Positions 1 to 64,000 of a stretch of DNA of 64,000 nucleotides are shown here, piece by piece. Position numbers and translations under genes: made by a program. The stretch is from an uncultured Gammaproteobacteria bacterium (lineage in GTDB: Bacteria > Pseudomonadota > Gammaproteobacteria > Nitrosococcales > Methylophagaceae): positions 124,001 through 188,000 of the forward strand of contig CAJQLA010000006.1 of the NCBI GenBank assembly GCA_905479075.1, in the 5' to 3' direction. The stretch's first letter is position 1. Each line of letters begins with the position of its first letter. Under the pieces are notes generated by a model, which saw nothing but the letters and a program-made list of their open reading frames with translations, was not told the origin of the DNA and did no database searches.

Positions 1-417
1 GGCTTTTGCATGAAGTATGTGTGGCCGCCAATTATGCAAGCGCTCGAAGAGCGTACAAAAAAAATTGCAGATGGTTTGGCAGCAGCAGAACGTGGTCGTC
101 ATGAGCAAGAATTAGCTGAAAAGCGCGCTCAACAAGTGATTCATGAAGCGAAAGAGCAAGCGAGTGAGATTGTTTCACAAGCGCAACGTCGTGGAAATGA
201 GATTGTTGATGAGTCGAAAGACAATGCGCATGTTGAAGGCGAACGTATTTTAACGTCAGCTAAAACAGAGATTGAGCAAGAAGCTAATCGAGCTAAAGAT
301 GAGCTTCGTGGACAAGTAGGCAGCATAGCTTTGGCTGGTGCCGCTAAAATTCTTGGACGTGAAATTGATGCTAAGGCGCATACCGATTTGTTAGAAGAAT
401 TGGTCAGTCGGATCTAG
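1..417 (+). CDS. atpF: ATP synthase F0 subunit b (5' end cut by window edge)
   Basis: This is the peripheral-stalk b subunit, which joins the membrane a/c ring to the F1 head through delta. The reading frame is open from base 1, so the Met at base 10 is internal; in E. coli AtpF the same FCMKYVWPP stretch follows the N-terminal membrane helix, which lies outside the window here. The visible 138 residues are a charged, Ala/Glu/Lys-rich helix with coiled-coil character, ending in the conserved [10 protein letters not shown] region that contacts delta. The stop comes 10 bases before atpH, as in a normal atp operon. Identity is secure from sequence and from the downstream atpHAGDC genes. Confidence 0.96.
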
Positions 418-427
418 GGGAAAGACG

Positions 428-961
428 ATGGCAGAAGCAATTACTATCGCTCGCCCTTATGCAAACGCAGTTTTTGCGATTGCCCAAGAGAAGGCAGAAC
501 TAAAAGCATGGTCAGAATTGCTAGAGGTTCTCTCTCAGACTGTGGCAGATCCTGCGATGCAGTCAATCATTGCAAGCCCATCGGTTAATGAAGAACAAGT
601 GCTTGGCTTAATGACTGATATTGCTGGTGAAGCAATGACCGATGATGCGACAAGTTTTTTAGCATTATTGGCTAACAATAACCGTTTGCAATTATTAAGT
701 GATATAGCCGTAATTTTTGAAGAATTGCGTGCCGAAGCAGAGCAAGTGATGATTGCAGAAGTAAGTGCTGCGAGAGCATTAACAAAAAAACAACAAGCCA
801 ATATTGCGGCAGCGTTGAAAAAACGCACGGGCAGAGATGTCACGTTAAACGTTGAGATAGACGAAAGCTTATTGGGTGGAGCGATTATTCGAGCAGGTGA
901 CCTGATTATTGATGGATCAGCCTTGGGTAAATTGAACAGACTGGCCAACGTTATTAACTAA
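428..961 (+). CDS. atpH: ATP synthase F1 subunit delta
   Basis: The 177-residue delta subunit caps the F1 hexamer and binds the b dimer of the peripheral stalk. The N-terminal domain begins with the typical [15 protein letters not shown] segment, and the C-terminus carries the conserved [15 protein letters not shown] motif followed by a short helix. Length equals the E. coli subunit. An AGGGGAAAG ribosome-binding site lies just before the ATG. It sits between atpF and atpA in the standard order. There is nothing odd about it. Confidence 0.97.
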
Positions 962-983
962 CGGCCTGTATAGAGGAATAGAG

Positions 984-2525
984 ATGCAACTGAATTCAGC
1001 AGAGATCAGTGACTTAATCAAAAAGCGTATTGAAAGCTTTGATGGAGCTACTGAAGCACGTACAGAAGGTACGGTTGTCGGCGTAACTGACGGTATTGTA
1101 CGAATCCATGGTCTAGCAGATGTTATGGCTGGCGAAATGTTAGAGTTTCCAGATAACACTTTTGGTATGGCATTAAACTTAGAGCGCGACTCAGTCGGTG
1201 CTGTAATTTTAGGTGCTTACCAGCATATTACCGAAGGCGACAGTGTTAAATGTACTGGCCGTATTTTGGAAGTACCGGTAGGCGAAGGCCTATTAGGTCG
1301 TGTTGTTGATGCACTTGGTAATCCAATTGATGGTAAAGGCGAGATTACAAGCCAATCAACATCACCGATTGAAAAGGTTGCACCAGGTGTTATTTCACGT
1401 CAATCAGTTGATCAGCCTCTTCAATTAGGTTTGAAATCGGTTGATGCGATGATTCCCGTTGGTCGTGGTCAGCGTGAGTTGATTATCGGTGATAGACAAA
1501 CAGGTAAAACTGCGATTGCAATTGATGCGATTATTAATCAGAAAGATACCGGTGTTAAATGTATCTATGTTGCGATTGGTCAGAAAGCATCTTCAATTGC
1601 TAACGTAGTACGTAAGCTTGAAGAGCACGGTGCATTAGGTCATACAACTATCGTTGCCGCCGCTGCATCTGATTCAGCTGCCTTGCAATTTATAGCACCA
1701 TACGCTGGTTGTTCAATGGGTGAATATTTCCGTGATAAAGGTGAAGATGCCCTGATCATTTATGATGATTTAACAAAACAAGCTTGGGCTTATCGCCAAG
1801 TTTCATTGTTACTGCGTCGTCCGCCAGGTCGTGAAGCTTATCCTGGTGATGTTTTCTACATTCATTCTCGCCTACTAGAACGTGCTTCACGTGTTAGTGC
1901 GGATTATGTAGAAAAAGAGACTAACGGTGCTGTGACAGGTCAAACAGGATCTTTAACTGCTTTACCTATCATTGAAACACAAGCGGGTGACGTATCAGCA
2001 TTCGTACCAACGAATGTTATTTCGATTACAGATGGTCAGATCTTCCTAGAAACTGACTTATTCAACTCAGGTATCCGTCCTGCGATTAATGCTGGTTTAT
2101 CAGTATCTCGTGTTGGTGGTGCTGCTCAAACTAAGATCGTTAAGAAATTAGGTGGTGGTACGCGTCTTGATTTAGCACAGTATCGTGAGCTAGCAGCATT
2201 TGCTCAGTTTGCATCGGATCTTGATGAAGCAACACGTGGTCAAATTGAACGTGGTCAGCGAGTTACCGAGTTAATGAAGCAACCGCAATATCAGCCTTTA
2301 TCGATTGCTGAAATGTCGGTGTCTTTATTTGCTGCGAATGAAGGTTTTATTGATAATGTTGACGTTGATAAAGTTGGTTCTTTTGAAGCGGCACTACTCT
2401 CAAATATGAAATCTAACCACGCTGAGTTGATGGCTAAAATTAATGAAACTGGCGGCTTTGATGATGAGATTTCTGGCGGTATGCGCACAGCAATCGAAAG
2501 CTTCAAGAAAACAGGTAGTTGGTAA
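984..2525 (+). CDS. atpA: ATP synthase F1 subunit alpha
   Basis: The 513-residue alpha subunit forms the non-catalytic nucleotide sites of the F1 hexamer. The P-loop GDRQTGKT is at residues 169-176, as in E. coli, and the family signature [14 protein letters not shown] is near residue 365. The N-terminal [16 protein letters not shown] helix, which binds delta, is intact. GAGGAATAGAG precedes the ATG as a ribosome-binding site. The gene lies 22 bases after atpH and 14 bases before atpG. Codon choice looks optimised, with many GGT, CGT and GTT codons, as expected for a highly expressed gene. Confidence 0.99.
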
Positions 2526-2539
2526 TCGGAGCATAAGCC

Positions 2540-3406
2540 ATGGCTAGTGGTAAAGAGATACGGACTCAGATAGGCAGCATCAAAAACACGCAAAAGATCA
2601 CGCGTGCGATGGAGATGGTTGCCGCGAGTAAGATGCGTAAAGCCCAAGAACGAATGGCTGCAACGCGCCCTTATTCGGACAAAATTTATAATGTGATTCA
2701 GCATTTGGCTTTTGCACATCCTGAATATAAGCACATCTATTTGCAAGATAGAGAAGAGAAAACACGTGTTGGTTATATTGTCGTGTCTTCTGATCGCGGT
2801 TTATGTGGTGGCCTGAATAACAATTTATTTAGAACATTGCTAAAAGATATTCAAGATAAGACTGATAAAGGCATCGAGATTGATGTCTGCGCTATTGGTA
2901 AAAAGGCAACCAGCTTTTTTGGCCGTTTGCCAGTGACATTAGCAGCGCAAGTCACACAGCTAGGCGAAGAGCCAAGTGCTAATGAGTTGATTGGTAGCAT
3001 CAAAGTGATGCTGGATGCTTATGACTCTGGTCATATTGATAGCTTGTATTTAGTGTTTAATGAGTTTGTAAACACGATGACACAAGAAAATAAAATCATG
3101 CAGCTACTACCGAGTAAGCCTGCAGCGCCAGATCAAGAGTTAAAACATCATTGGGATTATATCTATGAACCTGATGCTAAAGAAGTTTTAGATGACTTAT
3201 TGGTTCGTTATATTGAATCTTTGGTTTATCAAGGTGTAGTTGAAAATGCGGCCTGTGAGCAAGCATCTCGAATGGTTGCGATGAAAAGTGCGTCTGACAA
3301 TGCGGGTGATCTTATTGATGATCTGCAGCTGGTGTATAACAAAGCACGTCAGGCAGCTATTACACAAGAAATATCAGAAATTGTTGCTGGTGCCGCAGCG
3401 GTATAA
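2540..3406 (+). CDS. atpG: ATP synthase F1 subunit gamma
   Basis: The 288-residue gamma subunit is the central rotor shaft. Both terminal helices of the coiled coil are recognisable: the N-terminal [20 protein letters not shown] and the C-terminal stretch [16 protein letters not shown]. The DRGLCGGLN motif marks the Rossmann-like middle domain. Length and order match the E. coli gene. The ATG follows a GGAGCATAAGCC ribosome-binding region. About 50 bases separate it from atpD, the widest gap inside this operon segment, and I see no terminator there. Confidence 0.98.
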
Positions 3407-3426
3407 AGCAAATAACACGGGCTTAA

Positions 3427-4833
<1,407 letters not shown>

Positions 4834-4852
4834 GCTTTTTAAGGGGTAAATG

Positions 4853-5275
4853 ATGGCAATGACAATTCATGTTGATATCGTAAGTGCTGAGCAAGAGATC
4901 TACTCTGGTTTAGTTGATGCGGTGTTTGCCACGGCGTCAATGGGTGAAATTGGTATTTACCCTCGACATACGCCTTTGCTTACAAGTCTAAAGCCAGGCG
5001 AAGTTCGCGTGTCTGTGAACGGTAAAGAAGAACAGTTCTATGTATCAGGCGGTATGCTTGAAGTGCAACCACATGTTGTGACTATTTTGGCTGATACCGC
5101 GATGCGTGCTGATGATGTTGATGAAGCAGCAGCGATACAGGCGAAAGAAGCTGCAGAGCGTTCATTAGCCGATAGTGATGCATCTCTGGAGTATGCGGAA
5201 GCACAAGCGCAATTAGCTGAAGCGATGGCTCAACTTCGTAGTATAGAACGTATGAGAAAATCAAAAGGTCGTTAA
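4853..5275 (+). CDS. atpC: ATP synthase F1 subunit epsilon
   Basis: Epsilon is a rotor subunit and an intrinsic inhibitor of F1. The 140-residue protein has the N-terminal beta-sandwich ([27 protein letters not shown]) and a C-terminal helical hairpin rich in Ala, Gln and Glu. Three in-frame ATGs occur at 4850, 4853 and 4859. I chose 4853 because AAGGGG (4841-4846) then lies at the usual spacing and the product begins [10 protein letters not shown], matching MAMTYHLDVV of E. coli. It is the last gene of the operon, with a strong terminator just downstream. Confidence 0.97.
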
Positions 5276-5292
5276 ATTTATACCATTTGAAT

Positions 5293-5324
5293 AAAAAAAG
5301 CTGTCTTAGAGACAGCTTTTTTTT
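5293..5324 (+). terminator. Rho-independent terminator of the atp operon
   Basis: A perfect stem AGCTGTCT / AGACAGCT (5299-5306 and 5310-5317) with a 3-base loop is followed by eight T residues and preceded by seven A residues. The A and T flanks mean it could also act on the opposite strand. It lies 18 bases after the atpC stop and separates the operon from glmU. Confidence 0.95.
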
Positions 5325-5407
5325 GCCTTAAATAAATAGCAAACAGTTGTACCAAATAAATTTGCTAGAATGTGACCCTTCAATTGAATCACATGGATTA
5401 ATCATAA

Positions 5408-6772
5408 ATGTCACTCAGTATCGTCATACTTGCAGCAGGCAAAGGTACACGCATGAAATCGGCTATGGCTAAAGTGATGCACCCACTTGCTAGTAGACCG
5501 CTATTACAACATGTCATAGACACTGCCAAAACGCTTTTACCACAGCAGCTTAGTGTGGTGGCAGGCAATGGTGCAGATCAAGTTTTACCCTTCTTAGAAG
5601 GCAACCAAGTTGATGCCGTGATACAAGAACAGCAATTAGGGACAGGCCATGCTGTGATGCAGGCTATTTCAGCGATAGAAAAAACGGAACAAGTCTTAGT
5701 GCTTTATGGCGATGTACCGTTAACGCGTTCAGAGACCTTACAACAACTCATTGATGTCACCAGCAAGCAAGGCTTAGGCATCTTAACAACCAAACTAGAT
5801 GACCCAACGGGTTATGGCCGAATTGTTCGTAATGATGCAGATGATGTTATTTGTATCACTGAACAGAAAGATGCGGATGAAGCGACCAAAGCGATTAAAG
5901 AAGTGAACAGTGGCATCATGTTATTACCGAGCCAATGGCTGATTAGTTCACTGGATAAATTAGGTAATAACAATGCACAAGGTGAATATTACTTAACTGA
6001 TATGGTGGCTTTAGCGGTAGGCGATGGCTTACACATTGCAACCGTATGTTGTGAAGACAATGCCGAAGTAGCAGGCGTTAATACACGTCAGCAATTGGCC
6101 GAGCTGGAACGCCACTATCAATTACAACAGGCTAATACCCTAATGACTAACGGAGTGACATTGGCGGATCCTGCCAGACTGGATGTCCGTGGCACAGTCA
6201 CAACAGGCACTGATATCACCATTGATGTTAATGTCATTCTTGAAGGCAATGTCTCTATCGCATCCAATGTGGAAATTGGTGCTAACTGCATTATTAAAGA
6301 TGCTGAAATTGGTGAAGGCAGTGTTATTTTAGCCAATAGCATGATTGATTCCAGTGTGGTTGGTGAAGGCGTGAATATTGGTCCTTTTGCACGTTTAAGA
6401 CCCGGTACAGTATTAGCTGATAAAGCCAAAATTGGTAACTTTGTTGAAACCAAAAATGCCAATATTGGCCTAGGTTCAAAAGTGAATCATCTGAGCTATA
6501 TTGGTGATACCGATATGGGCAGCGATGTGAATATTGGCGCCGGTACGATCACCTGTAATTATGATGGTGCTAATAAACATCGCACTACGATTGGTGACAG
6601 GGTGTTTGTGGGATCAGATAGTCAGTTAGTTGCCCCGGTTACGCTGGAAGATGGCGCGACGATTGGTGCGGGGTCGACGATTCGTAAAGATGCACCGAGT
6701 GAGGCGTTGACTTTGACTAAGAATAGTCAGAAGACGGTTGCAGGGTGGCAGAGGCCGGTTAAGAAGAAGTGA
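5408..6772 (+). CDS. glmU: Bifunctional UDP-GlcNAc pyrophosphorylase / GlcN-1-P N-acetyltransferase
   Basis: GlmU makes UDP-N-acetylglucosamine, the precursor of peptidoglycan and lipopolysaccharide, in two steps: acetylation of glucosamine-1-phosphate and uridylation. The 454-residue protein has the nucleotidyltransferase signature LAAGKGTRMKS at residues 7-17 and the GDVPLT metal-binding segment. A C-terminal left-handed beta-helix of isoleucine-rich hexapeptides contains GAGTITCNYDGANKHRTTIG, with the catalytic histidine near residue 362. Gene order after the atp operon is typical of gammaproteobacteria, but glmS does not follow here. It is probably transcribed from its own promoter, because the atp terminator lies upstream. 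Confidence 0.98.
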   Translation: MSLSIVILAAGKGTRMKSAMAKVMHPLASRPLLQHVIDTAKTLLPQQLSVVAGNGADQVLPFLEGNQVDAVIQEQQLGTGHAVMQAISAIEKTEQVLVLYGDVPLTRSETLQQLIDVTSKQGLGILTTKLDDPTGYGRIVRNDADDVICITEQKDADEATKAIKEVNSGIMLLPSQWLISSLDKLGNNNAQGEYYLTDMVALAVGDGLHIATVCCEDNAEVAGVNTRQQLAELERHYQLQQANTLMTNGVTLADPARLDVRGTVTTGTDITIDVNVILEGNVSIASNVEIGANCIIKDAEIGEGSVILANSMIDSSVVGEGVNIGPFARLRPGTVLADKAKIGNFVETKNANIGLGSKVNHLSYIGDTDMGSDVNIGAGTITCNYDGANKHRTTIGDRVFVGSDSQLVAPVTLEDGATIGAGSTIRKDAPSEALTLTKNSQKTVAGWQRPVKKK

Positions 6773-6998
6773 TTATATAAAAATATCATGGAGGAAACTC
6801 GCTGTGCTCAAACAGCCACCATATTTGTCGCAAACTAATTTGCGATGCTCGGCTTTGCATAAGGGCGTAGTTGGATTCTTGACGGAGTTTAGAATGCAGT
6901 TCAACTTTCCCATTTCAACCAGACGTCAGACTAATCGATCAAAGTAAATCAAGGGGTCAGCGAGCTTGATATGCTTCGTTGAAATTTCATTCCATTAA
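6773..6998. other. Non-coding stretch with two adjacent hairpins, possible remnant of a dispersed repeat
   Basis: Two inverted repeats lie in a row: GCTGT-6 nt-ACAGC at 6801-6816, and TCGCAAA-CTAA-TTTGCGA at 6828-6845. They are followed by GC-rich text unlike the neighbouring genes. An open frame of 69 codons crosses the area but starts inside glmU and resembles no family I know. The arrangement recalls REP-like or transposon-end repeats. No second copy occurs in this window, so this is only a suggestion. No promoter or terminator is convincing. Confidence 0.35.
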
Positions 6999-7445
6999 TT
7001 AATGAGTCAGATATTTGGGAAGATGCGCTCTTATATCTTCGGGGCTGTGTTGGGTGAGGTTTTTATCCAGTTCAAAAATAACACAGTCATTGACTTCCTC
7101 AGGCAGTTGGTTACGTAGTTCTCCCAGAAAGGCTGGTGCAGCGACAAGCATTAGTTTTTCGAGTTTGTGAGCTTTACGCGCCTTATCGAGGTAATCTGCA
7201 GCCTGTTTGGCGAACTTAATAACTTCCTGTTGTTTTGGTTCAACCTTTTCCTGATAAGCATGACCACCCGCACCCGCACCCTGCCCGGAATCTTTACCAG
7301 GTAAATCACTGGTCATTTTCTGCTCATGTATTCGCCCTTCAGGATGAGTCATTGCGTTTATTTCACGTAAAGGGGAAGACGGCGACTCAGTTGTGAAAAT
7401 TCTTGCACGACTGCTATCTGCAACAACAACCATTATCGACTTCAT
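6999..7445 (-). CDS. Host attachment protein family (baeRF-type, PF10116-like)
   Basis: This 148-residue protein resembles the family annotated 'protein required for attachment to host cells', later placed among bacterial relatives of the archaeo-eukaryotic release factor eRF1. The N-terminus MKSIMVVVADSSRARIFT is the family's characteristic first strand. The middle holds a Gly-rich loop (GKDSGQGAGAGGHAYQE), and the end holds the LMLVAAPAFLGELRN and LPKYL segments. I chose the ATG at 7445 over an upstream TTG because GGAG lies 8 bases before it. It follows the DUF2189 gene on the same strand after 27 bases, so the two are probably co-transcribed. The cellular role is not established. Confidence 0.8.
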   Translation of the reverse strand: MKSIMVVVADSSRARIFTTESPSSPLREINAMTHPEGRIHEQKMTSDLPGKDSGQGAGAGGHAYQEKVEPKQQEVIKFAKQAADYLDKARKAHKLEKLMLVAAPAFLGELRNQLPEEVNDCVIFELDKNLTQHSPEDIRAHLPKYLTH

Positions 7446-7472
7446 GACCAACTCTCCTTTTAATATTATTTT

Positions 7473-8270
7473 TTATTCAGCCGTTGTCTCAATATGATCA
7501 ACCACTAAATCCCGATAGGCATACCAAGTAGCATGGCTTAGTAATGGGAATAAGATGATCATGGAAGCTAAAAACAGTGAAAGACCGAAAAGTGAAATAA
7601 GGACTAATAAGCCGCCCCAAACGATCATGGTTGGAATATTGGTGATAAAGACCTTGAAGCTTAATAACATGGCTTCTGTAGCCGAGATATTTGTTTCGAT
7701 AATCGCTGGAATAGAGACTACGGAAACACTAAATGCTGCTACTGCCAATACGCCACCGATTAGGATATAAAGTACGAGCTGTTGGGTGGTGATTAGGTTA
7801 AAGAAGTTATCCCAAACACTTTGTTCCATAGGCGGTGCGACGCTACCTACCGTCATTGATAATACTAAAGCAGACAATGCAAACCATAGCAGGCTAAAAC
7901 CGAGTAATAAGCCAGCAAATTGATACAGTGTGTTCTTACACTGACGCAAGCGGCTCAGGGACTCGTCAAAGTTCAGCGGCTCATTGGTCTCATGTCGCCA
8001 AGATAGTTCACACAACCCTGCAGCTAAGATAGGCCCTACAAACATAAAACCACAGATGATACCTGCAATAATGTAGATATGTTCACTTGTCATCAGAAAG
8101 GTGACAAACAGCATTGCAGTGACGATAAAGCCATAAGAAAAACTAGCGGTTGGATGATAGCTGAAGTCCTGAAAGCCCGACTTTAACCAATAAAATGGTC
8201 TTAATAATACTGTTCTGGTATCACTAGTATGAGTGGGGTCAAGGTGATGGATGGAATGTGATGTATTCAT
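7473..8270 (-). CDS. DUF2189 family integral membrane protein
   Basis: A 265-residue inner-membrane protein with about six hydrophobic segments. It begins with a soluble stretch and the motif GFQDFSYHPTASFSYGF, then a first helix pair ending in FVGPILAAGLCELSWRHE. This matches the DUF2189 family, whose function is unknown. AAGGAG stands 7 bases before the ATG, a good ribosome-binding site. It heads a probable two-gene unit with the host-attachment-family gene, and an 8-bp perfect inverted repeat lies 40 bases upstream. It could be a transporter accessory or a stress membrane protein; the sequence does not say which. Confidence 0.8.
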   Translation of the reverse strand: MNTSHSIHHLDPTHTSDTRTVLLRPFYWLKSGFQDFSYHPTASFSYGFIVTAMLFVTFLMTSEHIYIIAGIICGFMFVGPILAAGLCELSWRHETNEPLNFDESLSRLRQCKNTLYQFAGLLLGFSLLWFALSALVLSMTVGSVAPPMEQSVWDNFFNLITTQQLVLYILIGGVLAVAAFSVSVVSIPAIIETNISATEAMLLSFKVFITNIPTMIVWGGLLVLISLFGLSLFLASMIILFPLLSHATWYAYRDLVVDHIETTAE

Positions 8271-8309
8271 TTTTTATCTCCTTATAAAAGTGTGAATGGA
8301 GACGTTGCT

Positions 8310-8329
8310 CAGACAAAAATGTTTGTCTG
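8310..8329. promoter_or_regulatory. 8-bp perfect inverted repeat upstream of the DUF2189 gene
   Basis: CAGACAAA - AATG - TTTGTCTG is a perfect palindrome with a 4-base loop in the 5' leader or promoter region of the minus-strand DUF2189 gene. No T-run follows on either strand, so it is more likely an operator or a leader hairpin than a terminator for the upstream protease gene. The binding protein is unknown. Confidence 0.4.
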
Positions 8330-8449
8330 GTATCTAAAGCATTGGACTATTTTTTTAAAGAATAGTTTTGCCAAGAAAGACAAGCGTAATAAGGAGATTG
8401 TTTAGGGGGTCATAGCCTGACTTTAAACCCCTTGGGTTAGCGCTGTTGA

Positions 8450-9835
8450 TTATCGAATAAATAAATATAAAGTTTGTTTATCGCGGGTGATATTGAGTAA
8501 TAAAGTGCGGTTATTTTGTACCAGCGGTTTGAAGTCTTCTAGGCTTGAAACGGCTTGTTTATTCACTGAGGTAATGATGTCTTCAGGGCGTAGACCAGAA
8601 TACTGAGCAGGACTGTCGTGTTTAACGGAATAGACCATAACGCCGGCCACTTTGCCGTATTGAGGCGATGACGCTTCAATATCACCAAATGTTGCACCTG
8701 ATAAACGAGGGTGAGCAGAAGGCTCTACAACCGGTTTTTGTACTTCTTTTACTGTTGCTTTCAGCGTTTTTTGTTCGCCTTCTCGTAAGATATCAAGAGC
8801 GATTGTTTGATCAACCATCAGTAGACCAATAGTGTTGCGGAGGTTATCAGCATTGCTTAAACGTGTGTTGTCAACGGCGGTAATAATATCGCCGACTTTG
8901 ACGCCAGCGTCATCAGCCGCCGAGCCTTTTTGAACGCGTGTAACAACAGCACCATTGTTTGAATCCAGGTTAAATGCCTTGGCTAGATCCGGTGTGATAT
9001 CTTGCATTTGCACACCAAGATAAGCACGTTTAACTTCACCGTATTTGATTAGCTGGTCACTGATTTGCCTTACCATATTACTAGGGATGGCAAAGCCAAT
9101 GCCGATGTTTCCTACACGTTGATTTGGGGAAAAAATTGCGGTGTTAATACCGACAAGCTCTCCTCTTAGGTTAACAAGTGCACCACCAGAATTTCCTGGG
9201 TTAATAGATGCATCTGTCTGAATAAAGTTTTCATAGCCTTCAATGCCAAGCCCACTCCGGCCTAAGGCACTTACAATGCCCGATGTGACCGTTTGGCCAA
9301 GACCAAAAGGGTTACCAATTGCGACGACAAAGTCACCAACACGAAGTTGGTCGGAATCAGCTAGTGGTAATGCTGTTAACTGTTCTGCAGGAATCTTAAT
9401 TAAAGCGACATCAGTTTCAGGATCACTTCCCACCAATTCTGCTTGAAAACTACGGCCATCAGTTAATGAAACGGTAATCTCATCAGCACGTTGAATAACA
9501 TGGTTATTGGTCAAGACTAGACCTTGTTTTGCATCAAAAATGACACCTGAACCTAGACTTTGGGTTGTACGCTTTTGCGGTTGCTGTTGCTGAGGAATAT
9601 TGAAAAAGCGCCTGAAAAATGGATCGTTTAATAATGGGTTGTACTGCACTGGTACATGACTGCGTGTTGCGATATTGACTACAGCAGGTTTAGACTGATC
9701 CAGCATGGGAGCAAGTGTGGGCATTTTGCTTTCATTAGCAAACCAATCCAGCGGCAATGCGGCACTTGCTACCTGAATTAATAGGCCGAGACAGGCCAGC
9801 GAGATAAAAATCTTTTTTAAGTTGGTCATCATCAT
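8450..9835 (-). CDS. degQ: Periplasmic serine protease of the DegQ/DegP (HtrA, Do) family
   Basis: A trypsin-like periplasmic protease/chaperone that degrades misfolded envelope proteins. The catalytic triad is visible as His112 (TNNHVI), Asp142 (ETDVALI) and Ser216 (NPGNSGGAL). Two PDZ domains follow (about residues 265-355 and 375-455). An N-terminal hydrophobic signal ends near VASA. The reading frame is open further upstream, but I place the start at 9835 (MMMTNLKK) because the extra residues are arginine-rich and overlap cbpA. No strong ribosome-binding site is seen, so translation may be coupled to cbpA, whose stop is 10 bases upstream. DegP versus DegQ cannot be settled; the short Q-linker favours DegQ. 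Confidence 0.93.
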   Translation of the reverse strand: MMMTNLKKIFISLACLGLLIQVASAALPLDWFANESKMPTLAPMLDQSKPAVVNIATRSHVPVQYNPLLNDPFFRRFFNIPQQQQPQKRTTQSLGSGVIFDAKQGLVLTNNHVIQRADEITVSLTDGRSFQAELVGSDPETDVALIKIPAEQLTALPLADSDQLRVGDFVVAIGNPFGLGQTVTSGIVSALGRSGLGIEGYENFIQTDASINPGNSGGALVNLRGELVGINTAIFSPNQRVGNIGIGFAIPSNMVRQISDQLIKYGEVKRAYLGVQMQDITPDLAKAFNLDSNNGAVVTRVQKGSAADDAGVKVGDIITAVDNTRLSNADNLRNTIGLLMVDQTIALDILREGEQKTLKATVKEVQKPVVEPSAHPRLSGATFGDIEASSPQYGKVAGVMVYSVKHDSPAQYSGLRPEDIITSVNKQAVSSLEDFKPLVQNNRTLLLNITRDKQTLYLFIR

Positions 9836-9845
9836 GGTGTTAATA

Positions 9846-10754
9846 CTACAACACTTTCTCAATCTCTTCGCGCGGATTAAAAGCCATTTCTTCAGCCATT
9901 TGCTGATAAAGCTGCTTGGCTTTAGCATCTGCAGCTGGCGGTGTCATAATTTGTAAAACGATGATTTGGTCACCAGCGGGCTTGCCAGGCAAGCCTCGTC
10001 CTTTTAAACGCATTTTTTGACCACTCTTAGCATCTGCTGGAATGGTCAAACTGATTTTGCCTGCAAGGGTCGGTACGGTAACTTTAGCGCCGAGTGCCGC
10101 TTCCCAAGGTGCTATCGGTAAATCTAATAATAAGTTTTTATCTTCCACACGATAATGACTGTGTTTGGCAATATTGATTTCTAGAAATAAGTCACCCGCT
10201 TGACCGCCCGCGCCCGCTCTACCTTGTCCAGCAAGTCGAATCTTTTTGCCGGAAGTGATACCTGCTGGGATTTTTACACTGATTGTGCCGGCTTGGTTTG
10301 AACCGCCCGGTCTGCGAATACTTTTTTTAGCGCCGTGAAAAGCGTCTTCTAAAGAAATAGTAATCTTGGCATTAACATCCTCGCCTTGGGCAAAAAAGTT
10401 ATCACCACCCATTCCGCCGCCGCCCATGCCACCACTGAACATACTTTCAAAGAAACTACTAAAGTTGCTGTTGTGGCCACCACCAAATCCAGCATTGCCT
10501 TCCCAACCAGGAGGAGGTGTAAATGACTGACCATGTTGATAGTTACTACCGAACTGATCGTATTGGGCCCTTTTTTCAGGATCTTTTAGGACTTCGTATG
10601 CTTCACCCACTTCCTTGAACTTGGCTTCGGCATTGGCTTCCTTACTGACGTCAGGATGATATTTACGAGCCAGTTTACGATAGGCCTTTTTTAAATCATC
10701 TTTTGAGACATCACGAGAGACACCAAGAATTTTGTAATAATCTTTATATTCCAT
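9846..10754 (-). CDS. cbpA: DnaJ-class co-chaperone of the CbpA type
   Basis: The 302-residue protein starts with a J domain containing the HPD motif (residues 33-35) that stimulates the DnaK ATPase. A Gly/Met/Phe-rich linker follows (about 75-120), then two DnaJ C-terminal beta domains (FHGAKKSI, KIPAGITSGKKIRLAGQG, APWEAALGAKVTVPTL). The cysteine zinc-finger region of true DnaJ is absent, which makes it CbpA-like; it is close to E. coli CbpA in length and ending. No cbpM regulator gene is present beside it. The degQ gene follows directly on the same strand, suggesting a joint protein-quality-control unit. Confidence 0.93.
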   Translation of the reverse strand: MEYKDYYKILGVSRDVSKDDLKKAYRKLARKYHPDVSKEANAEAKFKEVGEAYEVLKDPEKRAQYDQFGSNYQHGQSFTPPPGWEGNAGFGGGHNSNFSSFFESMFSGGMGGGGMGGDNFFAQGEDVNAKITISLEDAFHGAKKSIRRPGGSNQAGTISVKIPAGITSGKKIRLAGQGRAGAGGQAGDLFLEINIAKHSHYRVEDKNLLLDLPIAPWEAALGAKVTVPTLAGKISLTIPADAKSGQKMRLKGRGLPGKPAGDQIIVLQIMTPPAADAKAKQLYQQMAEEMAFNPREEIEKVL

Positions 10755-11004
10755 AAAAAACTGTCAGTACGATATTAATAGAGTGAATAAACAAATGGGG
10801 GCGAAAGTATATATTTTCAATATAAACAAACGATCTTATTTATAAAAATGTGAAGTCAGTAATTTTATTTTTTTAACCATTCAGCTGCCGTTCAGCTTTT
10901 ATTCAGTTTCGCTGATGTATCGTCTTTTACTAGCCAATGGCTAACAGAGACTTTGAGACATGTCTTAGCTGTTTTCTTAGGATCAAGTAAAGAGGGAGAA
11001 ACAA

Positions 11005-12543
11005 ATGAAAAGAAGAACAATAATGAAGCCGGTTTTAACACTGGCAACTGTATCACTGTTAACAGCGTGCGCAACACAACAAGCACCTGGCCCATCAGCG
11101 ATGGACTCATCTGTTGCAGAGCAAACTAAAGCGATGGAAATGCGTAGCCAAGAACTGGATCAACGTGCTGAAGAATTAGCTCGTAAAGAATCAGAATTAG
11201 CGGCACAGCGCATGGGTATTACAGACACAGATTTATTACCACCTGATGCAATAGCGGGTGAATGTTATGCGCGTGTTTGGGTTGAGCCTCAATTTACAAC
11301 GGTATCAAACACTGTTTTAGTGAGAGAAGCTAGCGAGAAAGTCCATACAAGCCCAGCACAATATGAAACGATTACGGAACAAGTATTAGTGAGTGAGGCG
11401 GATTATGAAATTGAAACAATCCCTGCTACTTATAAAACACATACGGAACAAAAATTAGTCGCGGAAGCGTCTAGACTTTGGCGTACAGATCTTGGTAATG
11501 CTGCTCCTGCAAGCCAAGAATTATTACATGCTGCTGCTAATGGTGGTATTGATTTAGATGCTGCAACGCCGGGCATGTGTTTCCATGAACATTATATTCC
11601 TGCTGAATATACTTATGAAAACGAAACAGTCTTAGTTAAAGGGGCTTATGATGTTGTTTCTGTTGCTGAACCTGAATACCGTTGGGTTGAGAAACAGGTC
11701 TTAGTTAAAGAGGCTTCAACTGAGTTGAAAACTATTCCTGCGGTGTATGGTACAGAAACGGAGCAAGTCGTTGATGTTGCTGCCCATACCATTTGGAAAA
11801 AAGGGACAGGACCAATTCAAAAAATTGATGCAGCTACAGGCGAAATCATGTGTTTAGTTGAAGTGCCTGCTACCTACAAAACTGTATCACGTACTATTTT
11901 GCAATCACCTGCGCGTACAGAGCAAGTGACGATTCCAGCAGTATATAAAACGGTTAAAGTTCGCGAGTTAGCAACTGGTGCGCAAGAAGTAAGAACTGAA
12001 GTGCCTGCTGTTTATGACACTGTTAAAGTTCAGAAAAAACTATCCGAAACAGCGTTTGTTTGGCATGAAATACACAATACACATCATCCAAAACAAACTC
12101 GTACAGGTAACAAAATCTGCTTAACAGAAAAACCAGCAGTCTATGAAACAGTGACTACAACCGTAGTTGATACACCTGCGAGTACAGCACGTGTAGAAAT
12201 TCCAGCAGTTTATAAAACTGTAGAAGTCACAAAACTGGTTAAAGATGCTTCAGAAAGTCGCGAAGTGATTCCAGCGGAATACACTGAAGTGGTTTCTCAG
12301 GAACTGCAAGCAGAAGGCTTTATGGAATGGCGTTCAATATTGTGTGAAACCAATATGACCACATCAACCATTGGTGATATTCAACGTGCATTAATGCAAC
12401 GTGATTATAACCCTGGTCGTGTTGATGGCGTTATAGGTTCGGAAACAATGGGTGCAGTGAATGCCTTCCAACGCGATAATGGCTTACCAACAGATAAATA
12501 TATCAACATGGAAACCATTAAAGCATTGGGCGTTGATCTGTAA
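11005..12543 (+). CDS. Putative lipoprotein with 23-residue repeats and C-terminal peptidoglycan-binding domain
   Basis: I do not recognise this as a named gene. The 512-residue product has a lipoprotein signal (SLLTAC, lipidated Cys22) and a short coiled coil at 37-68. Four modules follow, each running from a Cys to a Trp (C87-W159, C192-W264, C283-W353, C372-W442). Each module holds three copies of a beta-rich unit of the form PAxYxTVxxxVLVxxA with an exact 23-residue period. The C-terminus (about 452-512) is a PG_binding_1 domain (IGDIQRALMQRDYNPGRVDG). It is probably outer-membrane anchored and bound to the cell wall. GGGAG lies 6 bases before the ATG. It is monocistronic, with its own terminator. 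Confidence 0.85.
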   Translation: MKRRTIMKPVLTLATVSLLTACATQQAPGPSAMDSSVAEQTKAMEMRSQELDQRAEELARKESELAAQRMGITDTDLLPPDAIAGECYARVWVEPQFTTVSNTVLVREASEKVHTSPAQYETITEQVLVSEADYEIETIPATYKTHTEQKLVAEASRLWRTDLGNAAPASQELLHAAANGGIDLDAATPGMCFHEHYIPAEYTYENETVLVKGAYDVVSVAEPEYRWVEKQVLVKEASTELKTIPAVYGTETEQVVDVAAHTIWKKGTGPIQKIDAATGEIMCLVEVPATYKTVSRTILQSPARTEQVTIPAVYKTVKVRELATGAQEVRTEVPAVYDTVKVQKKLSETAFVWHEIHNTHHPKQTRTGNKICLTEKPAVYETVTTTVVDTPASTARVEIPAVYKTVEVTKLVKDASESREVIPAEYTEVVSQELQAEGFMEWRSILCETNMTTSTIGDIQRALMQRDYNPGRVDGVIGSETMGAVNAFQRDNGLPTDKYINMETIKALGVDL

Positions 12544-12601
12544 TTAAACCTTACGAACTTGGCTACAACTTGAGCGTAGCCAACCAATAGTAAGCAAGTT
12601 G

Positions 12602-12644
12602 AAACTCACTCATGGACTTTGTTTATGAGTGAGTTTTTTATTTT
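12602..12644 (+). terminator. Rho-independent terminator after the repeat lipoprotein
   Basis: A perfect 12-bp stem (12602-12613 with 12625-12636), an 11-base loop and a following T-rich run TTTATTTT form a strong terminator. It lies about 60 bases after the lipoprotein stop and immediately before sixA. Confidence 0.9.
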
Positions 12645-12662
12645 ATGAGGCCGGTATTTAGA

Positions 12663-13157
12663 ATGAAAACACTACATCTTATTCGTCATGCAAAATCAGA
12701 CTGGGGTGACAGATTATTAATTGATAAGCAGCGACCTTTAAGTAAAAAAGGACTTCGTTGTTGTGAAACTATGGGATCTCATATTGCTGCTGCTGGTTGC
12801 GATTTTTCCAATGTGTTTTGTAGTCCGGCTGTACGCGCTCAATCGACTATTGAGGTAATGGTTAAGGCTTTAAATAAGTCTATAGAATGGATAGTAGAAC
12901 CTTCACTCTATACTTTTAGTAGCAATGATTTGTTGACTTGGTGTAGAGAGCTGGATGATAGCTTAGATAATGTCGTTATTATTGGTCATAACCCTGCTTT
13001 AACCATATTATGCAATGAGCTCGCTAATCAAAACATAGTGAATATGCCAACTGCGGCCTACGCTCAATTGTCCATTAATATTACTTCTTGGCAGCAGTTA
13101 AAAGCAGGCTCAGCAAAGCTGAGCACATTTGTAACACCAAAAAGTTTGCTTAGCTAA
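12663..13157 (+). CDS. sixA: SixA-type phosphohistidine phosphatase
   Basis: A 164-residue member of the histidine phosphatase (RHG) superfamily, the size of E. coli SixA, which removes phosphate from histidine-phosphotransfer proteins. The first motif is LIRHAKSDW with the nucleophilic His, then the arginine motif [10 protein letters not shown], and the second catalytic His in [12 protein letters not shown] chose the ATG at 12663 ([11 protein letters not shown]) over the one at 12645, because homologues begin at this strand. Its 3' end overlaps the convergent argH by 8 bases, with no terminator between them. The true substrate here is unknown. Confidence 0.88.
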
Positions 13158-14535
13158 GAGATTGTCTGGCTCGAGCAACGGCTAATTTAACTTGTTTGGG
13201 TGCGGTTCCACCGAGATGATCTCGAGCTGCGACTGAACCTTCAAGTGTCAGTACATCAAACACATCTGCACTGATCTGCGCCGAGAAGTTTTGTAATTCT
13301 TCCAAACTAAGTTCTGACAGATCCTTGTTATGTTCAATGCCAAAAGCGACTGCTAAACCCACGACTTCATGAGCATCACGAAAGGCAACGCCTTTACGTA
13401 CTAGATAATCGGCCAGATCAGTTGCCGTAGCATAACCTCTTAAAGCCGCCTGTCTCATATTGTCAGCTTTAACAGTGATGGCAGCCATCATATCGGCATA
13501 GACGCGTAAAGAGCCGAGTAGCGTATCAATAGTGTCAAATAAAGGCTCTTTATCTTCTTGATTATCCTTGTTGTAGGCTAAAGGTTGGTTTTTCATTAAG
13601 GTCAATAAGTTAAATAAATTGCCGTAAACGCGACTAGTTTTTCCCCGAATCAACTCAGGAACATCAGGATTTTTCTTTTGTGGCATGATGGAAGAGCCTG
13701 TACAAAAGGCATCACCAAGATCAACAAAATCAAACTGAGCAGATGACCAAATAATCAGTTCTTCAGAGAAGCGTGATAAATGCATCATTAGTAATGAAGC
13801 AAAGCTATTAAACTCAATAACGAAGTCACGATCACTCACCGCGTCCAAAGAATTTTGGCAGATACGTTCAAAACCGAGAAGCTCAGCAGTCATTTTACGA
13901 TCAATCGCGAAAGTAGTGCCAGCCAACGCTGCGGCACCTAGAGGTAGTGAATTGATGCGCTTACCACAGTCTGTTAAGCGTTCAGCATCACGAACCAGCA
14001 TTTCATACCAGGCCATCATATGATGACCAAAGGTTACGGGTTGAGCCGTTTGTAAGTGTGTAAAGCCCGGCAATATGGTTTCAGCTTCGCGTTCAGCCAC
14101 ATCCAGCAAAGCCATTTGCAGGCGTTTGAGTTCAGATGCGATCGGCGTAACCATATCGCGTAAATAAAGTCGTACATCTGTCGCAACTTGATCATTACGT
14201 GAGCGGCCAGTATGTAACTTTTTACCGACTTCGCCAATCAATGCAATAAGTCGTGCTTCGATATTCATATGAACATCTTCTTGCGCTATTGACCATTCAA
14301 AATTACCTTCTTCGATTTCAGTCAGGATGGTTTTTAAGCCATTAATAATTTGATCGCGCTCTTGATCACTTAATATATCGACGCTGGCGAGCATCGTGGC
14401 ATGAGCAATGGAGCCTGCGATATCTTGACGGAACAGACGCTGATCAAATTGCACTGATGCGGTAAATTCTTCCACGAAGGCATTGGTGGGTTGAGTCAGA
14501 CGAGCTGAAGAAAGCTTTTTACTAGGTGCAGTCAT
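13150..14535 (-). CDS. argH: Argininosuccinate lyase
   Basis: ArgH cleaves argininosuccinate to arginine and fumarate, the last step of arginine synthesis. The 461-residue protein has the superfamily signature [11 protein letters not shown] at residues 280-290, and the catalytic-histidine segment [11 protein letters not shown] with His160. The start is placed at 14535 (MTAPSKKLS), where AAAGG lies 8 bases upstream; the frame is open for nine more codons, to a less likely start at 14562. It is transcribed divergently from hemC, an arrangement common in gammaproteobacteria. Confidence 0.97.
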
Positions 14536-14695
14536 GGCAAATGCCTTTAGGCGTATAAACAAAAGCGGTATTATAACGCGGATTTATACAGGCCAGACTA
14601 ATCAGAAATTTACTAAGGATAAATGCGAGTCTATGACTGTATCGCAGCGGCTGTTAGACTGCACTTTAATTGACAAATGAGCACAATAAAACGAC

Positions 14696-15622
14696 ATGAT
14701 AAATAGAACGATAAAAATAGCGACTCGGAAGAGTCCTCTTGCAATGTGGCAAGCTGAGTTTGTGCGTGATGCCCTCATTAACTTGCATCCTGGTCTACAG
14801 GTTGAATTGGTTAAGATGTCGACGCAGGGTGACAAAATATTGGATACGCCCTTAGCAAAAGTCGGGGGGAAAGGACTATTCGTTAAAGAATTAGAACAAG
14901 GTATGTTGGCTGGTGATGCCGATATTGCAGTTCATTCGATGAAAGATGTGCCGATGGCCTTCCCAGAAGGATTACATTTACCAGTAATCTGTCAACGTGA
15001 AGATCCTCGCGATGCCTTTGTTTCTAACCATTATGCTTGCTTGGCTGAGTTGCCCTCAGGCGCTAAGGTGGGTACATCAAGTCTAAGGCGTGAATGTCAG
15101 CTTCGTGAGGCTCGACCTGATCTAGAGATTTTATCTTTAAGAGGTAATGTGAATACTCGTCTGGCTAAGCTAGATGAAGGGCAATATGACGCTATCATTT
15201 TGGCGTCAGCAGGCTTGAAGCGCTTAGGTTTCGAGGCGCGGATCAAGTCAGCTTTAGCACCAGAATATAGTTTACCTGCTGTTGGTCAGGGTGCTGTTGG
15301 TATAGAAACGCGCGTTGACGATGAAATAAATGAGCTAATTATGCCATTACGTTGTTCAGAAACATGGACTATCGTTACAGCCGAACGAGCCATGAATACA
15401 CGCTTAGCTGGCGGTTGTCAGGTGCCTATCGCAGGCTATGCCATACTGAATGAGGATGAGTTATGGTTACGCGGTTTAGTTGGAAAGCCGGATGGCAGTT
15501 TGATATTACGTGCAGAGGCGAGAGCAAAATCGGAAGATGCTGAAAAATTGGGTATTGCTGTAGCTGAAGATTTATTAGCCCAAGGTGCTGATAAGATTTT
15601 GGCTGAGGTTTATGGCGGATAA
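14696..15622 (+). CDS. hemC: Porphobilinogen deaminase (hydroxymethylbilane synthase)
   Basis: HemC joins four porphobilinogen units into hydroxymethylbilane for haem and sirohaem synthesis. The 308-residue protein has [12 protein letters not shown] near the N-terminus. The dipyrromethane cofactor is held by Cys241 in [14 protein letters not shown]. The HSMKDVP and [11 protein letters not shown] segments bind substrate. It is first in hemC-hemD-hemX-hemY, a common gammaproteobacterial operon, here with overlapping gene ends. No strong ribosome-binding site is visible before the ATG. Confidence 0.97.
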
Positions 15623-16370
15623 AATGTCCTTGGATGGTCTGACTGTTTTAGTGACTCGACCACAGCATCAGGCACAGGAATTATGTGCACAACTAGAAAA
15701 TTATAGTGCGGATGTCATCGTTTTTCCGGTCATAGAAATTAATGGTATAGCGCCGCAAAAATGGCCAAATTTCCTACTGTCTGAGTACGATATGTTGGTC
15801 TTTGTGAGCCGAAATGCTGTTGACTATTTTATCGCTGGCTTAAAACAACCAATACCCGAAGACTTACTCATCGTCTCGGTTGGCGAAGCCACCACTAAAG
15901 CCCTTAAAAACAAGGGGGTAACAGTTGATGTCTCACCTCCTGCACCTGCTGGAAGCGAAAGTTTATTAGCCATGCCTACGATGAATGATGTTGCCGATAA
16001 AAATGTGCTGATCGTACGCGGGGAAACAGGAAGAGAGCTGCTAGCAGAAACCTTGATAGCGAGAGGTGCTAGTATTAGTTATTTAGAGGTATATCAACGT
16101 CGTTTAGCTAAGCCAAGTGAAGGCGCAATAGTGCAAGCTAAAACGGCAGATTGTATTGTCATTACCAGCGTGGCGGGTCTTGATAATTTATGTCAGATTT
16201 TGGATGATGAGGACATTAAGGGAAAGCCTTTGGTTGTCATCAGTGAACGGATTAAGCAACATGCGATAGTTTTAGGCTTTCAGTCCATTTATGTGACTGA
16301 TGATGTCAAAGATGCTGCAGTGGTGCAGCAAGTGATCGAGATAGGACGGAATAATGGCAAAAAATGCTAA
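15612..16370 (+). CDS. hemD: Uroporphyrinogen-III synthase
   Basis: HemD cyclises hydroxymethylbilane with inversion of ring D to give uroporphyrinogen III. Sequence conservation is low in this family, but [19 protein letters not shown] at the start, the [10 protein letters not shown] and [10 protein letters not shown] segments and a C-terminal [10 protein letters not shown] identify it. The ATG at 15612 overlaps hemC by 11 bases; ATG 15624, just past the hemC stop, is an equally plausible start. At the 3' end it overlaps hemX by 17 bases. Position in the operon supports the call. Confidence 0.93.
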
Positions 16371-17415
16371 TCAGCAGACGAATGCGAAGCAAAAAGCACC
16401 GGTAACGATAGACAATGCAGTTGCCAGTAAAACTAAGGAATCATCCTCGAAACCAGTATTGTTATGGGTTGCTGTAGTTGTTTTACTCATTATATCTGCG
16501 GGATTGTATTGGTTAATTGAACAGCAAAAAGTTCAAATGGTGAGTATGTCTGAGCGTATAGGGGCTACATCGCAGCAATTTAATGGGCAATTACAAGGTT
16601 TAGAACAGTCAGTGTCAGCAGGTGCTGCAAGCACTGAGCAATTGCTTGAAAACTTGAATTCAACCGATATTGGTCTGACTGAAAAAATCGAAGAAATCAT
16701 CAAAATCCAAGATATGACCAGTGATGATGTCAAACGTGTTTGGACCTTGTCTGAAGTCGAGTTTTTATTGCAGACAGCCAATCAAAGTGTGCAGCTAGCA
16801 GCCGATAGTGAAGGTGCAAGGCAAGCATTATTATTAGCTGATGAGAAGTTAAAAGAGCTAGCCGATCCAAGGTTGTATCGATTAAGGGCTATTCTTTCTG
16901 ATGAGCAGTTGGCTTTGGCGGCAGTGCCAAAGATTGATATTGATGGCATGGCGGTAAGATTGCAAAGTGCGATAGAACGTGTTGATAACTTACAAGTGTT
17001 ATTAGCCCCAGAACGTGCAAAACAAGAGAGTGATGCCTCTGAACCTTCAGTATTACCTCAAGATTGGTCGAGTGCCTTATCATCAGCTTGGCAGCAAATT
17101 CGTTCTTTAGTTGTTATTCGTCATCAACAAGATGGTGCTGCTGCAGTACTTGTGCCTGAAGAGCGTTATTTCCTCTATCAAAATATGCATTTAAAATTAG
17201 AAGCAGCAAGAGTAGCGTTACTTGATGGCAGAGAAACCTTGTTCCAAGATAGCCTAGCAGCTGCTGAAAAATGGTTAGAGCAATATTTTACGGGTGCTGA
17301 ACGTGATGCTCTACTTGCTAGTGTCCAATCATTAAAAACTGAAAAAATCACGGTAGAGATGCCCGATATTTCAGGCTCTTTGGTTTGGTTGCAACAAAAT
17401 GGTGATCAAGAATGA
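16354..17415 (+). CDS. hemX: HemX family membrane protein
   Basis: A 353-residue single-pass inner-membrane protein of the HemX family, often mis-annotated as a uroporphyrin-III methyltransferase although it lacks that domain. A Lys/Gln-rich cytoplasmic N-terminus is followed by one membrane helix (about 34-53). A long, mostly helical periplasmic part with coiled-coil character then contains the conserved VWTLSEVEFLLQTANQSVQL motif. It sits between hemD and hemY with overlaps on both sides. The family's exact role in haem metabolism is not known. Confidence 0.92.
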   Translation: MAKNANQQTNAKQKAPVTIDNAVASKTKESSSKPVLLWVAVVVLLIISAGLYWLIEQQKVQMVSMSERIGATSQQFNGQLQGLEQSVSAGAASTEQLLENLNSTDIGLTEKIEEIIKIQDMTSDDVKRVWTLSEVEFLLQTANQSVQLAADSEGARQALLLADEKLKELADPRLYRLRAILSDEQLALAAVPKIDIDGMAVRLQSAIERVDNLQVLLAPERAKQESDASEPSVLPQDWSSALSSAWQQIRSLVVIRHQQDGAAAVLVPEERYFLYQNMHLKLEAARVALLDGRETLFQDSLAAAEKWLEQYFTGAERDALLASVQSLKTEKITVEMPDISGSLVWLQQNGDQE

Positions 17416-18614
17416 GATTGCTAATCATACTGGCTATTGGCTTGCTTATTGGGGCGGGCATGATCTGGCTTGCAGATTATGATCCTGGTTTTGTGTTGTT
17501 ACAGTACCGTGGATGGAGTATAGAAAGCTCGTTGATGGTGTTTAGCGTCGCCTATATTTTATTGATTGTGGCGGGTTACATCGCGTTAAGAAGTTTTGTC
17601 TTTGTGAAGCAAACGCCCGGCAAATTAACACATTGGCAACAGACTCGTCGTCAACGTCGTGCTGCTAAAGCTTTGACACGAGGCTTAATTACTTTAGAGG
17701 AAGGCCGTTGGTCTGATGCAGAGCGTTTATTACTCCGTCATGCCAGTAATAGCGAAACGCCTTTATTGCATTATTTAGCGGCAGCTCGTGCGGCCCAAAA
17801 ACAAAATGCAACAGGACGTCGGGATGGTTATTTGCGATTGGCGCATAAGACGACAGAAGGGGCAGATATTGCTGTAGGCGTGGTGCAGGCTGAATTACAA
17901 CTTGACGCCGATCAAAAAGAGCAAGCTTTAGCCACTTTACAACATTTACGAGAAGTTTCTCCTAAGCATCCTTATGTCTTACAATTGTTGCAAAACCTGT
18001 ATTCAGAAATGAATCAATGGCAGGGCGTGCAAGATGTCTTACCAGATCTAAAAAAACGCAAAGTGTTGGCGTCTTCTGATGCAAAAACACTCTCTACAGA
18101 TGCAGCAGTAGGTCAAATTTGTGCAGCTATTGAGCGTAGCGATTGGGATGCTGTGAGTGATGTGTGGCAACGAGCACCCTCTAAAATACGCCAATCAGAA
18201 CCCATGCTGGTTGCTTATGTAGCAGGCCTAATAAAACAAGGCCGCGGTGCTAGTGCAGGACCGTTAATAGAAGGTTTCTTACGTAAACAGTGGAGCGACC
18301 AACTGGTTTATCAATATGGATTACTAGACCTTGACGACAAGCAGGCACAATTGGCGACCGCAGAAAAATGGTTGAAAAGCAATAATGAAAATCCGTGGCT
18401 ACTACTTACTGTAGGACGAATCTTAAAAGCGAATAAGATGTGGCTTAAGGCAGAAGGTTTTTTACGCGACAGCATTCGTTTTGGTGCTAGGGGTGAGACT
18501 TACCAAGAATTAGCTGAAGTATTGGCTGCAGAAGGTGGTAATAGAGAGCAAGTTAAAGAGGCTTATCAACAAGGCTTGGCTCTGATGCTTTCACAAAAAG
18601 AAGCAATAAGTTAG
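17412..18614 (+). CDS. hemY: HemY family TPR membrane protein
   Basis: A 400-residue protein with two N-terminal membrane helices (about 2-20 and 40-62) and a C-terminal soluble region of TPR-like helical repeats. This is the HemY_N architecture found with hemX in gammaproteobacteria; it is not protoporphyrinogen oxidase. Markers are RRQRRAAKALTRGLITLEEG and LHYLAAARAAQ. The start codon overlaps the hemX stop by 4 bases, showing translational coupling. The family probably acts as a scaffold in late haem synthesis, but this is inferred from gene context only. Confidence 0.93.
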   Translation: MRLLIILAIGLLIGAGMIWLADYDPGFVLLQYRGWSIESSLMVFSVAYILLIVAGYIALRSFVFVKQTPGKLTHWQQTRRQRRAAKALTRGLITLEEGRWSDAERLLLRHASNSETPLLHYLAAARAAQKQNATGRRDGYLRLAHKTTEGADIAVGVVQAELQLDADQKEQALATLQHLREVSPKHPYVLQLLQNLYSEMNQWQGVQDVLPDLKKRKVLASSDAKTLSTDAAVGQICAAIERSDWDAVSDVWQRAPSKIRQSEPMLVAYVAGLIKQGRGASAGPLIEGFLRKQWSDQLVYQYGLLDLDDKQAQLATAEKWLKSNNENPWLLLTVGRILKANKMWLKAEGFLRDSIRFGARGETYQELAEVLAAEGGNREQVKEAYQQGLALMLSQKEAIS

Positions 18615-18634
18615 TCCAACATAGGGAAGATCGC

Positions 18635-20368
18635 ATGGTAGAGGCAGGCACAGGTTATCTTATTGATATATTGGCACTGCTATTAGCAACGGTTGTTATT
18701 GTTCCAACATTCCATGCGCTCCGTTTAGGTGCGATTTTAGGTTATCTTGCGGCTGGTGCAATATTAGGTCCTTGGGGGCTAGCGCTAATAAATGAAGTCG
18801 AAGAAATTCGCCATTTAGGCGAATTTGGCGTCATTTTCCTGTTATTTGTGCTAGGAATTGAGCTAAAACCGGACAAGTTGTGGCAGATGCGCAAGATGGT
18901 TCTAGGCTTAGGTTTAGGGCAGCTTCTGATAACAGCAGGTATTCTTTACGGCATTGCTATTTTGATGGGTATTTCCCAGCAAGCCGCTATTATTATTGGT
19001 TTTGGCTTAGCACTATCATCGACGGCATTTTGCCTACAACTTTTGTCCGAGCGTGGTGGCATCTCAACGCTAATGGGCAGAATGTCTTTTTCAGTTCTAT
19101 TATTACAAGATTTAGCAGTGGTGCCTTTGTTAGCTTTGGTATCTATGTTAGCGGGTGGTGATGCAGAGACTGTAGATAGTGGCTTTAGCCTGCTTACTTC
19201 GGTATTGATCATTATCGCCTTATTGGTTGCAGGCCATTATTTATTGAATCCTATCCTAGGTAAAATCGTCGCTAGTGAAGATCCGGATGTATTCGTCGCT
19301 ATGGCTGTGTTACTTGTGCTCGGCATGGCATGGATAATGGAAACAATTGGCTTTTCTATGGCCATGGGTGCTTTCCTTGCTGGTTTGATGTTGGCAGAAT
19401 CACATTATCGACATCAGATAGAAGCGGATATTTTGCCGTTTAGGGGGATATTATTAGGTTTGTTCTTTATGACAGTGGGAATGGGAATAGACTTTAATCT
19501 CTTATGGGATCGGCTGGGCCTTATCTTACTTCTAACGGTTGGCTTGATGCTGATAAAAGGCGCAGTGGTCTATGGTTTAGCAAGAATGTTGGGCGCGCGT
19601 CATGATATTTCTGCTCAGGCAGCGGCCTTATTGTGTCAAAGTGGTGAGTTTGGTTTTGTTATGTTCGGGTTTGCCACGCTGTCAGGAGTGCTTAGCCTTG
19701 AGTTAGGCGCTGTTTTAATATTAGTTATTGCCTTGACCATGGTATTGACCCCTTTTGTTGTTAAAACTATGAATTGGTTCTTGGAGAATTTTTATATACT
19801 TAGCCCTCAACAAGAAGATATGACCAGTGAATTTTATGAGGAGAGCAAGGAACATATTATTTTAGCTGGGTTCGGGCGTGTTGGCGCCAGGATTGGCGCC
19901 ATTTTGAATGCGGCCAATGTACCTTATATTGCGATTGATATCAGTCAAGAGCGCGTTAAGGAGGCGAGGGCCCAAGGGTTCGCTGTATTTTATGGTGATG
20001 CTAGTAATGTCAAAGTATTACAAGCGGCGGGTGCAGCTAAAGCAAAAATGATGGTAATCGCACTAGATAACCCCAGCCATTTCGATCGTATGTTGCCCCT
20101 GGTAAGGCAGCATTATCCTTATTTACCTATTCACGCTAGAGCTAAGGATAGAAAACATTGTGCGGATCTAATTACTCAAGGGGCAAGCACAACCATTTCT
20201 GAAACCCTTGAAACTAGCCTACGTTTATCCGAAGAAATATTAAGAGGCAGCGACGTCGAACAAGAACGAATAGATAATGTATTGAACGATTTTCGTAATG
20301 ATTATTATTCAGACGTCGTTCAGAAAGTTACTGAAAATAAAGTCGTTATGGGCGAGCTCAGACATTAG
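18635..20368 (+). CDS. CPA2-family K+/H+ antiporter (KefB/KefC-like)
   Basis: A 577-residue monovalent cation:proton antiporter. About twelve hydrophobic helices span residues 8-380, including LGYLAAGAILGPWGLALI and the helix QDLAVVPLLALVSML with the conserved acidic pair region. A cytoplasmic RCK/TrkA-N domain begins at about 408 with the Rossmann motif GFGRVGARIG and extends to about 525. It resembles glutathione-gated KefB/KefC, but no kefF/kefG partner is adjacent, so the exact ion and gating are uncertain. AGGGAAGATCGC precedes the ATG. Its stop codon directly abuts the dnaN stop codon on the other strand. Confidence 0.9.
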   Translation: MVEAGTGYLIDILALLLATVVIVPTFHALRLGAILGYLAAGAILGPWGLALINEVEEIRHLGEFGVIFLLFVLGIELKPDKLWQMRKMVLGLGLGQLLITAGILYGIAILMGISQQAAIIIGFGLALSSTAFCLQLLSERGGISTLMGRMSFSVLLLQDLAVVPLLALVSMLAGGDAETVDSGFSLLTSVLIIIALLVAGHYLLNPILGKIVASEDPDVFVAMAVLLVLGMAWIMETIGFSMAMGAFLAGLMLAESHYRHQIEADILPFRGILLGLFFMTVGMGIDFNLLWDRLGLILLLTVGLMLIKGAVVYGLARMLGARHDISAQAAALLCQSGEFGFVMFGFATLSGVLSLELGAVLILVIALTMVLTPFVVKTMNWFLENFYILSPQQEDMTSEFYEESKEHIILAGFGRVGARIGAILNAANVPYIAIDISQERVKEARAQGFAVFYGDASNVKVLQAAGAAKAKMMVIALDNPSHFDRMLPLVRQHYPYLPIHARAKDRKHCADLITQGASTTISETLETSLRLSEEILRGSDVEQERIDNVLNDFRNDYYSDVVQKVTENKVVMGELRH

Positions 20369-21472
20369 CTATAAGCGCATAGGCATGACGACATATTGTC
20401 TTTCAAGTTTGTCATCCTGAGGCGTTATTAGGACACTGCTATTATCATCACTAAAGATCATTTTGACTTTTTCATCAGGAATAGCATTGAGCAAGTCGAG
20501 TAAATAAGCATTATTAAATGCTATTTCGAGGGCAGCGCCACTATATTCGACAACCAATTCTTCTTCAGCAGATTCTTGTTCTTGGTTTATCACGGTGGCT
20601 TTGAAAAGGTTTGTATCAAGGTTGATACGAACGCTGCGATGTTTATCATTAGATAAAATAGCGGCACGTGATAAGGCTTCTTTTAATTTATCGCGTTCAG
20701 CAATAACTTCTTTGTCGCCACCTAAAGGTAGTACACGTTGGTAATTAGGGAACTGACCATCAATCAGCTTTGAGGTGAAATGTAAGTCCGGTAACTCAAC
20801 TTTAATTTGTTGTTGGCTAAAAGCGATTGTGACATTGTCACTACTGTCATTGAGTAAGCGGCCCAATTCTAGAATGGCTTTTCTTGGCACGATAATACTG
20901 TTTTTCTTATCAACAGTATTTGTTGTCGATAAACTGCCTAAAGCTAGACGATGACCATCAGTAGCAACGGCTCGAAGTATATTGTCTTCGCGTTCTAAGA
21001 GTAGGCCGTTGAGATAATAACGAACATCTTGGCTGGCCATGGCGAAGCTAGTTTCATCTAGCAGAGATTTTAATGCCGATTGTGGCAAGCTGATTTCATC
21101 TGTGTAATGCGCACCCTCGCTATCTGGGAAGTCTTCACTTGGCAAAGTAGAAAGAGAAAAACGACTTTTACCTGCACGAACAAGAGCTTTATTGTCTTGC
21201 GCCTGAAAACTGATGGTGGCATTTGCAGGTAGCGCTCGGCAGATATCAAGAAACTTACGAGCAGACACCGTTGCTTTACCTTCTTGCTCAACAGCAACAG
21301 GCAATGTCGCAATCATTTCTAGTTCCATATCGGTACTAGTCATTGTTAATTGTTGACCATGCGTACGGAGCAAGATGGTTGATAAAATGGGTAGCGTAGC
21401 GCGACGTTCAACAATGCTACACACCAATTGTAATGGTCGGACGATCGATTCTTGGCTAACAGTAAACTGCAT
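20369..21472 (-). CDS. dnaN: DNA polymerase III beta sliding clamp
   Basis: The 367-residue clamp is one residue longer than the E. coli protein and ends with the same YVVMPMRL terminus, which lies near the binding cleft. Three clamp domains are clear; TDMELEMIA, ARKFLDICRALP and DVRYYLNGLLLE are family landmarks. I use the ATG at 21472 (MQFTVSQ), which aligns with MKFTVER of E. coli, instead of the ATG two codons upstream. It follows dnaA by 14 bases on the same strand. The usual recF-gyrB pair does not follow it. Confidence 0.97.
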   Translation of the reverse strand: MQFTVSQESIVRPLQLVCSIVERRATLPILSTILLRTHGQQLTMTSTDMELEMIATLPVAVEQEGKATVSARKFLDICRALPANATISFQAQDNKALVRAGKSRFSLSTLPSEDFPDSEGAHYTDEISLPQSALKSLLDETSFAMASQDVRYYLNGLLLEREDNILRAVATDGHRLALGSLSTTNTVDKKNSIIVPRKAILELGRLLNDSSDNVTIAFSQQQIKVELPDLHFTSKLIDGQFPNYQRVLPLGGDKEVIAERDKLKEALSRAAILSNDKHRSVRINLDTNLFKATVINQEQESAEEELVVEYSGAALEIAFNNAYLLDLLNAIPDEKVKMIFSDDNSSVLITPQDDKLERQYVVMPMRL

Positions 21473-21486
21473 GATCATTCTCTCAC

Positions 21487-22830
21487 TTAACTTGATAGGG
21501 TTCTAAATAGGTTTTTGTGGTCTTCTGCAATACGATTATCGGTTTCAATCAATTCGGCAACTTTACGACAGGCATGCAGTACGGTTGTATGGTCTCGACC
21601 ACCAAAAGCATCACCGATTTCAGGCAAACTATGGTTGGTTAGTTCTTTCGCTAGCGCCATGGCAAGTTGGCGTGGACGCGCTATAGATCGAGTTCGTTTT
21701 TTTGATAATAGATCCGATACCCGCATTTTGAAATAGTCAGCAACCGTTTTTTGAATATTTTCTAAAGTCACTAATTTTTGGTGAAGCGCGAGTAAATCTT
21801 TAAGTGCTTCTTGTGCCATATCAATCGATAGAGACTGTTTGGTAAAACGCGAATAAGCTAAAACGCGTTGTAAGGCGCCCTCCAAGTCACGCACATTAGA
21901 ACGAATACGTTGAGCAATAAAAAAGGCAACATCTTCTGGAAGTGTCACTAAATTTTGCTGGGCTTTCTTAATAAGTATCGCCACACGGGTTTCTAGTTCT
22001 GGTGGCTCAATGGCAACTGTAAGTCCCCAACCGAGTCTGGATTGCAAACGTTCATCAAGGTTTTCTACTTCTTTCGGGAAACGGTCACAGGTCAGAATGA
22101 TTTGACGTTGCCCTTCCAACAAATTATTGAAGGTGTAAAAGAATTCCTCTTGAGAGCGCTCTTTTTTAGCAAAAAATTGAATATCATCAATCAGCAGTGC
22201 ATCAGCATTTCGATAATGCGCTTTAAATTGATCAATGACGTTATTGCGCAATGAGGTGATCATATCTTGCACAAAACGTTCTGATGATAAATAGATAACG
22301 CGTGCTTTAGGATTGTTTTTCTTAATTTCGTTGCCAACAGCAAGCATTAAATGGGTTTTTCCTAAACCTGTTCCACCATAAAGAAAGAGTGGGTTGTAGC
22401 CACTAGTGCCTGGTGCTTCAGCGACATGGAGTGAGCCAGCACGTGCTATTTGGTTTGACTTACCTTCAACAAAAGAATCGAAGGTAAACAAGGGGTTCAT
22501 TGGACTGCCAATCGCAGGTTCTGCTTTTGGTTTGCCAGACTTCTTTGATTTGTTTTTATTATTTTTAAGCGTGGATTTTGTTGATTTTTTGGTGCCAACT
22601 TCAATTTGCACATTATTGATAGAACCGCGACTTAACTGTTTAACGAGATCGTTAATGGTCTGTTCGAGTTGCTCTTCAACCCATGCTTGAACGTAAGGGT
22701 TAGGGGCCAATAAGGCTAGGCTATTTTCAGTTTCAATCGCTTGTAGCGGGCGCAGCCATGTGTTCAGCTGTTGTACTGACAGTTCACCTTCAAGATGGGA
22801 TAAGCACTTTTCCCATAAGGATGAAGACAC
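21487..22830 (-). CDS. dnaA: Chromosomal replication initiator DnaA
   Basis: The 447-residue initiator has four domains: an N-terminal interaction domain (1-80), a Lys-rich linker (80-108), an AAA+ domain with P-loop GGTGLGKT at 152-159 and Walker [10 protein letters not shown], and a C-terminal DnaA-box-binding domain with [15 protein letters not shown]. The start is GTG, as in E. coli dnaA, with AAGGAG 5 bases upstream. It is likely transcribed from a promoter about 60-90 bases upstream, with an inverted repeat between promoter and ribosome-binding site. It is co-oriented with dnaN. Confidence 0.98.
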
Positions 22831-22843
22831 AAAGACTCCTTAA

Positions 22844-22863
22844 ATACCAAGTATGTTTGGTAT
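22844..22863. promoter_or_regulatory. Inverted repeat in the dnaA leader
   Basis: ATACCAA - GTATGT - TTGGTAT is a perfect 7-bp inverted repeat placed between the predicted dnaA promoter and its ribosome-binding site (AAGGAG). It does not resemble a DnaA box. It could be an operator or an mRNA hairpin that tunes dnaA expression. Confidence 0.4.
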
Positions 22864-22890
22864 ATGAAATTAATAAAATATTCTTTAGCT

Positions 22891-22918
22891 AGTATAATGC
22901 CACAGCAAGACGAGTAAA
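22891..22918 (-). promoter_or_regulatory. Predicted sigma-70 promoter of dnaA
   Basis: Read on the minus strand: TTTACT, 16-base spacer, TATACT. The -10 lies about 60 bases before the GTG start of dnaA. I see no TTATCCACA-like DnaA box anywhere between dnaA and rpmH, so autoregulation through such boxes is not evident. Confidence 0.5.
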
Positions 22919-22979
22919 GTTATAGTCAATAGCTTATTTTGGCAAGTAAAAATTATTAAGGCGATAAACGCAAGTTAGT

Positions 22980-23009
22980 TTGACTTACAAACCTGTAAAG
23001 CACTATAAT
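22980..23009 (+). promoter_or_regulatory. Predicted sigma-70 promoter of the rpmH operon
   Basis: TTGACT, 18-base spacer, and a perfect TATAAT -10 at 23004-23009. It stands 70 bases before the rpmH ATG and faces away from dnaA, so the 249-base interval holds a divergent promoter pair. Confidence 0.7.
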
Positions 23010-23079
23010 TTCACCCCTTTTGCCCAGCTGAACTCATTGGTTAGGTAATAAATAAGCATAATTTAGTGGAGTTGGTGAA

Positions 23080-23214
23080 ATGAAAAGAACTTTTCAGCCT
23101 AGTAATTTAAAACGCAATCGTACTCATGGTTTTCGTGCACGCATGAAAACTGTTGGTGGTCGCCGTGTTATTAATGCACGCCGCGCAAAAGGCCGTGCAA
23201 GCTTGACCGTATAA
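23080..23214 (+). CDS. rpmH: 50S ribosomal protein L34
   Basis: A 44-residue, strongly basic protein reading [20 protein letters not shown] at its start and ending GRASLTV, typical of L34 in the large ribosomal subunit. GGAGTTGGTGAA precedes the ATG. It is the first gene of the conserved rpmH-rnpA-yidD-yidC-mnmE cluster, 30 bases ahead of rnpA. The identity is unambiguous despite its small size. Confidence 0.98.
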
Positions 23215-23244
23215 ACCTTACTTTCGTTAGTAGGGGAGCATGAC

Positions 23245-23598
23245 TTGGCAAAACTGCGCCGGGCCATGAGAATGAATAACCCGAGTGATTTTTCTCGGGT
23301 ATTTCGTCAAGCAAAACGCTCCAGTAATGGTGGCTTGACGGTGTTAACAGTAAAAAACTCAGTCGGTTATCCGAGACTCGGTCTAGCGATAGCCAAAAAG
23401 CATCTTAAACTTGCATCACGTAGAAATAGACTGAAACGGATCATTCGAGCCTCATTTCAGCAGCATCAGTTTGAGTTTGCCAATATAGATATTGTTGTGT
23501 TGTCACGCGCTGATGTTGGGCAATGTGATTCAGCACAAATCTGGGCGGCACTTGAGCGGCATTGGGGAGTGGTGATAACACAATGGCAAAAATCCTGA
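23245..23598 (+). CDS. rnpA: Ribonuclease P protein component
   Basis: RnpA is the protein cofactor that helps RNase P RNA remove tRNA 5' leaders. The 117-residue basic protein has the signature [20 protein letters not shown] (about residues 51-70), which binds RNA. The likely start is TTG at 23245 with TAGGGGAG ending 6 bases upstream; the only nearby ATG (23240) is out of frame. Non-ATG starts are common for rnpA. The 3' end overlaps yidD by 16 bases. Confidence 0.95.
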
Positions 23599-23819
23599 TT
23601 GTCCTTATACGGGCCTATAAGCTTTTACTTAGCCCCTTAGTCGGCTGGCACTGCCGTTTTCAACCCACTTGTTCGAGCTATATGATTGAAGCGATTGAAC
23701 GCCATGGTGCCTTTCGAGGTACTTGGCTTGGTTTAAAACGTATTTCACATTGTCATCCATGGCACGCTGGTGGCAACGATCCTGTTCCTGAATTGAAGAT
23801 TAAAAAACGCAATGGATAA
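23583..23819 (+). CDS. yidD: Membrane protein insertion efficiency factor YidD
   Basis: A 78-residue protein of the YidD family, thought to aid YidC-dependent membrane insertion. The conserved core [20 protein letters not shown] is followed by the [14 protein letters not shown] motif, and an amphipathic N-terminal helix ([15 protein letters not shown]) probably lies on the membrane. I start at ATG 23583; an upstream TTG is less likely. It overlaps rnpA at its start and yidC by 8 bases at its end. Confidence 0.95.
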
Positions 23820-25446
23820 TATCAAAACTTTTCTTATTTTTGGCCTATTGGTCGTGTCCTTGTTGCTTTGGGAAGCATGGCATAGTGATTACCCTCAAAC
23901 TGCACAAGTCGCAGAACCTGCAGTATCAACATTAAGCGATGAAGTATCGAAAAAGGATTTGCCAGATATGCCTGTGGTGTCAACAGTATCCGGCGAGTTA
24001 CCAGCTGTTGATCCAAGCATAAAGCGCAGCAATTCAAAACGGGTTCATGTTCGTACAGATATATTAGATTTATATATTGATACTGAGGGTGGCGACATTC
24101 GCGAATTAGCCTTGTTGAATTACCCAATCGAATCGACAGAACCAGATGTGCCAGTCACATTATTAAATAATGATGCGGAACAATTTTTTGTTGTGCAATC
24201 AGGCTTGCGTTCAGACGGCCCGGCGCCAACTCACTATGAGCAATATACGGCTGAAGATGAACAGTACTCTTTAGCCGATGGCCAGGATACGATTACTGTG
24301 CCGTTACATTGGCAGTCAGATAATGGCCTGAAAGTAATTAAAACTTATCGTTTCAAGCGTGATAGTTATTTGGTTGAAGTGGATTATCAAATAATCAATA
24401 ACAGCGGTGAGACTTTTGCTGCTTATCCCTATGCCCAATTTAACAGAAACCGTCCAAGTGATAGTTCTAACTTTATCTATACCTACACGGGTGCTGTTTT
24501 CTCAAGCCTAGGCAATGAGTATGAAAAAATTGATTTTGATGATTTAGATGATGCAAGCTTTAAATCTACTGTTGCAGATGGTTGGACAGCAATGATTCAA
24601 CATTATTTTGTTGCAGCAATGATTCCAGAAGTAGATGGGCAACCAAAGAGCTTTTATGGTAAGTCGATCAATGAGCTTAATTATACTGCTGGAGTAAAAT
24701 TACCGACGATGACTGTCGCTAGGGGTGACAAGAGCCAGGCTAAATACAGCATGTATTTAGGGCCTAAAGAACATATCCGTTTGGAAAAAGTAGCAGAGAA
24801 TTTAGACTTAACAGTTGATTATGGTGTTTTAACCATTCTCTCTAAACCTTTATTCACTATTATGGAGTGGATTTATGCAGTGACCAATAACTGGGGTTGG
24901 GCTATTGTCTTTTTAACGGTATTGATTAAATTAGCGTTTTATAAACTATCAGCGGCAAGTTATCGCTCAATGGCTTCTATGCGTAAATTGACACCTAAGT
25001 TAGCAGCTTTAAAAGAACGTCATGGCGACGATAAGCAAAAATATAATCAAGCGATGATGGAACTGTACCGTACTGAAAAAATCAACCCATTAGGGGGGTG
25101 TTTACCTATTTTGGTACAGATGCCAGTATTTTTAGCCTTTTACTGGGTATTAGTGGAAAGTATCGAATTGCGCCAAGCTGATTTTATATGGTGGCTTAAC
25201 GACTTAACAGCAATGGATCCGTATTTCATCCTCCCTGTTATATTTGGTGTCAGTATGTTTATTCAACAGAAATTAAACCCGGCACCCCAAGATCCTGCAC
25301 AAGCGATGGTCATGAAACTGTTCCCTCTAGTTTTTACCGTCTTTTTTGCTTTCTTCCCGTCAGGTTTAGTGCTTTACTGGGTCGTGAATAATATTTTATC
25401 TATTGCTCAACAATGGCATATCACTCGCAAACTAGGGGCTCTTTAG
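23812..25446 (+). CDS. yidC: Membrane protein insertase YidC
   Basis: YidC inserts and folds inner-membrane proteins alone or with SecYEG. The 544-residue protein has the gammaproteobacterial layout: one N-terminal helix (5-22), a large periplasmic beta domain (about 60-330), then the conserved five-helix core from about 345. It includes [23 protein letters not shown] in the core, split here only by naming, and a C-terminus [12 protein letters not shown]. The ATG overlaps yidD. mnmE follows after 15 bases. Confidence 0.98.
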
Positions 25447-25461
25447 CTCCAATCATCACTG

Positions 25462-26802
25462 ATGGATACTATTGTTGCGATTGCTACAGCACCCGGTCGA
25501 GGTGGTGTAGGTGTTGTGCGATTGTCAGGTGATGATAGTGCTAACATAGCGACAACTATCTGTGGTGATTTAGCAAAACCAAGACACGCTAAATATTGTG
25601 ATTTTAAAGCCAAAGATGGGGAAATCATTGACAGTGGTGTTGTCCTATACTTTCCTAATCCAGCGTCATTTACTGGCGAGGATATTGTGGAATTACAAGG
25701 TCATGGAAGCCCATTAGTCCTAGATAAACTTTGTCAAACAGCCATAAGCCTAGGTGCTCGAATGGCTCGACCTGGGGAGTTTTCTGAAAGGGCATTCCTT
25801 AACGGTAAAATGGATCTGGCTCAGGCAGAAGCCGTTGCTGATTTGATAGAGAGTACGACGGAACAAGCTGCTCGTAGTGCAATGCGTTCTTTACAGGGTG
25901 TATTTTCTGAACGTATCAATACCTTATTAACACAACTCACCGAATTACGAATGTATGTCGAGGCCGCAATTGACTTTAGTGATGAAGAAATTGATTTTCT
26001 TGCAGAAGCTGCTGTCGATAAGCAATTACAAGATTTGCTTGCTACGATTGATGCTATTAGCGCGAGCGCACAACAAGGACGTTTATTACGTGATGGTATG
26101 AGTGTTGTACTGGCCGGTCAGCCGAATGCGGGTAAATCAAGTTTGCATAATCAACTTGCAGGTCACGATGCTGCTATCGTTACAGATATTGCGGGTACGA
26201 CAAGAGATATCTTACGAGAACAAATCCATCTTAATGGTTTACCGTTGCGAATTTCAGATACGGCAGGCCTTCATGATGCGACAGATATTGTGGAACAAGA
26301 GGGTATTAGGCGTACCCAAAATGAGATTGCACAAGCAGATCGTATTTTGTTGTTAATCGATGGCAATGCGGGTTTAACAGAACAAGATAAAAAGATTTTA
26401 TCAACACTACCTGAACATATTCCGCTCACAATTATCCATAATAAAATTGATAAAACCGATCATGCCGCGATGATGACAGAAAAAAATGGTGTCACAGAAC
26501 TATTTTTATCGGCTAAGACAGGTGCAGGAATAGATTTGTTAGAAAAACACCTTTGTGAGTCTGTGGGGTATCACCCGAACGACGAGGGGGTGTTTATTGC
26601 TCGGCGACGACATTTGGATGCGCTCGCTCGAGCACGGAAAGCGGTGGCGTCGGGTTATAGCTGTTTAGCTGGTATGGGTGCTGGTGAGTTGTTGGCTGAG
26701 GAGTTACGACTTGCTCAGCAGTCTCTTGGAGAGATTACAGGTACCTTCAGTAACGAAGACTTACTGGATAAAATCTTCTCCAGCTTTTGCATCGGCAAAT
26801 AA
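25462..26802 (+). CDS. mnmE: tRNA modification GTPase MnmE
   Basis: MnmE works with MnmG to make 5-carboxymethylaminomethyl-type groups at U34 of certain tRNAs. The 446-residue protein has the N-terminal folate-binding-like domain (IAPGRGGVG-type start), a G domain with P-loop GQPNAGKS at 219-226, switch DIAGTTRD, DTAGL and NKIDK, and the essential C-terminal motif FCIGK, of which the cysteine is catalytic. MnmG (gidA) is not in the window. It ends the rpmH cluster and faces erpA. Confidence 0.98.
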   Translation: MDTIVAIATAPGRGGVGVVRLSGDDSANIATTICGDLAKPRHAKYCDFKAKDGEIIDSGVVLYFPNPASFTGEDIVELQGHGSPLVLDKLCQTAISLGARMARPGEFSERAFLNGKMDLAQAEAVADLIESTTEQAARSAMRSLQGVFSERINTLLTQLTELRMYVEAAIDFSDEEIDFLAEAAVDKQLQDLLATIDAISASAQQGRLLRDGMSVVLAGQPNAGKSSLHNQLAGHDAAIVTDIAGTTRDILREQIHLNGLPLRISDTAGLHDATDIVEQEGIRRTQNEIAQADRILLLIDGNAGLTEQDKKILSTLPEHIPLTIIHNKIDKTDHAAMMTEKNGVTELFLSAKTGAGIDLLEKHLCESVGYHPNDEGVFIARRRHLDALARARKAVASGYSCLAGMGAGELLAEELRLAQQSLGEITGTFSNEDLLDKIFSSFCIGK

Positions 26803-26847
26803 TGGGCTACCCACTAGCTTTAGCCAACTGAGGGCAAGTTAAATACT

Positions 26848-27192
26848 TTAAGCAGAAAATGAAGACCCACAACCACACGTAGTTGTCGCGTTAGGGTTGC
26901 GAATGACAAACTGTGCGCCTTCGACACCGTCCGAATAATCAATTTCAGCGCCAACTAAGTATTGATAACTTGCAGGATCAATTAATAATGTGACGCCATT
27001 CTTCTCAACTTGAGTATCAGCTTCGCTGACTTCTTCTTCAAAAGTAAAACCATATTGGAAGCCTGAACAGCCGCCACCAGTGATGAAAACGCGGAGTTTT
27101 AAGTCTTCGTTACCTTCTTCAAGAATAAGGGCACTAACTTTTTCTGCTGCGGCATCTGTAAAGTTAACAGGGCTTGGCATTTCACTACCCAT
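26848..27192 (-). CDS. erpA: Iron-sulfur cluster insertion protein ErpA
   Basis: An A-type iron-sulfur carrier of 114 residues, the same length as E. coli ErpA. The three conserved cysteines are present: one in [10 protein letters not shown] and two in TTCGCGSSF. The start is set at 27192 ([11 protein letters not shown]) with GGAG 6 bases upstream; a TTG twelve bases earlier overlaps that site. It delivers clusters to apoproteins such as those of isoprenoid synthesis. It is followed upstream on the strand by bactofilin, and the order argC-DUF6776-bactofilin-erpA is known from other gammaproteobacteria. Confidence 0.96.
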
Positions 27193-27248
27193 AATATGCT
27201 CCAAAAATACTTGTTAATTAGATAGTTATTATCTAAAACCTGAGTAAT

Positions 27249-27698
27249 TTAGTCAAGATTTGCTTTTTGTTCAAGCTTAAAAGTATCTGATTCCTCAATA
27301 ACTTCATTCTCGAGATTGAGAATATCGTTATTTTCAGCAGTCATTTTGATAAGTTGGCCATTCACTTCTGAGCCAACCATCATTTCTAATAAGCGATAAT
27401 AAACATTACCATTTACTTTGGCTTTAGAGGCAAGTTCTACATGGTCAGAAACAAAAACATTACCATTGATTCGACCATTGATAATCAGGTTAGGAACTCT
27501 GATTTCTCCTTCAATACTACCTTGTTCGCCCAGTGTTAATACGCCACTAGTATTATCGCTAGTGGTAATGTTCCCTACTACTTTACCGTCGATTCTTAGG
27601 CCGCCACTAAAGTTGAGGTCACCCCTAATTTGGGTGTTTTGACCTATTAAAGTATCTATGCGTACCGCTTTAGCTTTATTTTTAGATTTCTTAAACAT
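27249..27698 (-). CDS. Bactofilin (polymer-forming cytoskeletal protein)
   Basis: A 149-residue bactofilin. The core (about residues 15-115) is a right-handed beta-helix made of short Gly/Val/Ile-rich rungs such as SGGLRIDGKVVGNI and LIINGRINGNVFV. It is flanked by a basic N-terminal tail (MFKKSKNKAKAV), which in this family may touch the membrane, and by an acidic C-terminal tail. Bactofilins polymerise without nucleotide and guide cell-wall enzymes or polar structures. It lies 12 bases after the DUF6776 gene and is probably co-transcribed with it. Confidence 0.93.
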   Translation of the reverse strand: MFKKSKNKAKAVRIDTLIGQNTQIRGDLNFSGGLRIDGKVVGNITTSDNTSGVLTLGEQGSIEGEIRVPNLIINGRINGNVFVSDHVELASKAKVNGNVYYRLLEMMVGSEVNGQLIKMTAENNDILNLENEVIEESDTFKLEQKANLD

Positions 27699-27710
27699 AA
27701 TTACCTTTCT

Positions 27711-28409
27711 TTATAGCGAATGCACGGGTTTAGGCAGCCAGTTAAAGTCTTTGGACAAGCTCTTTTTTTTATTCCTTTTTAAGGTCACGGTGATCTTATT
27801 TGGCTTAGCACTATCAGTCAATTTTATTTGCCCATCAAGCACTTGCACTTGCCGGAGCTTCAATTTATGTTGCAAAACTCTATCATGCTTTATTGTTTTT
27901 GAGTCTTTATCTTTCAACATTAGACTAACAGTCCCAGTAATAGCATTACTGATTTTCTTACCTTGCGTGATAACAATACGATAATTAAATAAGGCGTTAT
28001 CTAGAGGAGCAGGACTAAGATAGAAATCACGAATTTGTAACTCACTAGAGCCTGTGCCTTGCGTTATATTTTGATAGAAATTGAGCTCACGGTTGAGTCC
28101 AACAATCTCATTATGTAGCTCGGATATTTGTAATGCTAGTTGTTTGTTGGTTTCATGTTGAATAATGAATGACTGTTCTAGCGCTACTAGTTTTTTTGAT
28201 GCAAGTTCATACTGTTGTTGAAGAACTTGGTGCTCTTTCATCCGGCTTTGATGCTCGCTCTTCAAAGTAGCGAATTGCTCCCTTGCTTGATGACTTGTGG
28301 AATCTAAGTAGAGCCATAATAATGAGCTAGCTACTATCAGGCTGATTAAGGTAATAATTGCCCGTCTCAACGGCCTAGGTTGGTGAATAACATGCTTGGT
28401 ATTTGGCAT
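27711..28409 (-). CDS. DUF6776 family membrane-anchored coiled-coil protein
   Basis: A 232-residue protein with one N-terminal membrane helix (about 16-33), a long coiled coil (about 38-112, with LKSEHQSRMKEHQVLQQQYE) and a C-terminal beta-rich periplasmic domain (about 120-225). This layout and its position between argC and a bactofilin gene match the DUF6776 family. It is a good candidate to link the bactofilin polymer to the envelope, but that is inference. It starts only 3 bases after argC ends, so argC, this gene and bactofilin form one unit. Confidence 0.8.
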   Translation of the reverse strand: MPNTKHVIHQPRPLRRAIITLISLIVASSLLWLYLDSTSHQAREQFATLKSEHQSRMKEHQVLQQQYELASKKLVALEQSFIIQHETNKQLALQISELHNEIVGLNRELNFYQNITQGTGSSELQIRDFYLSPAPLDNALFNYRIVITQGKKISNAITGTVSLMLKDKDSKTIKHDRVLQHKLKLRQVQVLDGQIKLTDSAKPNKITVTLKRNKKKSLSKDFNWLPKPVHSL

Positions 28410-28412
28410 GAT

Positions 28413-29441
28413 CTAAGGCAGCGCTGCAATAGTATCTATCGCCAATGATTCATTAAAACCAAACATAATATTCATATTTTGAATAGCTTGACCGGATGCG
28501 CCCTTGACCAAATTATCGATTGCGGATAAGACAACTACAGTGTCGCCCTGTTGTGGTTGGTGTACTGCAATTCGGCAAACATTGCTACCACGAACACTAC
28601 GCGTTTCAGGATGAGAGCCATGAGGCATTACGTCAACAAAAGGTTCATCTGCGTAGCGTTGCTCAAACATGGCCTGTAAATCACATTGTTTGTTGAGTTT
28701 GCCGTAGAGAGTGGCATGGATACCACGGATCATGGGGGTGAGGTGCGGTACAAATGTTAAGCCGATATCTGATCCGGCTGCTTGTGCTAGACCTTGTTTT
28801 ATTTCAGGTAAGTGGCGATGGCCATTGGCAGCATATGCTTTCATGCTTTCTGATGACTCGGTCAGTAGCGTCGCTACAGCCGCTTTACGTCCGGCACCAC
28901 TGACACCAGATTTGGCATCAGCAATCAATTGTAATGGGTCGATGATTTTTTGTTCTAATAGGGGTAAAAAGCCCAATTGAGTTGCCGTAGGGTAACAGCC
29001 AGGCACGGCAATTAATTGGGCATCTTTAATGCTAGCGCGGTTGACTTCAGGTAAGCCGTATACGGCAAGATCGAGTAACTCTGGGCAGGTGTGAGGCATG
29101 TTATACCATTGTTGCCAAAGTTCAGCATCACGGAGTCTGAAATCTGCAGACAGATCGATGACACGAGTTCCAGCCTCAATGAGCTTAGGCACCATTTCCA
29201 TGGCTACGCAATGTGGCGTTGCAAAAAAGACGACATCACAAGCTGCTAGCTGTTCGACATCTGGATTGCTGAAGTTCTGGTTCAGATGACCACGTAAATT
29301 AGGAAATAAATCGCTGACAGCCGTGCTCGCTTCGCTGCGCGAAGTGATGCATTCAATCGAGACTTCGGGGTGTTTTGCTAATAAGCGTAATAGCTCAACG
29401 CCGGTGTAGCCTGTTGCCCCAACAATACCTACTTTAATCAT
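28413..29441 (-). CDS. argC: N-acetyl-gamma-glutamyl-phosphate reductase
   Basis: ArgC reduces N-acetylglutamyl phosphate to the semialdehyde with NADPH in arginine synthesis. The 342-residue protein has the dinucleotide-binding start [15 protein letters not shown] and the catalytic cysteine motif [12 protein letters not shown] (about residues 147-158). The signature [10 protein letters not shown] follows. No other arg gene is adjacent; argH is 14 kb away. It begins the argC-DUF6776-bactofilin-erpA stretch. Confidence 0.97.
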
Positions 29442-29571
29442 GGTTTATCTCTTTGCATCAAGAAAGTCCTACATAATAAAAGAGCAAGCCGTAAAGAGAA
29501 AGAACTTCGTCAAAGTTTAATTTCTTTCCAGACATTATTATGTCATTCTGAACGTGGTTTAGTTTAATAGA

Positions 29572-29610
29572 CGCTGATTTAGGTCGGTGTTTAAGCAATC
29601 TAAAACAGCG
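29572..29610 (-). terminator. Possible terminator hairpin after purH
   Basis: Read on the minus strand, CGCTGTTTTAG pairs with CTAAATCAGCG with a single mismatch and a 17-base loop, 12 bases after the purH stop. The T-run is poor, so it may be a weak terminator or a 3' stabilising hairpin rather than a classical terminator. Confidence 0.4.
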
Positions 29611-29622
29611 CCATATTGGGTA

Positions 29623-31191
29623 TTAGTGTCGGAAATGCCGCATACCTGTGAATACCATCGCAATACCATGATCATCTGCAGCGGCAATGACTTCATCATC
29701 ACGCATGGAACCACCAGGTTGGATGACAGCACTGATGCCAGCCTCTGCGGCAGCATCTAGGCCATCACGGAAGGGGAAGAACGCATCAGATGCCATCACT
29801 GCACCAGGCACTGTAAGGCCAGCATCTTCAGCTTTAATACCGGCAATGCGGCTACTGACAACACGACTCATTTGGCCAGCACCTATGCCGACAGTTTGTA
29901 AGTTATGAGCGTAAACAATGGCATTTGATTTAACAAATTTGGCAACACGCCATGCGAACAGAAGGTCTTGCATTTGTTCTGCGGTCGGGGCTTTTTTAGT
30001 AACAACTTTAAGCTCATCTTCTGTGACAAGTGCTGTGTCACGATCTTGTACAAGTAGACCACCAGTAACACGTTTGTAGTCCAGACCTTGCGATTGTTGT
30101 TGTGGAAATACGCCTGAATTCAGTAAGCGGACATTGGCTTTTTGAGCAACAATGGTCTGTGCTTCTGGACTGACATCAGGTGCAATAATGACTTCGACAA
30201 ATTGTCTTTCAATAATCGCTTTAGCCGTGTCTGCATCCAGTGTACGGTTAAAGGCAATAATGCCACCAAAAGCAGAAGTAGTATCTGTTTGATAGGCTAG
30301 GTTGTAAGCTGCCAATATATTATCTGCTGTTGCAACACCACACGGGTTAGCATGCTTAACGATGACGCAAGCTGGTGATTCTGAGAATGCTTTAACACAC
30401 TCTAGCGCAGCATCTGTGTCAGCAATATTATTGTATGACAATGCTTTGCCCTGTAGCTGTACAGCAGCACCGATAGTGCCTATTTCTGGTTGGCTTTCTC
30501 TGTAAAAAGCCGCTTTTTGGTGGGGGTTTTCCCCATAGCGCATATCTTGTGATTTATGGAATTGGCTATTGAAGGTACGAGGAAAATCAGCTTTTTCATC
30601 ACTATTTGACGTGATTTTACCCAAATAATTTGCAATCGCACCATCATAATGTGCTGTGTGTTCGAAGGTCTTTACAGCTAGATCAAAGCGGGTGTCATCA
30701 TCAACAGCACCTGTTTGTTGTAACTGTTCGAGCACGCGGCTATAGTCTGCTGGGTCGATCAGTACGGTAACGTCAGCATGATTTTTGGCTGCCGCACGTA
30801 GCATCGTTGGGCCACCGATATCGATATTCTCGATTGCCATGGCAAGGGTACAATCATCACGCGCAATAGTGGCTTCGAATGGGTAGAGGTTGACTACAAC
30901 AAGGTCTATAGGGGCGATATCATGCTCGGCCATGATCGCTTCATCGGTGCCACGTCGACCTAACAGACCGCCGTGTATCTTGGGATGTAGGGTCTTGATC
31001 CGGCCCGCCATCATTTCCGGGAAACCAGTATGTTCTGATACTTCTTTAACAGGGAGGCCTGCTTCGCTTAATAATTTTGCTGTACCACCCGTTGAGAGTA
31101 GTTCGATATTAAGTTGATGTAGCTGTTGAGCTAATTCAACAACACCTGTTTTATCAGACACACTGAGTAGTGCGCGTTTGATTTTATTCAT
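29623..31191 (-). CDS. purH: Bifunctional AICAR transformylase / IMP cyclohydrolase
   Basis: PurH carries out the last two steps of IMP synthesis. The 522-residue protein has the N-terminal IMP cyclohydrolase domain ([34 protein letters not shown]) and the C-terminal transformylase with [12 protein letters not shown] (about residue 258). It ends GMRHFRH. The gene follows fis by 35 bases on the same strand, as in several gammaproteobacteria, and is likely an extension of the dusB-fis operon. purD, which often comes next, is missing. Confidence 0.97.
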
Positions 31192-31226
31192 TAACTGGGC
31201 CTTAAAATTTTAAATATTATTAGGTC

Positions 31227-31517
31227 TTATAGACCGTAGAGTTTTATTTTTTTACGCAGTGTGCCGCGGTTGATACCGAGGATCTCAGCAGTACGACTTT
31301 GATTACCCTTAGTATGTTCTAGCGTTGCTTTAATGAGTGGCGCTTCCACCTCAGTTAACAGCATGTCATAAAGATTGGCTGCTGGATGGCCGTCAAGTTG
31401 CTCAAAGTAATCCTTTAGAGCATGTTCCACACATTCGCTCAAGGAATTTTCCGGTCCTTTAAGGGTGGCGTGTTCGTTGGGATTGCTAGCAGGTCGTTTA
31501 TTAAATGGCTTAGTCAT
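31227..31517 (-). CDS. fis: Nucleoid protein / transcription factor Fis
   Basis: A 96-residue Fis protein with the C-terminal helix-turn-helix GNQSRTAEILGINRGTLRKK, split here only as seen, and the preceding helices PLIKATLEHTK. It bends DNA and controls stable RNA and growth-phase genes in relatives. The start codon overlaps the dusB stop by 4 bases (ATGA), so it is translated from the dusB-fis message as in E. coli. It is close to the standard length of 98 residues. Confidence 0.97.
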   Translation of the reverse strand: MTKPFNKRPASNPNEHATLKGPENSLSECVEHALKDYFEQLDGHPAANLYDMLLTEVEAPLIKATLEHTKGNQSRTAEILGINRGTLRKKIKLYGL

Positions 31518-32500
31518 GCTGCAATAGTATCCTGTTGCGCTAGATCATTAAAAAACTGCTCAGTAAACTCTAATTGTTGTTGTGGTAGCTCAAAGGTATT
31601 CATCTGTTGGCGGAAGGGATTACCGTTTTTTAAACCCTTACTATACCAAGCGATGTGTTTACGGGCCATACGAACGCCAGTGTATTCACCGTAAAATGTG
31701 TAGAGTGCATGTAAATGGTCTATTAAGATGCGACGGACTTCATCTATAGGCGGCGCAGCAAGATCATGTCCTGTGTTCAAATAGTGACTTATTTGTTTGA
31801 AGATCCAAGGATTACCTTGAGCAGCTCGGCCTATCATTAATGCATCTGCATTTGTGTAATCTAGGATCTGTTTGGCTTTGATGGGCGTTGAGATATCGCC
31901 ATTGGCAATAACAGGTATGGTAATAGCCGATTTAATCTCGGCAATCGTATCGTATTCTGCTTCACCCTTATAGGCATCGGCACGTGTTCGACCATGAACG
32001 GCTAATGCTTGTATACCTGATTGCTCGGCGATTTTTGCTATTGCTACGCCATTACGGTGTTCACGATCCCACCCTGTACGAATTTTCAGTGTGACGGGTA
32101 CCTCTACAGCTGTTACTACGGCTTCGAGAATATCAGCAACTAATGTTTCATTTTGAAGCAGAGCCGAGCCCGCCATTACATTACAGACTTTTTTTGCGGG
32201 GCAACCCATATTAATATCTATAATGTCGGCACCATGAATAACATTATGCTGTGCCGCTTCCGCCATCATGTCGGGATCAGTACCTGCAATTTGGATACTA
32301 CGTGGTTCAGGTTCACCAATGTGATTGGCACGAAGCTGTGATTTTTTACTTCCCCACAATGTTTTATTCGCTGTGATCATTTCAGAGACAGCCATGCCTG
32401 CACCTAAGCGGCGGCATAATTGACGAAAGGGACGGTCAGTCACGCCTGCCATAGGCGCAAGAAACAGATTATTGGGAAGTTGATAAGGGCCTATGTTCAT
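31514..32500 (-). CDS. dusB: tRNA-dihydrouridine synthase B
   Basis: A flavoenzyme that reduces uridine to dihydrouridine in the tRNA D-loop. The 328-residue TIM-barrel protein has APMAGVTDRPFR near the start, DINMGCPAKKV with the catalytic cysteine region, and VIANGDI and ADALMIGRAAQGNPW for FMN binding. I chose ATG 32500 (MNIGPYQL), which aligns with MRIGQYQL of E. coli; an ATG at 32518 would overlap prmA by 11 bases. It is translationally linked to fis downstream. Confidence 0.96.
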   Translation of the reverse strand: MNIGPYQLPNNLFLAPMAGVTDRPFRQLCRRLGAGMAVSEMITANKTLWGSKKSQLRANHIGEPEPRSIQIAGTDPDMMAEAAQHNVIHGADIIDINMGCPAKKVCNVMAGSALLQNETLVADILEAVVTAVEVPVTLKIRTGWDREHRNGVAIAKIAEQSGIQALAVHGRTRADAYKGEAEYDTIAEIKSAITIPVIANGDISTPIKAKQILDYTNADALMIGRAAQGNPWIFKQISHYLNTGHDLAAPPIDEVRRILIDHLHALYTFYGEYTGVRMARKHIAWYSKGLKNGNPFRQQMNTFELPQQQLEFTEQFFNDLAQQDTIAA

Positions 32501-32507
32501 CTGAGTT

Positions 32508-33386
32508 CTAACCGTCATGTCTCTGCCCGGTAAGGCGAGTCCATTCCTGTTTTTGTTCCGCAGGATCCATATGAAACCAGCTATTGTAGTGTTCGCTCAC
32601 TTGTTCAGATTGAGATTCAAGAATGCCTGACAATACAAGTTCTGCATTTGATTTACATAATCTAGCGAAAGTTGGAGCTAGCGATTGCAATGGTCCAGCC
32701 AAGATATTAGCGAGTAAAATATCGGCTGTTTGCGATGGACAATCTTCAGGTAAATAAGTCTCAATCTGTACGCCATTACGTTCAGCATTAGCCTTGGTTG
32801 CCTCTAATGCTTGTGGATCGGTATCGACGCCAATGACTTTTTTTGCCCCCAAAAGGGCTGCTGCAATGGCCAAAATGCCGCTACCACAGCCATAGTCAAT
32901 AATATATTTATCTTTGATATCAGCCTGATCTAACCAGTTAAGGCATAAGGCTGTTGTTGGATGGGTGCCCGTTCCGAATGCAAGGCCGGGGTCTAGCATA
33001 ATATTCGTTGCATCTGGTTGGGGGGGCTCTAACCAGCTTGGACAAATCCAGAGTCGCTGCCCAAAGTTGATAGGTTGGAAGTTATCCATCCATTCTCTGA
33101 TCCAGTCTTTATCTTCGACGGCTTCAATTCTATGCTTAGGAATACTATTTGGTGCTAGCTGGCTTTCTAGTCGAGCAAGTACTTCATCAACATTTGTTTC
33201 AGCATCAAATAAAGCGATGACGTTGGTGGTTCGCCATAAAGGTGTTGAGCCTATATCAGGCTCATATATCGGCTGATCGGCACTATCTTGAAAGGTTACC
33301 GCACCAGCACCACATTCAGACAGGAAGTCGGATAAGGATTCAGCAGCATCAGAGGTGCTGCTAAATATAAACTGTATCCAAGCCAT
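32508..33386 (-). CDS. prmA: Ribosomal protein L11 methyltransferase
   Basis: PrmA trimethylates ribosomal protein L11. The 292-residue protein has the N-terminal substrate-recognition domain and a Rossmann methyltransferase domain with FGTGTHPTTALCL, the SAM loop DYGCGSGILAIAA (about 164-176) and the catalytic-region LANILAGPL. It lies between accC (7 bases away) and dusB, the usual order. There is nothing unusual in it. Confidence 0.97.
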   Translation of the reverse strand: MAWIQFIFSSTSDAAESLSDFLSECGAGAVTFQDSADQPIYEPDIGSTPLWRTTNVIALFDAETNVDEVLARLESQLAPNSIPKHRIEAVEDKDWIREWMDNFQPINFGQRLWICPSWLEPPQPDATNIMLDPGLAFGTGTHPTTALCLNWLDQADIKDKYIIDYGCGSGILAIAAALLGAKKVIGVDTDPQALEATKANAERNGVQIETYLPEDCPSQTADILLANILAGPLQSLAPTFARLCKSNAELVLSGILESQSEQVSEHYNSWFHMDPAEQKQEWTRLTGQRHDG

Positions 33387-33393
33387 TTTTTGA

Positions 33394-34734
33394 TCAAAGA
33401 CCTAGTTTCTTTTCAAGATAGTGGATATTAGTACCACCTTGTTGGAAATTGGTGTCATTAATAATATCGCTTTGTAGAGCGACATTAGTTTTAATGCCCT
33501 CTATACCAATTTCTTGCAAAGCTGTTCGCATTCTTGCAATTGCCGAATCACGTGTTTTACCGTAAACGATGAGCTTTCCAATAAGTGAGTCATAATTAGG
33601 TGGAACACGATAGCCACTATAGACGTGAGAGTCCATGCGAATACCTGCGCCGCCCGGGGCATGGTAATGGGTGATAGTGCCTGGGCTTGGCATAAATGTT
33701 TTTGCATCTTCGGCATTGATTCGACATTCGATAGCATGACCACGGATTTTAATGTCATCTTGTGTGAGTGATAGCGGTTCACCAGCTGCGATTCTAATTT
33801 GTTCTGCTACGAGATCGGTGTCAGTGACTCGTTCAGTGACAGGATGTTCAACCTGGATACGGGTGTTCATTTCAATGAAATAAAACTCACCATCCTGATA
33901 TAAGAATTCAAATGTACCTGCACCTCGGTAGCCAATTCGAATACAGGCATCAGCACAGATTTTCCCCATTTTTTGGCGTAGCTCATCAGAAATGCCTGGC
34001 GCTGGCGCTTCTTCTAATACTTTTTGATGGCGACGCTGCATTGAGCAATCTCTTTCACCTAGATGAATAGCGTTGCCGTGTTGATCTGCAAGAACTTGGA
34101 ATTCGACATGGCGCGGGTCTTCTAAAAACTTTTCCATATAAACCATATCATTAGCAAAGGCTGCTTTTGCTTCACTTTTCGTCAAGGCAATCGCATTTAA
34201 CAAGTGCGCTTCACTATGGACCTCGCGCATGCCTCTACCACCACCACCACCGGATGCTTTAATGATAATCGGATAGCCAATTTGTCGGGCTAGTTCTAGG
34301 TTTCTATTATCATCATCAGTTAGTGGACCATCAGAACCTGGAACACAAGGTACGCCGGCTTCTTTCATTGCGGCAATAGCGGAAACTTTATCACCCATTA
34401 GACGAATTGTTTCTGCCTTTGGTCCAATAAAGATAAAGCCACTTTGTTCAACACGCTCAGAAAAATCAGCATTTTCTGACAAAAAGCCATAACCCGGATG
34501 AATAGCGGATGCATCTGTGATTTCTGCGGCACTGATCAGTGCCGGAATATTAAGATAACTTTCATTTGAGGGTGCCGGACCAATACAAACAGTTTCATCT
34601 GCTAATAAAACATGCTTTAAATCACGATCTACATCGGAATGGACGGCGACAGTTTTAATACCTAGTTCTCGACAAGCTCGAAGGACACGGAGAGCTATCT
34701 CTCCACGATTAGCGATGACAATTTTTTCTATCAT
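33394..34734 (-). CDS. accC: Acetyl-CoA carboxylase, biotin carboxylase subunit
   Basis: AccC carboxylates biotin on AccB with ATP and bicarbonate, the first step of fatty-acid synthesis. The 446-residue protein has [16 protein letters not shown] at the N-terminus, the ATP-grasp Gly-rich loop [12 protein letters not shown] (about 159-170) and the signatures [16 protein letters not shown] and ECRINAED. It follows accB after about 60 bases. The accB-accC-prmA-dusB-fis order is well conserved. Confidence 0.98.
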
Positions 34735-34793
34735 GATGATTCTATATCCACAATTTGGTATGCGAGTAAGTTAAAAATAACGTTAAAACAGTG

Positions 34794-35258
34794 TTATTCA
34801 ATAACAATGAGAGGTTCACCAAACTCAACTGGGTGACCATTTTCAACCAGAATTGCTTTTACTGTACCGCTACGATCTGATTCGATTTGATTAAACATTT
34901 TCATCGCTTCGATGATACAGATAACATCACCTTCAGAGACCGTTTGACCGACTTCAACAAATGCTGCTGATTCTGGAGATGAAGAACGATAGAATGTGCC
35001 TACCATTGGAGATGTCACGGCGTTTGCAGTGCTAGGCGCTGCCGTTGCGGGTGTTTCATCAGCAGCGGGAGCAGGTGCAGCTGCTGCAGCGGGGGCAGGA
35101 CTTGGTGCATACTGCATAGCAGGTGCTTGCATCATGACCTGATTGTTGGGCCCAGAGCGGCTAATGCGAACAGATTCTTCTCCTTCCTGAATTTCAATTT
35201 CAGCGACGTCAGATTCTTGAATTAAATCGATCAGTTTTTTTATCTTACGAATGTCCAT
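34794..35258 (-). CDS. accB: Acetyl-CoA carboxylase, biotin carboxyl carrier protein
   Basis: The 154-residue carrier has an N-terminal helical domain ([13 protein letters not shown]), a flexible Ala/Pro-rich linker (about 44-78) and the biotinyl domain with Lys120 in [10 protein letters not shown] as the attachment site. It also has the 'thumb' insertion seen in gammaproteobacterial AccB. It sits 15 bases after aroQ and before accC. The Ala/Pro linker shows low complexity in the DNA. Confidence 0.98.
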
Positions 35259-35273
35259 AGAGTAACCTTAAGA

Positions 35274-35711
35274 TTAGTGAATATTTTTAATTGCTGCCTG
35301 CAAGGCAAGTTCATAGCCTTGAGCGCCTAGGCCGCAGATCATGCCAAAGGCAATATCTGTGAGGTAGGAATGATGACGAAATGACTCTCTTGCTTGTACG
35401 TTCGATAGGTGTACTTCAATAAAAGGTATTTCTACTGCCGCTAATGCGTCGCGAATTGCAACGCTGGTGTGAGTGAAAGCAGCAGGGTTAATAATAATAA
35501 AATGAATATCAGCAGTACGTGCGTTGTGTATTTTATTAACAAGCTCATGCTCAGCATTGCTTTGAAAGCTTTCTAATTTATGGCCGCGTTCGCTGGCATA
35601 TTGTGTTAAATGGGTAATAATACCCTCTAAAGTATCAGCGCCGTAGTGTTCAGGCTCTCGTGTACCTAGCAGATTTAAATTTGGGCCATTAAGGACTAAA
35701 AAATTTGCCAT
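35274..35711 (-). CDS. aroQ: 3-dehydroquinate dehydratase, type II
   Basis: A small (145-residue) type II dehydratase of the shikimate pathway that turns 3-dehydroquinate into 3-dehydroshikimate. The N-terminus [19 protein letters not shown] is the family signature, with the catalytic tyrosine in the flexible lid. [14 protein letters not shown] and [12 protein letters not shown] carry further active-site residues. It is the first gene of the aroQ-accB-accC group, with dsbD on the same strand 128 bases upstream. Confidence 0.97.
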
Positions 35712-35838
35712 TTTTGGGTTAGGAACCTAGAACAATGAATATTCGGCAGATTCTGCACTATAAGTGTTTAATTGTCCAGTTTTTAAGTAAAAAAAGGGCT
35801 TTTTTGTCGCTAAGTTCGCCGAACTAGAAAAATTAGGC

Positions 35839-37671
35839 CTACAATGCGCTAGCCGGTAGTTTTGCTAAATGTTGTAATAAACCTTCGGCATCGATTGCGC
35901 CAACCAAGCGGTATTGCTTGTACTCATTGCCATTAGCATCAAAAAATAGGAGGGTTGGTGGTCCGAAGAGGCCGAATTCCTTTAATAGGGCTTTGTGATC
36001 ATCAGTGTTATCGGTGAGGTCGACTTGTAATTTAGTCATATTAGACATCGCTTCGATTAGGTTGGGATCTTGGAAGGTTGTCAGCTCCATTGTTTTACAA
36101 TCAGTACACCAGTCGGCATAGAGGTCGAGCATCGCTATACGATCGTACTGGGCAAGTTGTTGGTTTAGATCATCAAGGTTGTTTATTTGAGTAAAGGTGA
36201 TGCCATGCGAACTGATACTACTGTTGCTTGCTGATGCCATAGTTAGGCCATGCAATGGCTGCCAGATACTGCGACTACCGCTAGCGCCACCAATAATTAA
36301 TAAGCTACCGTAGATAAGCACAATCATGCCGCTACCTTTGAGTAGTTTTTCCCAACCACTAGACTCTATATTGAGGGTATTGAGCGCACCAAGGTAGATA
36401 GCGGTAATGATAAATAAGCTACCCCATAATAGTAATGCGACTGATTCAGGGATGATTCTTTCTAATAGCCAGATTGCTAAGGCAAGCATTAATACGCCGA
36501 ATATATACTTGATACTGTTCATCCAACCACCCGCTTTGGGCAGGAGGGATCCTGCTGAAGTACCAATAACAATGAGAGGTAGCCCCATGCCCATGCTCAG
36601 TGAAAATAGGGCTGTTCCACCGAGAACCGGATCGCCGTGCTGACCGATAAAAATTAATGCTCCGGCTAATGGCGGTGCTAAACAGGGCCCAACAATAAGG
36701 CCTGACAGCAAACCCATTATACCAACACCAAGTAGTTTGCCTCCTTCCTGATTATGGCTCATTTGGTGGAGACGGTTTTGTAAGCCATGGGGGAGCTGAA
36801 GCTCATAGAGGCCAAACATAGAGAGCGATAAGAGAACAAATAAGGCACTAAAGCTACCAATAACCCATGGGTTTTGTAGCAAAGATTGTAAGTTTTCTCC
36901 CAGCAAGCCAGTGATGACCCCAGCAAGGGTGTATGTAATGGACATGGCGAGCACATAGGTTAACGATAAGATAAATGCCCGACGTGTTGTAATGTGTTCT
37001 CCTTCACCCACGATAATGCTGGAGAGGATTGGAATCATCGGAAACACGCATGGTGTGAAAGCGAGTAAAAGTCCTAAGCCGAAAAACCCAAGGATAATTT
37101 TTCCAATACCATCGTTAGCCAAGCTGTGGGCAATTTTATCTTGCTCAGAAAACGGTAGTTCTATATCGGTTTCAGTTGATGTCAGACTTGGCGGTGCAGA
37201 TTGTGTCGTTTCTGCAAGTTGTAATGTGAATTGTTTTTTTGTTGGCGGGTAGCAGATATTAAACGTCTCGGAACAGCCCTGATAATGTGCTGTAAACGTG
37301 ATTTCTTGCGCAAGATTGGTACGACTGAGCGGTAATACAATATCGGTATCATGATGATAAACCTCTGTCGGACCAAAAATTTCATCGATCTTGTTTTCAC
37401 CCGCGGGTAGTGTGTAACCCTGCAGCTGAATGGGGTGTTCACCGCTAAGTTCAAATTTAATTTTGTCACGATAGATATAATTACCATCGGCTATGACAAA
37501 ACGTCCAAGTAATGTCTGTTGATCTTGGATATGAACCGAAAATGAAAATGCTTCATCCATGGGTGGAGGTGTATCATTCGCTGAAAGTGACCCCGTGCCC
37601 TCAAATAGTCCTCCATTTACCTGGAGGGGCAAGGCGATTGTGAATAAAAGCAATAATAAAATTTTTTTCAT
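35839..37671 (-). CDS. dsbD: Thiol:disulfide interchange protein DsbD
   Basis: DsbD carries electrons from cytoplasmic thioredoxin to the periplasm for DsbC and cytochrome c maturation. The 610-residue protein has a signal peptide, an N-terminal immunoglobulin-like domain with the cysteine pair in CSETFNICYPP, eight membrane helices with the redox cysteines in TPCVFPMIPIL and GPCLAPPLAGAL, and a C-terminal thioredoxin domain with C522-T-D-C525. E. coli has CVAC at this site, so the dipeptide differs, but the mechanism should hold. All six expected cysteines are present. Confidence 0.96.
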   Translation of the reverse strand: MKKILLLLLFTIALPLQVNGGLFEGTGSLSANDTPPPMDEAFSFSVHIQDQQTLLGRFVIADGNYIYRDKIKFELSGEHPIQLQGYTLPAGENKIDEIFGPTEVYHHDTDIVLPLSRTNLAQEITFTAHYQGCSETFNICYPPTKKQFTLQLAETTQSAPPSLTSTETDIELPFSEQDKIAHSLANDGIGKIILGFFGLGLLLAFTPCVFPMIPILSSIIVGEGEHITTRRAFILSLTYVLAMSITYTLAGVITGLLGENLQSLLQNPWVIGSFSALFVLLSLSMFGLYELQLPHGLQNRLHQMSHNQEGGKLLGVGIMGLLSGLIVGPCLAPPLAGALIFIGQHGDPVLGGTALFSLSMGMGLPLIVIGTSAGSLLPKAGGWMNSIKYIFGVLMLALAIWLLERIIPESVALLLWGSLFIITAIYLGALNTLNIESSGWEKLLKGSGMIVLIYGSLLIIGGASGSRSIWQPLHGLTMASASNSSISSHGITFTQINNLDDLNQQLAQYDRIAMLDLYADWCTDCKTMELTTFQDPNLIEAMSNMTKLQVDLTDNTDDHKALLKEFGLFGPPTLLFFDANGNEYKQYRLVGAIDAEGLLQHLAKLPASAL

Positions 37672-37823
37672 AAGTTTTAGTAACGGTTCGCAATATTAGT
37701 GTATTGATAGACTTAGTTGACTAGTAATTGTTTCATTTTTCGAGAGAAAAAACTAATTTAGTATGATTTAAGTTTCGTTAATGGTAACGTTTTGTGGCAT
37801 TTAATTAATGGTGTTTATTTACT

Positions 37824-39473
37824 GTGGAAATAAAGAAAATTCACGAATTAGAACAACGAGCAATTGAAAAGAGTGGAATTGAGTTAGCACGTTTGGGGTT
37901 TGCCCTATTCTTTCTTGTTGCAATTTTAGCGTTTAGTTTTGCCACTACAGGCGATATTCCGAACCATATTTTCTTAGCGGTAGCCGCTGTTTTCGGTGGT
38001 TATATGGCAATGAATATTGGCGCCAATGATGTTGCTAATAATGTAGGTCCAGCTGTCGGGTCCAAGGCATTAACGATGACAGGTGCGATTATTATCGCCA
38101 TGATATTTGAAGCCGGCGGCGCATTTATTGCGGGTGGTGAAGTGGTTTCTACCATTAAAAAAGGCATCATAAATATTGAGTCATTTGGTGACGATACAGA
38201 TAGCTTTTTATGGGCAATGATGGCAGCCTTGATGGCAGCAGCACTCTGGCTAAACTTAGCCACAATGGCAAGGGCACCCGTATCGACAACACATTCCATT
38301 GTTGGTGGTGTGATGGGGGCGGGGATCGCCGCTTCTGGTTTTGGCATCGTTGATTGGGGAACCATGGCCAAAATTGCTAGTTCTTGGGTTATATCACCTG
38401 TGATTGGCGGTGTTATTGCCGCGTCATTTTTACTTGCGATTAAAAAAACGATCATCTTTAAAAAGAATAAAATTCAAGCTTCTTATAAATGGGTTCCAGT
38501 CTATGTCGCTATCATGTCATGGGCTTTTGTGACCTATCTTATTTTGAAAGGTTTAAAGAAAATTTGGCCTGATCTATTAACAGTAGTGAATGACTTCACT
38601 TTTTTCACAGTTGAGGTTACTAAAAAGCCGAGTTTTGCAGCAGCAGCAACAATAGGCTTGGTAATAGCTGTTATTGTTTTTGTTTGGCTCAGAAATAGGC
38701 TTAAAGGCAAATTAGCAACATTAGGCAATGATCGCGATAGCGTTAATATCTTATTTACCATCCCACTTATTTTTGCTGCTGCTTTATTGAGTTTTGCCCA
38801 TGGCGCTAATGATGTGGCCAATGCGATTGGCCCTTTAGCGGCAATTAATGATGCGGTGATGACGGGTGGGATTTCAGCCAAAGCAGAGATTCCTTTTTGG
38901 GTGATGGCTGTTGGTGCCTTTGGTATTGCTATTGGTTTAGCTTTGTATGGCCCCCGCCTGATTAAAACAGTTGGTAGCGAAATAACTGAACTTGATCAGA
39001 CGCGTGCATTTTCTATTGCTATGGCAGCAGCTATTACTGTGATTATCGCCAGCCAGTTGGGTCTGCCAGTTAGTTCAACTCATATCGCTATTGGTGGCAT
39101 TTTTGGTGTCGGTTTTTTAAGAGAGTGGTTGGATAAAACGCAATCCATTGAATACGAGATTGAGAAAGACAAAGCAGAGATAAAAGATGAGAAGAAATTG
39201 CTAATTGCAATGGAAGAAGAACTGAAAAGTTTGGAAGCTAAAGCAGAAAAAAATGAGCAAGATTATCAGCGTATATCGATTTTATACCGTCAAATAAACG
39301 AAGAAAAAAGCGTTATCAAAGGCGTGAAAAAATCATTGAAAGAAGAACAGAAAACACTGTATGTCAAACGAGGAATGGTGAAGAAAATCATCACAGCTTG
39401 GTTAATCACAGTGCCTTCAGCTGCAGTTTTGGCGGCAGCAATCTTTTATATGATTAAAGGTGTTATGTCTTAG
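37824..39473 (+). CDS. Inorganic phosphate transporter of the Pit family, with C-terminal coiled coil
   Basis: A 549-residue low-affinity phosphate permease. The two Pit signatures NIGANDVANN (64-73) and HGANDVANAIGP (326-337) mark the inverted repeat halves, with about eleven helices in total. The start is a GTG with a weak ribosome-binding site. A charged stretch at about 434-520, between the last two membrane segments, is a predicted coiled coil of Glu and Lys heptads. No phoU-like DUF47 partner gene accompanies it. It lies upstream of recQ and the pho/pst genes, which fits phosphate supply. Confidence 0.92.
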   Translation: MEIKKIHELEQRAIEKSGIELARLGFALFFLVAILAFSFATTGDIPNHIFLAVAAVFGGYMAMNIGANDVANNVGPAVGSKALTMTGAIIIAMIFEAGGAFIAGGEVVSTIKKGIINIESFGDDTDSFLWAMMAALMAAALWLNLATMARAPVSTTHSIVGGVMGAGIAASGFGIVDWGTMAKIASSWVISPVIGGVIAASFLLAIKKTIIFKKNKIQASYKWVPVYVAIMSWAFVTYLILKGLKKIWPDLLTVVNDFTFFTVEVTKKPSFAAAATIGLVIAVIVFVWLRNRLKGKLATLGNDRDSVNILFTIPLIFAAALLSFAHGANDVANAIGPLAAINDAVMTGGISAKAEIPFWVMAVGAFGIAIGLALYGPRLIKTVGSEITELDQTRAFSIAMAAAITVIIASQLGLPVSSTHIAIGGIFGVGFLREWLDKTQSIEYEIEKDKAEIKDEKKLLIAMEEELKSLEAKAEKNEQDYQRISILYRQINEEKSVIKGVKKSLKEEQKTLYVKRGMVKKIITAWLITVPSAAVLAAAIFYMIKGVMS

Positions 39474-39522
39474 TTAAGCTTCGTCATGAGAATGAAGTAA
39501 CGAGTGAAAAAATAAAGATGCC

Positions 39523-41637
39523 ATGCAGCAGGCTAAGCACATTCTTAAATCAATTTTCGGCTATGGCGGTTTTCGCCATCAGCAACAAGATGTCATTCAA
39601 ACGCTATTAGATGGTCGTGATGCCTTAGTTTTAATGCCTACAGGTGGCGGTAAGTCACTGTGTTATCAAATCCCTGCTTTGATGAGGGAAGGCATTACTA
39701 TTGTTGTCTCTCCATTGATTGCCTTAATGCAGGATCAGGTTGACTCATTAAAACAGTTGGGCGTGAAAGCCGCCTTTATCAACTCAAGTCAGACTGAGCT
39801 AGAAACCGAGCAGGTAAAACAGCAGATGCTGTCAGCTACATTAGATATTATCTATATAGCGCCAGAACGATTAATCACAGATTCAATGTTAGGGTTGCTT
39901 TCGCAGTGCCGTTTGGCTTTATTTGCTGTTGATGAAGCTCATTGTGTTTCGCAGTGGGGACATGACTTTCGTCCTGTTTACCAGCAATTAAAAATACTAC
40001 ATCAGCGTTACCCGGATATACCTAGAGTGGCATTAACTGCAACAGCAGATAAACGTACACAGCAAGAAATAATCAAACAATTAGACTTGGCGGACGCGCG
40101 ATTGTTTATCAATAGCTTTGATCGTCCAAATATTCATTATGCAATTTCTCAAAGTAATAATGCAAAGCAACAACTGTGGCGATTTTTACAAGAAAATCAT
40201 GCTGAAGATGCAGGTATTGTTTATTGCCTATCACGTAAAAAAGTAGAAGCAATAGCCCAATGGCTGACTGAACAGGGGCGAGAAGCGCTGCCTTACCATG
40301 CGGGTCTTCCGCAATCACAACGACAACAGAATCAGCAGCGTTTTTTACGTGAAGACAAATTGATTATTGTTGCGACGATTGCTTTTGGGATGGGGATAGA
40401 TAAGCCCGATGTCCGTTTTGTTGCTCATTTGAGCCTGCCTAAAAGCGTTGAGGCCTATTATCAGGAAACGGGTCGAGCAGGAAGGGACGGACAAATTGCC
40501 AATGCCTGGATGGTTTATGGGTTGCAAGATGTGCTGACTTTGCGGCAGTTTATGCGTGATTCGAATGCTGAGGAACGATATAAGCAAATAGAACATCAAA
40601 AGCTCGAATCAATGTTGGGTTTATGTGAATTAATCACTTGCCGTAGACAGAGCTTATTAGCATACTTTGATGAGCAAACCGAGCAACAGTGTGGTCGATG
40701 TGATAACTGTATCAGTCCACCAGAGCAATGGGATGCGACGGAGTCAGCTCAAAAAGCGTTATCGTGTGTTTTTAGGACAGGGCAACGCTTTGGCGTGAAT
40801 TACCTAATTAATACTTTATTGGGTAAAGAAGATGATCGTATTATTCAATACGGCCATCATACTTTGAGCACGTTTGGTATTGGCAAGGCCTTGTCGAATC
40901 ACGAGTGGCATAGTGTGTTTAGGCAACTGCTTACCTTGGGCTATATAGATTCTGATGTAGAAAAATTTGGTGCATTAATTCTGACAGAGAAAAGTCGTCC
41001 TTTATTAAGTGGCACACAAAACTTGATGCTAAGGAAACCCGCAAAACAAGAATCTACAGTTAAGAAAAAGGCCCAAAAAGGGGATGTGAAACCGCAAGAC
41101 ATTCCTTTATGGGAAGCGCTAAAAGCACAGCGCTTGGATTTGGCACAAGAGTATGGTGTACCGCCGTATGTTATTTTCCATGATGCAACCTTACTAGAAA
41201 TAGTGAGACAAAGACCTTCCACCATGGCTGATATGAGTAAAATATCGGGAGTTGGTCAACAAAAACTGCAGCGCTACGGAAAGTTTTTTTTAGAAGAGGT
41301 GAAGCGTTATCCCTTAGCGGCACTATTACAGAATAATTTATCGGCAACAATTAATGAGACGCTTATGTTGCTTCAACAAGGTTCAAGTCCAAGTGAGATC
41401 GCCAAACAACGAGAGCTTAGTTTAAGTACTGTTTATAACCATTTGGCTGGCGCAATCGAAGTCGGTTTAATTACAGCGATGGACGTAATTAGTCTGAAAG
41501 AAGCTGAATATAAAAGTATTGTTGCTATGATTGAATCATTTGATACAGAAGAGCAGGGCCGTTTGAAACCGGTCTATGATGCTTTTGAGGGTGAGTATGA
41601 TTATGGTGTTATTCGTTGCATCCAAGCCTCATTGTAG
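39523..41637 (+). CDS. recQ: ATP-dependent DNA helicase RecQ
   Basis: A 704-residue 3'-5' superfamily 2 helicase for recombination and repair. Walker A is [10 protein letters not shown] (about 43-52), the DEAH box is [16 protein letters not shown], and motif VI is [11 protein letters not shown]. The zinc-binding RQC part has four cysteines ([10 protein letters not shown] and CGRCDNC), then a winged helix. An HRDC domain (about 525-600) and a C-terminal helix-turn-helix-like end ([20 protein letters not shown]) make it longer than E. coli RecQ (about 610). It is transcribed toward phoB. Confidence 0.97.
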
Positions 41638-41688
41638 ATCACGATTAAAATACAGGGCTTAAGAAACTGTCCTTAAACCTCAAAAAGA

Positions 41689-41722
41689 GTGTTATAAAAT
41701 TGTCATATTTGTCAGATATGAT
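41689..41722 (+). promoter_or_regulatory. Pho box and -10 element of phoB
   Basis: GTGTTAT-AAAA-TTGTCAT (41689-41706) matches the two 7-base repeats of the Pho box at 5 of 7 and 6 of 7 positions, with the correct 4-base spacer. A TATGAT -10 begins 10 bases after it (41717-41722), the spacing known for PhoB-activated promoters where the box replaces the -35. This predicts autoregulation of phoBR. Confidence 0.7.
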
Positions 41723-41759
41723 AGTGGTTTCTTGTAGTGCAAAAGTTTAAGGTTACAGT

Positions 41760-42452
41760 ATGGCAACGAATATTTTAGTAGTAGAGGATGATGCAGCAAT
41801 TAGAGATATGCTGTGCTTTTCTCTTCGGCATGCCGGTTATATCTGCGAAGCAGTCGGGGATGGGGAACGTGGGCTTGAAGCGGTAAAGTTGCAAAGACCC
41901 CACATTATTCTTTTAGATTGGATGCTCCCTGGTATTGACGGTATAGAATTTATTCGCCGTCTACGCTCCAATGACTATATGGCCGATATTCCTGTGATTA
42001 TGTTGACAGCTAAAGGAGAGAGTGAGGACTTGGTGAAGGGGCTGAGTGTTGGTGCTGATGACTATGTTAATAAACCGTTTTCACCATCGGAGTTGGTTGC
42101 TAGAATTAAAGCTGTACTTCGTCGCTGTTCATTACCAGATACAGATGCTCAAGAAAGTTTAAAACATGGAACAGTCATGTTAGATATGAAAAGTCATCGT
42201 CTATCCATTGGCGGTGACAGAGTGGATCTTGGCCCTACCGAGTTTAGACTGTTGCACTTCTTCATGAAGAATCCTGAAAGAGCCTATAGCCGTGGCCAAT
42301 TGCTTGATCATGTCTGGGGCGATACCGTCTATATTGAGGAGCGAACAGTAGATGTCCATATCCGTCGTTTGCGTAAGGCGCTTGAATCATCTAAAAATGA
42401 CCACCTTATTGAAACGGTACGTGGTGTAGGGTATCGATTTGCAGGTGAGTGA
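41760..42452 (+). CDS. phoB: Phosphate-regulon response regulator PhoB
   Basis: A 230-residue OmpR/PhoB-family regulator. The receiver domain has the acidic pair D10-D11, phospho-acceptor D53 (LLDWMLPGIDG) and Lys in VNKPF. The C-terminal winged helix has GPTEFRLLHFFM and TVDVHIRRLRKAL, the DNA-recognition segment. Length and sequence match E. coli PhoB. It is followed after 7 bases by phoR. A Pho box upstream suggests it activates its own gene. Confidence 0.98.
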   Translation: MATNILVVEDDAAIRDMLCFSLRHAGYICEAVGDGERGLEAVKLQRPHIILLDWMLPGIDGIEFIRRLRSNDYMADIPVIMLTAKGESEDLVKGLSVGADDYVNKPFSPSELVARIKAVLRRCSLPDTDAQESLKHGTVMLDMKSHRLSIGGDRVDLGPTEFRLLHFFMKNPERAYSRGQLLDHVWGDTVYIEERTVDVHIRRLRKALESSKNDHLIETVRGVGYRFAGE

Positions 42453-42459
42453 TTAATTA

Positions 42460-43752
42460 ATGGCTTGGGATTACTGGCGTTTTCTCGCCATCCTTAGTTT
42501 GTCTGGCTTTGTCGGACTTTTGTTTGATCAGATGGTGACGTTCTTATTTCTGGCATCATTTTTCTATGCTTTATGGCTGCAACGAAACTGGTTCCAGTTA
42601 TTAAAATGGATGCAAAGACCTAAGAAGAATCAGAGTCCAAATGCTGTGGGTGTGATTGATGATGTCTGCCGTGAAGTGGAAAGAGTCCGCTTGCAGAATA
42701 CCTCTCGTAAGAAAAAGCTGGGTGGTTATCTTAAACGTTTTCAATCCGCAACATCTGCATTGCCTGATGGCATCGTGGTACTGGGTGATTATGGTGAGGT
42801 TGACTGGGCAAATGATTCGGCCAAAATTCTAATGGGTGTCCGTTGGCCTAAAGATAGCAATGTCCGAGTTAACAACTTAATTCGAGACCCAGATTTTCAA
42901 CAGCTTTTGGCGGGCCATGATGAGTTTGGAAGAACCGTTATGGTCAATTCTCCAGTTAATCCAGCAATACAGCTAGAAATCAAAATCGTTAAATATATGG
43001 GTAGCGGTAGGATGTTGGTAGCTAGAGATATGACTCAAATAGTCAAACTACAAAAGATGCGCCGAGATTTTGTAGCTAATGTATCTCATGAGTTGAGAAC
43101 CCCGCTGACGGTTTTGCGTGGCTATTTAGAAATGTTCAATGCTGATGATAGTACTCAAGAGCAATGGCAAGCTGCATTACCTGCAATGAAGCAGCAGGCA
43201 GAAAGAATGAGTGAGATGTTGCAGGAGCTATTATCTCTGTCACGCTTGGAAACAGGTGAGAAGGAGCTTCAAAATTCATCGACTGATATTGCAAAGCTAC
43301 TTGAAGATGTTATTCAAGATGCTAAACAACTTAAACAATATCATGAGCATGACATTCAATTGAAACTAGAAACCGAGAAATGGTTATTAGTCGATGCAGA
43401 AGAAATACGCAGCGCTATATCCAACTTGGTTTTTAATGCTGTCAAATATACTCCTGCGAAATGCGAAATTGTGATTCGTTGGGCTATTGAGCAAGAGAAG
43501 GCGTTAATTGAAGTAAGCGATAAAGGAGATGGTATTGCTGAATATCATCTAGAACGATTAACAGAACGCTTTTATCGTGTTGATAGTGGACGTTCACAAG
43601 ATGTCGGAGGGACGGGCTTAGGTCTTGCCATTGTAAAACATGTTTTGCAGCGACATGATGCAGAATTAAAGATATCGAGTGAACTAGGTAAAGGCACACG
43701 ATTTTCTTGTTATTTCCCAAAATCAAAAATGGTTGAAAAACCAAACCTTTAG
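42460..43752 (+). CDS. phoR: Phosphate-regulon sensor histidine kinase PhoR
   Basis: A 430-residue membrane kinase. Two hydrophobic helices (about 7-20 and 24-40) anchor it without a large periplasmic domain, followed by a basic region, a PAS domain (about 95-185) and the kinase core. His210 in VSHELRTPL is the phosphorylation site. The N box NLVFNAVKYTP, G1 DKGDGI and G2 GGTGLGLAIVK bind ATP. The design matches PhoR, which takes its signal from PstSCAB-PhoU in the membrane. It is co-transcribed with phoB. Confidence 0.97.
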   Translation: MAWDYWRFLAILSLSGFVGLLFDQMVTFLFLASFFYALWLQRNWFQLLKWMQRPKKNQSPNAVGVIDDVCREVERVRLQNTSRKKKLGGYLKRFQSATSALPDGIVVLGDYGEVDWANDSAKILMGVRWPKDSNVRVNNLIRDPDFQQLLAGHDEFGRTVMVNSPVNPAIQLEIKIVKYMGSGRMLVARDMTQIVKLQKMRRDFVANVSHELRTPLTVLRGYLEMFNADDSTQEQWQAALPAMKQQAERMSEMLQELLSLSRLETGEKELQNSSTDIAKLLEDVIQDAKQLKQYHEHDIQLKLETEKWLLVDAEEIRSAISNLVFNAVKYTPAKCEIVIRWAIEQEKALIEVSDKGDGIAEYHLERLTERFYRVDSGRSQDVGGTGLGLAIVKHVLQRHDAELKISSELGKGTRFSCYFPKSKMVEKPNL

Positions 43753-43777
43753 AAATATACATCCCAAATAGAGGTGT

Positions 43778-43833
43778 TTGTCATATAACTGTCATATTGT
43801 TTTCATATCATTGTCACAGTTAAGTCGGATACT
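43778..43833 (+). promoter_or_regulatory. Tandem Pho boxes and -10 element of pstS
   Basis: Four 7-base repeats with strict 11-base spacing occur: TTGTCAT, CTGTCAT, TTTTCAT and TTGTCAC at 43778, 43789, 43800 and 43811. They make two adjacent Pho boxes. A GATACT -10 starts at 43828, 10 bases past the last repeat. This is the classic PhoB-dependent architecture and strongly predicts induction by phosphate limitation. Confidence 0.9.
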
Positions 43834-43886
43834 GCAAGGGTAACAAGTTTACAACTTATATTTTTTAACTTGGGAGTTGAACACAA

Positions 43887-44840
43887 ATGTTCATGAAAAA
43901 ATTGACTATTTTAGGTGCGGCAGCATCATTAGCATTTTCTGCAGCAGCCATCGCCGATGTTGATCCGGCATTACCAGACTATCAAAAATCAAGCGGTGTT
44001 TCAGGCAACCTGTCCAGTGTTGGCTCAGACACATTAGCTAACTTGATGACACTTTGGGCTGAAGAATTCAAGCGTGAATACCCAAATGTAAATATTCAAA
44101 TCCAAGCTGCGGGCTCTTCAACTGCGCCACCTGCATTAACAGAGGGTACTGCAAATTTCGGCCCTATGAGTCGTAAGATGAAAGATAAAGAAACAGCGGC
44201 TTTTGAAGCGAAATATGGTTATAAAGCGACACCTATCCGTGTGGCAATTGATGCCTTAGCGGTATATGTACATAAAGATAACCCAATTGAAGGTATGACA
44301 ATTCCTCAAGTCGATGCGGTTTTCTCTGCAACACGCAAATGTGGTGCTGCTGAAGATATTACAAGTTGGAGTCAATTAGGCAGCAACTTGGGCAATATTC
44401 AGCTTTACGGCCGTAACTCAGTTTCAGGTACGTATGGTTACTTTAAGAAAAAAGCATTATGTAAAGGTGACTTTAAAAATAGTGTAAATGAGCAGCCTGG
44501 TTCTGCTTCAGTCGTGCAAGGTGTCACTAAATCGCTAAATGGTATTGGTTACTCAGGTATCGGTTATAAAACATCTGGCGTTAAAGCAGTTGCTTTAACG
44601 AAAAAAGAAGGTACACCTTTTATTGCAGCTACTAAAGCAAATGCAGCAAATGGTACTTATCCACTATCTCGTTACCTATATGTCTATGTGAACAAAGCGC
44701 CTAATAAACCATTAACGCCAATTGATCGTGAATTCTTTAAAATGGTTTTATCAAAAGTAGGTCAAAAAGTTGTAATGAAAGATGGTTATGTTCCATTGCC
44801 CGTGGAAGTTGTCGAAAAAGAACTGGCTAAACTTAAATAA
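43887..44840 (+). CDS. pstS: Phosphate ABC transporter, periplasmic binding protein
   Basis: A 317-residue phosphate-binding protein with a signal peptide (cleavage after AIA, about residue 23). The ligand site includes [14 protein letters not shown] and [11 protein letters not shown], matching the PstS type of Vibrio and Pseudomonas rather than the shorter E. coli one. GGGAG precedes the ATG. It is driven by tandem Pho boxes and followed by a terminator before pstC, which would give more binding protein than permease. Confidence 0.97.
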
Positions 44841-44863
44841 CCAATTTTAGCATTAAAATTAAT

Positions 44864-44896
44864 AACGCCTCGTACAAAGTGTACGGGGCGTTTTAT
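44864..44896 (+). terminator. Terminator between pstS and pstC
   Basis: AACGCC-T-CGTAC pairs with GTACG-G-GGCGTT around a short AAAGT loop, with one T-G position, and TTTTATT follows. It lies 24 bases after the pstS stop. Partial read-through into pstCAB-phoU is likely, because no clear Pho box precedes pstC. Confidence 0.85.
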
Positions 44897-45002
44897 TCTG
44901 GAATATAATTGGACGCTCCAAATTAGAGCTATTCTTAAAATTATGTACAAGTGGTCCTTTTAATACAGGACTAACTTTAATTAAAGTGAGATCAAAGCCA
45001 TT

Positions 45003-47276
45003 ATGGTTGAGAATTCTTCAATAGGCAGTGTGTTACCACCAACAGGATCGCCCGTCGCAAAAAGACGCCGGGCTTGGCGCGAATTTAAAGATCGTGTTGC
45101 CAGATATGGTGTTGCAATGGGTGGCGTTTCTGTCATTTTTGCCATTGTATTGATCTTTTTCTACCTACTTTATGTTGTCTTACCCTTATTTTATGGGGCA
45201 GAGGTAGACACGAAATCGGAATATCAATATAGCGCTAATTCGGCGAGTTACTTAGCCTTAAATGAATATAATGATGTTGCCTTAAGTGTCGACATGTCAG
45301 GTCAGGTTACTTTCTTTGCTGCTGATACCGGTAAAGAGATATTGACACCTCAATTGTCTTTGCCAGAAGGGAGTGCAATCACTAGTTTTAGTAGTGGTGA
45401 CGCCACAACAGGTATCCTTAGCTATGGCTTTGATAATGGACAGGTTTTATTGTTCAAGCGTGAATATAAAATTAGTTACCCAGATGATAAGCGCAAAATC
45501 ACCCCATTTATTAGTTATCCATTGGGACAAGAATCAATTCAGGTTGATCCAAAAGGAAGGAGGGTTAGTTTACTTTCTGTTCAAAGCAATGATGAACAGT
45601 CTAGCTTTGCTGCATTAACAGAAAACAATAGTTTAGTACTGCAAAGTACTATCAGAGAGCAAGATTTTCTTGACGAAGATGCATTCACTTTAACCACGCA
45701 AATTGGCGAAATTGATTTAAGTGAGTTCGGTGAGATCACACATATGGAAATGGATATTGACCAGCGTGAGCTTTATATCGTCAACCGAAAAGGTTTTATC
45801 GCTTACTACGATATCCAAAATATTGAACAAGCTCGATTAATACAACAAATAAAAGCGGTACCTCATGGCGTTGATATTACGACGCTGGAGTTTTTAACAG
45901 GGGGTATCTCTATCCTTGTTGGGCGAAGCGATGGTCAAATTGATCAATGGTTCCCGGTTAGAGGTGAAGATAACAACACTATTTTGCATAATGTCCGAAG
46001 TTTTAAGGAGCAAAGTGCAGCCATCATACAAATCGAACCAGAATATGCGCGTAAAGGTTTTATTGCCTTAGATCAAACAGGCGATTTTGGTATTTATCAC
46101 ACGACAGCACACCGTACTTTATTAGTTGAGCCGCTAAGTGATCATGCGAATGTGAAAATGGCTTTATCGCCCAGAGCGAATGGCCTATTAAGTTTAGCGA
46201 TTGATGGCAAGGCGAAGCTGTTAGTTATAGATAATGAACATCCTGAAGTGTCATGGCACTCATTATGGCAAGAGGTCTGGTATGAAAGCCGTGATAAGCC
46301 AGAGTATATATGGCAATCGTCTTCGGCTAGTAATGACTTTGAGCCTAAACTTAGCTTGAGCCCGTTGACCTTTGGTACGATTAAAGCGGCATTTTACGCC
46401 ATGATGGTGGCTGTTCCTTTGGCAATCATGGGTGCGATTTTCACGGCTTATTTTATGTCGCCAAAAATGCGAACTTTAGTGAAGCCAACCATAGAAATTA
46501 TGGAGGCATTGCCAACGGTTATTCTTGGTTTCTTAGCGGGGTTATGGTTAGCCCCGATTGTCGAAGGCAATTTGCCAGGCGTCTTTTCGATATTGGTGTT
46601 ATTGCCCATTATGACCATATTAACTGCATGGCTATGGACTAAATTACCAGCGGTTATTAGAGAGCGAATACCTGATGGTTGGGAAGCAGCAATATTGATA
46701 CCGATTGTCATCCTGGTGGGCGTGGTGTCTATGTTGGCGAGTCCGACACTTGAATTATGGTTGTTTAATGGTGATATGCCGCGTTGGTTGGATGAGGTAG
46801 GAATCGGTTTTGATCAGCGTAATTCATTGGTAGTCGGGCTGGTGATGGGTTTTGCCGTTATTCCGACTATTTTTTCAATTACTGAAGATGCCATATTTGG
46901 CGTGCCGAAACATTTAACAATCGGTTCACTAGCACTAGGGGCAACGCCTTGGCAAACACTAACTCGGGTTGTTTTATTGACGGCGAGTCCGGGTATTTTC
47001 TCAGCGGTGATGATTGGTTTGGGTCGTGCGGTTGGTGAAACAATGATTGTGTTAATGGCAACGGGTAATACACCGATAATGGACTTCAATATTTTTGAAG
47101 GCTTTAGAGCCCTATCCGCCAATATTGCGGTGGAAATGCCGGAAGCAGAAGTGGCCAGTTCGCATTATCGAGTCCTGTTTTTAGCTGCTTTGGTTTTATT
47201 CATGGCGACATTCATTTTTAACACAGTTGCTGAAGTTGTACGCCAGCGACTACGTGTTAAATACAGCAGTTTGTAG
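45003..47276 (+). CDS. pstC: Phosphate ABC transporter permease PstC (long form)
   Basis: A 757-residue permease, far longer than the 319-residue E. coli PstC but like those of Pseudomonas and Vibrio. The N-terminal helix (about 37-60) is followed by a large periplasmic domain (about 65-450) with beta-propeller-like segments such as VALSVDMSGQVTFFAADTG. The last 300 residues hold the permease helices with the EAA-type loop SLALGATPWQTLTRVVL, which contacts PstB. It is preceded by a 12-base palindrome CTTTAATTAAAG but no clear promoter. pstA follows after 12 bases. Confidence 0.95.
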   Translation: MVENSSIGSVLPPTGSPVAKRRRAWREFKDRVARYGVAMGGVSVIFAIVLIFFYLLYVVLPLFYGAEVDTKSEYQYSANSASYLALNEYNDVALSVDMSGQVTFFAADTGKEILTPQLSLPEGSAITSFSSGDATTGILSYGFDNGQVLLFKREYKISYPDDKRKITPFISYPLGQESIQVDPKGRRVSLLSVQSNDEQSSFAALTENNSLVLQSTIREQDFLDEDAFTLTTQIGEIDLSEFGEITHMEMDIDQRELYIVNRKGFIAYYDIQNIEQARLIQQIKAVPHGVDITTLEFLTGGISILVGRSDGQIDQWFPVRGEDNNTILHNVRSFKEQSAAIIQIEPEYARKGFIALDQTGDFGIYHTTAHRTLLVEPLSDHANVKMALSPRANGLLSLAIDGKAKLLVIDNEHPEVSWHSLWQEVWYESRDKPEYIWQSSSASNDFEPKLSLSPLTFGTIKAAFYAMMVAVPLAIMGAIFTAYFMSPKMRTLVKPTIEIMEALPTVILGFLAGLWLAPIVEGNLPGVFSILVLLPIMTILTAWLWTKLPAVIRERIPDGWEAAILIPIVILVGVVSMLASPTLELWLFNGDMPRWLDEVGIGFDQRNSLVVGLVMGFAVIPTIFSITEDAIFGVPKHLTIGSLALGATPWQTLTRVVLLTASPGIFSAVMIGLGRAVGETMIVLMATGNTPIMDFNIFEGFRALSANIAVEMPEAEVASSHYRVLFLAALVLFMATFIFNTVAEVVRQRLRVKYSSL

Positions 47277-47288
47277 GTGAGTAAAAAG

Positions 47289-48959
47289 ATGTCTAATCAA
47301 TCATTTTCTTCTTGGTCCAAAAACGGTACGCCATGGGTTTGGATCAATGCCGGTGCTGTCAGCGTTAGCCTAGTCATGGTGATAGGACTGCTAGGGCTTA
47401 TCGCAGTACGAGGCTTAAGCCACTTTTGGCCAGCAGATATTGTGTCAATAAATTATACAGAGCCAGGACAAGAGTCTACTGTTTTGCTTGGTGAAATGGT
47501 CGATAAAGAAGTCGTTTCAGCGCTTCGTTTAAAAAATACCGGTGTAGATTTACCTGAAGGCCAAACGAGCGGAGAACGATTTCTATTAAAAGTGGGTAAT
47601 CGTGATTATTTCGGTCTTGATTTTAAATGGATAAATGGTCCTTGGATAAGTGAACCAAACTACCCAGAAAATGTTGTGGCTATTGAACGACGGGAATGGG
47701 GGCATTTTTATGGTTATTTAAAAAATGTCAGCGAGAAACATCAAGTCGTTTCATCGGGCGAACAAGCATGGCAGGAATTCCAACAACGTTTGAAGCGTAG
47801 TAACTTTTTAGTCGATGAAATAAAGTCGATAGAAAAGCATGAAATTGGTGAAATTAATCATGCCCTTGAGGAATTAAGACTTGAGACTCGTCGTTTGGAA
47901 TTAGATGGCGTTGTCGAAGGTTCGTCACCTTATCAAGAAATCGAACTAGAAAAGCGTCAATGGGATGTTCGTTATAAAGAGTTGCAAGGACAACTGGCAG
48001 ATTTATATTCAGAGTTAGCCAGAGATCAAATTGTTGTAACGATGTCAGATGGGCGGGATGTTGAAATACCGTTAGCGAAAATCGTGGATGCTTTTCAGCC
48101 TAACAAAATGTCAGTGGGTGAAAAGCTTGCTCATTATGGTCATGAAGTGTGGAAGTTTGTGTCGGGTGATCCGCGTGAAGCAAATACTGAAGGAGGGATT
48201 TTCCCAGCGATATTCGGCACGGTTATGATGGTCATGATTATGGCGATATTAGTGACTCCGTTTGGTGTTGTGGCAGCAGTTTATTTGAAGGAATATGCGA
48301 CACAAGGACCGATGATTCGTTTGATACGTATCGCGGTTAATAACCTAGCGGGTGTTCCATCAATTGTTTATGGTGTATTTGGTTTAGGGTTCTTTGTTTA
48401 TTTCCTCGGTGGGAATATTGATGAACTATTCTTCCAAGCCAGTTTACCGGCACCCACATTTGGTACGCCAGGTTTGATGTGGGCATCATTAACGCTGGCG
48501 ATTTTAACAGTGCCTGTGGTTATTGTGGCAACTGAAGAAGGCTTGTCGCGTATTCCGCGTAATATCCGTGAAGGTAGCCTGGCATTAGGTGCGACAAAAG
48601 CAGAAACGTTGTGGCGGACAGTATTACCTATGGCGGCTCCGGCAATGATGACGGGGTTAATTCTGGCTGTAGCCCGTGCAGCAGGTGAGGTTGCGCCATT
48701 GATGATGGTGGGTGTTGTAAAACTTGCGCCGGCTTTGGCTGTCGATACTATTGCACCGTATTTACATCTTGACCGCCAGTTTATGCATTTGGGTTTTCAT
48801 ATTTATGATGTTGGTTTCCAAAGTCCAAATGTTGAAGCAGCAAGACCGTTAGTTTATGCCACCGCCTTATTATTAGTGTTAATTATTATCGTACTGAATT
48901 TAGCAGCGATTGGTATTCGTAATCGTTTACGCGAAAACTTTAAAGCAAGTGAGAATTAG
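47289..48959 (+). CDS. pstA: Phosphate ABC transporter permease PstA (long form)
   Basis: A 556-residue permease. One N-terminal helix (about 18-40) leads into a periplasmic part with a coiled coil (about 175-240), then the permease core with the EAA loop [18 protein letters not shown] and helices to about residue 545. Long PstA forms accompany long PstC in marine gammaproteobacteria. I start at ATG 47289 because AGGTGAG lies 7 bases upstream; a GTG at 47277 directly after pstC is an alternative. pstB begins 1 base after its stop. Confidence 0.95.
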
Positions 48960-48960
48960 G

Positions 48961-49806
48961 ATGGAAGCAGTGAAAGAGCAAGTAAGCACGCAAGCACGTG
49001 CTATTGATATTGAATCAATGCAACGAAGCCAGAAACTAAATTTGGCAGATGAAAAGATTTGTCTTGAAGTAAAAGATTTTAATTTGTTTTATGGCTCCAA
49101 GCAGGCATTGCATAACATAAACATGTCAGTCGCTAAAAACCGTGTCACAGCCTTTATCGGCCCAAGTGGTTGTGGTAAGTCAACATTATTACGCTGTTTT
49201 AATCGTATGAATGATTTGATCGATACAGTGAAAATTGATGGTCAAATGTTGTTAGATGGCCAAGATCTTAATAAACAGTCAGTGAATGTTGCTGACTTAC
49301 GTCGACAAGTCGGTATGGTGTTCCAAAAGCCAAATCCATTTCCAAAATCAATTTATGAAAATGTCGCCTATGGTCTCAGATTGCAGGGTGTAAATGATCG
49401 AGAAACACTAGATCGTGTGGTAGAAAAATCTCTTAAAGGTGCGGCACTGTGGGATGAGGTCAAAGACCGGCTGCAAGAATCAGCAATGGGCATGTCAGGC
49501 GGTCAACAGCAGCGCCTAGTGATTGCGCGTGCGATAGCGATTGAACCTGAGGTGCTGTTGCTTGATGAGCCTGCATCGGCACTTGATCCCTTATCAACAT
49601 TAAAAATCGAAGAGCTGATTTATGAACTCAAGGAAAAATATACCATTGTGATTGTGACACATAATATGCAGCAAGCAGCACGGGTCTCAGACTATACTGC
49701 ATTTATGTATATGGGTGAGTTGATAGAGTTTGGTGCAACTGATGAGCTATTTACCAACCCTACCAAGAAACAAACAGAAGATTATATTACCGGCCGTTAC
49801 GGATAG
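48961..49806 (+). CDS. pstB: Phosphate ABC transporter ATP-binding protein
   Basis: The 281-residue ATPase drives PstCA. Walker A is GPSGCGKS (67-74), the ABC signature is MSGGQQQRL, and Walker B is [13 protein letters not shown]. About 25 extra residues precede the ABC domain, as in some relatives. The start is ATG 48961, right after the pstA stop; an earlier open frame reads into pstA and is not needed. The product matches PstB by its NRMNDLI and FQKPNPFP segments, specific to this subfamily. Confidence 0.97.
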
Positions 49807-49833
49807 TTGGCTAGGAGCGATTAGGAGAACAAA

Positions 49834-50553
49834 ATGGTTACAAATTCACAACATATTTCACAACAGTTTGAAAAAGAATTGGAAGATATTCGTTCACTTG
49901 TTTTGGCAATGGGTGGTTTAGTCGAACAACAAGTTAATAACGCTCAAGAAGCATTGATGACAGCAGATAGTGAGTTGGCTCGTAGTGTCATCAGTCTTGA
50001 CGAGGATGTTAATGAGCTGGAAGTGACGATTGATGAAGAATGCATTCAAATCATTGCACTAAGACAGCCAACTGCAGGTGACCTGAGACTGGTAGCAGGT
50101 ATTTTAAAAACCATTACCGATTTAGAGCGAATTGGTGATGAGTCAGTCAGTATCGCGCGTATGGCGATGAATTTGTCTGAAAAAGACCGACCTAAAAAGA
50201 ACTACCGCGAATTATTGTCAATGGGAAATCATGTGCAAGGTATGTTGCGTGATGCACTTGATGCTTTTGCACGTTTAGATATTAAGCAAGCGATTCGTGT
50301 GGCACAAGAAGATCGTGAGATTGATGGTGAATACGAAGGTATTATCCGTCAGTTAATTACTTATATGATGGAAGACCCGCGTACAGTGACCAAAGCCATT
50401 GATATGATGTGGTCTGCTCGCTCATTTGAGCGAATAGCTGATCATGCTTGTAATATCTGCGAGCATGTTATTTATTTGGTTGAAGGGAAAGATGTTCGCC
50501 ATTTAAGTTTAGAAAAAATGGAAAAAGTCGTAAAAAAAGCGGGCAAAAAATAA
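49834..50553 (+). CDS. phoU: Phosphate signalling protein PhoU
   Basis: A 239-residue all-helical protein with two PhoU repeats, each with an acidic metal-binding motif: LERIGDESVSIARMA in the first and FERIADHACNICEHV in the second. PhoU links PstB to PhoR and represses the regulon when phosphate is plentiful. TTAGGAGAAC precedes the ATG. It ends the pst operon and is followed by a strong terminator. Confidence 0.97.
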   Translation: MVTNSQHISQQFEKELEDIRSLVLAMGGLVEQQVNNAQEALMTADSELARSVISLDEDVNELEVTIDEECIQIIALRQPTAGDLRLVAGILKTITDLERIGDESVSIARMAMNLSEKDRPKKNYRELLSMGNHVQGMLRDALDAFARLDIKQAIRVAQEDREIDGEYEGIIRQLITYMMEDPRTVTKAIDMMWSARSFERIADHACNICEHVIYLVEGKDVRHLSLEKMEKVVKKAGKK

Positions 50554-50571
50554 CAGTCACTCAATTTTAAT

Positions 50572-50608
50572 AAAAAGCCCATGCTTATTAATGAGCATGG
50601 GCTTTTTT
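50572..50608 (+). terminator. Rho-independent terminator of the pst-phoU operon
   Basis: A 14-bp perfect stem (50572-50585 with 50094+500, that is 50594-50607) starts with A residues, closes a loop TATTAATG and runs into T residues. It is one of the strongest terminators in the window and separates phoU from ppx. Confidence 0.95.
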
Positions 50609-50711
50609 GTTTCTATCATCTTGTTTTATTTAAAGTTAGAAATAATGGCTTGTTAAAGCGCAAGCAATGTATCACTATTGCATTGTTAAATGATGTGACT
50701 AAAGAGTAGAG

Positions 50712-52220
50712 ATGAGCACCACACAACAAGAAGATGAACATGCAATCCTGGCTGCTATAGACTTAGGATCAAACAGTTTTCACATGATTATTGCTCGTCT
50801 GAGAGATGGACATTTCCAAGTGATGGATCGCTTACGCGAAATGGTACAGCTCAGAGCTGGAATCGACAGGAGAGGCAATCTAAATAAAGTATCTCAACAA
50901 CGTGCAATTGCCTGTTTAGAGCGATTTGGTGAAAGGATTAGAGATCTACCAGAGGGTAGTGTTCGTGTGGTGGGCACCAATACTTTACGCGTTGCTAAAA
51001 ATAGTCAGGAGTTTCTTAGAAAGGCTAGAAAAGCGCTTGGACATCCTATTGAAGTAGTGGCGGGTGAGGAGGAAGCACGCCTTATTTACTTAGGTGTCTC
51101 TCACGCCCTTGCATTTGATAATAGCCGACGCTTAGTGATGGATATCGGTGGTGGTAGTACCGAGTTTATTATCGGCGAGGGTGATTTCTGGATAGAACGA
51201 GAAAGTCTTTCCATGGGCTGTGTTAGTTTTTCACAACGATACTTTCCTGATGGCGTTATCTCTCAAACAATGATGAAAAAAGCGGTTATTGCTGCCAGTT
51301 CTGAGTTACGTGCTATTCAGCAACCCTACCGTAAGGCCGGGTGGGCTGAAGCGGTAGGCGCTTCAGGTACTATTCGTTGTGCGGCTAACATTATTAAAGA
51401 ACAAGGCTGGGCTGAAGATGGCGTCATTACACCACAGGCCTTAGATAATTTAGTTAATGCTATTACTTCAGTTAGTCATATTAGTGAGCTTAATCTCACA
51501 GGTCTAAGTGCAGAGCGCGCATCTGTTCTTCCAGGTGGCGTAGCTGTACTGAAAGCCTCATTCGACAGATTGCGAATTGATCGAATGATAGTGTCAGATG
51601 GCGCTCTACGTGAAGGCTTATTATATGACTTGCTAGGTCGAATTCAGCATGATGACGAACGGGATAGAACAGTTTTAGCATTCGGTCGGCGCTATCAAAT
51701 TGATGAAAAACAAGCGGACCATGTTATTACCATGGCCGATCAATTTTTTGAGCAAGTGCGAAAATCTTGTGAACTCGATGATGAGAATAAAGCGCAGTTG
51801 AGTTGGGCCGGTAGGCTACATGAAGTAGGGTTGTCCATTTCACATGATCAGTTTCATAAGCATTCATTTTATCTATTGGCTAATTCGAGTCTGCCCGGTT
51901 TTTCACGTGAGGAGCAATTAATATTGGCACTCTTAGTCTTAGGGCAAAGAAAGAAATTCCCTCAAAAACATTTTAAGGCATTGCCAAAAGAGTTGAGGCG
52001 TCCAACCAAATATTTAACTATTCTGTTACGTTTAGCCATGGTTTTTAATCGCGGCCGTTCAGAGGAAGTCGATACCTTTCCTGAGCTTTCGATTGAGGAT
52101 AAGGTGATTCAATTGAGCCTATCGCCAGCTTGGCTTGAACAACACCCTCTAACTGGAGCTGATCTACAGAAAGAAGCTGATTACCTCAGTCGCATTGATT
52201 ATCAATTAATTATTAGTTAA
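50712..52220 (+). CDS. ppx: Exopolyphosphatase (Ppx/GppA family)
   Basis: Ppx removes phosphate from the ends of polyphosphate chains. The 502-residue protein has the actin-like ATPase folds AIDLGSNSFHMI (15-26) and MDIGGGSTEFIIG (about 143-155), with the catalytic glutamate in AGEEEARLIYLG, and a C-terminal HD-like helical part. GppA, which hydrolyses pppGpp, is the alternative in the same family. The length and the place beside the pst operon favour Ppx. No Pho box is seen upstream. It converges on the oxidoreductase gene with 17 bases between stops. Confidence 0.92.
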   Translation: MSTTQQEDEHAILAAIDLGSNSFHMIIARLRDGHFQVMDRLREMVQLRAGIDRRGNLNKVSQQRAIACLERFGERIRDLPEGSVRVVGTNTLRVAKNSQEFLRKARKALGHPIEVVAGEEEARLIYLGVSHALAFDNSRRLVMDIGGGSTEFIIGEGDFWIERESLSMGCVSFSQRYFPDGVISQTMMKKAVIAASSELRAIQQPYRKAGWAEAVGASGTIRCAANIIKEQGWAEDGVITPQALDNLVNAITSVSHISELNLTGLSAERASVLPGGVAVLKASFDRLRIDRMIVSDGALREGLLYDLLGRIQHDDERDRTVLAFGRRYQIDEKQADHVITMADQFFEQVRKSCELDDENKAQLSWAGRLHEVGLSISHDQFHKHSFYLLANSSLPGFSREEQLILALLVLGQRKKFPQKHFKALPKELRRPTKYLTILLRLAMVFNRGRSEEVDTFPELSIEDKVIQLSLSPAWLEQHPLTGADLQKEADYLSRIDYQLIIS

Positions 52221-52237
52221 TTTTTGAGCAATTGAGG

Positions 52238-53257
52238 TTATTTAAGATCACAATTGACAGTGATATTCTCAGTCAAAGGTAAGGACTGGCATAATAAAAT
52301 CATATCTTTTTCTTTATCAGTCGCAGATAAAATTTCACTGTTTCTCATGACCACTTCACCTTCTAGTTTAGTGACCATACACATACCACAACGTGCTTGC
52401 TGGCAAAAATAAGCAGGCTTGAGATCATGGGCGAGCATGCTTTCAAGCAGTGTTTTACCCTCTAAATAGGGCACTGTGTGTTTTGTATCATCCAAAATAG
52501 CAGTAAACGAATTAATATCCGTTGCGATATCTGGCTTCTCATCAATTGCAGGCTCAGCATCTGAAATAAAGCGCTCGGTGAAAATAGTATTATTTTCGAC
52601 ACCTATTTCGCCTAGGACATTTTCAATCAAGTCCATAAAGGGTGTCGGGCCACAAATATAAAAATGAGTTTGTAAATTGTCGTTAATAAAGTGGTGAACG
52701 GCTTTTTGATCAACACGACCACTTTCACTGCTAATATGATGAACACAGCTAAACCGATCAGGATATTGTTGCTGTAATTCTTCTAGTTCGGCAGCAAAAA
52801 TGCTCTGCTGGCGGTTAGAGTTCGCGTAAAGCAGCTTTATTGTTAGGTCTGTTTCGGCTAGTGCATATTTAATGATTGAAATGACAGGGGTAATACCACT
52901 TCCTGCAGCAAATAATGTCAATGACGGTGGTGGGTTCTTGCTTAGTGTAAAACGGCCACTAGGTGGTGCAACATCAATAATGTCGCCTTCTTTTATTGAA
53001 TCGTTCAGTAGGTTTGAGGCGCGACCATCTTTAACTCGCTTAACAGTAATTTTTAAACCTGTTGGATCTCCAGGTAGGTTTGACAATGAGTAACATCTAT
53101 CTAAATAACTTTGTTGCCAAGATAGTCTTAATGAAAGAAATTGACCGGCTTTAAAATTAAACTGACTTTGATATTTATCATCTACTTTTAAAATAAACGA
53201 TCGTGCTAGCGGAGTCTCGTCGATAATTTCACTGACGATAAGAGGGTAAAAATTCAT
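52238..53257 (-). CDS. Flavin- and [2Fe-2S]-containing NAD(P)H oxidoreductase (ferredoxin reductase-like)
   Basis: A 339-residue electron-transfer protein with three parts: an FAD domain with RCYSLSN (54-60), an NAD(P)H domain with AGSGITPV (118-125) and CGPTPFM (202-208), and a C-terminal plant-type [2Fe-2S] domain with C285, C290, C293 and C323. This is the PaaE/KshB/Hcr architecture, in which the protein feeds electrons to an oxygenase or hybrid-cluster protein. No oxygenase gene is adjacent, so its partner is unknown. A signal peptide is absent, so it is cytoplasmic. It lies on the same strand as the TonB receptor gene, but 210 bases away. Confidence 0.88.
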   Translation of the reverse strand: MNFYPLIVSEIIDETPLARSFILKVDDKYQSQFNFKAGQFLSLRLSWQQSYLDRCYSLSNLPGDPTGLKITVKRVKDGRASNLLNDSIKEGDIIDVAPPSGRFTLSKNPPPSLTLFAAGSGITPVISIIKYALAETDLTIKLLYANSNRQQSIFAAELEELQQQYPDRFSCVHHISSESGRVDQKAVHHFINDNLQTHFYICGPTPFMDLIENVLGEIGVENNTIFTERFISDAEPAIDEKPDIATDINSFTAILDDTKHTVPYLEGKTLLESMLAHDLKPAYFCQQARCGMCMVTKLEGEVVMRNSEILSATDKEKDMILLCQSLPLTENITVNCDLK

Positions 53258-53391
53258 TGTAAAAACCTTAGGTTGATTCTAAGAATCTAATAGGGCGTAA
53301 TTAAGAAGCCATCAAAAAGTAGAGATAGTATAGCGTGACGGCGCTAATTGTTCATATGAAGATAATGGGTGGTGTAGCAGTGGTTTTCAAT

Positions 53392-53449
53392 AGGAGGTGT
53401 GGCGATGTTTCCGAAGGCCAAGCTCCTCTCCAGACGGAGAGGAACTTAA
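53392..53449 (+). other. Possible 14-codon ORF with strong ribosome-binding site, overlapping a hairpin
   Basis: AGGAGG (53392-53397) stands 7 bases before an ATG at 53405 that opens a 14-codon frame (MFPKAKLLSRRRGT) ending at 53449. Inside it, TCCTCTCC-AGAC-GGAGAGGA (53424-53443) forms a perfect 8-bp hairpin. It runs opposite to the genes on both sides. It might be a leader peptide, a small RNA part or chance. No known motif is recognised. Confidence 0.2.
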
Positions 53450-53467
53450 GGAGATGAATATCGAAGT

Positions 53468-55525
53468 TTAGAAATTTATAGAAGCATTGATATAAGCGCT
53501 ACGGCCAACACCAGGCAAACGATCGCCAACTGCAATATCAGGGTTGCCAGCAGCACGGTTATAGCCGCCTAAGTGATCGGTATAACCGCGGTTAAACAGA
53601 TTATTCACACCTGCACTTAAGGTAATAGCCTCTGTGGCTTGATATTGACCAGATAGGTGATAAAGCGCATAGCCACCTGTTTTATCTTCACCATTTTCGC
53701 TAGACACTTTATTTTGCTTGGCAATGGTTTCTGCCTCTATAGCAAGACGCCATTTAGGCTGTACATAACTCAGCATAGTACGGGCAGTTAGCGGGGATAT
53801 ACGATATAAGTCATCGCTTGTATCACGACGTTTACCACGTACATAGCTGACAGTACCGTCAAGTTGCCATTCTGAATTAATGGCATAGAGCCAGTTAGCA
53901 TCAAGCCCATACAGTTTGGCATCCACATTACTATATTGAAGAGGTGTTGAATCGCCATTAACAGTACTGACACCAATGGTTGCCATGTCGGTAATGCCTG
54001 AAACACCTTGGATATAATCATTAATGTGGTGGTAGAACACACGTGGTGAAAAAGCAAGATTAGTACTATGCCAATCAAGTCCCAACTCAAATTGGTAAGC
54101 GACTTCATGATCTAAATCGACATCACCTACATAATTGTTACCATCGGCAAGGCCTGATGTGATTTCTAACGGGATCCAGAGATAACGTTCATGATAGCTA
54201 GGCGCTCTTGTTTTACGAGCAAAACCAACTTCAACACCAACGCTATCAGTTAGGTCGCGTGTAAAGGTGGCGACCACATCAATAAGATCATCTTCTTGAT
54301 CAAGATCACTGCTATTAAAGCGATCGCGGAGTACACCTACAGCCATAGGTAAACCAGCAAAGGAATCGACATTGCCTGCATCCATTTCGATTCGAGAATA
54401 ACGGAGTCCTGCTTCCATTTCCCAGTGTTCACTAATTTCGCCTTGCCATTCTGTGAAAATACTATAGCGATCACGTTCTACATCGTTAAAGCTTTCAACA
54501 AAAAAGGCAGCATTATTTGGGTTAAATACAGTGGCATTGTGCTCTGCTTGATCAGCATCAAAACCAACTGTCCAATTCGCCATGTTATAGCTAAAACTAA
54601 CGCCACCGGCTTGAACATCAGGCGTTACAAAACGATGCATCATTGGATTTGAATTAGTGCGATGACTATAGTTATCCATTCTATGGTCAATATCTTGGTA
54701 ACGTAGCGTTATGTCATATTGATTACCATTAGCCAGTATATCGCTATGTTTCATGTTATAGCGCTCGCCACGGAAAAAGATAATGTCCATCGGTAAGGCT
54801 GCCGTACCATTGACACCCATATCAATATGTTCAATATTTATTTCATGCTCGTGTCCCTGATTTTGATAGCCATAATGAAGACCGAGTGAGTCACGATCCT
54901 GTTTAGTAGGACGGATAGTGCCACCTTTAAAATCTAAATCATCACCACGATCCGAACTACCAGAGACTTGTATGCGATGATGTTGGTTAGTTAAAGCTGT
55001 CGTAAAACTGGACTGACGGGTATGTCCTAGGCTAGCGTAACCAGCGACTAAGTTACCATGTAGTTTAAACTCATCACCTGTTGCGAAATCTATGCGTTTT
55101 GACTCTGCTTCAATGGTGCCACCGATAGTTTCAATTCCTGTGCGAACAGGCGCTATCCCGCGATAGACAGATACGTTTCCAGTTCGTGAAGATGCAAGAT
55201 AACTCAATGGGGCATCCATACTGTTCGGTCCAGCTTCATGCATGCCAGTACCATCCAGTTTGACATTGACGCGATGGCCGAATAAACCACGATATTGGGC
55301 TATGCTACTAATAATCCCGTTACGATTAACAGTGGCACCGGGAAGACGTTTTACCATATCACCGAGGTCAGCTGTGCTTGCTGGTAAAGAAGGTAATGTA
55401 TAGGGTGCGACTTCACCTGCAACGCCTTCAACAGATAAGGTGGGTAAACTGACTTGTTCTGCATAGGAAAGTGTAGTCATACCCAAAAGCAATAGAGGTA
55501 TTGGCAATAATTTATAGTTCGGCAT
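53468..55525 (-). CDS. TonB-dependent outer membrane receptor, possibly for copper
   Basis: A 685-residue receptor with a signal peptide (cut after SYA), a plug domain (about 45-150) containing GMHEAGPNSMDAPLSYL and GIETIGGTIEAES, and a beta-barrel ending in a terminal Phe. Residues 255-300 are rich in Met and His (MKHSD, DIDHRMDNYSHR, PMMHRF), and the DHxMDNYSxR segment resembles OprC/NosA-type copper receptors. The start at 55525 has CGGAG 6 bases upstream; an in-frame upstream start at 55567 is less likely. It is divergent from the DsbD_2/TauE-like gene. The copper assignment is inference from motifs and neighbours; another metal or a siderophore is possible. Confidence 0.85.
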   Translation of the reverse strand: MPNYKLLPIPLLLLGMTTLSYAEQVSLPTLSVEGVAGEVAPYTLPSLPASTADLGDMVKRLPGATVNRNGIISSIAQYRGLFGHRVNVKLDGTGMHEAGPNSMDAPLSYLASSRTGNVSVYRGIAPVRTGIETIGGTIEAESKRIDFATGDEFKLHGNLVAGYASLGHTRQSSFTTALTNQHHRIQVSGSSDRGDDLDFKGGTIRPTKQDRDSLGLHYGYQNQGHEHEINIEHIDMGVNGTAALPMDIIFFRGERYNMKHSDILANGNQYDITLRYQDIDHRMDNYSHRTNSNPMMHRFVTPDVQAGGVSFSYNMANWTVGFDADQAEHNATVFNPNNAAFFVESFNDVERDRYSIFTEWQGEISEHWEMEAGLRYSRIEMDAGNVDSFAGLPMAVGVLRDRFNSSDLDQEDDLIDVVATFTRDLTDSVGVEVGFARKTRAPSYHERYLWIPLEITSGLADGNNYVGDVDLDHEVAYQFELGLDWHSTNLAFSPRVFYHHINDYIQGVSGITDMATIGVSTVNGDSTPLQYSNVDAKLYGLDANWLYAINSEWQLDGTVSYVRGKRRDTSDDLYRISPLTARTMLSYVQPKWRLAIEAETIAKQNKVSSENGEDKTGGYALYHLSGQYQATEAITLSAGVNNLFNRGYTDHLGGYNRAAGNPDIAVGDRLPGVGRSAYINASINF

Positions 55526-55600
55526 TTTATGCTCCGTAATGTTGACTCTAGAATTATATGAGTTCAAAAAGTGATAAAACTGTGTTTTTCAGTCCAAAAG

Positions 55601-55616
55601 TGTGTGAAATGACACA
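55601..55616. promoter_or_regulatory. Inverted repeat in the divergent receptor/membrane-protein interval
   Basis: TGTGT-GAAATG-ACACA is a perfect 5-bp inverted repeat in the 156 bases between the divergent receptor and membrane-protein genes. It could be an operator for both. It fits neither the FNR nor the Fur consensus. The regulator is unknown, although the adjacent AAA+ regulator is a candidate. Confidence 0.3.
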
Positions 55617-55681
55617 ATTTTTGTTTTTTCTGCCATGATATTGTGTTTATTATTTTCTCAAATTTATAGGTTTTTCTTGAG

Positions 55682-56419
55682 ATGGAAGCAATAACAGGGT
55701 CGTATATTACGGCCTTTCTATTAGGTTTATTTAGTACTGTCCATTGTATTGCGATGTGTGGTTCTGTGATTGGCGCACTGACTTTAAGTCTTCCTGTGGA
55801 AGTAAGAGAGAGTCAGAGAAAAATGTTGCCTTATGTGTTGAATTATAACCTAGGCAGGGTTTTAAGCTATGTCATTGCAGGTATTATCGTTGGACTATTA
55901 AGCTCACCGCTAGCTAACTTTAATGGTCACGCAATATTGAGGGTGTTATCAGTTTCCGTCATGATTGCTATGGGATGTTATTTAGCTGGATGGTTTCCAA
56001 AATTTGCTGTCATGGAGCGTATTGGCGCTCCTATTTGGCGACGTTTACAGCCGATAGGGCAAAAACTCCTCCCTGTACGTAGATATTCACAGGCATTTTT
56101 CTTAGGTGCAGTTTGGGGTTGGCTACCATGTGGACTCGTTTATGCAGCATTAGCAGTAGCCGCAACGGTTGGAGAGCCGATGACGGCAGCATTAGTCATG
56201 TTATCTTTTGGCCTTGGGACTTTGCCAGCAGTCATGGGTGCGGGTTTGTTTACCGGTTTACTTGCTTCTTTAGCAAAAGCAAAGCATATGAGGCAGATTG
56301 CTGGCCTCTTAATAATAGCAATGGCAATCGCAACATTATTTTTACCAAGTAACCATAATTCAGAACATCTAAATCATGACTCGCATGAGTATCAAGCTCC
56401 TAATAAAGGAGGTGGATGA
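55682..56419 (+). CDS. DsbD_2/TauE-SafE-like membrane protein with His-rich tail
   Basis: A 245-residue protein with about six membrane helices. The N-terminal motif LLGLFSTVHCIAMCG and the later WGWLPCGLVYAAL are typical of the family called sulfite exporter TauE/SafE or cytochrome c biogenesis (PF13386), often found near cbb3 oxidase and copper genes. The C-terminal tail (about 228-240) holds several His residues, a possible metal-binding element. The ribosome-binding site is weak. Its stop overlaps the downstream regulator start. Metal transport is inferred; the substrate is not proven. Confidence 0.82.
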   Translation: MEAITGSYITAFLLGLFSTVHCIAMCGSVIGALTLSLPVEVRESQRKMLPYVLNYNLGRVLSYVIAGIIVGLLSSPLANFNGHAILRVLSVSVMIAMGCYLAGWFPKFAVMERIGAPIWRRLQPIGQKLLPVRRYSQAFFLGAVWGWLPCGLVYAALAVAATVGEPMTAALVMLSFGLGTLPAVMGAGLFTGLLASLAKAKHMRQIAGLLIIAMAIATLFLPSNHNSEHLNHDSHEYQAPNKGGG

Positions 56420-57345
56420 TGGAAGAGCAACCGTTTTTAGGACAATCACCACAAATTACCCATTTGTTAAGAACCTTGCCGATGATCGCTGTCAGTGATG
56501 TCAGCGTTTTGATTATAGGTGAGACGGGGACAGGCAAAGAATTAATTGCACAGGCTATCCATAAGGAAAGCCGCCGTCGACAAAATGAATTGGTCACGAT
56601 TAATTGTGCCGCTTTGCCTATAGAAGGTATAGAAGATGATTTATTTGGCCGTTGTGATGATGATGGAAATATTTCCCATAGAGGACGCTTATTGGCAGCA
56701 GAAGGCGGCACACTCTTTTTAGATAATATTGAAGCACTGCCACTATCAATTCAAGCGAAAGTACTGCGCTTTATTGAAGCGGGTGAGTGTCAGTTAATAG
56801 GTAGCCATAAATTACAGAAAGTAGATGTCAGGATTGTTGCGGCTAGTGGTGCTGATATTCAGCATGAAGTCGATGCTGGACGTTTTCGGAGTGATTTATT
56901 TTATCGACTTCAAGTTGTACCTATTACGATACCGCCATTAAGGGAGCGTGCTGATGACATTGTTTTATTATTAAGGCATTTTGGTCGTGAATTTTCGGGC
57001 AATAATGCGGTTGTTCGTTATGGTAAAGAAGTTGAACGGTGCTTACTGGGTTATCCTTGGCCGGGCAATGTGAGAGAGTTAATGCATTTTTGCCAAAGAA
57101 TGGCTTTACTTAACCCTGGCAAAGCAATACAGATGGAAGATTTGCCGCCAGAAATGATGCCTGAAGTTGCAGCGAGTAATCATGTCTTTACCCTACCGTC
57201 TTCGGGTATAAAATTGGCGCAGGTCGAATTAGATCTCATCGAGCAAGCTTTAGCGATGGCATCAGGTAATCGTTCAAGAGCCGCACGACTGTTAGGAATC
57301 AGTCGCGATACCCTGTTATATAGGATGCAAAAACATTCGCTCTAG
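56419..57345 (+). CDS. AAA+ Fis-type regulator lacking the sigma-54 contact motif
   Basis: A 308-residue protein with a sigma-54-activator AAA+ domain and a C-terminal Fis helix-turn-helix (GNRSRAARLLGISRDTLLYR), without an N-terminal sensor domain. Walker A GETGTGKE is normal (34-41), and arginine-finger residues in FRSDLFYRL are present. However the GAFTGA loop is replaced by RCDDDGNISHRG (78-89), and Walker B reads GGTLFLDN with Asn103 in place of the catalytic Glu. It probably cannot activate sigma-54 polymerase in the standard way and may act as a DNA-binding repressor or sigma-70 regulator. AAGGAGGTGG overlaps the upstream gene end; ATG 56416 is an alternative start. Confidence 0.88.
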   Translation: MEEQPFLGQSPQITHLLRTLPMIAVSDVSVLIIGETGTGKELIAQAIHKESRRRQNELVTINCAALPIEGIEDDLFGRCDDDGNISHRGRLLAAEGGTLFLDNIEALPLSIQAKVLRFIEAGECQLIGSHKLQKVDVRIVAASGADIQHEVDAGRFRSDLFYRLQVVPITIPPLRERADDIVLLLRHFGREFSGNNAVVRYGKEVERCLLGYPWPGNVRELMHFCQRMALLNPGKAIQMEDLPPEMMPEVAASNHVFTLPSSGIKLAQVELDLIEQALAMASGNRSRAARLLGISRDTLLYRMQKHSL

Positions 57346-57389
57346 CCTAAAGTAGGCATAATTTTGTTGATTAATTAGTTGGACACAAT

Positions 57390-58223
57390 ATGAAACAATA
57401 TCTGGCATTACTACAAGATGTAATGGACAACGGTGTTGAAAAAGGCGACCGTACAGGGACAGGTACCCGTTCGGTATTTGGTCGTCAATTGCGTTACGAT
57501 TTGTCAGAAGGGTTTCCCTTGATGACAACTAAAAAATTACATATTCGTAGTATTTTGCATGAATTGTTATGGTTTCTAAGTGGTGAAACCAATATTAAAT
57601 ATTTGCAAGACAATGGTGTTTCTATTTGGGATGATTGGGCCACAGAAGATGGTGAGTTAGGCCCAGTTTATGGCGCACAATGGCGTAACTGGCGAGGTGA
57701 AGATGGCCAAGTCCACGATCAAGTGGCAGCATTAGTTGATGGCCTAAAAAACAATCCCAATAGTCGTCGTCATATCATTAGTGGTTGGAATGTGGCCTTA
57801 TTACCTGATGAATCAAAAAAGCCGTGGGAAAATGCAAAAGCAGGCTTAATGGCCTTACCCCCTTGTCATTTGCTCTATCAGTTTTATGTTGCTGAAGGTA
57901 AATTAAGTGCTTCATTGTACATCCGCTCGAATGATCTATTTCTTGGCAATCCGTATAACACCGCTTCCTTGGCTTTCTTGACACATATGCTAGCTCAACA
58001 ATGTGATTTGGATGTGGGGGATATCGTTATCAGCATAGGCGATGCACATATCTATGCTAATCACTATGACCAAGTTAATGAACAACTTAGTAGAAGGCCG
58101 GGGCCACTGCCTCAGTTAGTCATCAAGCGTAAGCCAGGCTCCATTTTTGATTATCAGTTTGATGATTTTGAGATTATAAACTATGAGGCTCAAGCACATA
58201 TAAAGGCACCCATTGCCGTGTAA
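57390..58223 (+). CDS. thyA: Thymidylate synthase
   Basis: ThyA methylates dUMP to dTMP with methylenetetrahydrofolate. The 277-residue protein has the catalytic Cys159 in [12 protein letters not shown], the arginine-rich [10 protein letters not shown] segment and the C-terminal [19 protein letters not shown]. It is about 13 residues longer than E. coli ThyA, mostly in the middle region. The RSNDLFLG segment has Asn where E. coli has Cys, a position that varies in the family. It does not follow lgt here, unlike in many relatives. Confidence 0.98.
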
Positions 58224-58253
58224 TAACATTACATAGATAAAAGGAATTTAGAT

Positions 58254-58652
58254 ATGTCTACCTCATTATATTTAACTTGGAGTGATGATTTCTCCCAAGA
58301 CGGAGATTTAATTATTGATGAGCAACATCGTGCGATTGTGGCAACAATCAATTCATTGCATTATTTTTTACAACAAGGTCATGGTTTAAAAGGTTTAATA
58401 CCAACAATCAAAATTGTTTCACAGTACATACAGTTTCATGCAAAGACAGAAGAGGGTATTTTGTTAGAAAACGAGTATGAAAATATTGCTGAATATATCG
58501 ATAAAGCCAAACAAGATTTAACAGCTTACAATAAGGCATGTCGTGTGGCGCTGACTGAGCAAGATCCACAACACCTTTTAATTTTCCTCAAGAACTGGTG
58601 GAACCAGCACCTAAAAGATCATAATGAACTGAGTGGTGATTTAAAGAGTTAG
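58254..58652 (+). CDS. Bacteriohemerythrin-like protein with degenerate metal site
   Basis: A 132-residue four-helix hemerythrin-family protein. The N-terminal signature LTWSDDFSQDGDLIIDEQH with His25 and the FHAKTEE motif (His62, Glu66) match bacteriohemerythrins. The HxxxH pair expected 15 residues later is replaced by Tyr81 and Ala85, and the last motif reads H119-L-K-D-H-N124, with Asn for Asp. Three of seven iron ligands are therefore missing, and O2 binding by a normal diiron site is unlikely. AAAGGAATTTAG precedes the ATG. It could still bind another metal or act as a structural or sensing protein. Confidence 0.85.
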   Translation: MSTSLYLTWSDDFSQDGDLIIDEQHRAIVATINSLHYFLQQGHGLKGLIPTIKIVSQYIQFHAKTEEGILLENEYENIAEYIDKAKQDLTAYNKACRVALTEQDPQHLLIFLKNWWNQHLKDHNELSGDLKS

Positions 58653-58848
58653 TGTGATTATTTTAAAATGATTAAATATTAAGATCAATCACGTAACAAC
58701 CACTAAAAGCTATGCTCATAAAAAATGAGAGCAGGGTAGTATGAATGTGGTGGGTTTATATTGAACAGACTTGATTAGTAGACTGTAGCGGGCTTAAGTA
58801 TTTCTTAAGATTTTTATTATAGATTCTATCCGAATTCACAAGAGCATT

Positions 58849-59454
58849 ATGCTAATGAGAAAACACCCATTTACGTATTTGTTTATTTTCCTGAGCTTGG
58901 TTACGAGCTCATTTTCTTTTGCAGATGAGATAGCAAGTAAACATCATATTTGTATTGCATGTCACACGCATAATGCTAAAAGTGTTTTCCCCGGCCCACA
59001 GTTGGGTGGCTTGCCAGCAGATTATATTTATCAACAACTAGATAATTTCAAACATGGTTTACGTGGTGACGACGCTGAAACAGAGATGATGAAAAATATA
59101 GTGCTTGGCCTGACAGACAAACAAGCAAGAGGGCTTTCAGAATGGGCTTCAGATCATGAAGTAAAACAGGTATTTGATGTTAATAAAGCGTCGGACACAG
59201 TAGGTTTTAAAGTTTATGAAGAAAAATGTCTGGATTGTCATAACAGTGTCATTGGCCGATTTATGACAGATAGCCCTAGACTAGAAGGGCTAAATTCTGG
59301 CTATATTTTAAAGCAACTTGCCTTGTTTAAAAGTGGAAGTCGAACTGTTGCCGAACCTTCAAAGCATCAGACTAAAATGATCTCTGTGATTAAATCACTG
59401 ACAGACGAAGAGTTTTTGTCGTTAACTACTTTCATCCAACAAGCCGGACAATAA
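58849..59454 (+). CDS. Dihaem cytochrome c (c4-type)
   Basis: A 201-residue periplasmic cytochrome with a signal peptide (cleavage after FSFA, about residue 25). Two haem motifs are present, C35-IA-C38-H39 and C127-LD-C130-H131, one in each of two similar halves, as in cytochrome c4. Axial methionines are probable in each half (MMKNIV and TKMISVI). It may carry electrons to an oxidase. It precedes a cytochrome b561-type gene by about 85 bases, suggesting a joint role. No oxidase is nearby. Confidence 0.9.
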   Translation: MLMRKHPFTYLFIFLSLVTSSFSFADEIASKHHICIACHTHNAKSVFPGPQLGGLPADYIYQQLDNFKHGLRGDDAETEMMKNIVLGLTDKQARGLSEWASDHEVKQVFDVNKASDTVGFKVYEEKCLDCHNSVIGRFMTDSPRLEGLNSGYILKQLALFKSGSRTVAEPSKHQTKMISVIKSLTDEEFLSLTTFIQQAGQ

Positions 59455-59542
59455 CTATAGACCCAAAAACATGGGTAAAATTTATATTAAGCTAGACTTA
59501 AGTGCATCTTGAGTTTCAAACTTATGAATTGAGGATAGTGTG

Positions 59543-60295
59543 ATGGAAGAACATATAGTTAAGAAACCATTAAAAGAATATTTTGTATGGGACAGACCTG
59601 TCCGTATTTTTCATTGGTTGAATGTACTGTGTGTTTTAGGCTTAATAGCCATAGGTGTCACAATACTCAACGCGAAAGAATTAGGTATTAGTACCGACGG
59701 TAAAATTCTTCTTAAAACTTGGCATGTCTATTTTGGTTATGTTTTTGTCATCAATCTAATAATTCGAATTATTTGGGGTTTTAAAAGCAAAAATCGTTAT
59801 GTTCAGTGGCGATCTATATTGCCAAAAGGTGAGGCGTACTGGGATCTATTTGCTGACTATATTGTTGGTTTAAAAAAGAGAAAGCCCGTCGCCTTTTTGG
59901 GTCACAATCCTTTAGCAAGATTAGTTGTAACCGTATTGTTTTTTCTTATGTCGTTACAAGCGTTAACAGGGTTGGTGTTGGCGGGAACCGATGTCTATAT
60001 GCCACCTTTTGGTGGTGTTATAAAACAATGGGTGGCGACTGATGAGGCTAGTTTAGATACAGTAAAGCCCTATTCAAAAGAGGGTGTTGACGAAGCCTCT
60101 TATCAATCGATGCGGGCAGTTAGAAAACCTTTTATAACGCTCCATTACTATACTTTTTATCTGTTAGTCGCCGTACTCATTTTCCATATTTGGGGGGTTG
60201 TTATCACAGAGATTCGAGAGAGGAACGGTATTATTTCTGCCATGTTTACGGGTAAAAAGGTATTTGATAGTAAACCTGTTGATAGCGATGATTAA
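59543..60295 (+). CDS. Cytochrome b561 / Ni-Fe hydrogenase b-type membrane cytochrome
   Basis: A 250-residue membrane protein with four helices and conserved haem-ligand histidines: FHWLN in helix 1 (about residue 24), TWHVYFGY in helix 2, and LHYYTFY and FHIWGVV in helix 4. This is the cytochrome b561 family (HyaC-like). The start is ATG 59543 with GAGG 8 bases upstream; a GTG three bases earlier is less likely. Its neighbour is a dihaem cytochrome c, so it probably moves electrons between quinone and periplasmic c-type cytochromes; no hydrogenase gene is present. Confidence 0.9.
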   Translation: MEEHIVKKPLKEYFVWDRPVRIFHWLNVLCVLGLIAIGVTILNAKELGISTDGKILLKTWHVYFGYVFVINLIIRIIWGFKSKNRYVQWRSILPKGEAYWDLFADYIVGLKKRKPVAFLGHNPLARLVVTVLFFLMSLQALTGLVLAGTDVYMPPFGGVIKQWVATDEASLDTVKPYSKEGVDEASYQSMRAVRKPFITLHYYTFYLLVAVLIFHIWGVVITEIRERNGIISAMFTGKKVFDSKPVDSDD

Positions 60296-60306
60296 AAGAT
60301 CGAGGC

Positions 60307-60981
60307 TTATATTAACGCTAACTCAGCAAAAGAGGTGATATCGTCATCACCGATGATTATGTGGTCAAGTACGCGGATATCAACAAGGTTTAATGCTGAG
60401 ACAAGCCGTTTTGTCAGCGCGATGTCTGCTTGACTAGCTTGAGCACAACCTGAAGGATGATTGTGAGCAAAAATGACGGCAGCAGCATTATGTTGAAGTG
60501 ATAGTTTGACGACTTCTCTAGGGTAAACATTGGCGCTATCGAGTGTTCCACGAAACAGTTCTTCGAAAATGATCATGCGATGTTTATTGTCGAGTAATAA
60601 ACAAGCAAATACTTCGTGCGGGTAGGCTCTCAATCGTTGTTTAATATAGGCTTTAGTCGTAGTAGCATCGGTTAAGGCATCACCATAATTTAATGTTGAT
60701 TCCATATGGCGGCGACTCATTTCCATGATTGCTTGTAATTGAGTGAACTTGGCAGGGCCTAGACCATGTTGGCTACAAAACTCATTTTTATCGGCTTCGA
60801 GTAATGCGCGAAGGCTGTCAAAGTGCAGCAATAACTGCCGAGCAAGTTCTACAGCAGATAAACCTTTGACACCAGTACGTAGAAAAATGGCGAGTAACTC
60901 TGCGTCAGATAAGGTGTTAGCGCCGTGGCGCAGTAATTTTTCGCGAGGCCTGTCATCAGACGGCCAGTCCTTTATTGCCAT
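60307..60981 (-). CDS. radC: RadC family JAB-domain protein
   Basis: A 224-residue protein with an N-terminal helix-hairpin-helix part ([24 protein letters not shown]) and a C-terminal JAB/MPN-type metalloprotease fold with [14 protein letters not shown] (173-186). The original claim that RadC is a DNA repair gene is disputed, and the molecular function is unknown. It is often beside dfp/coaBC, which is not in the window. It converges with the cytochrome b561 gene with 11 bases between stops. Confidence 0.95.
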
Positions 60982-61031
60982 AATTGCTTCCTTGCAGTTT
61001 TAATTAAAAGATCATCGAGTTTTTGATTTTA

Positions 61032-61439
61032 TTATTTATCCCATAAATCTCGCACATTTGTTCTTTCCAATTCCATTTTCAAAGATCCTCCTGAAATGAG
61101 TATTTCGACTAAGGAAATAATCAGTGAGATCACCATGGCAACGAGGCTAAATATAAAACTGATTTCCCCGAAGTGTTGAAACTGCCAATAGAGCATTATC
61201 ATTGAGGCAATGCAGAATAAAAATGAAATGACACCCATCGCCTGCATGTACTTAATTAAATTTGTACGCGTATGCAAGTTTTGGAGTTGAGCAATATGAT
61301 TTTTTTTATCCTGTGATTTGATGTCTCTATTTAGTGTCCTAATCACATTAGCCAGAGCCAAGTAACGATTGGTATAAGCCAGGAAAAGTAATGAAATACC
61401 CGAAAACATAATAGCGGGATCAGTGATATTTAAGGTCAT
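61032..61439 (-). CDS. DUF2721 family membrane protein
   Basis: A 135-residue protein with three predicted membrane helices: about 12-32, 68-88 and 93-115. The first, with FSGISLLFLAYTNRYLALANVIR, is the DUF2721 hallmark, and the middle soluble part is basic (LHTRTNLIKYMQAMG). Function is unknown. It follows the radC start region on the same strand with a gap of 50 bases. There is no clear ribosome-binding site and no near relation to other genes in the window. Confidence 0.8.
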   Translation of the reverse strand: MTLNITDPAIMFSGISLLFLAYTNRYLALANVIRTLNRDIKSQDKKNHIAQLQNLHTRTNLIKYMQAMGVISFLFCIASMIMLYWQFQHFGEISFIFSLVAMVISLIISLVEILISGGSLKMELERTNVRDLWDK

Positions 61440-61618
61440 AAGCTTGGCAATAATTGGAACTAAAATTTTATTCTAACTAAAAGATGATAAGTCTGTCAGA
61501 ATTTACTTGTTTAAAAGGCTTACCAAAACTTGACTGTGTTATTAACAAAAACAATCACTTGTTTTTAATCAGCCCATTAATAGAGTAAACTAACCGACCC
61601 ATTTTTAATGAATCTATT

Positions 61619-62959
61619 ATGGCTGGAAAACTATATATAAAAACCTTTGGTTGTCAGATGAATGAGTATGATTCATCAAAGATGGCTGATGTGCTGGCGA
61701 ACTCTCACCAACTTTCGGTAACAGATGTGGCTGAAGATGCTGATGTGTTGTTGCTTAACACATGCTCAATCCGTGAGAAGGCACAAGAAAAGGTGTTTCA
61801 TCAACTTGGACGTTGGAAGCGTTGGAAAGATGATAAGCCTAACCTTGTCATAGGCGTGGGTGGCTGTGTGGCCAGTCAAGAAGGTGATGCAATCCGTCGG
61901 CGTGCGCCTTATGTCGACCTGATCTTTGGGCCCCAAACACTACATCGTTTGCCGACTATGTTAGATGATGTGCATAAAAGTCATCAGCCACGGATGGATA
62001 TTTCTTTTCCAGAAATAGAGAAGTTTGATAACTTGCCAGAAGCAAAATCAGATGGGCCAACGGCCTTTGTCTCTATTATGGAAGGTTGTAGTAAGTACTG
62101 TACATTTTGTGTTGTACCTTACACTCGTGGTGAAGAAGTCAGCAGACCTGTTGATAAAGTGTTGACAGAGATTCGCGGCTTGGCTGCTCAAGGCGTTCGT
62201 GAAGTCAACTTATTGGGTCAGAATGTCAATGCTTACCGTGGTGAAATAGAAGGTGAAGATGATGCAGATTTAGCATTACTTATTCATTACGTTGCTGCGA
62301 TTGAAGGAATTGAGCGAGTGAGGTTCACAACATCTCACCCCGTTGAGTTTTCGGATAGTCTTATTGATGCATTTGCTGAAATCCCACAATTAGTGAGCCA
62401 CTTACATTTACCCGTGCAATCAGGTTCTAATCGTATTCTAGCGATGATGAAACGTGGACATACCGTCGAAGAATATAAAGATAAAATTAAACGTATCCAA
62501 GCTGCGCGCCCAGGCTTGAGCTTGTCGAGTGATTTTATTATTGGCTTCCCTGACGAACAAGATAAAGATTTCCAAGATACGATGGATTTGATCAATGAGC
62601 TTGAATTTGATCATTCCTTTAGCTTTATTTATAGCGCCCGTCCAGGAACGCCGGCCTCAGCCTTCGTCGACTCTGTAACAGATGAGACAAAAAAAACGCG
62701 TTTAAAATTAGTTCAGGATCGGTTAAGGGAATTCGAGAATCAGCATAGTGACAAAATGGTCGGTTCGATACAACGTTTACTTGTTGAACGGTTAGGCCAA
62801 AGATATGAAGGTGATTTAGCTGGTCGGACGGAGAATAATCGCGTAGTGAACTTTACAGGGGATGCGGCGTTAATTGGTCGGTTTGTCGATGTTAAAATTA
62901 CGGAAGCATACACCAACTCTTTGCGTGGCGAGTTGTTGGCTGATAGTGTTGTACTTTAA
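61619..62959 (+). CDS. miaB: tRNA-2-methylthio-N6-dimethylallyladenosine synthase
   Basis: MiaB adds a methylthio group at position 2 of i6A37 in tRNAs, with two [4Fe-4S] clusters. The 446-residue protein holds the auxiliary-cluster cysteines C12, C49 and C83 in the N-terminal domain, the radical-SAM cysteines C157, C161 and C164 (CSKYCTFC), and a C-terminal TRAM domain (about 378-442). It is the first gene of miaB-phoH-ybeY, a conserved order. phoH starts 18 bases after its stop. Confidence 0.98.
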
Positions 62960-62977
62960 TTTAAGGGATCGCTGTTT

Positions 62978-63949
62978 GTGACTGTTTCTTCTGCTCCACT
63001 AGAGTCAATTAGTTTTGAGTTAAGCCCAACGGATAATGACCGTCTGGCAAATTTATGTGGCCATTTAGATGAGCACCTTCGCATGATGGAGCGTGGTTTT
63101 GGCGTTGAGGTTAATAATCGAGGTGGTAAATTCCAAATTATTGGTCCAGTTGAAGTATTGGCCGGCGTGCAAGAGGTGGTGCATGAGCTTTATGCGGAAA
63201 CATCACAATCAATATTAGCGCCAGAGCAAGTTCATCTTGCTATTCGTGAAGTGAGTGGTTCAGAAACCTTAACCACAAAAGCGCCAGAAGAAGTCATTAT
63301 TAAGACGAAACGTGGTTTAGTCAAAGCGCGAGGCCAAAATCAGCAAGCCTATTTGCAGCGTGTGATGACGCATGATATTAATTTTGGTGTTGGACCTGCT
63401 GGGACTGGCAAAACCTATTTAGCAGTTGCTTGTGCGGTAGAGGCGTTGGAGCGAGATCTTGCAAGGCGTATTGTTTTAGTAAGACCTGCTGTTGAGGCGG
63501 GTGAAAAGCTAGGTTTTCTTCCTGGTGATTTAACGCAAAAAGTCGATCCGTATTTGCGGCCACTTTATGATGCCTTATATGAAATGTTGGGTTTTGAGCG
63601 GGTAGCCAAGTTAATAGATCGTAATGTGATTGAAGTGGCGCCATTAGCGTATATGCGTGGTCGAACACTTAATGAATCGTTTATTATTTTAGATGAAGCA
63701 CAAAATACTACCACCGAGCAGATGAAGATGTTTTTGACACGTTTAGGTTATAACTCGACCGCTGTCATCACGGGTGATATTACTCAAATTGACTTGCCGG
63801 GATCACAAAAGTCGGGTCTTCGTCATGCAATAGAAGTTTTAAAAGATGTTGAAGGGATTGGTTTTACATTTTTCCAGGCTAAGGATGTGGTTAGGCATTC
63901 TTTAGTGCAAAAAGTGATTCTAGCTTACGAAAAGGCCGAGCAGTCTTAA
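62978..63949 (+). CDS. ybeZ: PhoH-like ATPase (YbeZ)
   Basis: A 323-residue P-loop protein with an N-terminal KH-like domain and an ATPase core carrying Walker A GPAGTGKT (139-146) and Walker B FIILDEAQN. It works with YbeY in ribosomal RNA processing and ribosome quality control in relatives. The start is GTG, with AAGGGA 9 bases upstream. It lies between miaB and ybeY. The name PhoH refers to a phosphate-responsive E. coli gene; no Pho box is present here. Confidence 0.96.
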   Translation: MTVSSAPLESISFELSPTDNDRLANLCGHLDEHLRMMERGFGVEVNNRGGKFQIIGPVEVLAGVQEVVHELYAETSQSILAPEQVHLAIREVSGSETLTTKAPEEVIIKTKRGLVKARGQNQQAYLQRVMTHDINFGVGPAGTGKTYLAVACAVEALERDLARRIVLVRPAVEAGEKLGFLPGDLTQKVDPYLRPLYDALYEMLGFERVAKLIDRNVIEVAPLAYMRGRTLNESFIILDEAQNTTTEQMKMFLTRLGYNSTAVITGDITQIDLPGSQKSGLRHAIEVLKDVEGIGFTFFQAKDVVRHSLVQKVILAYEKAEQS

Positions 63950-63952
63950 GCA

Positions 63953-64000
63953 ATGACAGTCATAATAGATGTGCAGAGAGTATGTCCAGGATTATTGCCT
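63953..64000 (+). CDS. ybeY: rRNA maturation endonuclease YbeY (5' end only)
   Basis: The last 48 bases open a frame reading MTVIIDVQRVCPGLLP, which matches the start of YbeY (similar to MSQVILDLQLAC of E. coli). It begins 3 bases after the phoH-like gene stop, exactly where ybeY is expected. The rest, including the catalytic His triad, lies beyond the window. The call rests on position and the first 16 residues. Confidence 0.85.
   Translation, partial: MTVIIDVQRVCPGLLP

Follow-up and report, generated by a model that had tools for sequence, protein, structure and literature searches.

The window analysed here, a 64,000-nucleotide stretch from an uncultured gammaproteobacterium of the Methylophagaceae, carries a gene for a 512-residue protein whose central part consists of 23-residue units, twelve in all, arranged in four Cys-to-Trp modules between a putative lipid anchor and a wall-binding domain. 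Searching with a profile of the unit recovered it in many relatives, by which the repeat family is widespread in the Pseudomonadota; the family libraries searched contain no entry for it. As a tentative generalisation that could well prove too broad, we propose that this undescribed family is built of two equal antiparallel halves closed by a first-to-last disulfide clamp, which would make it a new periplasmic beta architecture in wall-bound and free envelope proteins of the Pseudomonadota.

Twelve units of constant length between two probable anchors

The features of the gene and its flanks are as follows (positions in the window, strand, feature, basis).

10991..10998, +, likely ribosome-binding site AGAGGGAG, 6 bases 5' of the ATG; read from the sequence
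11005..12543, +, family gene, 512 aa; open reading frame and homologues across the full length
11005..11070, +, signal peptide, lipobox LTAC, lipidated Cys C22, then Ala (no Asp at +2); sequence, a crude pattern finding a lipobox in many relatives too
11104..11211, +, helix, residues 34-69, after the lipid anchor; AlphaFold2 model
11263..11481, +, module 1, C87-W159, three 23-residue units; anchor positions, unit profile and module comparison
11482..11577, +, linker 1, with a short helix 171-179; AlphaFold2 model
11578..11796, +, module 2, C192-W264, three units; basis as for module 1
11797..11850, +, central linker KKGTGPIQKIDAATGEIM, the best-conserved linker, also in two-module gammaproteobacterial relatives; two alignments
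11851..12063, +, module 3, C283-W353, three units; basis as for module 1
12064..12117, +, linker 3; alignment and AlphaFold2 model
12118..12330, +, module 4, C372-W442, three units; basis as for module 1
12343..12345, +, fifth mature Cys, C447, proposed partner of C87; Cys table over relatives
12370..12528, +, PG_binding_1 domain, residues 456-508; Pfam E 1e-12, model matching SltB3 (5ao8, Z 10.4, 64 residues, rmsd 1.9)
12601..12637, +, intrinsic-terminator-like stem of 17 pairs with a T tail; stem search, 2 found against 1.4 expected by shuffling

The aromatic anchors of the units lie at residues 97/120/143, 202/225/248, 291/314/337 and 380/403/426, in four triplets with steps of exactly 23, and the Cys-to-Trp intervals of modules 1 to 4 measure 72, 72, 70 and 70 residues. 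All of these positions had been given in a preliminary description of the sequence and all of them hold, but a fifth Cys, C447, located after the last Trp, had been overlooked. The mature protein thus has five Cys (C87, C192, C283, C372 and C447) besides the lipidated C22; further Trps, beyond those at the module ends, are W92 and W227. The same description spoke of twelve exact repeats with a PAxY motif at each anchor. Their length is indeed exact, with a lag-23 identity autocorrelation of 80 over residues 80-450 where the maximum at any lag in 2000 shuffles was 48. Their sequence is not: between proteins, units from different places of the array are about 20-54% identical, and PAxY is found at 10 of the 12 anchors, units 1 and 5 having EPQF and EPEY.

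Both anchors that had been claimed are supported. On the N-terminal side, the signal peptide, lipobox and Cys (MKRRTIMKPVLTLATVSLLTAC) were read from the sequence. Under the rules of E. coli an Ala after the lipidated Cys gives no inner-membrane retention, and the protein would be sorted to the outer membrane. On the C-terminal side, PG_binding_1 (PF01471) was the only domain recognised by Pfam in this protein, at 48.5 bits for a gathering cut-off of 23, and its three-helix fold is present in the model (helices 453-465, 479-491 and 502-508; pLDDT about 74-93 per ten-residue block). Not every PG_binding_1 domain binds peptidoglycan; the lipobox, helix and domain together suggest that the window protein does so.

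Distribution, layouts and ancestry of the repeat family

An iterated 23-residue profile detected 670 units in 78 proteins and 1 unit in their shuffled versions. Spacings of exactly 23 numbered 444 and no other was below 36, spacings under 20 not being allowed in the count; the next commonest, 43, corresponds to the module linkers. A larger set to which weak units were added contained one spacing of 24, in L122. Such constancy of unit length throughout a phylum suggests that the repeat is a structural unit. It also bears on the suspicion that the regularity is spurious, produced by low-complexity coding sequence and devoid of structural meaning, as a composition rich in Val, Thr, Glu and Lys might invite. 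This idea is already contradicted by conservation, since identity is about 50% across families and orders, Cys, Trp and Pro-Ala are invariant and unit length is almost unchanged across relatives, and we give it practically no weight.

GTDB contigs yielded 14 related loci, including one from Shewanella gelidii with 57% identity. Within the same class, 52 of 369 sampled genomes gave a match; in about nine of these it covered the wall-binding domain alone or nearly so, leaving roughly 43 with repeats. A repeat-only model matched 32 of 398 genomes of a phylum-wide sample. Of 385 genomes from another class of the phylum, 155 matched before sorting, mostly through the wall-binding domain only, and the repeats were covered in about a dozen.

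No known family accounts for the repeats in the searches performed. The repeat regions alone of eleven diverse members had no meaningful match in Pfam, short relatives lacking the wall-binding domain had none in Pfam or NCBIfam, and a PDB sequence search with the repeat-region profile returned no relative. All NCBIfam matches of the window protein were below cut-off. HxsA (TIGR03979) was rejected as its family with a score of 43.1 against a cut-off of 121.65 (E 4.5e-11); in relatives this weak match lies mainly over the wall-binding domain. Scattered weak Pfam, PHROG and PDB matches over the repeats were judged to be chance. A literature search on motif strings, with most subscription journals outside its scope, found no paper, and nothing relevant came from searching on the length of the repeat or on the architecture. 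The earlier remark that no described family has this layout is therefore borne out as far as Pfam, NCBIfam, PDB sequences and literature text are concerned: none of the libraries searched describes the layout, while the kind of protein, a wall-binding envelope lipoprotein, is familiar. A phage or plasmid origin was also considered and rejected, the repeats being unmatched in phages, unconfirmed in viral contigs and present among plasmids only on one 2.8 Mb Methylobacterium replicon.

Over the relatives, the layout 3+3+3+3 occurs in 31 proteins including that of the window, 4+4 in 24, 3+3 in 9 and 2+2 in 4. Four modules of three are specific to the subfamily of the window protein, and the commonest other layout is two modules of four. 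L058 was counted as 4+3, and L061, L064 and L122 are irregular; degenerate units are probably the cause in all four. The clear exception to equal halves is the 10+6 protein at L143, which adjoins a 4+4 sibling in tandem (G623:C2:242200-244800); its units are near-identical (KPAVYGYRSKRV.IKRGW.ETRT), which suggests a recent unit expansion. Tandem pairs of neighbouring 4+4 genes were also observed at L114 and L115, in genomes of another proteobacterial class.

In the four-module form, a given module resembles the module at the corresponding place in other proteins more than it resembles its own neighbours. Between proteins, modules 1 and 2 share 39% identity and modules 3 and 4 share 43%, with 25-31% across the halves. 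The simplest reading of this likeness is that the ancestor was a two-part protein, each half of which would have doubled later. The central linker GTGPIQKID..TGEIMC is common to the two- and four-module gammaproteobacterial forms. The wall-binding domain is missing from the short alphaproteobacterial forms, and several four-module relatives (L011, L012, L022) have no lipobox by the crude pattern used for counting. Since the anchors are not universal and the forms have nothing but the repeat in common, the repeat is the core of the family. Frame-broken copies of the gene were found at L004, L005/L006 and L010; assembly errors may account for some of them. L005 and L006 (OX638335.1) are nearly the same gene copy at two places of a chromosome; both lack two module-2 units and have the same in-frame stop, and this appears to be a decayed, duplicated copy.

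Predicted fold and proposed course of the chain

AlphaFold2, run on an alignment of thirteen sequences, gave a pLDDT of 69 and a pTM of 0.27 for the whole protein, at which the global shape is not reliable. With moderate confidence the model repeats one pattern through all units (strand of 12 residues, turn of 2, strand of 7, turn of 2), and it places a helix at 34-69 and predicts the wall-binding domain with confidence. The regular beta structure expected beforehand is thus present in the prediction, whereas the beta-solenoid proposed with it is neither shown nor refuted at this pTM. A module folded alone, using 39 aligned modules, reached a pLDDT of 48 as against 69 for the whole protein; a single module may not fold by itself, though missing context could also explain the low value. 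Foldseek and VIA-align comparisons of the full model with the PDB matched the wall-binding domain only and listed no fold for the repeats; this absence is no proof of a new fold. In four VIA-align rows (4lpq, 5tv7, 4g54 and 6v40) the alignment starts at residues 75-83 and also takes in the wall-binding domain, a hint that the model has the first repeat strand next to this domain. Against viral models, Foldseek gave one match with E <0.001 over the repeats (A0A7G8LEA0, probability 0.41, rmsd 42), which is not interpretable.

Coupling analysis of 431-480 unit pairs gave z 3.6-4.0 near the expected hairpin diagonals, a comparable 3.8 for stacking of long strands and 0 for stacking of short strands over a raised background; it separates hairpins from stacking by no more than a slight lean toward the former. 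The hydrophobic pattern (+3, +7, +8, +9, +16, -4; crude counts) did not separate the fold models.

The cysteines bear on the course of the chain. All five are present in every intact four-module form. In four intact relatives (L058, L059, L063, L075) the middle Cys is gone while the first and last remain, and the 7 intact proteins without the terminal Cys (L057, L062, L067, L070, L071, L072, L080) all have an extra one 4-5 residues before the first. This pattern of loss and gain suggests a first-to-last disulfide, C87-C447 in the window protein; the disulfide linkage raised earlier is thus plausible, with this pairing as the one indicated. Combined with halves of equal unit counts, it suggests a chain running out and back with its first and last strands adjacent. 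Weighing against such packing, it is not directly visible in a model of pTM 0.27, and the equal-halves argument is weakened by the 10+6 relative, the 4+3 layout of L058 and the irregular L061, L064 and L122; equal counts could alternatively mean that one half was duplicated. Following the same reasoning, C192 and C372 would lie at matching depth and might form a second bond, a pair on which the relatives give no information because all intact four-module forms keep the five Cys.

From the observed unit length, module layout, domain content and distribution, together with the predicted strands, we propose the following packing, disulfides, localisation and role, in a reading that we favour at just short of even confidence. 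The protein would be a periplasmic outer-membrane lipoprotein in which PG_binding_1 holds peptidoglycan and a rigid beta-repeat body forms the core. Each unit would be a pair of beta-strands, one of about 12 residues and one of about 7, connected through turns of two residues. The chain would run out through modules 1 and 2, turn at the conserved GTGPIQ linker and return through modules 3 and 4, bringing the first strand (C87) to the last (W442/C447) beside the peptidoglycan-binding domain, where the C87-C447 disulfide would tie both. A C192-C372 bond might lie at mid height, with C283 left free at the tip. The lipid and N-terminal helix would span the distance from outer membrane to wall, and the repeat body, projecting from there, would most likely stiffen the envelope or serve as a docking surface.

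The preliminary description had instead pictured the repeats as an extended rod or beta-solenoid spacer, a fibre bridging the outer-membrane lipid anchor and the wall-binding domain. These anchors do lie at opposite ends of the chain, solenoid rungs need a strictly constant unit length, and the same-position coupling of neighbouring long strands (z 3.8) would fit stacked rungs. The short strands, however, have no such coupling (z 0), the short alphaproteobacterial proteins carry the repeat without lipid anchor or wall-binding domain, and both the first-last Cys pattern and the equal halves argue otherwise; we consider this spacer unlikely. Anchoring at two ends is inferred; if the ends of the repeat meet, as the Cys pattern and equal halves suggest, the repeats would be no straight spacer between the anchors and the helix would do the spanning.

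Genomic context and relation to known envelope proteins

The gene lies between a dnaJ-like gene (9846-10754, minus strand) and a histidine-phosphatase-family gene (12645-13157), with argH beyond. The slot between dnaJ and argH is kept in close relatives; elsewhere in the genus argH adjoins dnaJ directly or another gene occupies the slot, and by this comparison the family gene is an accessory gene at a fixed site. Its presence or absence there can be followed in the window (10755-13157), L085, L087, L104, L108 and others of L083-L112; in many other genus members a TonB-dependent-receptor-like gene starts in the slot instead. Two close relatives carry a lipoprotein-like gene directly after the family gene (L002, 6726-7658, with GNA1162-like and SH3_3 Pfam matches; L004, 6784-7644), at the place of the histidine-phosphatase gene of the window. 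The terminator-like stem at 12601-12637, far longer than the other one found, suggests a single-gene transcript. A SPOR-domain gene adjoins the family gene at four loci only (L008, L010 and L044 by Pfam, L045 by eye), which weakly fits a wall context.

An operon partner sought around the relatives was not conserved, the gene being usually alone or with changing neighbours. This solitary habit would suit a repeat body acting as a binding platform or assembly unit for an envelope or surface component (a polysaccharide, a protein partner or, via a free Cys, itself), with the anchors only positioning it. Such a platform would also agree with the repeat alone being common to all forms and with the odd number of Cys in most of them, which would leave one free for an intermolecular bond. 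On the other hand there is no conserved partner gene and assembly is not directly evidenced, and we judge this explanation rather improbable.

Compared with known systems, the out-and-back lipoprotein that we favour resembles Pal, with its OmpA-like domain, and Lpp: it has a lipobox, a helical stretch after the lipid Cys and a domain that would hold the wall, and its likely place is between outer membrane and wall. Pal and Lpp differ in using OmpA_C or covalent linkage in place of PG_binding_1 and in having no counterpart of its 360-residue beta-repeat region. SltB3 and SleB share its C-terminal domain family, PF01471; the window protein has no enzyme domain, its remainder being the repeat. 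OspA of Borrelia, also a lipoprotein, is reportedly a single-layer beta sheet of hairpins from which 23-residue hairpin repeats have been engineered. The equal hairpin period is a lead only, and the PDB sequence search found no match between OspA and the repeats.

The stiffness of the Gram-negative envelope is set by proteins that tie the outer membrane to the wall. To these the family described here adds a repeat that is uncharacterised, widely distributed and nearly constant in unit length. Its natural modules of two to ten units make up a series of graded length, and solving a single structure would characterise a domain that the family libraries searched do not contain.
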